DNA of 43,400 bases, taken from Gammaproteobacteria bacterium. Lineage in GTDB: Bacteria > Pseudomonadota > Gammaproteobacteria > HyVt-429. Positions 1 through 43,400 of this stretch are shown here, piece after piece. The notes below the pieces were generated by a model that saw nothing but the letters and a program-made list of their open reading frames with translations, had not been told where the DNA came from and did not search any database. The translations under genes were made by a program, and so were the position numbers. The first letter of the stretch is position 1; each line of letters starts with the position of its first letter. The stretch is taken from the NCBI GenBank assembly GCA_022340345.1, contig JAJDOE010000091.1:1-43400 (forward strand). Direction: 5' to 3'.

Positions 1-334
1 CAAAGGTCACGGCCACCACGGTAGCCCCCATGCCCAGACACTCGGGACGATCAATGCCCGTCTGCAGGATATCCGCGTTGGCCTGCAGCGTCGCCGCTCG
101 CAAGGCTTCGCGGCGTTGTTTTGCCGACTCCCGGGTTCCGACCTCCTGCAGCCGTTGGGTGACATTCTCTGCGATCACATCCACCGCGAGCTGGCTGGCA
201 ACTTCGCCGGCCTGGTGGCCACCCATGCCGTCGGCGAGTACCGCCACGTAGTCTTCCGGGCGTAACACGAAGTCGTCTTCGTTGTGTTCGCGAACCACTC
301 CGGTGTCGGTAAGGCCTATCATTTCGATCTTCAT
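1..334 (-). CDS. PP2C-family serine/threonine protein phosphatase, N-terminal part (cut by window edge)
   Basis: Reading leftward from ATG at 334, the first 111 residues begin MKIEMIGLTDTGVVREHNED and continue to VAVLADGMGGHQAGEVAS near residues 29-46. The RxxNED and ADGMGGH motifs supply the metal-binding acidic residues of bacterial PP2C (PPM) phosphatases such as Stp1 and PppA. These remove phosphate from Ser/Thr using two Mn/Mg ions. No signal peptide or membrane segment is seen in this part, so a cytoplasmic enzyme is expected. Its ATG overlaps the dapE stop (ATGA, 331-334), so it is probably translationally coupled to dapE. Its biological link to lysine synthesis is unclear. A partner Ser/Thr kinase or FHA protein might lie beyond the left edge, but that cannot be seen. 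The family is certain; the substrate is unknown. Confidence 0.9.
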   Translation of the reverse strand, partial: MKIEMIGLTDTGVVREHNEDDFVLRPEDYVAVLADGMGGHQAGEVASQLAVDVIAENVTQRLQEVGTRESAKQRREALRAATLQANADILQTGIDRPECLGMGATVVAVTF

Positions 335-1467
335 GACAACAACAGACCCTCCAGACTGCGTGTATATATGGACCCAAGCTGCTCCAGGTCGTCCAATCCC
401 ACCCATTCGTTGATCTGGTGGATGGAGGAGTTGGGCGGCCCCAGCTCAATGACCTCGGCGCCGGTACGTGCGAGGAAGCGCCCGTCGGAGGTACCGCCAG
501 TGGTGGACAGACGTGGGGCACGACCGGTAACCGTTCGAATCGCTTCGCCGACCGTGTCGACCAGCCGTCCCGCAGGCGTCAGGAAAGGCTGCGCGGAAAG
601 CCGCCAGTCGATCGCGTAGTCCAGGCCGGCCAAAGAAAGAATCTCATCCACCCGCGCCTGCAGCTGCTCTGCGGTACTTTGCGTGGAAAAACGGAAATTG
701 AACTGCATCCGAAGTTCGCCCGGGACCACGTTTTCCGCGCCGGTTCCGGCGCTGAGGTTGGACACTTGGAAACTGGTGGGAGGAAAATCCGCGTTGCCGG
801 CATCCCAGGTAGTTTGCACCAGCCGCGCAAGGGCCGGCGCCAGCTCATGTACCGGGTTGCGCACCTGTTCCGGATAGGCGACGTGGCCCTGGATGCCGCG
901 TACGGTCAACGCGCCCGTCAGGGAACCGCGTCGGCCGTTTTTAATTACGTCACCGGTAGCTTTTTCCGCGGTCGGCTCGCCCACGATGCAGTAGTCGATT
1001 TTTCGTCCCTCTTGCGCAAGGGTCTCCAGTACCCTGGCAGTTCCGTCCACCGCCGGACCTTCCTCGTCGGAAGTCAGCAGCATGGCAAGGGATCCGGCAT
1101 GGGTGGCGTGACGCTGAACGAAAATCTCGCTGGCGGTGACGAATGCGGCCAGCGAACCCTTCATATCTGCCGCGCCGCGGCCGTAAAGCCGCTGGTCCCG
1201 AATGGCCGGCTCGAAGGGTGGCGAATCCCAGGCCTCCTGCGGACCGGGCGGCACTACGTCGGTATGCCCGGCGAGCACTACCAGCGGCGCGCCTTCGCCG
1301 CGCTCCAGCCACAGGTTGCTGACCTCGCCCACGTTGATGCGGCGTGCGGAAAATCCGGATGCCGCCAGACGTTCGGCGATCAGGGCCTGGCATCCGGCAT
1401 CGTCCGGGGTGACCGAGGGTCGCCGGATGAGTTCGCTCGCCAGTTGCACGGTAGCGCTGTCCGCCAT
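331..1467 (-). CDS. dapE: Succinyl-diaminopimelate desuccinylase
   Basis: This 378-residue cytoplasmic enzyme hydrolyses N-succinyl-L,L-diaminopimelate to L,L-diaminopimelate and succinate in the lysine/meso-DAP pathway. It is an M20-family di-zinc hydrolase. Visible active-site residues are H68 and D70 in GHTDVVPPG, the bridging Asp D101 in GRGAADMKG, the catalytic base E135 and ligand E136 in TSDEEG, E164 in IVGEPT, and a C-terminal His in SSIHQINE. The length matches the usual ~375 residues. The ATG overlaps the dapD stop as ATGA (1464-1467 region), and its own stop overlaps the phosphatase start the same way. dapD, dapE and the phosphatase therefore form one tightly coupled unit. The identification is confident because family signatures and pathway neighbours agree. 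Confidence 0.97.
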   Translation of the reverse strand: MADSATVQLASELIRRPSVTPDDAGCQALIAERLAASGFSARRINVGEVSNLWLERGEGAPLVVLAGHTDVVPPGPQEAWDSPPFEPAIRDQRLYGRGAADMKGSLAAFVTASEIFVQRHATHAGSLAMLLTSDEEGPAVDGTARVLETLAQEGRKIDYCIVGEPTAEKATGDVIKNGRRGSLTGALTVRGIQGHVAYPEQVRNPVHELAPALARLVQTTWDAGNADFPPTSFQVSNLSAGTGAENVVPGELRMQFNFRFSTQSTAEQLQARVDEILSLAGLDYAIDWRLSAQPFLTPAGRLVDTVGEAIRTVTGRAPRLSTTGGTSDGRFLARTGAEVIELGPPNSSIHQINEWVGLDDLEQLGSIYTRSLEGLLLS

Positions 1468-2288
1468 CAGATGTCGCGCAGCAGCTCGTTGATTTCGACT
1501 TTGCCGCGGGTCTGGGCGTCGACTCGTTTGACGATCACCGCGCAGTACAGGCTGTGGCTGCCATCCGCGGCCGGAAGGGAACCGGGAACCACAACCGACC
1601 CGGCCGGAATCCGGCCGTAGCTGATTTCTCCGGACTCGCGATCAAGGATGCGGGTGCTCTGGCTGATGTATACGCCCATGGAAAGAACCGCGCCTTCTTC
1701 CACAATGACGCCCTCTACAATCTCGGAGCGCGCACCGATGAAACAGTTATCTTCAATAATCGTCGGAGCGGACTGCACCGGCTCCAGCACGCCGCCGATG
1801 CCGACGCCGCCGGACAGGTGCACGTTGCGGCCGATCTGTGCGCAGGACCCAACGGTGGCCCAGGTGTCCACCATGGTGCCTTCATCCACGTAGGCGCCGA
1901 CGTTGACGTAGCTGGGCATGAGTACCACTCGTGGTGCCACGTAGGCGCCGAAGCGCACGGCCGCTGGCGGCACGACACGATAACCGCCCTGGCGAAAATC
2001 CCGAGAGCTGAAATCAGCGAACTTGGAGGGCAGCTTGTCGAAGAAACTCGTATAACCGCCGTCGATCAGCGCGTTGTCCTCAATTCGAAACCAGAGCAGG
2101 ACCGCCTTCTTCAGCCATTCGTTGACCCGCCAGGAATCACCGTGTTTTTCGGCGACCCGCGCCTCGCCGCGGTCGATACGCCCCAGCGCGTCCTGGACTG
2201 CATCCTTTACGCGCGTTTCCACTGTCCGCGGCGTGATCTCCGCGCGGTGCTCGAATGCCTCATCAATGATGTCCCGGATATTGCTCAT
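1467..2288 (-). CDS. dapD: 2,3,4,5-tetrahydropyridine-2,6-dicarboxylate N-succinyltransferase
   Basis: This 273-residue protein (E. coli DapD has 274) transfers succinyl from succinyl-CoA to tetrahydrodipicolinate, the step two reactions before DapE. The N-terminal ~100 residues form the helical substrate domain. From about residue 105 a left-handed beta-helix follows, with hexapeptide repeats seen as runs of small residues ([34 protein letters not shown]). A short C-terminal domain ends it. The enzyme acts as a cytoplasmic trimer. Upstream, 114 bases separate it from glnD and hold no gene; an AAGGA lies rather far (about 11 nt) from the ATG. The order map-glnD-dapD is conserved in gammaproteobacteria. 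No separate dapD promoter could be made out. Confidence 0.97.
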
Positions 2289-2402
2289 CGAAATCTGGTC
2301 CTTACGCTACGCCTGAAAACAGTCACAGGCCGTTGGTGGCAATTGCCGTCCTCGCGGTTTCCCGCCGCGGCCGTCGGCCGGAGTGAAGCCATGCGAATTG
2401 TG

Positions 2403-5090
2403 TCATATCGGAATCGCCCGCGCCTGCGGCTCCTCCGCCGTTCCGGTCCCCTGGTCCAGGCGGCGGGAAATTTCCCTGCGCAGGCACTCCTGGTCGGTTT
2501 CTCCCAATGGCTGCCCGTCCCGATTGGTGACAAAAAAGATGTCCTCGGCGCGTTCCCCGTAGGTCGCGATCTTGGCGGTGGTCAGGCGCACACGGCACTC
2601 GTTGAGGGCCAGGGCGATCTGGTGCAGCAGCCCGGGGCGGTCCTGGGCAGTGACTTCCACCGCGGTGGTAGCGCCGTTGACTGCTTCCGAGAAGCTCACG
2701 CCGGGCCGCACCGGAAAATGCTTGAGGCGTCTTGGGAGGTGGTGCCGGAGGTCACGGCGCGGAGGGCCGGGGCGGAGAAGCTGGCTTCGCAGCTCGACGC
2801 TCAAGTCCGATACGAAGGATTTCGAGGCATCGGCCGGCGGCAGTACGGTAAAGACATCGATGGCGAAGCCGGCGCGGGTGAGGTGCATGCGGACTTCCAG
2901 GATGCTCAGGTTGAGCCGGTCAAATGCGCCCGCGATGTCTCCGAACAGGCCATCCCGGTCGGGGGCAAAAAACAAAACCTCCAGGGTTTTGGTTTCGTGG
3001 GCCATGCGCGTTGCCACGATCGGTAAATCCAGCGCGCGGGCGGGCAGGATGTTGCGCGCGTGCCAGGCGATGTTATCCGCTTCATGGCGGGTGAAGTATT
3101 CCTGGTCGAGCATGGCCCAGTGGGCGTCGAGTTGTTCCCGGGGAAAGGTTTTTGCGGGAAGCAGTTCCGCCACAGCACGATGCATGTCGGCGATGCGTTC
3201 CTTCAATTTCAGCGGCTCGCCCACGCCGCGTCGCAGTTCCCGCAGGGTGGCAACGTAGAGCGTTTCCAAAAGGCGGCCCTTCCACGAGTTCCATACGGTC
3301 GGGCTGGTGCCGCGGATATCCGCCACCGTAAGAAGGTAAAGGTTGTCCAGGTGCACAACATCGCCAACCCGTTTGGCGAAGGCACTGACTACCTCCGGGT
3401 CGGAGATATCCTGGCGTTGTGCGGTGAAGGACATCAGCAAGTGATTTCGCACCAGCCACGCCACCAGATGGGCATCGTAGCTGCTCATGTGATGGTGCTG
3501 GCAGAAACTCAGCGCCTCACGTTCGCCGAGTTGGGAATGGTCACCGCCGCGTCCTTTTGCGATGTCGTGAAACAGGCCCGCCACGTAGAGTCGTTCGCGG
3601 CGAACCGCACGCTTCATAACTTCGCTCGGGTGCGGAAACTCATCCGCATGCTCGGGCATCGCCAGCCGGCGCAGGTTGCGCACCACAAACAGGCTATGTT
3701 CGTCCACCGTGTACACGTGGAACAGGTCGTGTTGCATCTGTCCAACCACGCGGCCGAATACCGGCAGATAGGCGCCGAGAACGCCGTAGGCATTCATTCG
3801 CCGCAGTGCATGCGTAATACCGGAACTCTGGCGCAGGATTTCCATGAACAGCGTGCGAGACGCCAGGTCGTCCCGAAATTCCCGGTCGATGCGGTACAGA
3901 TTTTCCCGCAGCAACCGGATCGTACTGGCGCGAACACCCTTGAGTTCGGGGTGCTGTTGCAGCAGCAGAAAAAGTTCCAGCAATGCGGTGGGAGAGCGTT
4001 CGAATACGTGCGGGTGGGTGACCTCCAGATAGCCGTTGTGGTCCCGAAAACGCCGGTTGATGGGCCGGGTTCGGTCACGCTTCCGGGTGAGGAAGGCCTC
4101 CTCGAAATGCTGAAGCAGCATTTCGTTGAGCAGCGTCAGTTCTTTTACGGTGCGGTAGTAACGCTGCATGAGTTGCTCCACCGCCAGGCTGCGGGGGGAG
4201 TCCTCGAGACCGAACTGGGCGGCCAGAACGCGTTGCAGGTCGAACAAGAGGCGGTCCTCCCGCCGTCCGGCTTCGAAGTGCAGGCCATTGCGCAGGCGCC
4301 ACAGCAAATTGCGGCCGCGCACCAGGGCGCGGTGCTCGTCTTCGCTAAGAAAGCCGCGCTCCACCAGGTCGTGCAGGTCGGTGGTGCCAAAATGCCTCTG
4401 CGCCACCCAGGCAATCATCTGGATATCTCGCAGGCCCCCGGGCCCTTCCTTCAGATTGGGTTCCAGGTTGTAGGCGGTATCGTGGAAGCGCGCGTGGCGG
4501 CGCAGTTGCTCGTCGCGCTTGGCTTCAAAGTATTTGCGCGGCGGCCAGATGCGTGGTGCCGCGGTGACCACTTTCATCTGTTCGAACAGCTCGGCCGGGC
4601 CGGTCAGCAGGCGCGCCTCCATCAGGTTGGTGGCGACGGTGATGTCCTTGCGTGCCTCTCGCACGCAATCGCGCAGGCTGCGCACACTGTGTCCCACTTC
4701 CAGGCCGATGTCCCACAGGAATTGCAGAAACGGCTCACTGAATGCCCGGACCGGACCGGAATCCACCTTTTCTACCAGCAGCAGCAGGTCCACGTCGGAG
4801 GCTGGGTGCAGTTCCGAGCGGCCGTAGCCACCCACCGCCACCAGTGCCAGCTGCAGGTCCGGGGAAATTTTTTCCCGTTGGTACTCGCAGGCGCGTACCA
4901 GGAATTGGTCCACCAGCCAGGCATGCAGCGCGACGATGCGTGGACCGCTGGCACCGGTACGGTGGTATTCCCGAAGGCGCGCGCGTCCCTCCTGCAGGGC
5001 GTTGCGAAAGGTCTGGAGGCGATTGGCGCCTTGCGCCAGCCGGGCGTCGAATTCGGCGGCGTCGAGGAGTTGACGTTTGCTGTAGGCCAT
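2403..5090 (-). CDS. glnD: [Protein-PII] uridylyltransferase/uridylyl-removing enzyme
   Basis: This 895-residue sensor of glutamine adds UMP to PII proteins when glutamine is low and removes it when glutamine is high, so controlling glutamine synthetase and nitrogen regulation. Domain order is complete: a nucleotidyltransferase with VGGYGRSE and SDVDLLLL at residues 86-105 (catalytic D99 and D101); an HD hydrolase domain with GLFHDIAKGRGGDHS near 505-519 (H508, D509); and two C-terminal ACT domains beginning near residues 705 and 810 (FAPDRDGLFGDIAG and TAQDRPGLLHQIA). The length is typical for the family. It starts 15 bases after the map stop. The sequence before the ATG is a GC run with no Shine-Dalgarno match, so translation may depend on ribosomes finishing map. 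Confidence 0.97.
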   Translation of the reverse strand: MAYSKRQLLDAAEFDARLAQGANRLQTFRNALQEGRARLREYHRTGASGPRIVALHAWLVDQFLVRACEYQREKISPDLQLALVAVGGYGRSELHPASDVDLLLLVEKVDSGPVRAFSEPFLQFLWDIGLEVGHSVRSLRDCVREARKDITVATNLMEARLLTGPAELFEQMKVVTAAPRIWPPRKYFEAKRDEQLRRHARFHDTAYNLEPNLKEGPGGLRDIQMIAWVAQRHFGTTDLHDLVERGFLSEDEHRALVRGRNLLWRLRNGLHFEAGRREDRLLFDLQRVLAAQFGLEDSPRSLAVEQLMQRYYRTVKELTLLNEMLLQHFEEAFLTRKRDRTRPINRRFRDHNGYLEVTHPHVFERSPTALLELFLLLQQHPELKGVRASTIRLLRENLYRIDREFRDDLASRTLFMEILRQSSGITHALRRMNAYGVLGAYLPVFGRVVGQMQHDLFHVYTVDEHSLFVVRNLRRLAMPEHADEFPHPSEVMKRAVRRERLYVAGLFHDIAKGRGGDHSQLGEREALSFCQHHHMSSYDAHLVAWLVRNHLLMSFTAQRQDISDPEVVSAFAKRVGDVVHLDNLYLLTVADIRGTSPTVWNSWKGRLLETLYVATLRELRRGVGEPLKLKERIADMHRAVAELLPAKTFPREQLDAHWAMLDQEYFTRHEADNIAWHARNILPARALDLPIVATRMAHETKTLEVLFFAPDRDGLFGDIAGAFDRLNLSILEVRMHLTRAGFAIDVFTVLPPADASKSFVSDLSVELRSQLLRPGPPRRDLRHHLPRRLKHFPVRPGVSFSEAVNGATTAVEVTAQDRPGLLHQIALALNECRVRLTTAKIATYGERAEDIFFVTNRDGQPLGETDQECLRREISRRLDQGTGTAEEPQARAIPI

Positions 5091-5105
5091 GGCGGCGCCC
5101 GGGCG

Positions 5106-5876
5106 TCAGGATTCGCCGTTGCCGTCCGTGGTCGTGAGGATCTCGCAGCCGTTGGAGGTTACCGCCAGGGTGTGTTCCCACTGGGCGGATAGTTTGTGAT
5201 CGCGGGTAACGACGGTCCAGCCGTCCGCAAGCAGGCGTACATCCTTGCCACCCTCGTTGATCATCGGCTCGATGGTGAAGGTCATGCCGGGTTGCAGGAT
5301 CAGCCCGGTTCCGGCTTTGCCGTAATGCAGCACCTGGGGCTCTTCGTGGAATTCCCGGCCGATGCCGTGACCGCAATACTCGCGAACCACCGTGAAGTGG
5401 TTGGATTCCGCGTGTTGCTGGATGGCGTGGCCGATATCGCCCAGGCGCGCCCCGGGGCGCACCTGCTCGATCCCGAGCTGCAAACACTCCCGGCAGACTT
5501 CCACCAGCCGGCGGGCGCGAATGGACGGGTCGCCGACGAAAAACATGCGGCTGGTGTCGCCGTGAAAACCGTCCTTGATGACCGTGATATCAATGTTCAC
5601 GATGTCCCCGCGCTTGAGAACGCGATCACCGGGGATACCGTGGCATACCTGGTGATTCACCGAAGTGCAGATGGAGCGCGGAAACCCGCGGTAGTTCAGC
5701 GGGGCCGGGATGGCCTCCTGGACCTGGGTAATGTGACGGTGGCAAATGCTGTCCAGCTCGCCGGTGGTGATCCCCGGCTGGACGTGCTCGCCGATCATAT
5801 CCAGCACCTCGGCGGCGAGCCGGCCGGCCACCCGCATCTGGCGAATTTCCTCGGGAGTTTTGATGGACGCGTTCAT
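5106..5876 (-). CDS. map: Methionine aminopeptidase, type I
   Basis: This 256-residue cytoplasmic enzyme removes the initiator methionine from nascent proteins whose second residue is small. All five metal ligands of the type I family are in place: D96 and D107 (NIDITVIKDGFHGDTSR), H170 (GHGIGREFHEEP), E203 (FTIEPMIN) and E234 (QWEHTLAV). H79 (VCHGIPGD) is the substrate-contacting His. No N-terminal extension is present. It is the first gene of the minus-strand unit and is divergent from rpsB, as in E. coli. A candidate promoter (5889-5917) lies just upstream. The ATG at 5876 starts the standard family N-terminus (KTPEEIRQMRVAG). Confidence 0.98.
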   Translation of the reverse strand: MNASIKTPEEIRQMRVAGRLAAEVLDMIGEHVQPGITTGELDSICHRHITQVQEAIPAPLNYRGFPRSICTSVNHQVCHGIPGDRVLKRGDIVNIDITVIKDGFHGDTSRMFFVGDPSIRARRLVEVCRECLQLGIEQVRPGARLGDIGHAIQQHAESNHFTVVREYCGHGIGREFHEEPQVLHYGKAGTGLILQPGMTFTIEPMINEGGKDVRLLADGWTVVTRDHKLSAQWEHTLAVTSNGCEILTTTDGNGES

Positions 5877-5888
5877 GGCTGGGTGCGG

Positions 5889-5917
5889 AGCATAAGCCCT
5901 TGGCCATCATGCGCCAA
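5889..5917 (-). promoter_or_regulatory. Candidate sigma-70 promoter for map-glnD-dapD
   Basis: On the minus strand, TTGGCG (5917-5912) and TATGCT (5894-5889) are separated by exactly 17 bases, each matching the consensus at four of six positions. Transcription would start close to the map ATG, leaving a short leader. A 7-bp inverted repeat (CCTTGGC at 5898-5904, GCCAAGG at 5913-5919) overlaps the spacer and -35 element and could be an operator. This is pattern matching only. Confidence 0.45.
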
Positions 5918-5934
5918 GGCCCGGGGGGCGGGCG

Positions 5935-5963
5935 TTGAGCCACACGCCTGGCTGTGGTATAAG
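5935..5963 (+). promoter_or_regulatory. Candidate sigma-70 promoter for rpsB-tsf with GC-rich discriminator
   Basis: TTGAGC (5935-5940) and TATAAG (5958-5963) are separated by exactly 17 bases; they match consensus at four and five positions. The bases right after the -10 are CCGCGCCC, a GC-rich discriminator of the kind seen in stringently controlled ribosomal promoters. Transcription from about 5970 would give a leader of about 130 bases before the rpsB ATG. The position, back to back with the map promoter, fits the known divergent arrangement. Confidence 0.65.
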
Positions 5964-5969
5964 CCGCGC

Positions 5970-6102
5970 CCTCTGGATCTCGTTATTTTAACTCTGCTCG
6001 CGGAGGCATCCCGACCATCCGGGTGCCCCGGTCCCCTGAAGCATCATGGGGCTGGGGTTGGTGGCGGGCCCGCGGCTTGTAAACCCGAAGGAGAAAATTG
6101 CC
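5970..6102 (+). promoter_or_regulatory. Structured rpsB 5' leader, probable S2 autoregulation site (t44-like)
   Basis: The leader holds three clear stem elements. Hairpin 1 is 6006-6026 (GCA and CCCG pairing with CGGG and TGC around a six-base loop). Hairpin 2 pairs CCCC 6033-6036 with GGGG 6048-6051, enclosed by CCCC 6026-6029 with GGGG 6054-6057. Element 3 is the 10-base palindrome 6064-6073 just before the Shine-Dalgarno. In E. coli the map-rpsB interval carries the structured leader called t44 in RNA family collections, through which S2 represses rpsB-tsf. Position and structure suggest the same role here; homology of the fold was not tested. Confidence 0.5.
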
Positions 6103-7062
6103 ATGACCGATGTAACCATGCGTCAGATGCTGGAGGCCGGCGTACATTTTGGCCACCAGACCCGTTTCTGGTCTCCGCGGATGCGTCCGTATATCTACGG
6201 CGAGCGGGACAAAATCCATATCATCAATCTGGAAAAAAGCCTCCCGCTGCTGAAGGAGGCCATGTCCTACCTGGGCAAGCTGACGGCAGACGGCGGCAGC
6301 GTGCTGTTTGTCGGCACCAAGCGCCAGGCCAGTGAGACCATTCAGGAAGAGGCTACCCGCTGTGGCAGCCCCTATGTGAACCACCGTTGGCTGGGCGGCA
6401 TGCTCACCAATTTCAAAACGGTGAAAAATTCCATTAAGCGGCTCAAGGACCTCGACTCCATGTTCGAGGACGGGGGCATCGACCGGCTCGCCAAGAAAGA
6501 GGCGCTTCGTCTGGACCGGGAGCGGGCCAAGCTGCATCGCAGCCTGGCCGGAATCCGCGACATGGACGGCCTGCCGGACGCGCTATTTGTTATTGATGTG
6601 CGGCATGAATACATCGCCGTTGCCGAAGCCCGCAAGCTGGGAATTCCCGTGGTGGCGGTGATCGACACCAATTGTTCCCCGGACCTTATTGATTACGTCA
6701 TACCCGGGAACGATGACGCCATTCGTGCGATTCGCCTCTATTCCCACTACGCGGCAGAGGCGATTCTCGCCGGGCGCGCCACCGTACCCACCGTGGTTCC
6801 GGAAACGGATGACGAGTACGTGGAAATGGAAGGCGCCGAAGGCTCGGAAAAGCCGGCGGCCCGCACGACCCGTGCCAAGGTGTCAAAAAAGAAGGCGCCG
6901 CGCGTCAAGCTGACCAAGAAAGCGGTCGAGCCGGAAGCTGAGCCGGAAGCCAAAACCGAAGCCGCGGAAGCGACGGCCGATGCACCGCAGGAAGCCGCGG
7001 AAGCTGCCGCCGTTCCCGCGGAAACCGAAGCGGCAGACGAAAGCGGAAAATCCGGAGACTAG
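6103..7062 (+). CDS. rpsB: 30S ribosomal protein S2 with long charged C-terminal tail
   Basis: The protein is a standard S2 core ([20 protein letters not shown] at the start; [14 protein letters not shown] near 93-106; [12 protein letters not shown] near 158-169), needed for S1 binding and 30S assembly. The start at 6103 is preceded by AAGGAG at 6088-6093; an upstream in-frame start at 6046 would read through the leader structure and is rejected. The protein has 319 residues against about 241 in E. coli. The extra part, from about residue 235, splits into a basic block (about 253-273, rich in Lys/Arg) and an Ala/Glu-rich acidic block (276-319). Two bases separate its stop from tsf. The core is certain; the tail's role is unknown. 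Confidence 0.97.
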
Positions 7063-7064
7063 TC

Positions 7065-7943
7065 ATGGCGAATATCACCGCATCCCTGGTAAAGGATCTG
7101 CGCGAACGAACCGGCGCTGGCATGATGGAGTGCAAGAAGGCGCTTACCGAGACCGATGGGGATCTGGAGGCCGCAGCGGACCTGTTGCGCAAAAAAGGCA
7201 GCGCCCAGGCAGCCAAGAAGGCCGGCCGCATTGCAGCCGAAGGGGTCATTGGCCTGGCGCAGGACCAGCAGGCGGCGGCGCTGGTGGAGGTCAACAGCGA
7301 AACCGATTTCGTGGCCAAACAGCCGGTATTCCAGGATTTTGCCAACCAGCTCGCGACGCTGGTCGCCGACCAAAACCCGGCGGACCTGGAGACGCTGCTC
7401 GGGCTGCAGCTACCCGGGGGCGAAGACGCAGAGACCCGTCGTACCGCGCTGGTGGCCCAGTTGGGTGAAAACCTCAAGGTGCGGCGTTTCGTTCGCATCG
7501 CCGCGGATGACGTCCAGCTGGCAAGCTACCTGCACGGCACCCGTATCGGGGTCATCATCAGCGGCCAGGGCGGCGCCGAGGGCCTGGGTCGGGACCTGGC
7601 GATGCACGTGGCGGCCAGCCGTCCCCTGTGTATCAACGAAAGTGAAGTACCGGCGGAAACCCTGGCGCGGGAAAAGGAAATCTACAAAGCCCAGGCCATG
7701 GAAAGCGGCAAGCCGGAGAACATCGCAGAGAAGATGGTCGAAGGTAAAATGCGCAAGTACCTCAAGGAAGTCACCCTGCTCGGCCAGCCATTCGTCAAGG
7801 ATCCGGATATCTCGGTCCAGCAGCTTCTGCAACAGGAAGGCGCAAGCGTGAAGCGCTTTGTTCGTTTCGAAGTGGGCGAAGGCCTGGAGAAGCGCAGCGA
7901 CAATTTCGCCGAAGAGGTAATGGCCCAGGCACGCGGTGCCTGA
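7065..7943 (+). CDS. tsf: Elongation factor Ts
   Basis: EF-Ts (292 residues) recharges EF-Tu by displacing GDP. The N-terminal UBA-like helix region reads VKDLRERTGAGMMECKKAL, followed by the signature VEVNSETDFVAK (about residues 75-86) that includes the Asp-Phe pair that enters EF-Tu. The C-terminal dimerisation and coiled-coil parts are full length. The start at 7065 lies two bases after the rpsB stop, with a GGAG in the end of rpsB, so the two are co-transcribed and probably translationally linked. The downstream gap to pyrH is only six bases. Confidence 0.98.
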   Translation: MANITASLVKDLRERTGAGMMECKKALTETDGDLEAAADLLRKKGSAQAAKKAGRIAAEGVIGLAQDQQAAALVEVNSETDFVAKQPVFQDFANQLATLVADQNPADLETLLGLQLPGGEDAETRRTALVAQLGENLKVRRFVRIAADDVQLASYLHGTRIGVIISGQGGAEGLGRDLAMHVAASRPLCINESEVPAETLAREKEIYKAQAMESGKPENIAEKMVEGKMRKYLKEVTLLGQPFVKDPDISVQQLLQQEGASVKRFVRFEVGEGLEKRSDNFAEEVMAQARGA

Positions 7944-7949
7944 TCGGTC

Positions 7950-8675
7950 GTGCCCGACCCAGCGCCGGTATTTCTCCTCAAGCTCAGCGGCGAGGCGCTC
8001 GGTGGTGACACCGGCCAGGGAGTCGACGCCGAAGCGCTGAGTTATTTCCATTCGCAGATTGCCGAGGCGGCCGCCAGCGGGGCGCGCCTGGCTCTGGTAA
8101 TTGGTGGCGGCAATTTCCTGCGCGGTGCCCAGCTGGCAGCAGCCGGCACCGACCGGGTACGGGGCGATCACATGGGCATGCTGGCGACGGTCATGAACGG
8201 CCTGGCGCTCAGCGACCGGCTGCAGGCCGGCGGACTCAAATCTCGCCTGATGAGTGCATTTTCCATCGACCTCGGCATCCAGACCTGGGATCGCGATGCG
8301 GCACTGCAAGCCTTGTCCGCGGGGGAAGTGTTGGTTCTTGCCGGCGGAACGGGCAACCCGTTCTTCAGCACCGATACGGCGGCGGTTTTACGCGCAGCGG
8401 AATTGGGCGCTGGTTTACTGGTCAAGGCGACCAAGGTGGATGGCGTGTACTCAGCGGACCCTGTGCAAAATTCATCGGCGACACGTTATGATGTCCTGAG
8501 CTATGACGAGTGCCTGGCGCGGCGCCTGGCGGTGATGGACGCCACGGCGATTGCCCTGGCCCGCGACAACGAGTTGCCGCTACGGGTGCTTGATGTTCAC
8601 CAGCCGGGTAACCTGGCGGCGGTGGTCCGCGGCGAAGCAATCGGCACGCTGGTGAACGGGACGGGTACAGCATGA
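7950..8675 (+). CDS. pyrH: UMP kinase
   Basis: This 241-residue cytoplasmic enzyme phosphorylates UMP to UDP and belongs to the amino-acid kinase fold. Visible motifs are LLKLSGEALGG at the N-terminus (phosphate binding), LVIGGGNFLRGA (about 48-59), DHMGMLATVMN (about 72-82) and the C-terminal ATKVDGVYSADP (about 158-169) for nucleotide binding. The start is GTG at 7950; no ATG in frame gives the conserved N-terminus. The stop overlaps the frr ATG as ATGA (8672-8675). The neighbours tsf and frr are the standard ones. Confidence 0.97.
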   Translation: MPDPAPVFLLKLSGEALGGDTGQGVDAEALSYFHSQIAEAAASGARLALVIGGGNFLRGAQLAAAGTDRVRGDHMGMLATVMNGLALSDRLQAGGLKSRLMSAFSIDLGIQTWDRDAALQALSAGEVLVLAGGTGNPFFSTDTAAVLRAAELGAGLLVKATKVDGVYSADPVQNSSATRYDVLSYDECLARRLAVMDATAIALARDNELPLRVLDVHQPGNLAAVVRGEAIGTLVNGTGTA

Positions 8676-9229
8676 TTGACGATATCAACACAGACGCCGA
8701 CCACCGTATGAAGATGAGCGTGGAGGCCGTTCGCCAGGAACTCAAGCATATTCGTACCGGCCGCGCCAATGTGGAGCTGCTTGACCACGTGAAGGTGGAC
8801 TACTACGGAACCTTGACGCCTCTCAGCCAGGCCGCCACGGTAGGGGTAATGGACCCACGCACCCTTTCGGTCCAGCCCTGGGACAAGACCATGGTCGAAG
8901 CGGTGGAAAAGGCCATCCGCGACAGCGACCTGGGTCTCAACCCGGCTACCGCCGGCGATGTCATTCGCGTCCCGCTGCCAGCGTTGACGGAAGAGCGCCG
9001 CAAGGAGATGCAGAAGGTGGCGAGGACGGACGGCGAAAATGGCCGGATCGCGATTCGTAATATCCGGCGCGACGCATTGCATCACCTCAAGGAACTGCTC
9101 AAGGAAAAAGAGATCAACGAGGATGATGAGCGACGCGCGGAAGACGCGATCCAGAAACTCACCGACAAATATGTTGCCGAAATTGATGCCCTGGTGAGCG
9201 AAAAAGAAAAGGACATCATGGAAATCTGA
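8672..9229 (+). CDS. frr: Ribosome recycling factor
   Basis: RRF (185 residues, the same length as in E. coli) splits the post-termination ribosome with EF-G. The family signature LKHIRTGRANVELLDHVKVD lies near residues 25-44, and the C-terminal helix carries RRDALHHLKELLKEKEINED. It is translationally coupled to pyrH through the ATGA overlap. Downstream 38 bases contain a small 6-bp hairpin (GCGTGC 9244-9249 with GCACGC 9255-9260) without a T-run, not enough to call a terminator. Confidence 0.98.
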   Translation: MIDDINTDADHRMKMSVEAVRQELKHIRTGRANVELLDHVKVDYYGTLTPLSQAATVGVMDPRTLSVQPWDKTMVEAVEKAIRDSDLGLNPATAGDVIRVPLPALTEERRKEMQKVARTDGENGRIAIRNIRRDALHHLKELLKEKEINEDDERRAEDAIQKLTDKYVAEIDALVSEKEKDIMEI

Positions 9230-9267
9230 GGCCGCCTGGCCTCGCGTGCCCAGCGCACGCACCTCCC

Positions 9268-10047
9268 TTGACCGATCCCGTCCAACACAGATCTGCACAG
9301 CGTGAACCGGTAGACGGTCCGCCGGTTCCCCGGCATGTGGCTGTCATCATGGACGGCAACGGGCGGTGGGCCCGTCAGCGGGGCAAGCCGCGCATCGCCG
9401 GACACCGCAAGGGCATGGACGTATTGCGCTCGATGGTGGAGGCCGCCGGAGAAGCGGGTGTGCGCTACCTTACGGTATTTGCATTTTCCAGCGAGAACTG
9501 GAAACGACCGGCAACCGAGGTGCAGCTGCTCATGGACCTGTTTGCCAACGCGCTGGACAACGAAGCGGCGAAGCTGGCGGCGAACGGAGTGGGCCTGCGG
9601 GTAGTTGGCGACGTGGCTCGCTTTGGCGATCGCATTAGTCGCCTGATCCGGCGCGCTACCGCGTTGCCGGTGAAGGATCAGGCGCTCACGCTTACGGTAT
9701 GCGCAAATTACGGTGGGCGCTGGGAACTGGTCCGCGCCGCCCGCGAATTGGTGCAGGATGCGCGCCGCGGTGAACTGGAAGCAGAGGACGTGGACGAGGC
9801 GGCGATCGCCCGGCGGCTGCCCCTGGGCGAACTACCGGAGCCGGAGCTGCTGATTCGTACCGGCGGCGAATGGCGCGTCAGCAATTTTCTGCTTTGGCAT
9901 CTGGCATATACCGAACTGTACTTCACCGACGTATTGTGGCCGGATTTCGATGCGCTCGAGTTTCAGCGCGCCCTGGACTGGTTTGCCCAGCGCGAGCGGC
10001 GCTTTGGGCGCACCGGAGACCAACTGCGGGTGCGGTCGGATGCTTAG
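9268..10047 (+). CDS. uppS: (2Z,6E)-farnesyl-PP-dependent undecaprenyl diphosphate synthase
   Basis: This cis-prenyltransferase makes the C55 carrier lipid for peptidoglycan and O-antigen by adding eight isopentenyl units to farnesyl-PP at the membrane surface. The catalytic Asp is D29 in HVAVIMDGNGRWA; SSENWKRP and the C-terminal LLIRTGGEWRVSNFLLWH are the other family signatures. The longest reading starts at TTG 9268 and gives 259 residues. There is no good Shine-Dalgarno before it, and the first ~22 residues are variable in the family, so the exact start is uncertain; no ATG is available upstream of the catalytic motif. Its stop overlaps cdsA by eight bases. Confidence 0.95.
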   Translation: MTDPVQHRSAQREPVDGPPVPRHVAVIMDGNGRWARQRGKPRIAGHRKGMDVLRSMVEAAGEAGVRYLTVFAFSSENWKRPATEVQLLMDLFANALDNEAAKLAANGVGLRVVGDVARFGDRISRLIRRATALPVKDQALTLTVCANYGGRWELVRAARELVQDARRGELEAEDVDEAAIARRLPLGELPEPELLIRTGGEWRVSNFLLWHLAYTELYFTDVLWPDFDALEFQRALDWFAQRERRFGRTGDQLRVRSDA

Positions 10048-10855
10048 GGCGCGGGTGCTTACGGCGCTGGTATTGTTGCTTGCGCTTGCGGTCCTGTTGT
10101 GGAGTGGCCGGCCCGAACTGGTGCAGGGGACCATCGCGCTGTTCCTGTTGGTGGGTGGTTGGGAATGGGCCAGGCTGGCTGGCCTGGCGACACCACGACG
10201 CGAGGTGTATGTGGTTGCGTTGGGCGGTGCAGCGGCCCTGGTGGTATGGCGCGGTGGTATCGTCCTGTGGGTTTGCCTGTTCGCCGGAGCCCTGTGGTGG
10301 CTGTGGCTGATGGTAGGCCTGTCGCGTTTCCGCGCCGTCGCCGGAGACGCCTCGGGCCCCTGGCTGATCGCCGGAGGTTTGACCCTGGTCCCGGCCGGCG
10401 TGGCGCTGAGCGACCTGTACAGCGCAGACCCGGCGCAGCCCGCGCGGCTGTTGTACCTGCTACTGGTGGTATGGACCGCGGATACCGCGGCGTTTTTTGC
10501 CGGGCGTGCCTGGGGCCGGCGAAAACTTGCCCCGCAACTGAGCCCCGGCAAGAGCATTGAGGGCGCAATTGCCGGGCTGCTGGCCGTGGCCGGCCTGGCA
10601 TGGCTGGCGAGCTGGGTCGGACCTTCCCTGGTGGTTGGCTGGTTGCCGGGCTGGGTGTTGCTCGCGATAGTGATTGCCGGATTTTCGATTCTCGGTGACC
10701 TGCAGGTCTCCGCCCTGAAGCGCGCCGCGGGCGCCAAGGACAGCGGTCAGCTGCTTCCCGGCCACGGGGGTGTACTGGACCGCATTGACAGCCTCACCGC
10801 GGCCGCGCCGATGTTCGCCGTCGGCCTGGGTATGTTGGGATTTTTCACGGCATGA
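10040..10855 (+). CDS. cdsA: Phosphatidate cytidylyltransferase
   Basis: CDP-diacylglycerol synthase couples CTP to phosphatidic acid and feeds all phospholipid synthesis. The 271-residue protein is a polytopic inner-membrane protein. Several Leu/Val/Ala/Trp-rich spans are visible, beginning with VLTALVLLLALAVLLWSG directly after the start. The C-terminal family signature KDSGQLLPGHGGVLDRIDS (about 233-251) contains the catalytic acidic residues. ATG 10040 is chosen because it begins just before the first membrane span and overlaps the uppS stop by eight bases; an ORF start at 9950 would lie deep inside uppS and is rejected. Its stop overlaps dxr as ATGA. Confidence 0.96.
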   Translation: MLRARVLTALVLLLALAVLLWSGRPELVQGTIALFLLVGGWEWARLAGLATPRREVYVVALGGAAALVVWRGGIVLWVCLFAGALWWLWLMVGLSRFRAVAGDASGPWLIAGGLTLVPAGVALSDLYSADPAQPARLLYLLLVVWTADTAAFFAGRAWGRRKLAPQLSPGKSIEGAIAGLLAVAGLAWLASWVGPSLVVGWLPGWVLLAIVIAGFSILGDLQVSALKRAAGAKDSGQLLPGHGGVLDRIDSLTAAAPMFAVGLGMLGFFTA

Positions 10856-12045
10856 ACACGCTCTCCATTCTTGGTTCCACCGGTTCGATCGGTTGCAACA
10901 CGCTGGCCGTGGTGCGCGCCAACCCGGACCGATTTCAGGTGCTGGGCCTTAGCGCCCGGAATCGAATCGAGGAATTGGCCGCCCAGGTACGCGAATTTCA
11001 TCCCCGCTGGGCGGTGGTGGAAAGCGAAGCGGATGTGCAGCGCCTGGCCACGCTGGTGGATGGCCAGGACTGCGAGATCCTGTGGGGAGAGACCGGGTTG
11101 ACCCGCATCGCAAGCGACCCGGCGGTGGAGTCGGTGATGTCCGCAATTGTCGGGGCCGCCGGACTGCTTCCGACCATGGCAGCGGTGGGCGCCGCCAAGC
11201 GTGTATTGTTGGCCAACAAGGAACCCCTGGTGATGGCCGGCGAGTGGATCATGGCCGAGGCGGCGCGCAGCGGCGCCGTGTTGCTTCCGGTGGACAGCGA
11301 GCACAATGCGATCTTCCAGTGCCTGCCGGACGACTACCGCGTCGGTCAGCCGGTGCAGGGTGTTGGTGTAACCGGAATCGTTCTGACCGCTTCCGGCGGG
11401 CCGTTTCTCGACCGACAGGGTGACCTGGAGTCTGTCACCCCGGAGCAGGCCTGCGCCCACCCCAACTGGCGCATGGGACCAAAAATCTCCGTGGATTCCG
11501 CTACCCTGATGAACAAAGGGCTGGAACTCATCGAAGCCAGCCGACTTTTCGCCATCGCGCCGGAACAGGTACAGATCGTGATCCATCCGCAGTCGCTGGT
11601 GCATTCGCTGGTCCAGTACCAGGACGGGTCCCTGCTGGCGCAACTGGGTCCGGCCGACATGTGCACCCCCATCGCACACGCCCTGGCCTGGCCACAGAGA
11701 ATCCCGGCCGGCGTGGAATTCCTGGATTTGTTATCCGTGGGGCGGCTGGATTTTCATGCACCGGACGAGGACCGGTTCCCTTGCCTTCGCCTGGCGCGCC
11801 AGGCCATCGAGAGTGGCGGCACTGCGCCGACGATCCTGAATGCGGCCAACGAAGTGGCGGTGGCGGCGTTCCTGGACGGCGAAATCGCTTTCACCGGCAT
11901 TCCCCGGATTATCCGGGCCACCCTGGAGCGCCTGCAACCAGCCGAAGCCGCGAGCCTGGGCGAGGTAATGGCGGCTGACCGGGCCGCCCGGGAGACCGCC
12001 CGTGCGGCATTGCGGGATTCCGACCGCAGGGCGCAACGATCATGA
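10852..12045 (+). CDS. dxr: 1-deoxy-D-xylulose 5-phosphate reductoisomerase
   Basis: Dxr (IspC) converts DXP to 2-C-methyl-D-erythritol 4-phosphate with NADPH, the committed step of the MEP isoprenoid pathway that supplies UppS. The Rossmann motif ILGSTGSIGCNTLAVV is at residues 5-20. LLANKEPLVMAG (about 120-131), LLPVDSEHNAIFQ (about 145-157, metal-binding Asp and Glu) and SATLMNKGLELIEA (about 218-231) are the catalytic parts. The length, 397 residues, is normal. Both ends are coupled by ATGA overlaps, to cdsA upstream and rseP downstream. Confidence 0.98.
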   Translation: MNTLSILGSTGSIGCNTLAVVRANPDRFQVLGLSARNRIEELAAQVREFHPRWAVVESEADVQRLATLVDGQDCEILWGETGLTRIASDPAVESVMSAIVGAAGLLPTMAAVGAAKRVLLANKEPLVMAGEWIMAEAARSGAVLLPVDSEHNAIFQCLPDDYRVGQPVQGVGVTGIVLTASGGPFLDRQGDLESVTPEQACAHPNWRMGPKISVDSATLMNKGLELIEASRLFAIAPEQVQIVIHPQSLVHSLVQYQDGSLLAQLGPADMCTPIAHALAWPQRIPAGVEFLDLLSVGRLDFHAPDEDRFPCLRLARQAIESGGTAPTILNAANEVAVAAFLDGEIAFTGIPRIIRATLERLQPAEAASLGEVMAADRAARETARAALRDSDRRAQRS

Positions 12046-13409
12046 TCGACTGGCTGTATTCCATCGCCGGATTCCTGGTCGCCGTGGGGGTGCTGGTTAC
12101 GGTCCACGAATACGGGCACTTCTGGGTGGCGCGCCGGGTAGGCGTAAAGGTGCTGCGTTTCTCGGTGGGTTTCGGTAGGCCCGTTTGGAGCGGCCGGGGG
12201 AAAGACGGAACCGAGTATGTGCTGGCGAGCCTGCCGCTGGGGGGCTACGTCAAAATGCTGGATGAATCCGAGGGCCCGGTAGCAGCGGAAGATCTGCCAC
12301 GGGCCTTTAATCGCCAGCCCCTGTGGCGACGCGCTGCGGTGGTGCTTGCCGGGCCCGCCGCCAACCTGTTGTTCGCGGTATTCGCGTACGCGGCCCTGTT
12401 CGCCTCCGGCCAGGTGGATCTGGCTCCGGAAGTGGGGCGCGTCGATCCGGAATCCCTGGCGGCAAAGGCGGGTTTCGAGGTGGGCGAGCGCATCGTAGAG
12501 GTGGACGGCCGCCCGGTTCGCGGCTGGGGAGAACAAAGACTGTACCTGATCAACCGGGGCCTCGCCGGGGACCGGGTGGAGTTCCGCACTGCGGACCGGG
12601 AAGGTGGTGCGATTCACGAACGGCAACTGGATTTTTCCGGAATCCCGGCGGCCCGCACGGTGTCTGGTTTCCTTGGCCGCGGCGCCGGTCTGTGGCCGGT
12701 GCAGCCTACCGGTGCCGCGGTCGTGGCCCGGGTGCTGGACGGCAGCCCGGCGGCCCAGGCAGGCCTGCAGGCGGGGGACCGCATTTCTGCCATCGATGGT
12801 CGGCCGGTCCCGGAGGCAACCGAGGCGGTGCGCATCCTGTCCGAGCATGCCGGTCGGCAGGTACATCTGGAACTGGAGCGGGATGGCAAACGCCTGGATG
12901 TTCCATTGACCCCGCGGACCGAGCGGCTGGCGGATGGTCGCGAGGTGGGACGTATCGGCATTGCCCTGGAGCCGCTGGAGTTTCCCGAGGGCTACCGCGT
13001 AAACCTGCGGGATGACCCGTTTTCCGCGGTTTGGCGGGGTGGTGACGAGACCTGGCAGATGAGCGTGCTGCTGGTGCGGCTGGTGGGCAAGATGCTCACT
13101 TTCGAGGTCTCCAGCGACAACATCAGCGGCCCCATCACGATCGCCGTATTCGCCGGCCGCAGTGCCCGGTTGGGGGCGGGGGAATTCGTGTTTTTCCTGG
13201 CGATGATCAGTATTACGCTGGGGATCATGAACCTGCTGCCGATCCCGGTGCTGGATGGCGGCCATTTGCTGTACTACATCGCGGAAGCGGTGCGGGGCGG
13301 GCCGCTTCCCGAGCAGGTGATGCTCAGGGGGCAGCAAATTGGTATCCTATTGCTGTCCGGCCTTATGCTTCTGGCGTTCTGGAACGACGCGATACGGTGG
13401 CTGCAATGA
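12042..13409 (+). CDS. rseP: RIP metalloprotease RseP (site-2 protease)
   Basis: This 455-residue inner-membrane zinc protease makes the second, intramembrane cut of RseA after DegS, releasing sigma-E. Zinc ligands H22 and H26 with the catalytic E23 are in VTVHEYGHFWVARRVG on the first membrane span. The third ligand lies in LLPIPVLDGGHLL near the C-terminus (Asp about residue 405). Between them are two PDZ domains (about 115-200 and 205-290; GFEVGERIVEVDGRPV and GLQAGDRISAIDGRPV). Its substrate RseA is encoded in this same window at 39553-40110. Its start overlaps the dxr stop. A short AT-rich stretch follows before bamA. Confidence 0.97.
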   Translation: MIDWLYSIAGFLVAVGVLVTVHEYGHFWVARRVGVKVLRFSVGFGRPVWSGRGKDGTEYVLASLPLGGYVKMLDESEGPVAAEDLPRAFNRQPLWRRAAVVLAGPAANLLFAVFAYAALFASGQVDLAPEVGRVDPESLAAKAGFEVGERIVEVDGRPVRGWGEQRLYLINRGLAGDRVEFRTADREGGAIHERQLDFSGIPAARTVSGFLGRGAGLWPVQPTGAAVVARVLDGSPAAQAGLQAGDRISAIDGRPVPEATEAVRILSEHAGRQVHLELERDGKRLDVPLTPRTERLADGREVGRIGIALEPLEFPEGYRVNLRDDPFSAVWRGGDETWQMSVLLVRLVGKMLTFEVSSDNISGPITIAVFAGRSARLGAGEFVFFLAMISITLGIMNLLPIPVLDGGHLLYYIAEAVRGGPLPEQVMLRGQQIGILLLSGLMLLAFWNDAIRWLQ

Positions 13410-13467
13410 CACCGGTTACCTTTAAATAATACCAATGAAATCCATCCTGAATTCGGGGGGAGCGCGG

Positions 13468-15762
13468 GTGAGAATAATCAAGCGTAGCCTGATCCTATTA
13501 CTGCTGGGAGCGCAGGCATTGTGGCCGGCGTTTGCGATCGACGCCTTTGTGATCCAGGACATCCGGGTCAAGGGCTTGCAGCGAATCTCGCCGGGAACGG
13601 TTTTCAACTACCTTCCCGTCAAGGTCGGCGACCAGCTGGACGACACCAACGCCCAGCAGGCGATTCGCACCTTGTTCAAAACCGGCTTTTTCAAGAACGT
13701 CGGGTTGGCCCGGGAAGGTAACGTGCTGGTGGTAACGGTAGAAGAACGTGCCTCCATCGCAAGCCTGCAATTTGACGGTAACAAGGAGTTCGACGACGAG
13801 GCCCTCAAGCGGGCGTTGTCCCAGGCGGACGTTGGCGAGGGCCGGATTTTTGATCCCTCGGTTCTGGACAAACTCGAACAGGAGCTCAAATCGCAGTACT
13901 TCAGCCGCGGCCGCTATGGCGCGACGGTAAAGACCACGGTTACGCCGCTGGAGCGCAATCGAGTTGGAATCGCCATTGAAATCGATGAAGGCGAGCGGGC
14001 TCGCATCAAGCAGGTGCGAATCATCGGTGCGGAGGCTTTCGAAGAGAAAGACCTGGTTGGCAAGTTTGAGCTCGGTACTAAATCGGTTTTCAGTTTCTTT
14101 TCTCGTCGCGACCGGTATTCCAAGGAGAAACTTGCCGGAGACCTGGAATCGCTCACCAGTTTTTACCAGGACAACGGCTACCTGGATTTCGCGATTGAGT
14201 CGACCCAGGTATCCATCACGCCGGACAAGCAGGACATCTATATCACCATCAACATCAAGGAAGGCAAACCCTTCCTGGTGAAGGATTACCGCCTTGGCGG
14301 AAAGACCATTCTCGACCAGCAGCAATTACTGCCTCTGGTATCCATCAAGCCCGGCCAGGTGTTTTCCCGCAAGGCGGTATCGCGCTCCAATCAGGCGCTG
14401 TCCGATCGTCTCGCCGAAGAGGGCTACGCCTTTGCCAATGTCAACGCAGTACCGGAAATTGACACGGATGCGCGCACGGTCTCCTTTACGTTTTTTGTCG
14501 ATCCCAACCGGCGGGTCTACGTGCGACGGATTAATATTTCCGGAAACACGACCACTCGGGATGAAGTCATTCGACGTGAGCTGCGCCAGCTGGAAGGGGC
14601 GTGGTTTTCCGCGGACCAGATTCGGCGCTCGCGAATCCGGTTGCGGCGGCTCGGATTTTTTGATGACGTGACCATCGAGACGCCGGCGGTACCAGGCAGT
14701 CCCGACCAGGTGGACATCAACGTGGTGGTTAAGGAGCGTGCCACGGGCACGTTGCTGTTTGGCGTCGGTTACTCGGATGCGGAGGGCGTACTGGTCAACG
14801 CGTCAGTTTCGCAACGAAACCTGTTCGGAACCGGCAAGGAACTGCATCTCAACGTCGACAACTCGGTAGTTACCGAAAGCTACAACATCCGGTATGTGAA
14901 TCCCTACGCGACGCGTGGCGGAATCAGCCTGACCTACCAGGTCTTCAGTACCCGTATCGATGCCGCGCAGGCGAATTCCGCGGACTACATCACCGAAACC
15001 CTTGGCGCGAACATCAGTACGCGCATTCCGGTTTCGGAGTTCAATGCGATCAATGTTGGCGTGGGCGTGGAGCGGATCGACCTGTTTTCCACTCCCGAAA
15101 CGCCGCCGGAGTTCGTGGATTTCATTGCCAACAATCCGAGCAATGATATCGTCAAACTGACTGCGAGCTTCGCCCACGATACCCGCAACAGTTTCATCTT
15201 TCCCGATGGCGGCACCCTGAGCCAGATTGCCCTGGAAGCGTCCTCCCCGGGCAGCGACCTGGAGTACTACCGGCTCCGCTACCAGCACATCCTGTACCTG
15301 AAACTGGTAGGCAGCCTGGTATTGCGGGCACGTGGAGAACTCGGGTATGGCAACGGTTTCGGGGATACCGCGGAATTGCCGTTTTTCCAGAACTTTTTTG
15401 CCGGTGGTTCGTCTTCGGTACGTGGCTACAAGGCCCGCACGCTGGGTCCAAAGGATACCGGCCCATCCCCGCTACCTATCGGTGGCGACCGGCTGGTGCA
15501 GGGCAACCTGGAGTTGTTTTTCGGAGTGCCGGGTCTGGAAGACAGTGCCGACAAACGAATGAGCCTTTTCCTGGATTCCGGACAGGTGTTTGGACCGGGT
15601 CAGAACGTGGATCTGGGCGAAGTGCGAGCATCGGCCGGAGTGGGCTTCCACTGGTTCTCGCCCCTCGGACCGTTGAGTTTCAGTTACGCTTTCCCGCTTA
15701 ACGACAAGGCCGGCGATGAAACCGAGAACTTTCAATTCACGCTTGGTCGTTCGTTCCGGTAA
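13468..15762 (+). CDS. bamA: Outer membrane protein assembly factor BamA
   Basis: BamA folds and inserts beta-barrel proteins in the outer membrane. From the GTG at 13468 the protein has 764 residues: a signal peptide (RSLILLLLGAQALWPAFA, cut before IDAFVIQDIRV), five POTRA domains to about residue 410, and a 16-strand barrel with the loop-6 motif SSSVRGYKA (near 658-666). The start is uncertain. GTG 13468 has GGGGGAG five bases ahead and gives a normal signal peptide. ATG 13435 in the same frame adds 11 residues but has no Shine-Dalgarno. The last strand ends QFTLGRSFR, with an Arg after the usual terminal aromatic residue. Neighbours rseP and skp are standard. Confidence 0.96.
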   Translation: MRIIKRSLILLLLGAQALWPAFAIDAFVIQDIRVKGLQRISPGTVFNYLPVKVGDQLDDTNAQQAIRTLFKTGFFKNVGLAREGNVLVVTVEERASIASLQFDGNKEFDDEALKRALSQADVGEGRIFDPSVLDKLEQELKSQYFSRGRYGATVKTTVTPLERNRVGIAIEIDEGERARIKQVRIIGAEAFEEKDLVGKFELGTKSVFSFFSRRDRYSKEKLAGDLESLTSFYQDNGYLDFAIESTQVSITPDKQDIYITINIKEGKPFLVKDYRLGGKTILDQQQLLPLVSIKPGQVFSRKAVSRSNQALSDRLAEEGYAFANVNAVPEIDTDARTVSFTFFVDPNRRVYVRRINISGNTTTRDEVIRRELRQLEGAWFSADQIRRSRIRLRRLGFFDDVTIETPAVPGSPDQVDINVVVKERATGTLLFGVGYSDAEGVLVNASVSQRNLFGTGKELHLNVDNSVVTESYNIRYVNPYATRGGISLTYQVFSTRIDAAQANSADYITETLGANISTRIPVSEFNAINVGVGVERIDLFSTPETPPEFVDFIANNPSNDIVKLTASFAHDTRNSFIFPDGGTLSQIALEASSPGSDLEYYRLRYQHILYLKLVGSLVLRARGELGYGNGFGDTAELPFFQNFFAGGSSSVRGYKARTLGPKDTGPSPLPIGGDRLVQGNLELFFGVPGLEDSADKRMSLFLDSGQVFGPGQNVDLGEVRASAGVGFHWFSPLGPLSFSYAFPLNDKAGDETENFQFTLGRSFR

Positions 15763-15764
15763 CG

Positions 15765-16250
15765 ATGTTGAAGGTGCTGGCGGTTCTGTTTTCGATTGCG
15801 CTCGCGCCAGCGACCGCCTTTGCCCAGCAACTCAAGATCGGATACGTGGACGTGATCCGCGTGATGGAGCAGTCGCCGCAGGCGGCTGCGGCGGACAAGC
15901 GGATCCGCTCGGAGTTCGAGCCTCGCGATGCGGAATTGCAGAAGCTGCGCGACCGGGTGCGCAAACTGGAAGACGAGGAGGGAAAGGATGCTGCCGGGCA
16001 CGCGGAACGGGAACGGGAATTATTCGCGCTCAAGCGCCAGCTAAAGCGTGCCAGCCAGGAGTTACGCGAGGACTACAATATCCGCCGGAACGAGGAGTTG
16101 CAGTCCCTGCGCAAGCTGGTGGAGCAGGCATCCATTGAAGTCGGGCGCAGCGAGGGCTACGACCTGGTGCTGGAAGCCGTAGCAATCTATGCCAGTGACC
16201 GTATCGACATTTCCGAAAAGATTTTGAAGCGCCTGCAAGCAGGGCCGTGA
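15765..16250 (+). CDS. skp: Periplasmic chaperone Skp/OmpH
   Basis: Skp holds unfolded outer-membrane proteins in the periplasm and delivers them to BamA, encoded two bases upstream. The protein has 161 residues. A signal peptide (MLKVLAVLFSIALAPATAFA, cut before QQ) is followed by the strand motif LKIGYVDVIRVMEQSPQ. A long Lys/Glu/Arg-rich coiled coil spans about 45-115, forming the tentacles of the trimer. A C-terminal return segment ends it (YDLVLEAVAIYASDRIDISE). Family identity rests on this architecture and the bamA-lpxD context. Its stop overlaps the GTG of lpxD. Confidence 0.95.
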   Translation: MLKVLAVLFSIALAPATAFAQQLKIGYVDVIRVMEQSPQAAAADKRIRSEFEPRDAELQKLRDRVRKLEDEEGKDAAGHAERERELFALKRQLKRASQELREDYNIRRNEELQSLRKLVEQASIEVGRSEGYDLVLEAVAIYASDRIDISEKILKRLQAGP

Positions 16251-17308
16251 CGGGCGTCGGAATTTCGATGCCCATCAAACTTGGCGAGCTTGCAGAAAAC
16301 CTGGATGCACGACTGGAAGGAGATGCCACCTGCGAAGTGGATTCGGTGGCGCCTCTGGACGAAGCCGGCCCCAGTCAGTTGACATTCCTCGCCAATCCGC
16401 GATTGCGCCACCAATTGGCGGATTCGCGGGCTGGCGCGGTGCTGCTCAGCGGCAAGCACGCGGGCCTGTTCGCTGGCAACCGAATCATTACCGAGAATCC
16501 CTACGCGTGTTTCGCCCAGGCGGCGATGCATCTGCACCCGCCGGTACCGGTGCAGCCGGGCAGGCACCCGACGGCGGTGCTGGATCCGGGCACGACGATT
16601 GCCGCCTCGGCCCAGATTGGCGCCCACGTGGTCGTGGAAGGCAATACCCGAATTGGAGAGCGTTGTCGCATTGACGCCAATGCCTTCATCGGCACGGATT
16701 GCGAACTGGGCTGCGACGTGGTGGTGCATCCCGGAGTCGTCATTTATCCCGGGTCGCGCATTGGCGACCGCTGCGTGATTCATGCCGGCGCAGTTCTTGG
16801 AGCCGACGGATTTGGCCTTGCGCGTGACGGCGAGCGTTGGTTGCCGGTACCGCAGATCGGGGGAGTACGCATTGGCTCGGATGTCAGTATCGGCGCCAAT
16901 ACCACCATCGATCGCGGCGCCCTGCGAGACACCGTTCTCGGTGATGGTGTCAAACTGGATAACCTGGTCCAGATCGCGCACAACGTCGTGGTAGGGGACC
17001 ACACGGTGATGGCGGCACAGACGGGCGTTGCCGGCAGCACCCGTATCGGACGTTGTTGTGCTTTTGGCGGGCGGGTCGGCGTGCTCGGCCATCTGGAGAT
17101 CAGTGATGGTGTGCAGGTAATGGCTACCAGCCTGGTGACCCGCAACATCGGCAAACCGGGCGACTGGTCTGCGGTGGTGCCGGCGGATGAAAACTCGCGT
17201 TGGCAGAAAAACGTGGCGCGTCTTCGAAAACTGGACGAACTCTGCCGGCGCCTGAAGCGCCTGGAAAGAACCATGAACGGATTTGAAAAACGAGGCACGC
17301 AGAAGTGA
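16247..17308 (+). CDS. lpxD: UDP-3-O-(3-hydroxyacyl)glucosamine N-acyltransferase
   Basis: LpxD adds the second (N-linked) 3-hydroxyacyl chain from acyl-ACP in lipid A synthesis. The N-terminal uridine-binding domain (about 1-100) is followed by a left-handed beta-helix of hexapeptide repeats (about 105-300). The catalytic His lies in LDNLVQIAHNVVVGDH (about 240-255). A C-terminal helix closes the trimer. Two starts are possible: GTG 16247 (353 residues), overlapping the skp stop as GTGA, or ATG 16268 (346 residues, MPIKLGELAENLD). The overlap matches the coupling style of neighbouring genes, so the GTG is listed, but the ATG is nearly as likely. Confidence 0.96.
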   Translation: MTGVGISMPIKLGELAENLDARLEGDATCEVDSVAPLDEAGPSQLTFLANPRLRHQLADSRAGAVLLSGKHAGLFAGNRIITENPYACFAQAAMHLHPPVPVQPGRHPTAVLDPGTTIAASAQIGAHVVVEGNTRIGERCRIDANAFIGTDCELGCDVVVHPGVVIYPGSRIGDRCVIHAGAVLGADGFGLARDGERWLPVPQIGGVRIGSDVSIGANTTIDRGALRDTVLGDGVKLDNLVQIAHNVVVGDHTVMAAQTGVAGSTRIGRCCAFGGRVGVLGHLEISDGVQVMATSLVTRNIGKPGDWSAVVPADENSRWQKNVARLRKLDELCRRLKRLERTMNGFEKRGTQK

Positions 17309-17754
17309 CCACACTAGATATTCACGGAATCCTGGAATACTTGCCGCACCGGTTTCCGTTTCTGATGGTCGACCGGGTTCTGGACTACACCGCGGACCAG
17401 GACCTGACGGCGATCAAGAATGTAACTTTCAACGAGCCCTTTTTTACCGGCCACTTTCCATACCGCCCGGTCATGCCCGGTGTGCTCATCCTCGAGGCGA
17501 TGGTGCAGGCCAGCGCGCTGCTGGCTTCACTGGGGCTCGGGGTACGCGCCAGCGAGAAGCGGATTTACTATTTCGTCGGCGTAGACAAGGCGCGTTTCAA
17601 ACGACCGGTGGAGCCAGGTGACCAGCTGGTGATGCACGTGGTGCAAAAACGGAAACTGAAAGGGATTTGGAAGTGCGGAGCGGTGGCGAAGGTGGATGGC
17701 GAGATCGTCTGCCAGGCGGAATTCCTTTTTACCCACAGGGATGTCGATGATTGA
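17305..17754 (+). CDS. fabZ: 3-hydroxyacyl-[acyl-carrier-protein] dehydratase FabZ
   Basis: FabZ dehydrates 3-hydroxyacyl-ACP in fatty acid elongation and competes with LpxA/LpxD for the same acyl-ACP pool, which explains its place between them. The 149-residue hot-dog-fold protein shows the catalytic pair H50 ([14 protein letters not shown]) and E64 (VLILEAMVQ). The N-terminal motif [13 protein letters not shown] is at 13-25. It starts at GTG 17305, overlapping the lpxD stop as GTGA, and its own stop overlaps lpxA by eight bases. Confidence 0.97.
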
Positions 17755-18514
17755 TCCGCGGGCTGTCGTTGATCCCGGAGCGGAGTTGGGAGACGTCAGC
17801 ATTGGACCGTTTTCGATAATCGGGCCGAACGTCGTCCTGGAGGATGGTGTGCAGATCGGCCCGCACGTGGTCATTACGGGTCACACGACCATCGGCCCCG
17901 GTACGCGGGTGTACCAGTTCAGTTCCCTGGGCGAGGCACCACAACACCTGGGATACCGCGGCGAGCCGACCCGGGTGCGCATCGGGGCTCGCAATATCAT
18001 TCGCGAGTACTGCACCATTAATCGGGGCAGCGGTACGGGCCTCGGAGAAACAGCGATCGGAAACGACAATTTCCTGATGGCCTACGTTCACATTGCCCAT
18101 GACTGTGTAGTGCACGACAACACCATCTTTTCCAATTGCGCATCCCTCGCCGGCCACGTGGAAGTCGGGGACCATGCGATTCTCGGCGGATTTACGCTGG
18201 TGCATCAGTTTTGCCGGATAGGCGCCCATTCCATGACCGGTATGGGCACCGCTATCAACCGGGATGTGCCGCCGTACGTGCTGGTGGCGGGACATTCCAC
18301 GCAACCGCATGGAATCAACGTAAAGGGATTGCGGCGACGCAATTTCAGCGAGGAGGCTATCAGTGATCTGCGTAGCGCCTACCGTCTCCTGTACCGTACC
18401 GGTTTGCGTCTTGAAGAGGCGCTGGTGGAACTGGAGAACTCGCTGCCGGAACGACCCGAGATCGCGAACTTCGTTTCCTTTATTCGCGGGTCGCGGCGCG
18501 GAATCATGCGCTGA
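17747..18514 (+). CDS. lpxA: Acyl-ACP--UDP-N-acetylglucosamine O-acyltransferase
   Basis: LpxA places the first 3-hydroxyacyl chain on UDP-GlcNAc, the first step of lipid A. The protein is a trimeric left-handed beta-helix (residues ~1-185) with a helical C-terminal domain. The catalytic His corresponds to H118 in YVHIAHDCVVHDN. The start is taken at ATG 17747 (255 residues), because AGGGA at 17736-17741 is then spaced correctly. ATG 17741 adds two residues but sits on top of that site, and an ORF start at 17696 lies deep in fabZ. The acyl chain length it prefers cannot be told from inspection. Confidence 0.96.
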   Translation: MIDPRAVVDPGAELGDVSIGPFSIIGPNVVLEDGVQIGPHVVITGHTTIGPGTRVYQFSSLGEAPQHLGYRGEPTRVRIGARNIIREYCTINRGSGTGLGETAIGNDNFLMAYVHIAHDCVVHDNTIFSNCASLAGHVEVGDHAILGGFTLVHQFCRIGAHSMTGMGTAINRDVPPYVLVAGHSTQPHGINVKGLRRRNFSEEAISDLRSAYRLLYRTGLRLEEALVELENSLPERPEIANFVSFIRGSRRGIMR

Positions 18515-18523
18515 GGGCAAGGG

Positions 18524-19681
18524 GTGCCGGAACCGCTGAAGGTGGCCCTGGTAGCCGGGGAGGCATCCGGCGACGCGCTCGGTGCGGGTCTGATCCGGGA
18601 ATTGCGTGAACGCGAGCCCGATGCCATTTTTTTCGGCATCGGCGGGCCGGCCATGGCCGCTGCCGGTTGTGAATGCTGGCGCCCGATGGAAGATATTTCT
18701 CTCATGGGCTTCGACGAGCTGCTCAGCCGGGGACCCGGCATTTTCCGGTTGCGCAAAGACCTGGCCCGGCAACTCGCGCAACGCAAGCCGGATGTTTTTG
18801 TTGGCATTGATGTTCCGGATTTCAATCTTTCCCTGGAGCGAAAACTGCGCCGCCAGGGAACGCCGGCGATTCATTACGTAAGTCCCACGGTTTGGGCGTG
18901 GCGCAAGTACCGGGTGCGACGCATTCGCGACTCTGTGTCTCATATGCTGACCCTGTTTCCCTTTGAGGCGCGCTTCTACGAAGAACATGGCGTCCCCGTG
19001 ACTTTCGTCGGGCATCCATTGGCCGACCGTATCCCGGAGGAACCGGACCGGAATGCCAGCCGCCTGCAACTCGGACTTTCGGCGGAGGCCCGCGTGCTGG
19101 CGCTGCTCCCCGGCAGCCGCCAGAGCGAATTGCGGCGCCACGCGGAGCTGTTCGTGGAAAGCGCCACCTGGCTTGCTCGTCGTGACCCGGAATTGCAGTT
19201 CATCGCCACGTTTGTCGATGACGTCACCCGGGACCAGTTTGCCGCCGCCCTGCAGGCGCGGCCGGACGCTCCAGACGTGCGGTTGTGGTTGCGAGAGTCC
19301 GCGGCGGTGCTCGGGGCTGCGGATGTGGCACTGTTGGCGTCTGGCACCGCTGCGCTGGAGGCAGCGTTGTTGCGGACGCCGATGGTTGTGACCTACCGCC
19401 TGGGCTGGTTTTCCCACTGGCTGGTGCGGCGAATGGCTAACGTGAAGTTTTTTTCCATGCCAAACCATCTGGCAAGCGAACCGGTCGTGCCGGAACTGAT
19501 CCAGGACGCCGCAACCCCGGAAGCGCTGGGCACGCTGGTGCGGGACCTGCTGGACGATCCGGACCGACGAGCCCGCATGGGCCGTGAGTTTGACGCCATG
19601 TACCGGGATCTGCGTCGTGGCGCCGACCAGCGGGCCGCCCAATGTGTCATCCGAATCGCGCGCGGGGAAGGGTGTGGTTGA
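18524..19681 (+). CDS. lpxB: Lipid A disaccharide synthase
   Basis: LpxB (385 residues, GT19 family) joins UDP-2,3-diacylglucosamine and lipid X to form the lipid A disaccharide at the inner-membrane surface. Recognised segments are VALVAGEASGDALGAGLI at the N-terminus, FVGIDVPDFNL (about 88-98), HYVSPTVWAWRKYRVRRI (about 117-134), ALLPGSRQSELRRH (about 190-203) and the sugar-nucleotide-binding LLASGTAALEAALLRTPMV (about 269-287). It begins at GTG 18524 with GAGGGCAAGG just ahead and lies nine bases after lpxA. In most relatives rnhB follows directly; here a sulfur-gene cassette intervenes. Confidence 0.97.
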   Translation: MPEPLKVALVAGEASGDALGAGLIRELREREPDAIFFGIGGPAMAAAGCECWRPMEDISLMGFDELLSRGPGIFRLRKDLARQLAQRKPDVFVGIDVPDFNLSLERKLRRQGTPAIHYVSPTVWAWRKYRVRRIRDSVSHMLTLFPFEARFYEEHGVPVTFVGHPLADRIPEEPDRNASRLQLGLSAEARVLALLPGSRQSELRRHAELFVESATWLARRDPELQFIATFVDDVTRDQFAAALQARPDAPDVRLWLRESAAVLGAADVALLASGTAALEAALLRTPMVVTYRLGWFSHWLVRRMANVKFFSMPNHLASEPVVPELIQDAATPEALGTLVRDLLDDPDRRARMGREFDAMYRDLRRGADQRAAQCVIRIARGEGCG

Positions 19682-19884
19682 GCCGTGCCAGGTGCTGCTA
19701 TTACCAGCGGTGAATCGGTGTTGTAGTATGGATACGGGGCGCACCGGAACTGGGTGCCGGCAGATGTTCCCTCGGGGCGCCCATGCCCGCTCGGTCTGAC
19801 GCCAGGCAGGGCCCAAGCCGATGCCCGACGGACACAAATGACAGGAAAATCGCAATCCGCATGAACTGCGGTGGGGAATGTGCT
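19682..19884 (+). promoter_or_regulatory. Structured intergenic region with candidate promoter for the sulfur cassette
   Basis: This 203-base stretch has no convincing gene. TTACCA (19701-19706) and TAGTAT (19724-19729) are separated by 17 bases and match the sigma-70 elements at four of six positions each. Downstream, complementary GC stretches such as GCACC/GGTGC and GGGCGC/GCGCCC between about 19736 and 19790 could fold into a leader structure. An in-frame ATG at 19861 would extend the TusA-like protein by eight residues (MNCGGECA) but lacks a Shine-Dalgarno site. The promoter is a candidate only. Confidence 0.35.
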
Positions 19885-20115
19885 ATGGCGGAACGCCAGG
19901 TCATCGATGCGCGAGGCGCCTTCTGCCCGGGACCACTCATGGAGCTGATCGCGGCGCTCAAGCTTGCGGCGGTGGGTGACGAAGTGGAAGTCTGGTCCTC
20001 GGATCAGGGATCCATCAAGGACATTCCGGAATGGATCAAAAAGGTAGGCCACGAAATGGTCGGCATCGAGGAAAGGAAGGGCTATGCGGAGATTGTGGTG
20101 CGAAAATTGAAGTAG
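19885..20115 (+). CDS. TusA-family sulfur-carrier protein
   Basis: The 76-residue protein has the TusA/SirA/YeeD fold signature. The N-terminal VIDARGAFCPGPLMEL carries the persulfide-forming Cys14 in a Cys-Pro-Gly-Pro motif, followed by an amphipathic helix (AALKLAAVGDEVEV) and the final strand pattern. Family members pass sulfane sulfur between proteins, for 2-thiouridine synthesis in E. coli and in the Dsr and Hdr-like sulfur-oxidation pathways. The ATG at 19885 has GGGGA seven bases ahead. Because the next gene encodes a sulfide:quinone oxidoreductase, a role in cytoplasmic sulfur trafficking is more likely than tRNA thiolation, but this is inference. The symbol tusA is not assigned for that reason. 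Confidence 0.88.
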   Translation: MAERQVIDARGAFCPGPLMELIAALKLAAVGDEVEVWSSDQGSIKDIPEWIKKVGHEMVGIEERKGYAEIVVRKLK

Positions 20116-20133
20116 GCGGGCGTTGCTGCCCGC
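20116..20133 (+). other. Small hairpin between the TusA-like gene and sqr
   Basis: GCGGGC (20116-20121) and GCCCGC (20128-20133) form a perfect 6-bp stem with loop GTTGCT, starting right at the stop codon of the TusA-like gene. No T-run follows. It may stabilise the upstream mRNA end or separate expression levels of the two genes, since sqr has its own strong AGGAGGG at 20156-20162. Confidence 0.45.
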
Positions 20134-20166
20134 GTCACCGGGGAATCAACAAGTCAGGAGGGCGAA

Positions 20167-21306
20167 ATGGCTAAGAAGATATTGATTGTTGGAGGTGGCC
20201 TCGCCGGAACAATCGTCGGCAACGGGCTGTGTCGCAAGATCGGATCGGAGCTGTCCCGCGGTGATATTGTCATTACGATGCTCGGGGCAACCAACCAACA
20301 CCTGTACCAGCCGGGACTGCTGTATGTGCCTTTCGGCCGCATCCGGGAATCCGAGCTGGTGCGCGACCAGCGCAAGGTGATCGACAAACGCGTGGTGTTT
20401 CACGTCGACCCGGCGGTCAACATCGACGTGGACAAACAGGAGGTCACAACCGAGTCCGGCCGCGTGCATGGCTACGACTACCTTGTCATCGCGACGGGGT
20501 CCCGGGTAATGCCACAGACGATTCCTGGCATGGCCGAGGGGGCGCACTGGTTCTACGAGCTCGATGCGGCGCGCAAGATGCGGGATGCCCTGGACAAGTT
20601 CGAAGGTGGCAAGGTCGTGGTGAACGTCAATGCACCGCACAAGTGTCCGGTGGCGCCACTTGAGATTACCTTCATGTTGCAGGAACTCTTCGAGCAGCGT
20701 GGTATCGCCGACAAGTGTGAAATCACGTACACGTATCCCATTGGCCGGCTGCACGCCCTCGAGCCGGTGGCGGAATGGGCCCTGCCGGAAATGGAGCAGC
20801 GCGGGATCAAGTACGAAACCTTTTTTAACACCAAATCCGTCGATCCGAAGGCCAGGACGATCACGTCCGAGGAAGGGTCGACGCTCCCATTCGACCTGCT
20901 GGTCACGATCCCCCCCCACCAGGGACAACAGGTGATTGAGGACTCGGATCTGGGCAAGGGCGGTTGGGTACCGACGAATAAGTTGACGCTGCATCGGGAA
21001 GGGTCCGAGAACGTATTTGTCGTGGGCGACACGACCAACATCCCCATTTCCAAGGCGGGATCGACGGCGCACTTCGAGGCAGACACGATCGTGGACAACC
21101 TGGCGTCGCTGCTCACCGAGGGGCGCATGGCGCGCGATTACGATGGCAAGGTCTACTGCTTTGTCGAGACCGGGCTTACGACCGGAACCTACGTGTGGTT
21201 TAACTACACCACGCCACCGAACCCAGGACCGCCGTCGCAGATGATCCACTGGCTCAAGCTCGCATATAACCGGATGTACTGGTTGTCGGCCCGCGGTCTG
21301 CTGTAG
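20167..21306 (+). CDS. sqr: Sulfide:quinone oxidoreductase-family flavoprotein
   Basis: This 379-residue FAD enzyme belongs to the SQR/flavocytochrome c sulfide dehydrogenase group. The FAD dinucleotide motif [16 protein letters not shown] is at 5-20, the second nucleotide motif YLVIATGSRV at 105-114, and the C-terminal FAD segment NVFVVGDTTNI at 282-292. Two cysteines suit the redox centre that takes sulfur from sulfide: C160 in NAPHKCPVAPLE and C331 in GKVYCFVETG; the extra Cys near 128 of some type I enzymes is absent. There is no signal peptide, unlike FccB. The C-terminal HWLKLAYNRMYWLSARGLL looks like an amphipathic membrane anchor. It would oxidise sulfide and reduce quinone at the membrane. 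The start has AGGAGGG, one of the strongest ribosome sites in the window. The SQR subtype was not resolved. Confidence 0.85.
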   Translation: MAKKILIVGGGLAGTIVGNGLCRKIGSELSRGDIVITMLGATNQHLYQPGLLYVPFGRIRESELVRDQRKVIDKRVVFHVDPAVNIDVDKQEVTTESGRVHGYDYLVIATGSRVMPQTIPGMAEGAHWFYELDAARKMRDALDKFEGGKVVVNVNAPHKCPVAPLEITFMLQELFEQRGIADKCEITYTYPIGRLHALEPVAEWALPEMEQRGIKYETFFNTKSVDPKARTITSEEGSTLPFDLLVTIPPHQGQQVIEDSDLGKGGWVPTNKLTLHREGSENVFVVGDTTNIPISKAGSTAHFEADTIVDNLASLLTEGRMARDYDGKVYCFVETGLTTGTYVWFNYTTPPNPGPPSQMIHWLKLAYNRMYWLSARGLL

Positions 21307-21317
21307 GGGGTGGATTC

Positions 21318-21839
21318 ATGAAGACTTCGACGACATCAACGCTCAGCCAGGAAGTCGGCCTGGGTCTGCAGGGCGCAGTAGATGCCCTGACCGACCAGAT
21401 GGTGGAACGCCTTGCGACCACCGCTGGCAACGTGGGCGAAATCGTAGACCGGCTGAATGATCCGGATACGCGGGACGCGGTGCATTCCCTGCTGGATGAG
21501 CTAACCAGCCTGCATCGCGCCGGTGGACTGACTTCGCTGTTCGAACTGGTGCACCTGGCGAATGCGGTGCGCAACGCGGCTACCGACGGGATCGTGGAGC
21601 GACTCGCCGGATTCACCGAGCATATGGTGACCAACGTGGCAAACGAGGAGACCGCGGACCTGTTCCAGACCTTTGCCACGGCGCTTTCCGATGCCCAGCA
21701 ACAGGCGGCAGAGCAGCCGGCGCGGGGAGGCCTGGTGAGCGCGGTACGGCTGCTGTCGGCCCCGGAGACCCAGGACTCCCTGCGCTTCCTGCTGACCTTC
21801 GCCCGGGGGCTGAAGGCCGGCACCCACCCGGTCAGCTAG
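21318..21839 (+). CDS. DUF1641 domain protein
   Basis: This is a 173-residue acidic, helical protein without a signal peptide, membrane span or cysteine. The repeated pattern of helices ending in GLTSLFELVHLANAVRNAAT (about 74-93) and LVSAVRLLSAPETQDSLRFLL (about 137-157) is that of DUF1641, a family of unknown function. Its members are found beside sulfide:quinone oxidoreductases and, in Bacillus (YrhD), beside a formate-dehydrogenase-like gene. It lies 11 bases after sqr with GGGGG ahead of the ATG, so it is co-expressed with the flavoprotein. A regulatory or docking partner of SQR is the natural guess, but nothing in the sequence proves it. Confidence 0.8.
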   Translation: MKTSTTSTLSQEVGLGLQGAVDALTDQMVERLATTAGNVGEIVDRLNDPDTRDAVHSLLDELTSLHRAGGLTSLFELVHLANAVRNAATDGIVERLAGFTEHMVTNVANEETADLFQTFATALSDAQQQAAEQPARGGLVSAVRLLSAPETQDSLRFLLTFARGLKAGTHPVS

Positions 21840-21847
21840 TCCCATTT

Positions 21848-21876
21848 CGCGGCGCCCGGCCGACCCGGGTGCCGCG
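21848..21876 (+). terminator. Very stable hairpin after the sulfur cassette, terminator-like but without T-run
   Basis: Nine bases after the DUF1641 stop, 21848-21859 pairs with 21865-21876 in a 12-bp stem (one G-T pair) with a five-base loop. A further GC-rich structured stretch runs to about 21909, where CCCAT (21841-21845) and ATGGG (21905-21909) could close a larger fold. There is no T-run, so intrinsic termination may be weak; 3'-end protection or partial termination are alternatives. It marks the downstream edge of the cassette. Confidence 0.45.
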
Positions 21877-21967
21877 CCCGGCTCCGGAGCGGAGGCGCCC
21901 GGACATGGGCGCGGGGGGCTGATGTATCATCCGGCCAGGCAGTCCGCCTGTAGCCGGTACCCCGAAC

Positions 21968-22579
21968 ATGCGCCATCCCAATCGTCCACGGGCCCTTCCC
22001 AGCACCGTGGTGGCGGGTGTAGACGAGGCCGGCCGCGGGCCGCTGGCGGGCCCGGTGCTGGCGGCGGCGGTGATGCTGCCGGCGGATCATGGCTTGGTGG
22101 GGTTGCGCGACAGCAAGCGCCTCAGTCCCCGGCAGCGCGACCGGCTGGCCAGCGAAATTCGTTCCCGTGCCGTGTGCTGGGCGGTGGGGCGGGCAGAGGT
22201 AGAGGAAATCGATCGGCTCAACATTCTCAGGGCAACGCTGAATGCCATGCGTCGCGCGGTGGAGGGCCTGCCGGTGGCTCCTGGCTGGGTGGTCGTGGAT
22301 GGTCCTTTTCGGCCAACGCTGGTGGTGCCGTGCCAGGCGCTGGTGCGGGGCGACGACCTGGTTCCGGAGATTTCCGCTGCTTCCATTCTCGCGAAAGTGG
22401 AGCGCGACAGCGAGATGTGTGGCCTGGGTGAACGCTACCCGGTGTACGGTTTCGAACAGCACAAGGGGTACGCCACACGTGCGCACCTGGAGGCGTTGGC
22501 CCGATACGGCGCCAGTCCGGCGCACCGGCGAAGTTTCGCCCCGGTGCGCGCTGCGATGGCAACGGAGCAGGCTTCTTGA
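21968..22579 (+). CDS. rnhB: Ribonuclease HII
   Basis: RNase HII cuts RNA in RNA-DNA hybrids, notably at single ribonucleotides in DNA. The 203-residue protein has the family signature [24 protein letters not shown] (Asp and Glu of the DEAGRG motif, residues 19-24), then [12 protein letters not shown] (about 46-57) and the third acidic site in [10 protein letters not shown]. It lacks long extensions. The region in front (21840-21967) contains the cassette hairpin and a possible -10 (TATCAT), so rnhB-dnaE may have its own promoter. Its stop overlaps dnaE as TTGA. Confidence 0.96.
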
Positions 22580-25500
22580 CCGATCCGGGCTTCGTGCATC
22601 TTCGGGTGCATTCGGAATTTTCCCTGCAGGATGGCCTGCCGCGGATTCCGGACCTGGTGGCCCGTGCGCGTCGCGAGGCGATGCCGGCGGTGGCGCTCAC
22701 TGACCAGTCCAATTTGTTCGCCTCGGTCAAGTTCCGGCTGGCAGCCGAACGCCAGGGAATCAAACCGGTGCTGGGTGCGGATGTATGGCTGCGCAACGAA
22801 AAATCCAGCGGAGCGCCGTGGCGTCTGCTGCTGTTGTGCCAGGACGAGCCGGGCTACCGCCGTCTCTCGCGACTGATCAGTCGCGGCTTCCAGGAAAACC
22901 AGACTGCCGGGCGCGCCTGTCTGGACCGCTCCTGGCTGATGGCCGACAACGAAGGGTTGATTGCCCTGTCCGGCGCCGGGGAAGGAGACGTGGGCCAGGC
23001 CCTTCTTAGCGGGCACCCGGACCGGGCGGCGGAACTGGCGGCGGAATACGCGCGCTGGTTTCCCGGCCGCTTCTATATGGAACTGCAACGGGTGGGGCGG
23101 CCGGACGATGAGCCCTGTGTCGTCGCCAGCGTGGAGCTGGCAGCGCAACTGGGGCTGCCGGTGGTCGCCACCAACGCCGTGCAGTTCCTTGCTGCGGAGG
23201 ATTTCGAGGCCCACGAGGTGCGGGTTTGCATTCAGGATGGACGCGTGCTGGCGGATAGTCGCCGGCCGCGCCGGTTTACGCGCGAGCAACACTTTCGTGG
23301 TGTTGCGGAGATGCGAGAAGTGTTCCGGGACCTGCCGGAGGCGTTGAGCAACAGCGTGGAAATCGCCCGGCGTTGCAATCTGGAAACCCGCGTGGGACGG
23401 CATTTCCTGCCGGAATTCCCGGTGCCGGCGGGTGACAGCGTCGAGGATTTGCTGGCCACCAAGGCCCGCGAGGGTTTTGCCCGCCTGCTCGGGGAACTCA
23501 GCGAAGAGCGCGCTGTGTACGAGCAACGCCTGGAGAGCGAGCTGCGGGTAATCATCGAAATGGGGTTCGCGGGCTATTTCCTGATCGTGGCGGATTTCAT
23601 TGACTGGGCGCGGCAACATGAAATTCCGGTGGGACCCGGCCGTGGGTCCGGTGCCGGGTCCCTGGTCGCCTGGGCGTTGGGCATCACCCAACTCGATCCC
23701 ATTGCCCACGGACTGCTGTTCGAGCGATTTCTCAATCCCGAGCGGGTATCTATGCCGGATTTCGATATCGATTTTTGTATCGAAGGACGCGACCGGGTTA
23801 TCGAGTACGTCGCAAGCCTGTACGGGCGCGATAAAGTTGCACAGATCATTACCCACGGCACCATGGCCGCGCGCGCGGTGGTGCGCGACGTGGGGCGGGT
23901 ACTCAGCCAGCCTTACGGGCTGGTCGACAAGCTGGCCAAGCTGATCCCCATGGACGTAGGCATCACCCTGGAGCGTGCGCTGGAGCAGGAAGAACTGCTG
24001 CGGGAACGCCGGGACCAGGATGACGACGTGCGGGAATTGCTGGACCTGGCGCAAAGCCTGGAAGGCCTGGCGCGCAACGCCGGAAAGCATGCCGGCGGTG
24101 TGGTCATCGCTCCTACAGCATTGACGGATTTTACCCCTTTGTACTGCGAGCCAGGCAGTGACCAGGCGGTGACGCAGCTGGACATGAAGGACCTGGAGAC
24201 CATTGGCCTGGTCAAGTTCGACTTCCTGGGTTTGCGCACGCTGACCATTATCGACAAGGCCGTTCGCATGGTTAACACGGAACGGGCGGCCCAGGGCGAG
24301 TTGCCGGTGGAACTGGCAAAGCTGCCCACGGATGACCCAAAGGCGTTCGATCTGCTGCGCTCCTGTCGTACAACCGCCCTGTTCCAGCTCGAGTCGCGCG
24401 GCATGCGTGACCTGATCAAGCGACTGCAACCCGACAGCTTTGATGACATTGTTGCGCTGGTGGCGTTGTTTCGGCCGGGACCACTTGGATCGGGCATGGT
24501 GGAAGACTTCATCAAGCGCAAGCACGGGCGGGCGCGTATCGCCTATCTGCACCCGGCGCTGGAGGCGATCCTCAAACCTACCTATGGCGTGATCCTGTAC
24601 CAGGAGCAGGTCATGGAGATCGCCCAGGTGCTGGCCGGCTATTCCCTGGGGGCAGCGGACCTGCTTCGTCGCGCCATGGGCAAGAAAAAGGTGTCGGCAA
24701 TGGCGAAGCAAAGGGACATTTTCGTCAGCGGCGCGGTGGAGCGGGGGGTGCGCGAGCGGGATGCGACCTTCATCTTCGATTTAATGGAGAAGTTCGCGGG
24801 TTACGGTTTTAACAAGTCCCACTCCGCCGCCTACGCCCTGATCGCCTACCAGACTGCGTGGCTCAAGGCGCACTATCCGGCGATCTTCATGTCGGCGGCC
24901 TTGTCCGCGGACATGGAACACACCGACAAGATTGTCACCCTGATTGCCGAGTGCCGCGATCTGGGAATGGACATCCTTCCGCCGGATATCAACCGATGCG
25001 AATTCGCCTTCACGCCCGTGTCCGATCGCGAAATCCTGTACGGACTCGGCGCCATCAAGGGAGTGGGCCGCCAGGCCATTGAGAACTTGGTAGATGCCCG
25101 AAACCAGGACGGACGCTTTGCGGATATTTTTGATTTGTGCCGGCGGGTGGATGCGCGGCGGGTGAACCGGCGGGCGCTGGAAAGCCTGGTGCGCGCTGGA
25201 GCGCTGGATTGTTTTGGAGAGCACCGGGCACAGGCGCTGGCACTGCTCGCCGCGGCCATGGAAGCCGCCTCCCAGGAAAATCGCGACCGGGAGGCTTCGC
25301 AAAATGATTTGTTTGGTATCGAGACACCGGCGGTGAGTATCCGGGTGCAGCAGACCCGGGAATGGTCGGAGGAAGAACGCTTGAACTCCGAAAAGGAAAC
25401 CCTTGGGTTATTCCTCACGGGCCACCCGATCGAACGGTACGAAAGCGAACTGGCGCAGATCGTGGACGCACGCCTGCGCGATCTGCGGCCCACGGAAGAT

Positions 25501-26028
25501 CGAAACCTGACCGTCGCCGGCCTGGTCATGGGTCTGCGCATGCTGAATACCAAGCGCGGCGACCGTATGGCTTTTCTGACCCTGGACGATCAGACCGGGC
25601 GGGTTGAGATCGCGGTATTCTCGGATCTGTTCAGCGAACGGCGCGAATTGCTGGTGAAGGACAACCTGCTGGTGGTGGAAGGGCGGGTGAGCGTGGATGA
25701 ATTCACCGGGGGAATCCGCATGCGCGCGGAGAGCATACGAGATCTTTCCCAGGCGCGTGACGATTGCGCCCGGGATTTGCTGATCGTGCTGGATGCGGAT
25801 CAGGCGGGTAGCGACCTGGTTGGCGAATTGCGCATCGTGCTCAACCGGTACCACGGCGGGCGGTGCCGGGTGCGCCTGCGTTATCACGGCGCGGGTGCCG
25901 AAGCGGACATGGTGCTTGGGGCGAACTGGATGGTTACCCCGAGCCAGTCTCTTCTTAGCGAAGTCGGAGAACTCGTTGGCGACGAGCATGTCAGTCTGCG
26001 CTATGGGCCGCGGTCCGCATCTGCCTGA
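22576..26028 (+). CDS. dnaE: DNA polymerase III subunit alpha
   Basis: This 1150-residue replicative polymerase (E. coli 1160) is complete. The PHP domain is N-terminal ([19 protein letters not shown] at 6-24). The polymerase core shows [19 protein letters not shown] (352-370), the catalytic D397 and D399 in MPDFDIDF, and the third catalytic Asp in [14 protein letters not shown] helix-hairpin-helix region follows ([18 protein letters not shown]), then an OB fold ([13 protein letters not shown]) and a C-terminal tau-binding tail. The start is TTG at 22576, overlapping the rnhB stop, with GGAG shortly ahead; the reading begins at the conserved N-terminus. The coupling to rnhB is conserved in Pseudomonas and E. 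coli. Confidence 0.98.
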
Positions 26029-26046
26029 TTCTGATACCATAACCGG

Positions 26047-27009
26047 ATGAACATGAATTTTCTGGAGTTTGAGCAGCCGATCGCCGAGCTGGAGGCCAAG
26101 ATCGACGAGTTGCGCCACGTTACGGTCAACGGCGAGGTGAGCATCACCGAGGAAATTACGCGCCTGCAGAAAAAGAGCCAGCGCCTGACGGAATCCATTT
26201 TTTCCACCCTGAGCTCCTGGCAGGTGTCCCAGCTGGCACGGCACCCGCAACGTCCGTTTACCCTGGACTACGTACACCGCATGCTGACGGACTTCCAGGA
26301 ACTCAAGGGCGACCGCGCCTTTGCTGATGACCACGCCATCGTCGGCGGCATTGGCCGTCTGGATGGGCGCCCGGTGATGGTCATCGGCCAACAGAAGGGC
26401 CGCGACACCAAGGAGAAGCTGTTTCGGAATTTCGGCATGCCCAAGCCGGAGGGCTACCGAAAGGCACTGCGGCTGATGCGCATGGCGGAACGTTTCCACA
26501 TGCCGGTGCTGACCTTCATTGATACACCCGGGGCCTACCCCGGAGTCGGGGCCGAGGAACGGGGCCAGAGCGAGGCCATCGCGCGCAATCTCTTTGAAAT
26601 GGCGGCACTACGGGTTCCGCTGATCGCAACCGTCATTGGCGAAGGTGGTTCCGGCGGTGCGCTGGCAATCGGCGTGTGCGATCACCTGATCATGCTGCAG
26701 TACGCTACCTATTCCGTGATTTCGCCGGAAGGTTGCGCGTCCATCCTGTGGAAGAGCGCGGAACGCGCATCGGATGCCGCGGAAGCCATGGGCATTACCG
26801 CGAACCGGCTGCGGGAACTGGAACTGGTGGATGAAATTGTGCCCGAACCTCTGGGCGGTGCTCACCGGGATCCGGATGCAGCCGCCAAGACGCTTCGTGG
26901 CACCCTGCTGACGGCAGTGACACGCTTTGCCGAACTACCGGTGGAGGAGCTGCTGCGCCTTCGTGCGGAGCGCACACGAAACTTTGGAAACTTCCAGGAG
27001 TCCGCCTGA
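26047..27009 (+). CDS. accA: Acetyl-CoA carboxylase carboxyltransferase subunit alpha
   Basis: AccA pairs with AccD (not in this window) to move the carboxyl group from biotin to acetyl-CoA, the first step of fatty acid synthesis. The 320-residue protein begins [20 protein letters not shown], has the acyl-CoA/biotin-binding region [20 protein letters not shown] (about 157-176) and the oxyanion-type [17 protein letters not shown] (about 198-214). The length is standard. ATG 26053 is an alternative start, two residues shorter. It follows dnaE by 18 bases, the usual gene order. Confidence 0.98.
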
Positions 27010-27039
27010 CCCATCCGGAATTCCCGGACCCCGCCCGGT

Positions 27040-28392
27040 GTGAGTGAGTCCCGCAACACGCTCCCGGATCTTACCCGCCAGTTTCTTTCCGAGTGGGACG
27101 CCGGACCCGGTGTCCCCGTGTGCGTAGCCCTGAGCGGTGGCATGGACTCGGTGAGCCTGCTGCATGTGCTCACCCGCATAGGGCACACACCGCTGCGCGC
27201 CCTGCATGTACACCATGGGCTGGATCCGCACGCGGACCAGTGGCAGGCCCATTGCGAGCAGACCTGCGCAAAACTGGGTGTGCCCTTCCTTGCCCTGGCC
27301 GGGGTGGCGCGCCGGGATGGTGGTGGTACCGAGGACGCCGCCCGCCAGTTGCGGTACCGGCTGCTGCAGCGGCAGCTGGTTGCGGGGGAAGTGCTGCTCC
27401 TCGCTCACCATCGGGGCGACCAGGCGGAAACCTTGTTGTTCCGCTTGCTGCGCGGAGCAGGCCTGGCGGGCCTGGCGGGTATGCCGGTGGTCCGCCCGCT
27501 GGGAGCCGGTCGATTGCTGCGCCCGTGGCTGGATGTAAGCCGGGAGCAGATCCGGAGCTACGCGCGACAGCAGCGGCTGGAGTGGGTCGAGGATCCTGCC
27601 AACGGCGACCCGCAGCTGGCCCGTGGCTTCCTCCGGCAGCGGCTGATGCCAACCCTGGCGAGCCACTGGCCCCGGGCGGAGGCGTCTCTGGCGCGGGCAG
27701 CGGCCCATGCACGGACCGCCCAGGGCTTGCTGGACGACCTGGCCCGCAGCGATTTGCTGCACTGCGCGGGCAGCCCCGCGGGGACCCTTGGCCTGCGGGA
27801 CAGCCTGGCGATCCCGGCGCTGGCCGCTTTGTCCGCGGATCGCCAGGCAAATCTGCTGCGGTTTTGGCTGGCCAGCGCCGACCTGCCGGCGCCGGCCAGC
27901 CGTGCGCTTTCGGCATTGCTGGCGCGCCTCGCAGGGGCCGGACCCTGGCGGGTGCAGTTCGCGGGCGGCTACGGTTTTTGCCGCTACCGGGACTGGCTGT
28001 TCCTGGAGCGGGGGACGCTGCCCACGGAGCCACCGCCGTCCCGGCCCTGGAACCTGGCGAGCCCGCTGCGATTTGCCGCTCTGGGGGTGTGCCTGGAAGC
28101 CCGTCCGGTGGGCACGGGCTGGGGGCTGGATCCGGCCCGCGCCAGTGACGTGCGGGTCGGCTGGCGTCGGGGCGGGGAGCGGCTGCGGCCAGCCGGGCGG
28201 GGGGGTAGCTGCAGCCTCAAGAAATTCCTGCAGGAAAGGGGCATTCCGCCCTGGGAGCGACCCCTGATGCCGTTGTTGTGGGTGGGGGGCGAGATCGCCG
28301 CGGTGCCCGGGCACGCCGTCTGCGAGCCCTTCGCTATCGCCGGAAAGGGGCTGGAGGTGTCGATGCGCATTGAGCGCGAGGCTCCCCTCTGA
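27040..28392 (+). CDS. tilS: tRNA(Ile)-lysidine synthase
   Basis: TilS converts cytidine 34 of the CAU-anticodon tRNA-Ile to lysidine so that it reads AUA. The 450-residue protein has the N-type ATP-pyrophosphatase P-loop LSGGMDSVSLL at 31-41. LLAHHRGDQAETLLFRLLRGAGLAGLAGM (about 122-150) holds the HxxDxxET motif in the variant HHRGDQAET. A TilS-specific C-terminal domain ends it (VGWRRGGERLRPAGRGG, then LKKFLQERGIPPWER). The start is GTG 27040 (GTGAGTGAG). Base composition is even more GC-rich than the neighbours. The accA-tilS-pyrG order matches Pseudomonas. Confidence 0.94.
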   Translation: MSESRNTLPDLTRQFLSEWDAGPGVPVCVALSGGMDSVSLLHVLTRIGHTPLRALHVHHGLDPHADQWQAHCEQTCAKLGVPFLALAGVARRDGGGTEDAARQLRYRLLQRQLVAGEVLLLAHHRGDQAETLLFRLLRGAGLAGLAGMPVVRPLGAGRLLRPWLDVSREQIRSYARQQRLEWVEDPANGDPQLARGFLRQRLMPTLASHWPRAEASLARAAAHARTAQGLLDDLARSDLLHCAGSPAGTLGLRDSLAIPALAALSADRQANLLRFWLASADLPAPASRALSALLARLAGAGPWRVQFAGGYGFCRYRDWLFLERGTLPTEPPPSRPWNLASPLRFAALGVCLEARPVGTGWGLDPARASDVRVGWRRGGERLRPAGRGGSCSLKKFLQERGIPPWERPLMPLLWVGGEIAAVPGHAVCEPFAIAGKGLEVSMRIEREAPL

Positions 28393-28422
28393 TAGTGTGA
28401 ACTCCCGTCCGGGGCCTGCTTC

Positions 28423-32239
<3,817 letters not shown>

Positions 32240-32292
32240 CGACCGGACCGAATGATAGAATGGTAAACCCTGAAACAGCGGGTCAAGGCGGA

Positions 32293-32604
32293 ATGCGCAC
32301 GACGCGTCACCGATGGCTTGGTGCGGTGTTGCTGCTGGTCCTGGCAGGAATCCAGTACGGACTCTGGCTGGGTGACAATGGCGTTATGGAATGGTTGCGC
32401 ATGCAACATGCGGGCACGGTTCAGGCCGAGGAGAATCGCCAGCTGGTAGCGCGCAATCGCGACCTGGCGCTGGAAGTGCACGACCTCAAGGACGGGCCCG
32501 GGGGTGTGGAAGAGCGTGCCCGGAGCGAACTGGGGCTGATCCGCGCCGGCGAAACTTTCTATCAGGTTGTGGAAGATTCCGCTTCGAGTTCCGGTACCCG
32601 GTAG
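32293..32604 (+). CDS. ftsB: Cell division protein FtsB
   Basis: FtsB is a small bitopic inner-membrane protein that joins FtsL and FtsQ in the divisome and helps activate septal cell-wall synthesis. The 103-residue reading from ATG 32293 equals the E. coli length. The short cytoplasmic MRTTRHR is followed by one membrane span (WLGAVLLLVLAGIQYGLWLG), a coiled coil of about 30 residues rich in Glu/Gln/Arg, and the signature LKDGPGGVEERARSELGLIRAGETFYQ in two parts. AAGGCGGA precedes this ATG. An earlier ATG (32260) would add 11 polar residues and is less likely. Its last 43 bases overlap ygfZ on the other strand. Confidence 0.93.
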   Translation: MRTTRHRWLGAVLLLVLAGIQYGLWLGDNGVMEWLRMQHAGTVQAEENRQLVARNRDLALEVHDLKDGPGGVEERARSELGLIRAGETFYQVVEDSASSSGTR

Positions 32605-33530
32605 GGCATCTCCAGCCACTCCATTTCGGTCTCCGGCCTTTCCCGCAACACCGCGCGGCACGCTGATATCTCGCGGTAGCGGACCGCCGCCAGTACCAGG
32701 CAACCTGCGCCGGCATCCCGCTGCGCGTCCACCACGGTACCGAGTAGCGCGCCGGATTCAGCGCACACGACGTCCGCCCCCGGACCGGGTGGTGCCTCAC
32801 CGGCGCAGCGGGCCAACAGCATGCGTTGTTTGAGCTTTCCCAGGTAGCGCATGCGCGCCACGACTTCCTGACCCGGGTAGCAGCCTTTGCGGAAGCTGAC
32901 CCCGTCCAGCAAATCCATGTTGAGCATCTGTGGGACCAGCCGGCCGCTGGTGGCGGCTTGTATCTGGGGCCAGCCATTTCGAATGTCGTGCCAGCGCCAG
33001 CGATGACCATCGGTGTCCGCGGTAAGGCCCGCATCCGCCAGTCGCACCCCGAGGGCGCCGGAGGAATCGGCCACCAGGTAGCGGGGCTCGCCGGCAGGCA
33101 TGCCAAGGGTCCAGAAGCCGTCTCCCTGCGCGAGGTGGCCCGGGGCCGGAGCAGCGGGAAGGAAACCGGCCACGCCGGGTCCCGCCAGCCCGTACAGGGG
33201 GGTTTCATCCCGTTCCAGGATCACCTGGGAGCGCAACACGAACATCTGCAGGCGGCGCAACAGGCTGTCCACCAGGTCCGTGGCCACCACCAGCGAATAG
33301 TGCCCGGTCTGGCGGCAGACCAGCGGCGTCGCCAGAACGCGGCCCTTGGGGTCGCAGTAGGCGTTGAGTTGGCATTCATCCTCGGACACGGCGGCCAGGT
33401 CGTTGCTGAACTGGGCGTGCAGGAAGGCGCTTGCGTCGGCGCCGCGTACCCGGAGCAGCGCCAGATGCACCAGCCGTGAAAGGGTGCCGGGTTGGGAGCC
33501 GGACGGCGTGGTTTGCGGGTTACCGTTCAT
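32562..33530 (-). CDS. ygfZ: Folate-binding Fe/S cluster repair protein YgfZ
   Basis: YgfZ is a tetrahydrofolate-dependent cytoplasmic protein related to the T-protein of the glycine cleavage system. In E. coli it supports repair or assembly of Fe-S enzymes, including succinate dehydrogenase and tRNA-modifying MiaB. The 322-residue protein has the essential motif KGCYPGQE at 215-222 (C217). The N-terminal LRVRGADASAFLHAQFSND and AYCDPKGRVLA are also typical. It is convergent with ftsB (43-bp coding overlap) and divergent from the sdh genes. The sdh proteins include an Fe-S subunit that fits its known clients. Confidence 0.94.
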   Translation of the reverse strand: MNGNPQTTPSGSQPGTLSRLVHLALLRVRGADASAFLHAQFSNDLAAVSEDECQLNAYCDPKGRVLATPLVCRQTGHYSLVVATDLVDSLLRRLQMFVLRSQVILERDETPLYGLAGPGVAGFLPAAPAPGHLAQGDGFWTLGMPAGEPRYLVADSSGALGVRLADAGLTADTDGHRWRWHDIRNGWPQIQAATSGRLVPQMLNMDLLDGVSFRKGCYPGQEVVARMRYLGKLKQRMLLARCAGEAPPGPGADVVCAESGALLGTVVDAQRDAGAGCLVLAAVRYREISACRAVLRERPETEMEWLEMPYRVPELEAESSTT

Positions 33531-33608
33531 GGGCAGCCAGCGGAGGATAAATCAAAAATTTCAATGCTATTTATCATAAACGACAATGCTGGCCCTATAA
33601 AAAAGGCA

Positions 33609-33637
33609 TTCAAGTACTGGTTGTGCGTTGATATACT
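33609..33637 (+). promoter_or_regulatory. Candidate promoter for sdhCDAB-sdhE
   Basis: The ygfZ-sdhC interval (33531-33647) is clearly more AT-rich than its surroundings. TATACT (33632-33637) matches the -10 consensus at five of six bases; TTCAAG (33609-33614), 17 bases upstream, matches the -35 at three of six. Transcription would begin only a few bases before the sdhC ATG, giving an almost leaderless mRNA. A second possible -10, TATAAA at 33596-33601, lies further up and would give a normal leader. Confidence 0.4.
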
Positions 33638-33647
33638 GCCGCCGCCG

Positions 33648-34034
33648 ATGAATGCTGCACCGCAAAAACGCCCCGTCTACCTCAACCTTTTCCAGATTCG
33701 GCTGCCGATCGGCGGCATGGTTTCGATCCTGCATCGCGTTACCGGTGTGCTGCTGGTGCTGGCCCTGCCATTGGCGGTGTTCCTGCTGCAGCGTTCCCTG
33801 GAGAGCGCCGCGGGATTTGCCCAGGTCAGCGCCTGGCTGTCTCCCTGGCCCGTTCGTGTATTGCTGTTGCTGCTCGCGCTGACCTTCCTGCAGCACCTGT
33901 ATTCGGGAATTCGTCACTTGCTCCTGGATCTCGACATCGGCGTGGACCGTTCCAGCAGCCGCAACAGCGCCTGGCTGACCCTGGTGGCTACCGCGCTCAG
34001 TGCCGTGGCGCTTGGCTGGTTGATTCTGGCATGA
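33648..34034 (+). CDS. sdhC: Succinate dehydrogenase cytochrome b556 subunit
   Basis: SdhC is one of two membrane anchors of complex II, carrying heme b and helping form the ubiquinone site. The 128-residue protein shows RPVYLNLFQIRLPIGGMVSILHRVTG (residues 8-33; the Ser and Arg of SILHR are quinone-site residues in relatives). Three membrane spans follow (VLLVLALPLAVFLL, WPVRVLLLLLALTFL, LTLVATALSAVALGWLIL). The heme-ligand motif is LQHLYSGIRHLLLD. The ATG at 33648 gives the standard N-terminus; longer readings run into the AT-rich control region. No Shine-Dalgarno precedes it. The stop overlaps sdhD as ATGA. Confidence 0.96.
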   Translation: MNAAPQKRPVYLNLFQIRLPIGGMVSILHRVTGVLLVLALPLAVFLLQRSLESAAGFAQVSAWLSPWPVRVLLLLLALTFLQHLYSGIRHLLLDLDIGVDRSSSRNSAWLTLVATALSAVALGWLILA

Positions 34035-34387
34035 AGATCCAACCACAGTATATCGGCAGCACTCGGCGGGGATTGGGAGAGTGGTTCGCGCAGCGGGTCA
34101 GCGCAGTGGTGGCGGCGGCTTTCGGTCTGTATTTCCTGGTGGCATTGTGCCTGGCCCCGCCGACTGACCTGGAAACCTGGCGCGCCTGGGTGCTGGGCGG
34201 TGGAATGCGCCTGGCGCTGGGATTGTTCTTTGCCGCCACGCTGATCCATGCGTGGATTGGAATGCGTAGCGTATTTCTCGACTACCTCAAGCCCATGTCG
34301 CTGCGGCTGGTGGTCTCTACGGCCACCGGGCTGGGTCTGGCGGTGATTGCCCTGTGGGTCGCCGCGCTGCTGCTGGGGGCGGTCTGA
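34031..34387 (+). CDS. sdhD: Succinate dehydrogenase hydrophobic membrane anchor subunit
   Basis: SdhD is the second complex II anchor. The 118-residue protein has a short N-terminus ending at RVSAVVAAAFGLYFLVALCL (first span), a second span (MRLALGLFFAATLIHAWIGM) whose His is the expected heme ligand, the conserved RSVFLDYLKP with the quinone-site Asp-Tyr pair, and a final span (LRLVVSTATGLGLAVIALWVAAL). It is coupled to sdhC by ATGA, and sdhA begins two bases after its stop. Confidence 0.94.
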   Translation: MKIQPQYIGSTRRGLGEWFAQRVSAVVAAAFGLYFLVALCLAPPTDLETWRAWVLGGGMRLALGLFFAATLIHAWIGMRSVFLDYLKPMSLRLVVSTATGLGLAVIALWVAALLLGAV

Positions 34388-34389
34388 AG

Positions 34390-36153
34390 GTGGGCATCGC
34401 GCGGCGCCGTTTTGATTGCCTCGTGATTGGTGCCGGCGGGGGTGGCCTGCGTGCCGCCCTGCAGTTGGCCCAGGAGGACCTGCACGTGGCGGTGGTATCC
34501 AAGGTGTTCCCGACCCGATCCCACACGGTCGCGGCCCAGGGCGGCATCAACGCGGCGCTCGGAAATGCCTTGCCGGACAACTGGCACTGGCACATGTACG
34601 ACACCGTCAAGGGAAGTGATTACCTGGGTGACCAGGATGCCATTGAATACATGTGTCGGGTCGCGCCGCGACTGGTGATCGAACTGGAACATTACGGCGT
34701 GCCGTTCACGCGCCTGGACAATGGTCGTATCTACCAGCGCGCCTTTGGCGGGCAAAGTCAGAATTTCGGAGGCGACCAGGCGGCACGCACCTGCCCGGCG
34801 GCAGATCGCACCGGGCACGCGCTGCTGCACACGCTGTACCAGCAGAATATGCGAGCCCAGACCCATTTCTTCGATGAATATTTCGCCATCGACCTGTTGC
34901 GCGACGAAGAGGGATTCGTGGTGGGCGCGCTGGTGCTGGATATCGAAAGCGGTGAGCCGCTGGTTATCGAAGCCAAAACCACCCTGCTGGCCACTGGCGG
35001 CGCCTGCCGGATTTTCCGCACCTCCAGCAACGCCATGATCAACACCGGAGATGGCATCGGCATGGCGTTGCGAGCCGGTTTGCCGGCGCAGGACATGGAG
35101 TTCGTGCAGTTTCATCCCACTGGCATCGCCGGCTACGGCATGCTCATCAGCGAAGGGGTTCGCGGGGAGGGCGGCTATCTTGTCAACAAGGACGGCGAAC
35201 GCTTTATGGAGCGCTATGCGCCCAAGGCCCTGGACCTGGCGAGCCGCGACGTGGTCAGTCGTTCGATCGCCATCGAGCTTCGCGAGGGCCGTGGTTGCGG
35301 ACCCGACGGGGATCACGTGCTGCTGAAGGTGGACCATCTGGGCGCGGACCTGATCAAGAAACGCCTGCCGGGTATTCGGGAAAGCGCCATGCATTTTGCC
35401 GGTACCGATCCCTGTGAGGTTCCCATCCCGGTCGCTCCGACCGCGCATTATTCCATGGGAGGCATTCCCACCAACCTGCACGGGCAGGTGGTGGCGCCAG
35501 AACGCCATGGTCCGGAGGAAGCCGTCCCGGGACTGTATGCCGCCGGAGAGTGCGCCTGTGTATCGGTGCACGGCGCCAACCGCCTGGGTGGCAATTCCCT
35601 GCTCGACATCATTGTTTTCGGCCGTGCTGCCGGGGAACACATGGCGGAGTACATCCGCGAAAATCCATACAACCGACCGGTAGCAGATGAGGCCGTTGAT
35701 CGCGCCATGCAGGGTCTAAGCCGCTGGGATCGCAAGGGTGACGGGATTTCGGTGGCGGACATGTACGACCGCATGTCCCGGGTGATGGAGCAGAACTGCA
35801 GCGTGTTCCGCACCGAAGAGGTAATGGCCGAAGGCGTCAAAAGGATCCTGGAACTCGAAGAACAGCTGGAGGATGTGCGCCTGTCCGATCACAGTCGTAC
35901 ATTCAATACCGCCCGGATCGAGGCGCTGGAACTGGGCAACCTGATGGAAGTGGCGGTGGCCACCATGCTGTCGGCGGCAGCGCGAACCGAAAGCCGCGGC
36001 GCTCATTCGCACGTGGACTACCCGGACCGGGATGACAAAAACTGGCTGAAGCACACCCTGTATCTGAAGGACGGCCATGTTCTGGACTACAAACCGGTGC
36101 GCATGCGGCCCCTGAGCGTCGAGGCGTTTCCGCCCAAGGAGCGAGTCTATTGA
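34390..36153 (+). CDS. sdhA: Succinate dehydrogenase flavoprotein subunit
   Basis: SdhA oxidises succinate to fumarate with covalently bound FAD. From GTG 34390 the protein has 587 residues (E. coli 588) and the FAD-linking His falls at residue 45 in TRSHTVAAQGGINAAL, as in E. coli, which supports this start over a GTG at 34354 inside sdhD. The dinucleotide motif FDCLVIGAGGGGLRAAL is at 8-24. Active-site segments include FVQFHPTGIAGYG, GEGGYLVNKDGERF and the capping HYSMGGIPTN, with GANRLGGNSLLDIIVFG at the end of the flavin domain. Covalent flavinylation would be helped by SdhE, encoded three genes on. Confidence 0.98.
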   Translation: MGIARRRFDCLVIGAGGGGLRAALQLAQEDLHVAVVSKVFPTRSHTVAAQGGINAALGNALPDNWHWHMYDTVKGSDYLGDQDAIEYMCRVAPRLVIELEHYGVPFTRLDNGRIYQRAFGGQSQNFGGDQAARTCPAADRTGHALLHTLYQQNMRAQTHFFDEYFAIDLLRDEEGFVVGALVLDIESGEPLVIEAKTTLLATGGACRIFRTSSNAMINTGDGIGMALRAGLPAQDMEFVQFHPTGIAGYGMLISEGVRGEGGYLVNKDGERFMERYAPKALDLASRDVVSRSIAIELREGRGCGPDGDHVLLKVDHLGADLIKKRLPGIRESAMHFAGTDPCEVPIPVAPTAHYSMGGIPTNLHGQVVAPERHGPEEAVPGLYAAGECACVSVHGANRLGGNSLLDIIVFGRAAGEHMAEYIRENPYNRPVADEAVDRAMQGLSRWDRKGDGISVADMYDRMSRVMEQNCSVFRTEEVMAEGVKRILELEEQLEDVRLSDHSRTFNTARIEALELGNLMEVAVATMLSAAARTESRGAHSHVDYPDRDDKNWLKHTLYLKDGHVLDYKPVRMRPLSVEAFPPKERVY

Positions 36154-36863
36154 GCACCTTCCGGCAATTCTCGATCTACCGCTATGACCCGGACGCGGGC
36201 GGCGAACCGCGCATGCAATCCTATCGACTGGAGATTCCGGACGGCTCTCGTGAACTGATGCTGCTCGACGCGCTCGGTATGCTCAAGGCGCAGGATGAAA
36301 GCCTGGCATTTCGCCGCTCCTGCCGGGAAGGGGTGTGTGGTTCCGATGGCATGAATATCAATGGCCGCAATGGGCTGGCCTGCATAACGCCGCTGCGCTC
36401 CATCAAAGACCCGGTCACGCTGCGTCCGTTGCCGGGTTTGCCGGTGATTCGCGACCTGATCGTGGACATGACCCAGTTCTACAACCAGTACCGGGCGGTA
36501 AAGCCATGGCTGATCAATCACGAACCGGAGCCGGAAATCGAGCGCCTGCAGACACCGGCGGAGCGTGACCAGCTCGACGGGTTGTACGAGTGCATTCTGT
36601 GCGGCTGTTGCTCTACCGCCTGTCCGTCGTTCTGGTGGAACCCGGATCGTTTCCTGGGGCCGGCAGCGCTTTTGCAGTCGTGGCGGTTTCTTGCCGATAG
36701 CCGTGATCAGGCCACAGCCGAGCGGCTGGACGATCTGGAAGATCCCTACCGCCTGTTTCGTTGCCACACGATCATGAACTGCAGCGATGTATGTCCCAAG
36801 AATCTCAATCCCACCAAGGCGATCGGAAAGATCAAAGCGGCGCTCATGAAGCGCGTCGGCTGA
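36150..36863 (+). CDS. sdhB: Succinate dehydrogenase iron-sulfur subunit
   Basis: SdhB carries electrons from FAD to quinone through three clusters. The 237-residue protein shows the 2Fe-2S loop CREGVCGSDGMNINGRNGLAC (C58, C63, D66, C78, with the third ligand Asp as in E. coli), the 4Fe-4S motif CILCGCCSTAC (C148, C151, C154 with C215), and the 3Fe-4S set (C158, C205, C211) in CHTIMNCSDVCPKNLNP. It starts at TTG 36150, overlapping the sdhA stop as TTGA; the next in-frame Met is too far in. Its stop overlaps the sdhE ATG by one base. Confidence 0.97.
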   Translation: MSTFRQFSIYRYDPDAGGEPRMQSYRLEIPDGSRELMLLDALGMLKAQDESLAFRRSCREGVCGSDGMNINGRNGLACITPLRSIKDPVTLRPLPGLPVIRDLIVDMTQFYNQYRAVKPWLINHEPEPEIERLQTPAERDQLDGLYECILCGCCSTACPSFWWNPDRFLGPAALLQSWRFLADSRDQATAERLDDLEDPYRLFRCHTIMNCSDVCPKNLNPTKAIGKIKAALMKRVG

Positions 36864-37099
36864 TGGATGCGGATCTCGGCCGCCTGCGCTGGCGCAGCCG
36901 TCGGGGCATGCTCGAACTGGACGTTCTGCTGGAGCGTTTCCTGAAACGCCACGGCGAGCAACTGGATTCCCGGGATCGGGCCGCCTATGCGCGTCTGTTG
37001 GAATGCGCGGATGAAGACCTGCATGCCTGGTTTTCGGGGCGGATGGAATGCCCGCACGCGGAATTCAGTGAGCTGATCCGGCGCGTGCGCGCCGGCTAG
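36863..37099 (+). CDS. sdhE: FAD assembly factor SdhE
   Basis: SdhE is a small cytoplasmic protein that binds SdhA and promotes covalent attachment of FAD. The 78-residue reading from ATG 36863 has the signature [17 protein letters not shown] (the RGxxE-type motif with the essential Gly, about 9-25), then the helical region ending [19 protein letters not shown]. It joins sdhB through a TGATG overlap, so the assembly factor is made with its client. Its stop TAG shares the palindrome CTAG (37096-37099) with the nadB stop on the other strand. A longer reading from 36761 lies in sdhB and is rejected. Confidence 0.93.
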
Positions 37100-38769
37100 T
37101 TTGACCCGGCTGCCTCTCCTCCCACCAGGTCACTTTCAAAAGTCGGCTCCGGCGGCACCAGCAGGGTGTCATGGGCCAGATCCGGATCGGTTTGGGGATA
37201 ATTGCGGGTAAAATGCAGGCCACGGCTCTCCTTGCGGGCCTGGGCGCAGCGTACCGTCAGCTCCGCCACCAGCACCAGGTTGCGCAATTCCAGTAGATCG
37301 GAAGTGACCCGGAAATTCCGATAGTACTCGGCGATTTCCTCATGCAGCAGGTCAATGCGTCGCCGTGCGCGCTTCAGGCGTTTGTCGGTACGCACGATAC
37401 CGACGTAGTCCCACATGGCGCGGCGAAGTTCGTCCCAGTTGTGGGATACCACGATCTGTTCATCGGCGTCCGTGACCCGGCTTTCGTCCCAGGCCGGCAG
37501 CGGTGGCAGCGCATCCGAAATCGGTGTCCGCGCCAGGATATCCTCGGCGACCGCTTCCCCGTAGACCAGGCATTCCAGCAGCGAGTTGCTGGCGAGGCGG
37601 TTGGCGCCATGCAGGCCGGTGAACGAAACCTCCCCCAATGCGTACAGGCCAGGGAGATCGGTACGTCCGTGCGCGTCTATGGCAATCCCGCCGCAGGTGT
37701 AATGGGCCGCCGGCACCACCGGGATCGGTCCGGTAGTCAGATCGAAGCCAAACGTCTTTACCCTGCGGGAAATATTGGGAAAATGTTCCTGGATGAAGGC
37801 AGCATCGCGGTGGGAGATGTCCAGGTAGACGTGATCGTATCCACCCTTTTTCATCTCAAAGTCGATCGCTCGCGCGACCACGTCGCGGGGAGCCAGTTCC
37901 GCTTCCGGATGATGGCGGATCATAAAAGCCTCGCCATCGGGGAGTAGCAGCCGTGCTCCTTCGCCGCGGAGCGCCTCGGAGATCAGGAACGATTTCGCCT
38001 GGGGGTGGTACAGGCAGGTGGGATGGAACTGCACGAATTCCATGTTGGCCACCCGGCAACCGGCACGCCAGGCGATGGCGATGCCGTCGCCGGTGGCGGT
38101 ATCCGGGTTGCTGGTATACAGGTAGACCTTGGACGCGCCACCGGTGGCGAGCACCACCGCATTGGCCGCCAGCGTGACCACCCGGTTGCGGGATTCGTCC
38201 AGTGCATACAGGCCGACGCAACGGTTCGGGGCCGCAGGATGGAGCTTGCGGCTGGTGATCAGGTCGATGGCCAGGTGGTTCTCCAGAATGCGAATACGAG
38301 GGTGGTCCCGAACCAGCTGCTCTAGCGTGGTAGTGACCACCTGGCCCGTAGTGTCGTGGGCGTGCACCACGCGGCGGTGGGAATGTCCACCTTCCCGGGT
38401 CAGGTGGTAGCGGCTGGAGCCGGCTGCGTCCTCCGCGGGATCAAAAACTACGCCCAGTTCGCTGAGCCAGCGGATCGCCTCCGGACCACGGCGCACCACC
38501 TGTTCGACGGTATCCACGTGGCACAGTCCGGCGCCGGCAAGCAGGGTGTCCTGCACGTGGGAATCAAAGGAATCCCGGGTGTCCTGGACCGCTGCGATTC
38601 CGCCCTGGGCATACAGGCTGGAACCCTCGGTCAGGGCGGTCTTGGCCACCAGCGTGACCTGGCGGTGGACCGCCAGGCGCAGCGCGGTGCCCAGCCCCGC
38701 CAGGCCGCCGCCTACGATAATGATGTCGTTTTCTTTCAGGACCGTGCGCTCCGGGGAAAGTGTTATCAT
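37096..38769 (-). CDS. nadB: L-aspartate oxidase
   Basis: NadB oxidises aspartate to iminoaspartate, the first step of de novo NAD synthesis, using FAD and oxygen or fumarate. It is homologous to SdhA. The 557-residue protein shows the FAD motif [18 protein letters not shown] (15-32), [17 protein letters not shown] (about 48-64), the active-site segments [12 protein letters not shown] and [20 protein letters not shown], and [17 protein letters not shown]. It starts at ATG 38769; the N-terminal ~14 residues are longer than in E. coli, so a later non-ATG start is possible. Divergence from rpoE is conserved in E. coli and Pseudomonas. Confidence 0.96.
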
Positions 38770-38837
38770 CCCCGTTTCTTAAGGGGTTAATCCGGTCAAT
38801 CATAACGTGCCGCGCGGTGGCCGTGCGAGGATCGCTT

Positions 38838-38972
38838 GTGCCGCCACCGGACCCGCCTAAACTGCCGAGATTCTTTGGGAAATTGGCGAACTTTCTTCCG
38901 CTGCGAGTGTCCCTTGGAGTGACTGATCCCGAGCACGCCGCGCAGGCGGGTTCGGACGGGGTATGCCCGTGA
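38838..38972 (+). CDS. Candidate rpoE leader peptide (rseD-like), 44 residues
   Basis: In the nadB-rpoE interval an ORF begins at GTG 38838 with GAGGA (38827-38831) six bases ahead. It runs 44 codons and stops at 38970-38972, so that its TGA overlaps the GTG of rpoE (38969) as GTGA. The same frame is open further upstream to ATG 38760, but that region overlaps nadB. In E. coli a short upstream ORF (ORF51/RseD) is translationally coupled to rpoE; position and overlap here are the same. I do not recognise the peptide (it includes LPRFFGKLANFLPLRV). It could be an accidental open frame. Confidence 0.4.
   Translation: MPPPDPPKLPRFFGKLANFLPLRVSLGVTDPEHAAQAGSDGVCP
38888..38914 (+). promoter_or_regulatory. 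Weak candidate sigma-E autoregulatory promoter for rpoE
   Basis: GAACTT (38888-38893) is a perfect core of the sigma-E -35 element. Sixteen bases on, TCCCT (38910-38914) only partly resembles the usual -10 (TCTGA or TCCAA). Sigma-E genes of this type are commonly autoregulated. The position, about 55 bases before the rpoE start, is right, but the -10 is poor. Confidence 0.3.
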
Positions 38973-39556
38973 GCGAGCGGCAGGTGGATCAGCAGCTCGT
39001 GGAACGGGTTAAAGGCGGCGAAAAAGGGGCTTTTGATGTCCTTGTGCGCAAGTATCAGCACCGCATCGCGAACCTGGTGTCCCGCTATATCTATGACTCG
39101 GCGGAAGTGGCGGACATCACCCAGGAAGCCTTCATTAAGGCCTATCGGGCCATCGGTGATTTTCGTGGCGACAGCGCCTTTTATACCTGGCTGTACCGGA
39201 TCGCGATCAACACCGCCAAGAACCATATTGTGTCCATGGGGCGGCGGCCGCCGGGCTCGGACGTGGACGCGTCCGATGCGGAGCAAATTGAAGCGGGGAG
39301 AGCCCTGCGGGTGATCGCCACCCCGGAGCGAAGCCTGCTGACCCGCGAAATCGCGGATACCATCATGCGCGCGATCGAGGGCCTTCCGGAGGACCTGAGG
39401 ACAGCGATAACGCTGCGCGAGATTGACGGATTGAGTTATGAGGAAATTTCCATGGCTATGGATTGTCCAATCGGCACGGTGCGGTCACGTATTTTCCGCG
39501 CCCGGGAAGCCATAGATCGCGAACTGAAACCACTGTTGCAGAAGTCGGAAAAATGA
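38969..39556 (+). CDS. rpoE: RNA polymerase sigma factor RpoE (sigma-E/AlgU)
   Basis: This ECF sigma factor directs the envelope-stress response. From GTG 38969 the 195-residue protein reads SERQVDQQLVERVKGGEKGAF, aligning residue for residue with E. coli RpoE at the N-terminus. GGGG is seven bases ahead; ATG 38963 adds two residues but sits one base after that site. Region 2 shows YDSAEVADITQEAFIKAYRAI and GDSAFYTWLYRIAINTAKN (core binding and -10 recognition). Region 4 has LPEDLRTAITLREIDGLSYEEI and CPIGTVRSRIFRAREAID (-35 helix-turn-helix). It is followed with an ATGA overlap by its anti-sigma factor. RseP, which activates it, is at 12042-13409. Confidence 0.97.
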   Translation: MSERQVDQQLVERVKGGEKGAFDVLVRKYQHRIANLVSRYIYDSAEVADITQEAFIKAYRAIGDFRGDSAFYTWLYRIAINTAKNHIVSMGRRPPGSDVDASDAEQIEAGRALRVIATPERSLLTREIADTIMRAIEGLPEDLRTAITLREIDGLSYEEISMAMDCPIGTVRSRIFRAREAIDRELKPLLQKSEK

Positions 39557-40110
39557 ACGAAAAACTTTCTCAACTCGTTGATGAGGAGCTGGATGCGGGC
39601 TCGACCGGCACAGTGCTGGATGCATTGGTCGAAGATGCTGAGCTTCGGGACCGCTGGCACCGCTTTCACCTGATTGGCGCGGTACTGCGCCATGACTGGG
39701 AGGCGTCGGTACATCCGGCAGAATTGGCAGACCGTATTCACGCCGCCGTGATGGACGAGGACGCCACGCCCTCCCGACGCGGCTTTTCGTCGTTAGCCAC
39801 CTGGGGCACCGGCTTGGCGGCAAGTGCGGCGGCGATTTCGCTGCTGGGCTGGCTGATGGCAGCCCCGGGTCCGGTGCCGGCTCCCCAGTTGGCGAGCGCC
39901 CCGGCCTCCGACTCACCGGTAACGCGTGTCGCTACGAATTCGTCGGCGGGTTTGAACAACACCGTGGTTGCCGGCACCCACTGGGACACCCTTTCGCCCG
40001 AGACCGTGCGCAGGCTGAATGCCTACCTGGTGGAACACGGTGAATTCTCTTCCATGCAGGGGCTCTCCGGGGTGACCTCGTACGCCCGTTTCGTAAGCAA
40101 CGACGACTGA
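39553..40110 (+). CDS. rseA: Anti-sigma-E factor RseA/MucA
   Basis: RseA is a single-pass inner-membrane protein that holds sigma-E inactive until DegS and RseP cut it. The 185-residue reading from ATG 39553 (overlapping the rpoE stop) has the N-terminal sigma-binding domain (MNEKLSQLVDEELDAG, then LVEDAELRDRWHRFHLIGAVLR, about 25-46). One membrane span lies at about 82-103. A Pro/Ala/Ser-rich periplasmic linker leads to the C-terminal MucA-type segment (GLSGVTSYARFVSNDD). A longer reading from 39463 lies in rpoE. The ordering of the domains matches RseA/MucA. Confidence 0.94.
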   Translation: MNEKLSQLVDEELDAGSTGTVLDALVEDAELRDRWHRFHLIGAVLRHDWEASVHPAELADRIHAAVMDEDATPSRRGFSSLATWGTGLAASAAAISLLGWLMAAPGPVPAPQLASAPASDSPVTRVATNSSAGLNNTVVAGTHWDTLSPETVRRLNAYLVEHGEFSSMQGLSGVTSYARFVSNDD

Positions 40111-40112
40111 GC

Positions 40113-41078
40113 TTGCGAACCCTGGCACGAATTGCGGGCGCCGGGATGCTGTTGATGGCGGCCGTCGCCACTGCCGCCGAACCGGCCCTGGACTGGCTCA
40201 TGCGCATGGAGCGAGCGGCTCGCGAACTGAACTACACGGGTGTCTTCGTCTACCTGCACGGCGGACAAATGGAGGCGATGCGTCTGGCTCACCTGTACGA
40301 GGGTGGCAAGACGCGGGAACGGATTTTTTCCCTGAACGGAGCAGCGCGCGAGATCATCAGCGACGACGAACAGGTCTGGTGCTACCTGCCGGACAAGAAG
40401 ATGGGGGTGCATGAACTCCGGCGCGCCGGCACACGCAGCTTCCCCGGATTGTTGCCGATGGAACTCGACCACCTAAAGGCGAGCTACGAAGTGGAAGTGG
40501 GAGGAGCGGCGCGGGTTGCCGACCGTCCGGCGCGCCAGTTGTCTATCCGGCCACGGGACAAATTCCGTTACGGCTACGAATTGTGGGCGGACGAGCAGTC
40601 CGGCCTGCTGCTCCGGGCGGATCTGGTGGGTACGCAGGGTGAGGTGCTGGAGCAGTACATGTTTACGGAAATTAGCGTCGGCGCGGGCGTGCCGGAGGGC
40701 AGCGTAGAGCCCAGGACTCCGCGGGATGCGTTGGAATGGCATGGGCCGGTATCGCGACGGCCGGAAGCGCCGCCGCAGACCAGCTTCCGCGTGACCTCGC
40801 TGCCGCCCGGATATATGATGTCCAGTAACCTGACGCGGTTTGTTCCTGCCAGTGCGATGCCCGTTCAGCATATCGTGTACTCGGATGGCATCGCCGTGAT
40901 TTCTGTTTTCGTGGAGAAATGGAAGGGAGATGCCAGCCGGCAGATGCGCGGGCCCAGCCGCATGGGTGCGGTAAACGTCTTCAGTACCCTGGTGGATGAA
41001 TACCAGGTAACGGCGGTCGGCGAAGTTCCGGCGGCTACGGTAAAGCAAGTAGCGCTGGCCGTGGTTCGCACGCACTAA
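40113..41078 (+). CDS. rseB: Sigma-E regulatory protein RseB/MucB
   Basis: RseB is a periplasmic lipoprotein-like-fold protein that binds RseA and shields it from DegS until misplaced LPS or lipoproteins displace it. The 321-residue protein starts at TTG 40113, two bases after rseA, and has a signal peptide (MRTLARIAGAGMLLMAAVATAA, cut before EPALDWL). The large domain contains NYTGVFVYLHGGQMEAMRLAH (about 38-58) and the Trp-rich strand REIISDDEQVWCYLPDK. The small C-terminal domain ends with VFSTLVDEYQVTAVGEVPAATV. The only nearby alternative is an internal ATG that would shorten the signal peptide. No rseC follows. Confidence 0.95.
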   Translation: MRTLARIAGAGMLLMAAVATAAEPALDWLMRMERAARELNYTGVFVYLHGGQMEAMRLAHLYEGGKTRERIFSLNGAAREIISDDEQVWCYLPDKKMGVHELRRAGTRSFPGLLPMELDHLKASYEVEVGGAARVADRPARQLSIRPRDKFRYGYELWADEQSGLLLRADLVGTQGEVLEQYMFTEISVGAGVPEGSVEPRTPRDALEWHGPVSRRPEAPPQTSFRVTSLPPGYMMSSNLTRFVPASAMPVQHIVYSDGIAVISVFVEKWKGDASRQMRGPSRMGAVNVFSTLVDEYQVTAVGEVPAATVKQVALAVVRTH

Positions 41079-41107
41079 TCAAGACTCACAAGATTCGGTA
41101 TCTACTC

Positions 41108-42469
41108 ATGAAGAAGTTCAGCCTGGCCGTGCTGGCCATTGTTTTGTTTGGCCCAATCAATACCTGGGCTCGTCCGGTGTTGCCCGATTTCACCGAGCTG
41201 GTGGAAAAGAACGGGGCCGCGGTGGTCAATATCAGTACCCGCCAGGAAAACAATGATCGCGAACGATCTCGCTTTCCGGAGGAATTGTTCCGCTTCCTTC
41301 CGGAGCGGCCTGACGAGGCGCCTCGTTCCTCGCTCGGCTCCGGCCTGATTATTTCCTCCGATGGATATATTCTGACATCTGCGCACGTGATCGAAGGCGC
41401 CAGTGAAGTCACCGTCGGGCTGACAAACCGCGAAGCCTACGACGCCAAGGTCGTTGGCGCCGATACTCGCAGTGATGTGGCTTTGCTCAAGATTGAAGCC
41501 AAGGACCTTCCCACCCTGCGGATCGGAAAGCCTTCCCGGCTGAAGGTTGGCGAGTGGGTACTGGCTATTGGCAGCCCGTTCGGGTTCGACAATACCGCTA
41601 CGGCGGGTATCGTCTCCGCCAAGGGGCGCAGCTTGCCGAATGATACGTATATTCCGTTCATTCAAACCGACGTCCCCATCAATCCAGGCAATTCAGGCGG
41701 CCCGCTGTTCAACATGGATGGCGAAGTGGTCGGCATCAATGCGCAGATATTTTCTCGAACCGGCGGATTCATGGGGCTGTCGTTTTCCGTTCCCATTGAC
41801 CTGGCGATGAACGTCGCGGATCAACTGAAAGAATTCGGCCGGGTACGCCGCGGCTGGTTGGGGGTCACAATCCAGAATGTTACCCGGGACCTGGCGCGAT
41901 CCTTCAAGATGGATAAGCCGTACGGCGCGCTGGTCGCGGACATTATGGTGGACAGTCCGGCGGCGAAATCCGATCTTAAAGTCGGAGACGTGATCATAAG
42001 CTTTGATAAACGACCCATTTTGCGCTCGTCTGATCTGCCGCCGGTAGTCGGGCGAACAACGGTAGGCGAGTCAGTAGAAGTAAAGATTCTTCGCGAGGGT
42101 GGGCAGAAGACCGTGCAGATTGCCGTGGGAGAATTGCCAGAGGGTGAACAGGGACCCACTCCGAGCACGACTACGGAAAGTGTGAATGACCACACGCTTG
42201 GAATGACCGTGCGTTCTTTTGCGCCGGAGGAACTCCAGGAGCGTAACCTGGAAGCGGGCGTTCTGGTGACACGGGTTGCGTCAGACAGCGTGGCTGATGA
42301 GGCTGGAGTCCGTCCAAACGACGTGCTCCTGCAACTTGCCGGGGAACCTGTGACCAACGCGGATCGCCTGCAGGAACTGATTGCCACCAATCAGGGAGAG
42401 ACCGTGGCGGCGCTGATTCAGCGTGGCGGCAACTCATCGTTTATCGTGCTCAAAGTTCCCTCGAAGTGA
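41108..42469 (+). CDS. degP: Periplasmic serine endoprotease/chaperone DegP (MucD)
   Basis: This HtrA-family protease degrades or refolds damaged envelope proteins. The 453-residue protein has a signal peptide ([21 protein letters not shown], cut before RPV) and the trypsin-like triad H93 (LTSAHVIEG), D123 ([10 protein letters not shown]) and S196 ([10 protein letters not shown]). PDZ1 (about 240-330, [20 protein letters not shown]) and PDZ2 (about 365-450, [21 protein letters not shown]) follow. The regulatory loop near residues 45-75 is shorter than the Q-linker of E. coli DegP, as in MucD. It lies at the mucD position of the algU cluster. The downstream gap to lepA is filled by hairpins. 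Confidence 0.95.
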
Positions 42470-42480
42470 GCGTGGTACCG

Positions 42481-42506
42481 TCCGGGGACGCCAAAACGTC
42501 CCCGGA
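42481..42506 (+). other. Perfect 10-bp hairpin in the degP-lepA gap
   Basis: TCCGGGGACG (42481-42490) and CGTCCCCGGA (42497-42506) pair perfectly around the loop CCAAAA, 11 bases after the degP stop. No T-run follows, so it is not a standard terminator; it may protect the degP mRNA end or attenuate readthrough into lepA. Its last three bases are shared with the next hairpin. Confidence 0.7.
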
Positions 42507-42533
42507 GATGTCCGCATGAGTACGGACATCTCC
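42504..42533 (+). promoter_or_regulatory. Perfect 11-bp hairpin enclosing the lepA ribosome binding site and start codon
   Basis: 42504-42514 pairs without mismatch with 42523-42533. The 5' arm begins with GGAG (42504-42507), the Shine-Dalgarno for lepA eight bases before the ATG. The eight-base loop CATGAGTA contains the lepA start codon (42516-42518), and the 3' arm encodes codons 3-6. In mRNA this would mask the ribosome site, so lepA translation should depend on opening the stem, for example by ribosomes or a ligand. Confidence 0.65.
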
Positions 42534-43400
42534 CGAATTCGTAATTTCTGCATCATTGCCCATATCGACCACGGCAAGTCGACGCTTGCGGATCGATTTA
42601 TCCAGTTATGCGGAGGCCTGAGCGCCCGCGAGATGTCCGCGCAGGTGCTTGACTCCATGCAGTTGGAACGGGAGCGCGGCATTACCATCAAGGCACAAAC
42701 AGTGCGCCTCGAGTACCGGCTGGATGGCGAGACCTGGCAACTCAACCTTATCGATACACCCGGGCATGTGGATTTCTCGTACGAAGTGTCCCGCTCACTC
42801 AGTGCCTGTGAGGGAGCGTTGCTGGTAGTTGACGCGGCGCAGGGCGTAGAGGCACAGACCGTAGCCAATTGTTACACCGCGATTGAGATGGGGCTGGATG
42901 TTATTCCGGTGCTCAACAAGATTGATCTGCCTGCCTCCGACCCCGACCGGGTGGCCCAGGAAATTGAAGACGTTATCGGAATCGACGCCACCGACGCCTT
43001 GCGGGTGAGTGCCAAGACCGGTGAGGGCGTCCACACGGTGCTCGAGGCGATCACGCGCCGTTTGCCGGGTCCCAAGGGAGATCGGGCGAAACCGTTGCAA
43101 GCGCTAATCGTGGATTCCTGGTTCGACAACTACCTTGGGACCGTGGTTCTGGTGCGTGTGATGGAAGGGTCGCTCAAACCCGGAGACCGGATTCGCATGC
43201 TGTCTACCGGGCAGGACCATCGTATCGAGGAGCTTGGTGTTTTTACTCCCAAGCGACAGCCTATGCCAGACCTGAACGCGGGTGAAGTAGGTTACCTGGT
43301 GGCCGGAATCAAGGACGTTCGCGGTGCGCCGGTAGGTGACACGGTGGTCAACGCGAACAAGGAACCTGCGGGTCGGTTACCTGGTTTCAAGGAAGTAAAG
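42516..43400 (+). CDS. lepA: Elongation factor 4 (LepA), N-terminal part (cut by window edge)
   Basis: LepA is a ribosome-bound translational GTPase related to EF-G, linked to back-translocation and 30S biogenesis, and partly membrane-associated. The visible 295 residues (about half of the usual ~600) contain the G1 motif AHIDHGKST (15-23), the switch region [10 protein letters not shown] (52-61), G3 DTPGH (80-84), G4 NKID (134-137) and G5 SAK, then the start of domain II ([20 protein letters not shown]). The ATG at 42516 lies in the loop of a strong hairpin. The degP-lepA order is that of the Pseudomonas algU cluster, where lepB, rnc and era follow. Confidence 0.97.

Follow-up and report, generated by a model that had tools for sequence, protein, structure and literature searches.

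Gene content of the cassette between lpxB and rnhB

The window, by which we mean the entire stretch of 43,400 nucleotides analysed here, contains three genes in a row that encode a TusA-like sulfur carrier, a flavoprotein resembling type III sulfide:quinone oxidoreductases (SQR) and a DUF1641 protein. All three lie on the forward strand, at the coordinates given in the preliminary description. The genes and their neighbours are:

18524-19681, + strand: lpxB, upstream neighbour and left border of the proposed insertion
19885-20115, + strand: tusA-like sulfur carrier gene (76 amino acids; Cys14 in a CPGP motif; PF01206)
20167-21306, + strand: type III-like SQR flavoprotein gene (379 amino acids; Cys160 and Cys331)
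21318-21839, + strand: DUF1641 protein gene (173 amino acids; two helical repeat units; PF07849)
21968-22579, + strand: rnhB, downstream neighbour and right border of the proposed insertion

The trio had also been placed inside a lipid A/replication operon. This holds for its position, but gaps of 203 bp between lpxB and tusA and of 128 bp between the DUF1641 gene and rnhB set the cassette apart. Co-transcription with lpxB and rnhB is therefore left as a candidate arrangement. A scan for promoters and terminators around the cassette was uninformative, returning no promoter-like sites and one terminator-like match, which was on the opposite strand and below the shuffle mean. Inspection by eye revealed no obvious signal peptide in the TusA, SQR or DUF1641 proteins. 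Elsewhere in the window, long open frames at 34414-35061 (+ strand) and 38065-38727 (- strand) gave weak matches to the AprA model and probably encode other FAD-binding proteins.

In Escherichia coli K-12 lpxB and rnhB overlap, and rnhB directly follows lpxB in the three same-family genomes sampled as well as in nine other relatives. A close copy of the window SQR is absent from each of the three same-family genomes. We infer that the cassette was inserted between lpxB and rnhB at an idiosyncratic site, so that its neighbours are uninformative about its function. A function tied to the lpx region was rejected, since none of the other cassette loci has lpx/rnhB flanks and relatives possess the uninterrupted pair.

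The same genome encodes a second cassette, on contig C155:

6030-6422: dsrE
6445-6672: tusA
6751-7884: SQR gene, product 53% identical to the window SQR
following the SQR gene: DUF1641-like gene

The two SQRs fall in well-separated clades, which argues that the cassettes did not arise by recent duplication. The DUF1641-like protein on C155 had no Pfam match and was found with the cassette profile, whose seeds included that protein. The dsrE gene upstream of tusA, present in the usual cassette, is absent from the window copy. The dsrE partner, the second cassette and an rDsr pathway all lie outside the window, and the preliminary description missed them for this reason. On one side of the C155 cassette (L095:1697-9829) lie a CbtA-like gene and an ABC transporter whose binding protein is NMT1-like; DUF1326 and PpoB2/copper-chaperone-like genes lie on the other.

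Conservation of the cassette across phyla

A scan of genome contigs yielded 80 loci whose SQRs are about 55-78% identical to the window SQR; as the closest matches, they share common ancestry and are not representative of all type III SQRs. Neighbouring genes were detected with HMMs derived from proteins of the cassette itself. Of 79 testable loci, 78 encode TusA directly upstream of SQR; all 78 loci testable for DUF1641 encode it directly downstream, and both flanks are occupied in 76 of 77. At L040, the single exception to this combined count, tusA is still just upstream of the SQR gene and was missed by the automatic rule because the SQR ORF had been extended too far upstream. A dsrE gene lies 5' of tusA in 65 of 79 loci. 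When neighbouring ORFs were compared all-versus-all, the only recurrent families around SQR were SQR, TusA, DUF1641 and DsrE (the next family occurred in 10 loci), indicating that the cassette is self-contained. The adjacency of the cassette genes is far beyond chance, and the gene content and conservation of the cassette are near certain.

Carriers are Alpha-, Beta- and Gammaproteobacteria, Magnetococcales, Nitrospirota and one Bacillota MAG; cultivated ones are found in Magnetospirillum fulvum and Paramagnetospirillum (loci L054, L025 and L028). The preliminary description had named adjacency in this strain alone as an outcome that would speak against its reading; this was tested, and the trio is spread across several phyla. 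The cassette is uncommon: of 299 genomes sampled from the phylum, 11 encode an SQR of this type at E <= 1e-40. Distant SQRs (L014 and L117-L119, 33-40% identity) had no TusA or DUF1641 gene within 1.5 kb, so that the association belongs to the clade of the window SQR. At L012, SQR and DUF1641 persist, but TusA was not detected within 1.5 kb. Pairwise distances correlate with those of SQR for TusA (Mantel r 0.66), DUF1641 (0.90) and DsrE (0.89), which is a sign of joint inheritance and no evidence on function.

Several loci depart from the common layout. In the Bacillota MAG (L083) the same parts are reordered, with dsrE 3' of DUF1641 rather than 5' of tusA. Several alphaproteobacterial loci (L005, L006, L022, L023, L026, L030 and L031) have dsrE2 and a second tusA, of CPLP type, 5' of the cassette, and thus hold both CPGP and CPLP TusA types in one cluster. 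A different SQR setting was seen in a relative at L118:260-1481, where, as judged by eye, an ORF resembling a regulator and a short ORF resembling DsrE lie ahead of a distant SQR (34% identity).

Relationship of the flavoprotein to known SQRs

The window SQR matches Pyr_redox_2 in Pfam (1.8e-15) and scores 344 bits (1e-102) against NF049943, the selenoprotein subtype of type III SQR, where the cut-off is 525. Judged by these scores, it is related to, yet outside, that subtype. By sequence, human SQOR (1.4e-27) and other SQRs are its closest solved relatives. An AlphaFold2 model of the protein (pLDDT 91.8) was searched against the PDB by fold, and its best matches were SQRs, including human SQOR at a TM-score of 0.86. 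NDH-2 enzymes ranked lower in both the sequence and the fold match lists. Flavocytochrome c was considered as an alternative sulfide oxidase and rejected, as the FCSD_central model found no match.

Cys160 and Cys331, the two cysteines named in the preliminary description, are the right ones: both are identical in 80 of 80 relatives, while the remaining cysteines, C22 and C184, are not conserved in this set. The canonical pair of a cable-bacterial type III SQR is Cys159 and Cys339 (PMC13047784). A type III SQR from Caldivirga reportedly binds membranes unaided when oligomeric, according to a citation in the same paper (PMC13047784), and a coupling subunit may therefore be dispensable in some systems.

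DUF1641 as a probable membrane-coupling subunit

The window DUF1641 protein matches PF07849 at 1.6e-7 (31.5 bits against a cut-off of 21). We built a profile from 48 cassette DUF1641 proteins and searched it against all PDB chains. It matched YjlC (7.1e-7), an entry named 'NDH-2 membrane coupling protein' (1.4e-6) and, weakly, ForE1 (0.0029); HucM was absent among the matches in this set. YjlC is itself a member of PF07849 in Pfam, and its partner YjlD, an NDH-2, shares the SQR fold. The family profile was required to see these relationships, as a PDB search with the single window sequence gave chance matches only. A monomer model of the protein was all-helical with a pTM of 0.37, and a Foldseek search of this model against the PDB found nothing significant, which at so low a pTM was not counted as a negative.

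The helical repeat of cassette DUF1641 proteins is about 60-65 amino acids long, and 1, 2, 3 or 5 units were detected between loci; those of the window protein span residues 19-76 and 82-145. The number of repeats varies (L011:2643-3611, L021:7157-7870 and window 21318-21839 being examples), which gives the impression of a stalk that differs in length. The repeats are visible only in protein profiles, the DUF1641 gene containing no DNA repeats. The window protein has no cysteine and there is no conserved cysteine column among 84 relatives, in contrast to cassette DsrE, in which a single cysteine is invariant (75 of 75). DUF1641 is therefore unlikely to be a sulfur carrier.

In the phylum sample, Pfam DUF1641 was detected in 2 of 299 genomes, adjoining SQR in both, and this count is a lower bound because the short Pfam model is insensitive. 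Formate oxidation by ForC requires ForE, which is linked to menaquinone (PMC8808070); a review credits ForE with mediating the passage of electrons to the quinone pool of the membrane (PMC13397495). From its homology to YjlC and ForE and its conserved pairing with SQR (78 of 78), we suggest that DUF1641 is probably a membrane- or quinone-coupling subunit of SQR.

Sulfur carriers and the sulfur oxidation pathway

The window TusA, with Cys14 in its CPGP motif, matches PF01206 well above the cut-off (1.1e-21; 76.9 bits against 28.6) but reaches only 30.1 bits against NF001423, the E. coli-type equivalog, where the cut-off is 78. We therefore place it in the TusA family, outside the E. coli-type equivalog, as far as profile scores can tell. 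Its best solved relative is Thermoplasma Ta1170/Ta1414 (PDB 1pav, 1.7e-24). The CPGP motif is found in all 78 SQR-adjacent TusA proteins, while the DsrE2-linked TusA proteins in cassette loci are of CPLP type, suggesting that the former are dedicated partners. Only two TusA proteins were found in this genome, which is 94% complete, and both are encoded within SQR cassettes.

Outside the cassettes, the genome, examined one pathway gene family at a time, encodes an oxidative rDsr set comprising dsrAB, dsrEFH, dsrC and dsrL. The dsrA gene is at the end of contig C13, and dsrB-E-F-H-C-M-K-L-J-O-P are on contig C170; DsrE, DsrF, DsrH and DsrC were confirmed by Pfam, and the other dsr genes were named by eye from order and sequence. 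SoxB and AprA are also encoded. By its predicted proteins, this is the gene set of a sulfur oxidiser. The earlier statement that no rhodanese is present is right for the window stretch only, since the genome has 11 rhodanese-domain matches.

In Allochromatium, sulfur passes from TusA to DsrEFH and on to DsrC (PMC4175335), and the same order was obtained in vitro with cable-bacterial proteins (PMC13293266). If this relay holds here, the cassette TusA would be the feeder of DsrEFH and the adjoining SQR its nearest candidate donor. The simplest reading, and a fairly likely one, is that SQR hands its sulfur to TusA, given that the only two TusA proteins both occur in SQR cassettes and that TusA is a known feeder of the rDsr route. 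TusA is taken to be cytoplasmic. A published model in which the type III SQR of cable bacteria faces the periplasm (PMC13293266) counts against a hand-off, as TusA would then be out of reach.

A proposed route of sulfide oxidation and its alternatives

We propose that the cassette is a module for sulfide oxidation that was acquired by this genome and settled between lpxB and rnhB. As expected for its family, SQR would oxidise sulfide at Cys160 and Cys331 and reduce its FAD, while the DUF1641 protein, by homology and conserved pairing, may couple SQR to the membrane and provide access to quinone. The sulfane sulfur would be taken by Cys14 of TusA, with the cassette DsrE presumably joining in in most carriers. 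From TusA it could move on to DsrEFH and DsrC, which are encoded elsewhere in the genome, and finally be oxidised by rDsrAB. That DUF1641 coupling and the hand-off to TusA both apply is, in our estimate, slightly favoured. A stricter version is doubtful: here a single assembly would send electrons to quinone by way of a DUF1641 stalk whose length varies (1 to 5 units detected) and sulfur from the SQR cysteine straight to TusA and DsrE, with no release of free polysulfide.

The sulfur side of this proposal has two alternatives. SQR may simply detoxify sulfide and release polysulfide or low-molecular-weight persulfide with no direct relay, the genes being clustered by co-regulation and TusA and DsrE being loaded by rhodaneses or serving tRNA thiolation or cofactor synthesis. 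The rhodanese-domain proteins of this genome could load TusA, as a rhodanese does in Allochromatium (PMC4175335), and the Methylacidiphilum operon of type III SQR, tusA and dsrE2 has been read as converting sulfide to elemental sulfur (PMC10205796). Any housekeeping function of TusA would, moreover, have to be filled by the same two proteins of this genome. Such a loose association is, however, at odds with the invariable CPGP motif of the SQR-adjacent TusA and a gene order fixed across phyla, which suggest a dedicated partner, and we regard it as unlikely. The other alternative is that the flavoprotein acts on persulfide or thiosulfonate bound to TusA or DsrE, or runs reductively with a quinol donor. 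A protein-bound substrate would suit the fixed gene set, and in Metallosphaera TusA and DsrE3A carry tetrathionate-derived thiosulfonate and are inert to sulfide and polysulfide; these archaeal proteins reacted with tetrathionate only, not with GSSH or polysulfide (PMC4175335), which also counts against the route proposed above. We nevertheless judge this second alternative improbable, because the SQR fold as a whole and the two catalytic cysteines have been retained and H2S induces a related operon with a type III SQR (PMC10205796).

The preliminary description had proposed DUF1641 as a regulator or as a docking protein between SQR and TusA. A helical protein with no conserved cysteines and a variable number of repeats could bind partners. 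The profile matches instead place DUF1641 with YjlC and ForE. Its relatives of solved structure connect oxidoreductases with the membrane or the quinone pool, and these enzymes have no TusA partner in the cited literature. L012, which keeps DUF1641 beside SQR with no nearby TusA, likewise argues against such a role. We consider a regulatory or docking role very improbable.

Comparison with known systems

SQR with TusA and DsrE carriers is already on record in the Methylacidiphilum operon, cst and yrk. In Methylacidiphilum fumariolicum SolV, MFUM_v2_0219-21 comprise type III SQR, tusA and a dsrE gene and are induced by H2S (PMC10205796); compared by its published description, this operon differs in having DsrE2, and DUF1641 is unmentioned there (PMC10205796). 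In the cst operon of Staphylococcus and the yrk cluster of Bacillus licheniformis, SQR genes are grouped with rhodanese, TusA and DsrE functions (PMC9918477). Persulfide dioxygenase and rhodanese, both of which are included there, are missing from the four recurrent families of the cassette. In the rhd-tusA-dsrE2 and TusA-DsrEFH-DsrC relay of sulfur oxidisers, TusA feeds DsrEFH, and rDsr genes are present here too (PMC4175335; PMC13293266). Unlike in rhd-tusA-dsrE2, the cassette tusA adjoins sqr and not a rhodanese gene. A candidate donor of TusA can be named for sulfide oxidisers whose tusA adjoins no rhodanese gene.

What appears to be new is that a ForE/YjlC-type protein is here paired with an oxidoreductase of a third type, and the pair joined to sulfur carriers. 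YjlC-YjlD of Bacillus subtilis (PDB 9pxk, 9snk and 9a63) likewise combines a DUF1641 protein with a quinone-reducing two-Rossmann-fold flavoprotein; going by the titles of these PDB entries, it differs in using NADH and having no sulfur carriers. In the ForCE formate dehydrogenase (PDB 8RQZ), ForE is the DUF1641 subunit needed to link the enzyme to menaquinone (PMC8808070; PMC13397495), but the catalytic subunit is an unrelated molybdenum enzyme and ForE1 matched the cassette profile only weakly (0.0029). If our reading is true, ForE/YjlC-type membrane coupling, known from formate dehydrogenase and NDH-2, also serves sulfide oxidation, and DUF1641, formerly of unassigned function, gains a testable role. 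Our literature search, which did not reach a 2025 study of the ForE scaffold (doi 10.1038/s41594-025-01607-4), found no paper discussing DUF1641 with SQR; the novelty would be lower if that study already counts SQR among the partners. In Huc hydrogenase, the helical HucM stalk lets a soluble enzyme reach menaquinone (PMC10017518), which resembles the role proposed for DUF1641; this likeness concerns the proposed working only, and HucM is not claimed as a relative. A published table for Ignicoccus numbers a DUF1641 gene next to an FAD oxidoreductase (PMC3149612).
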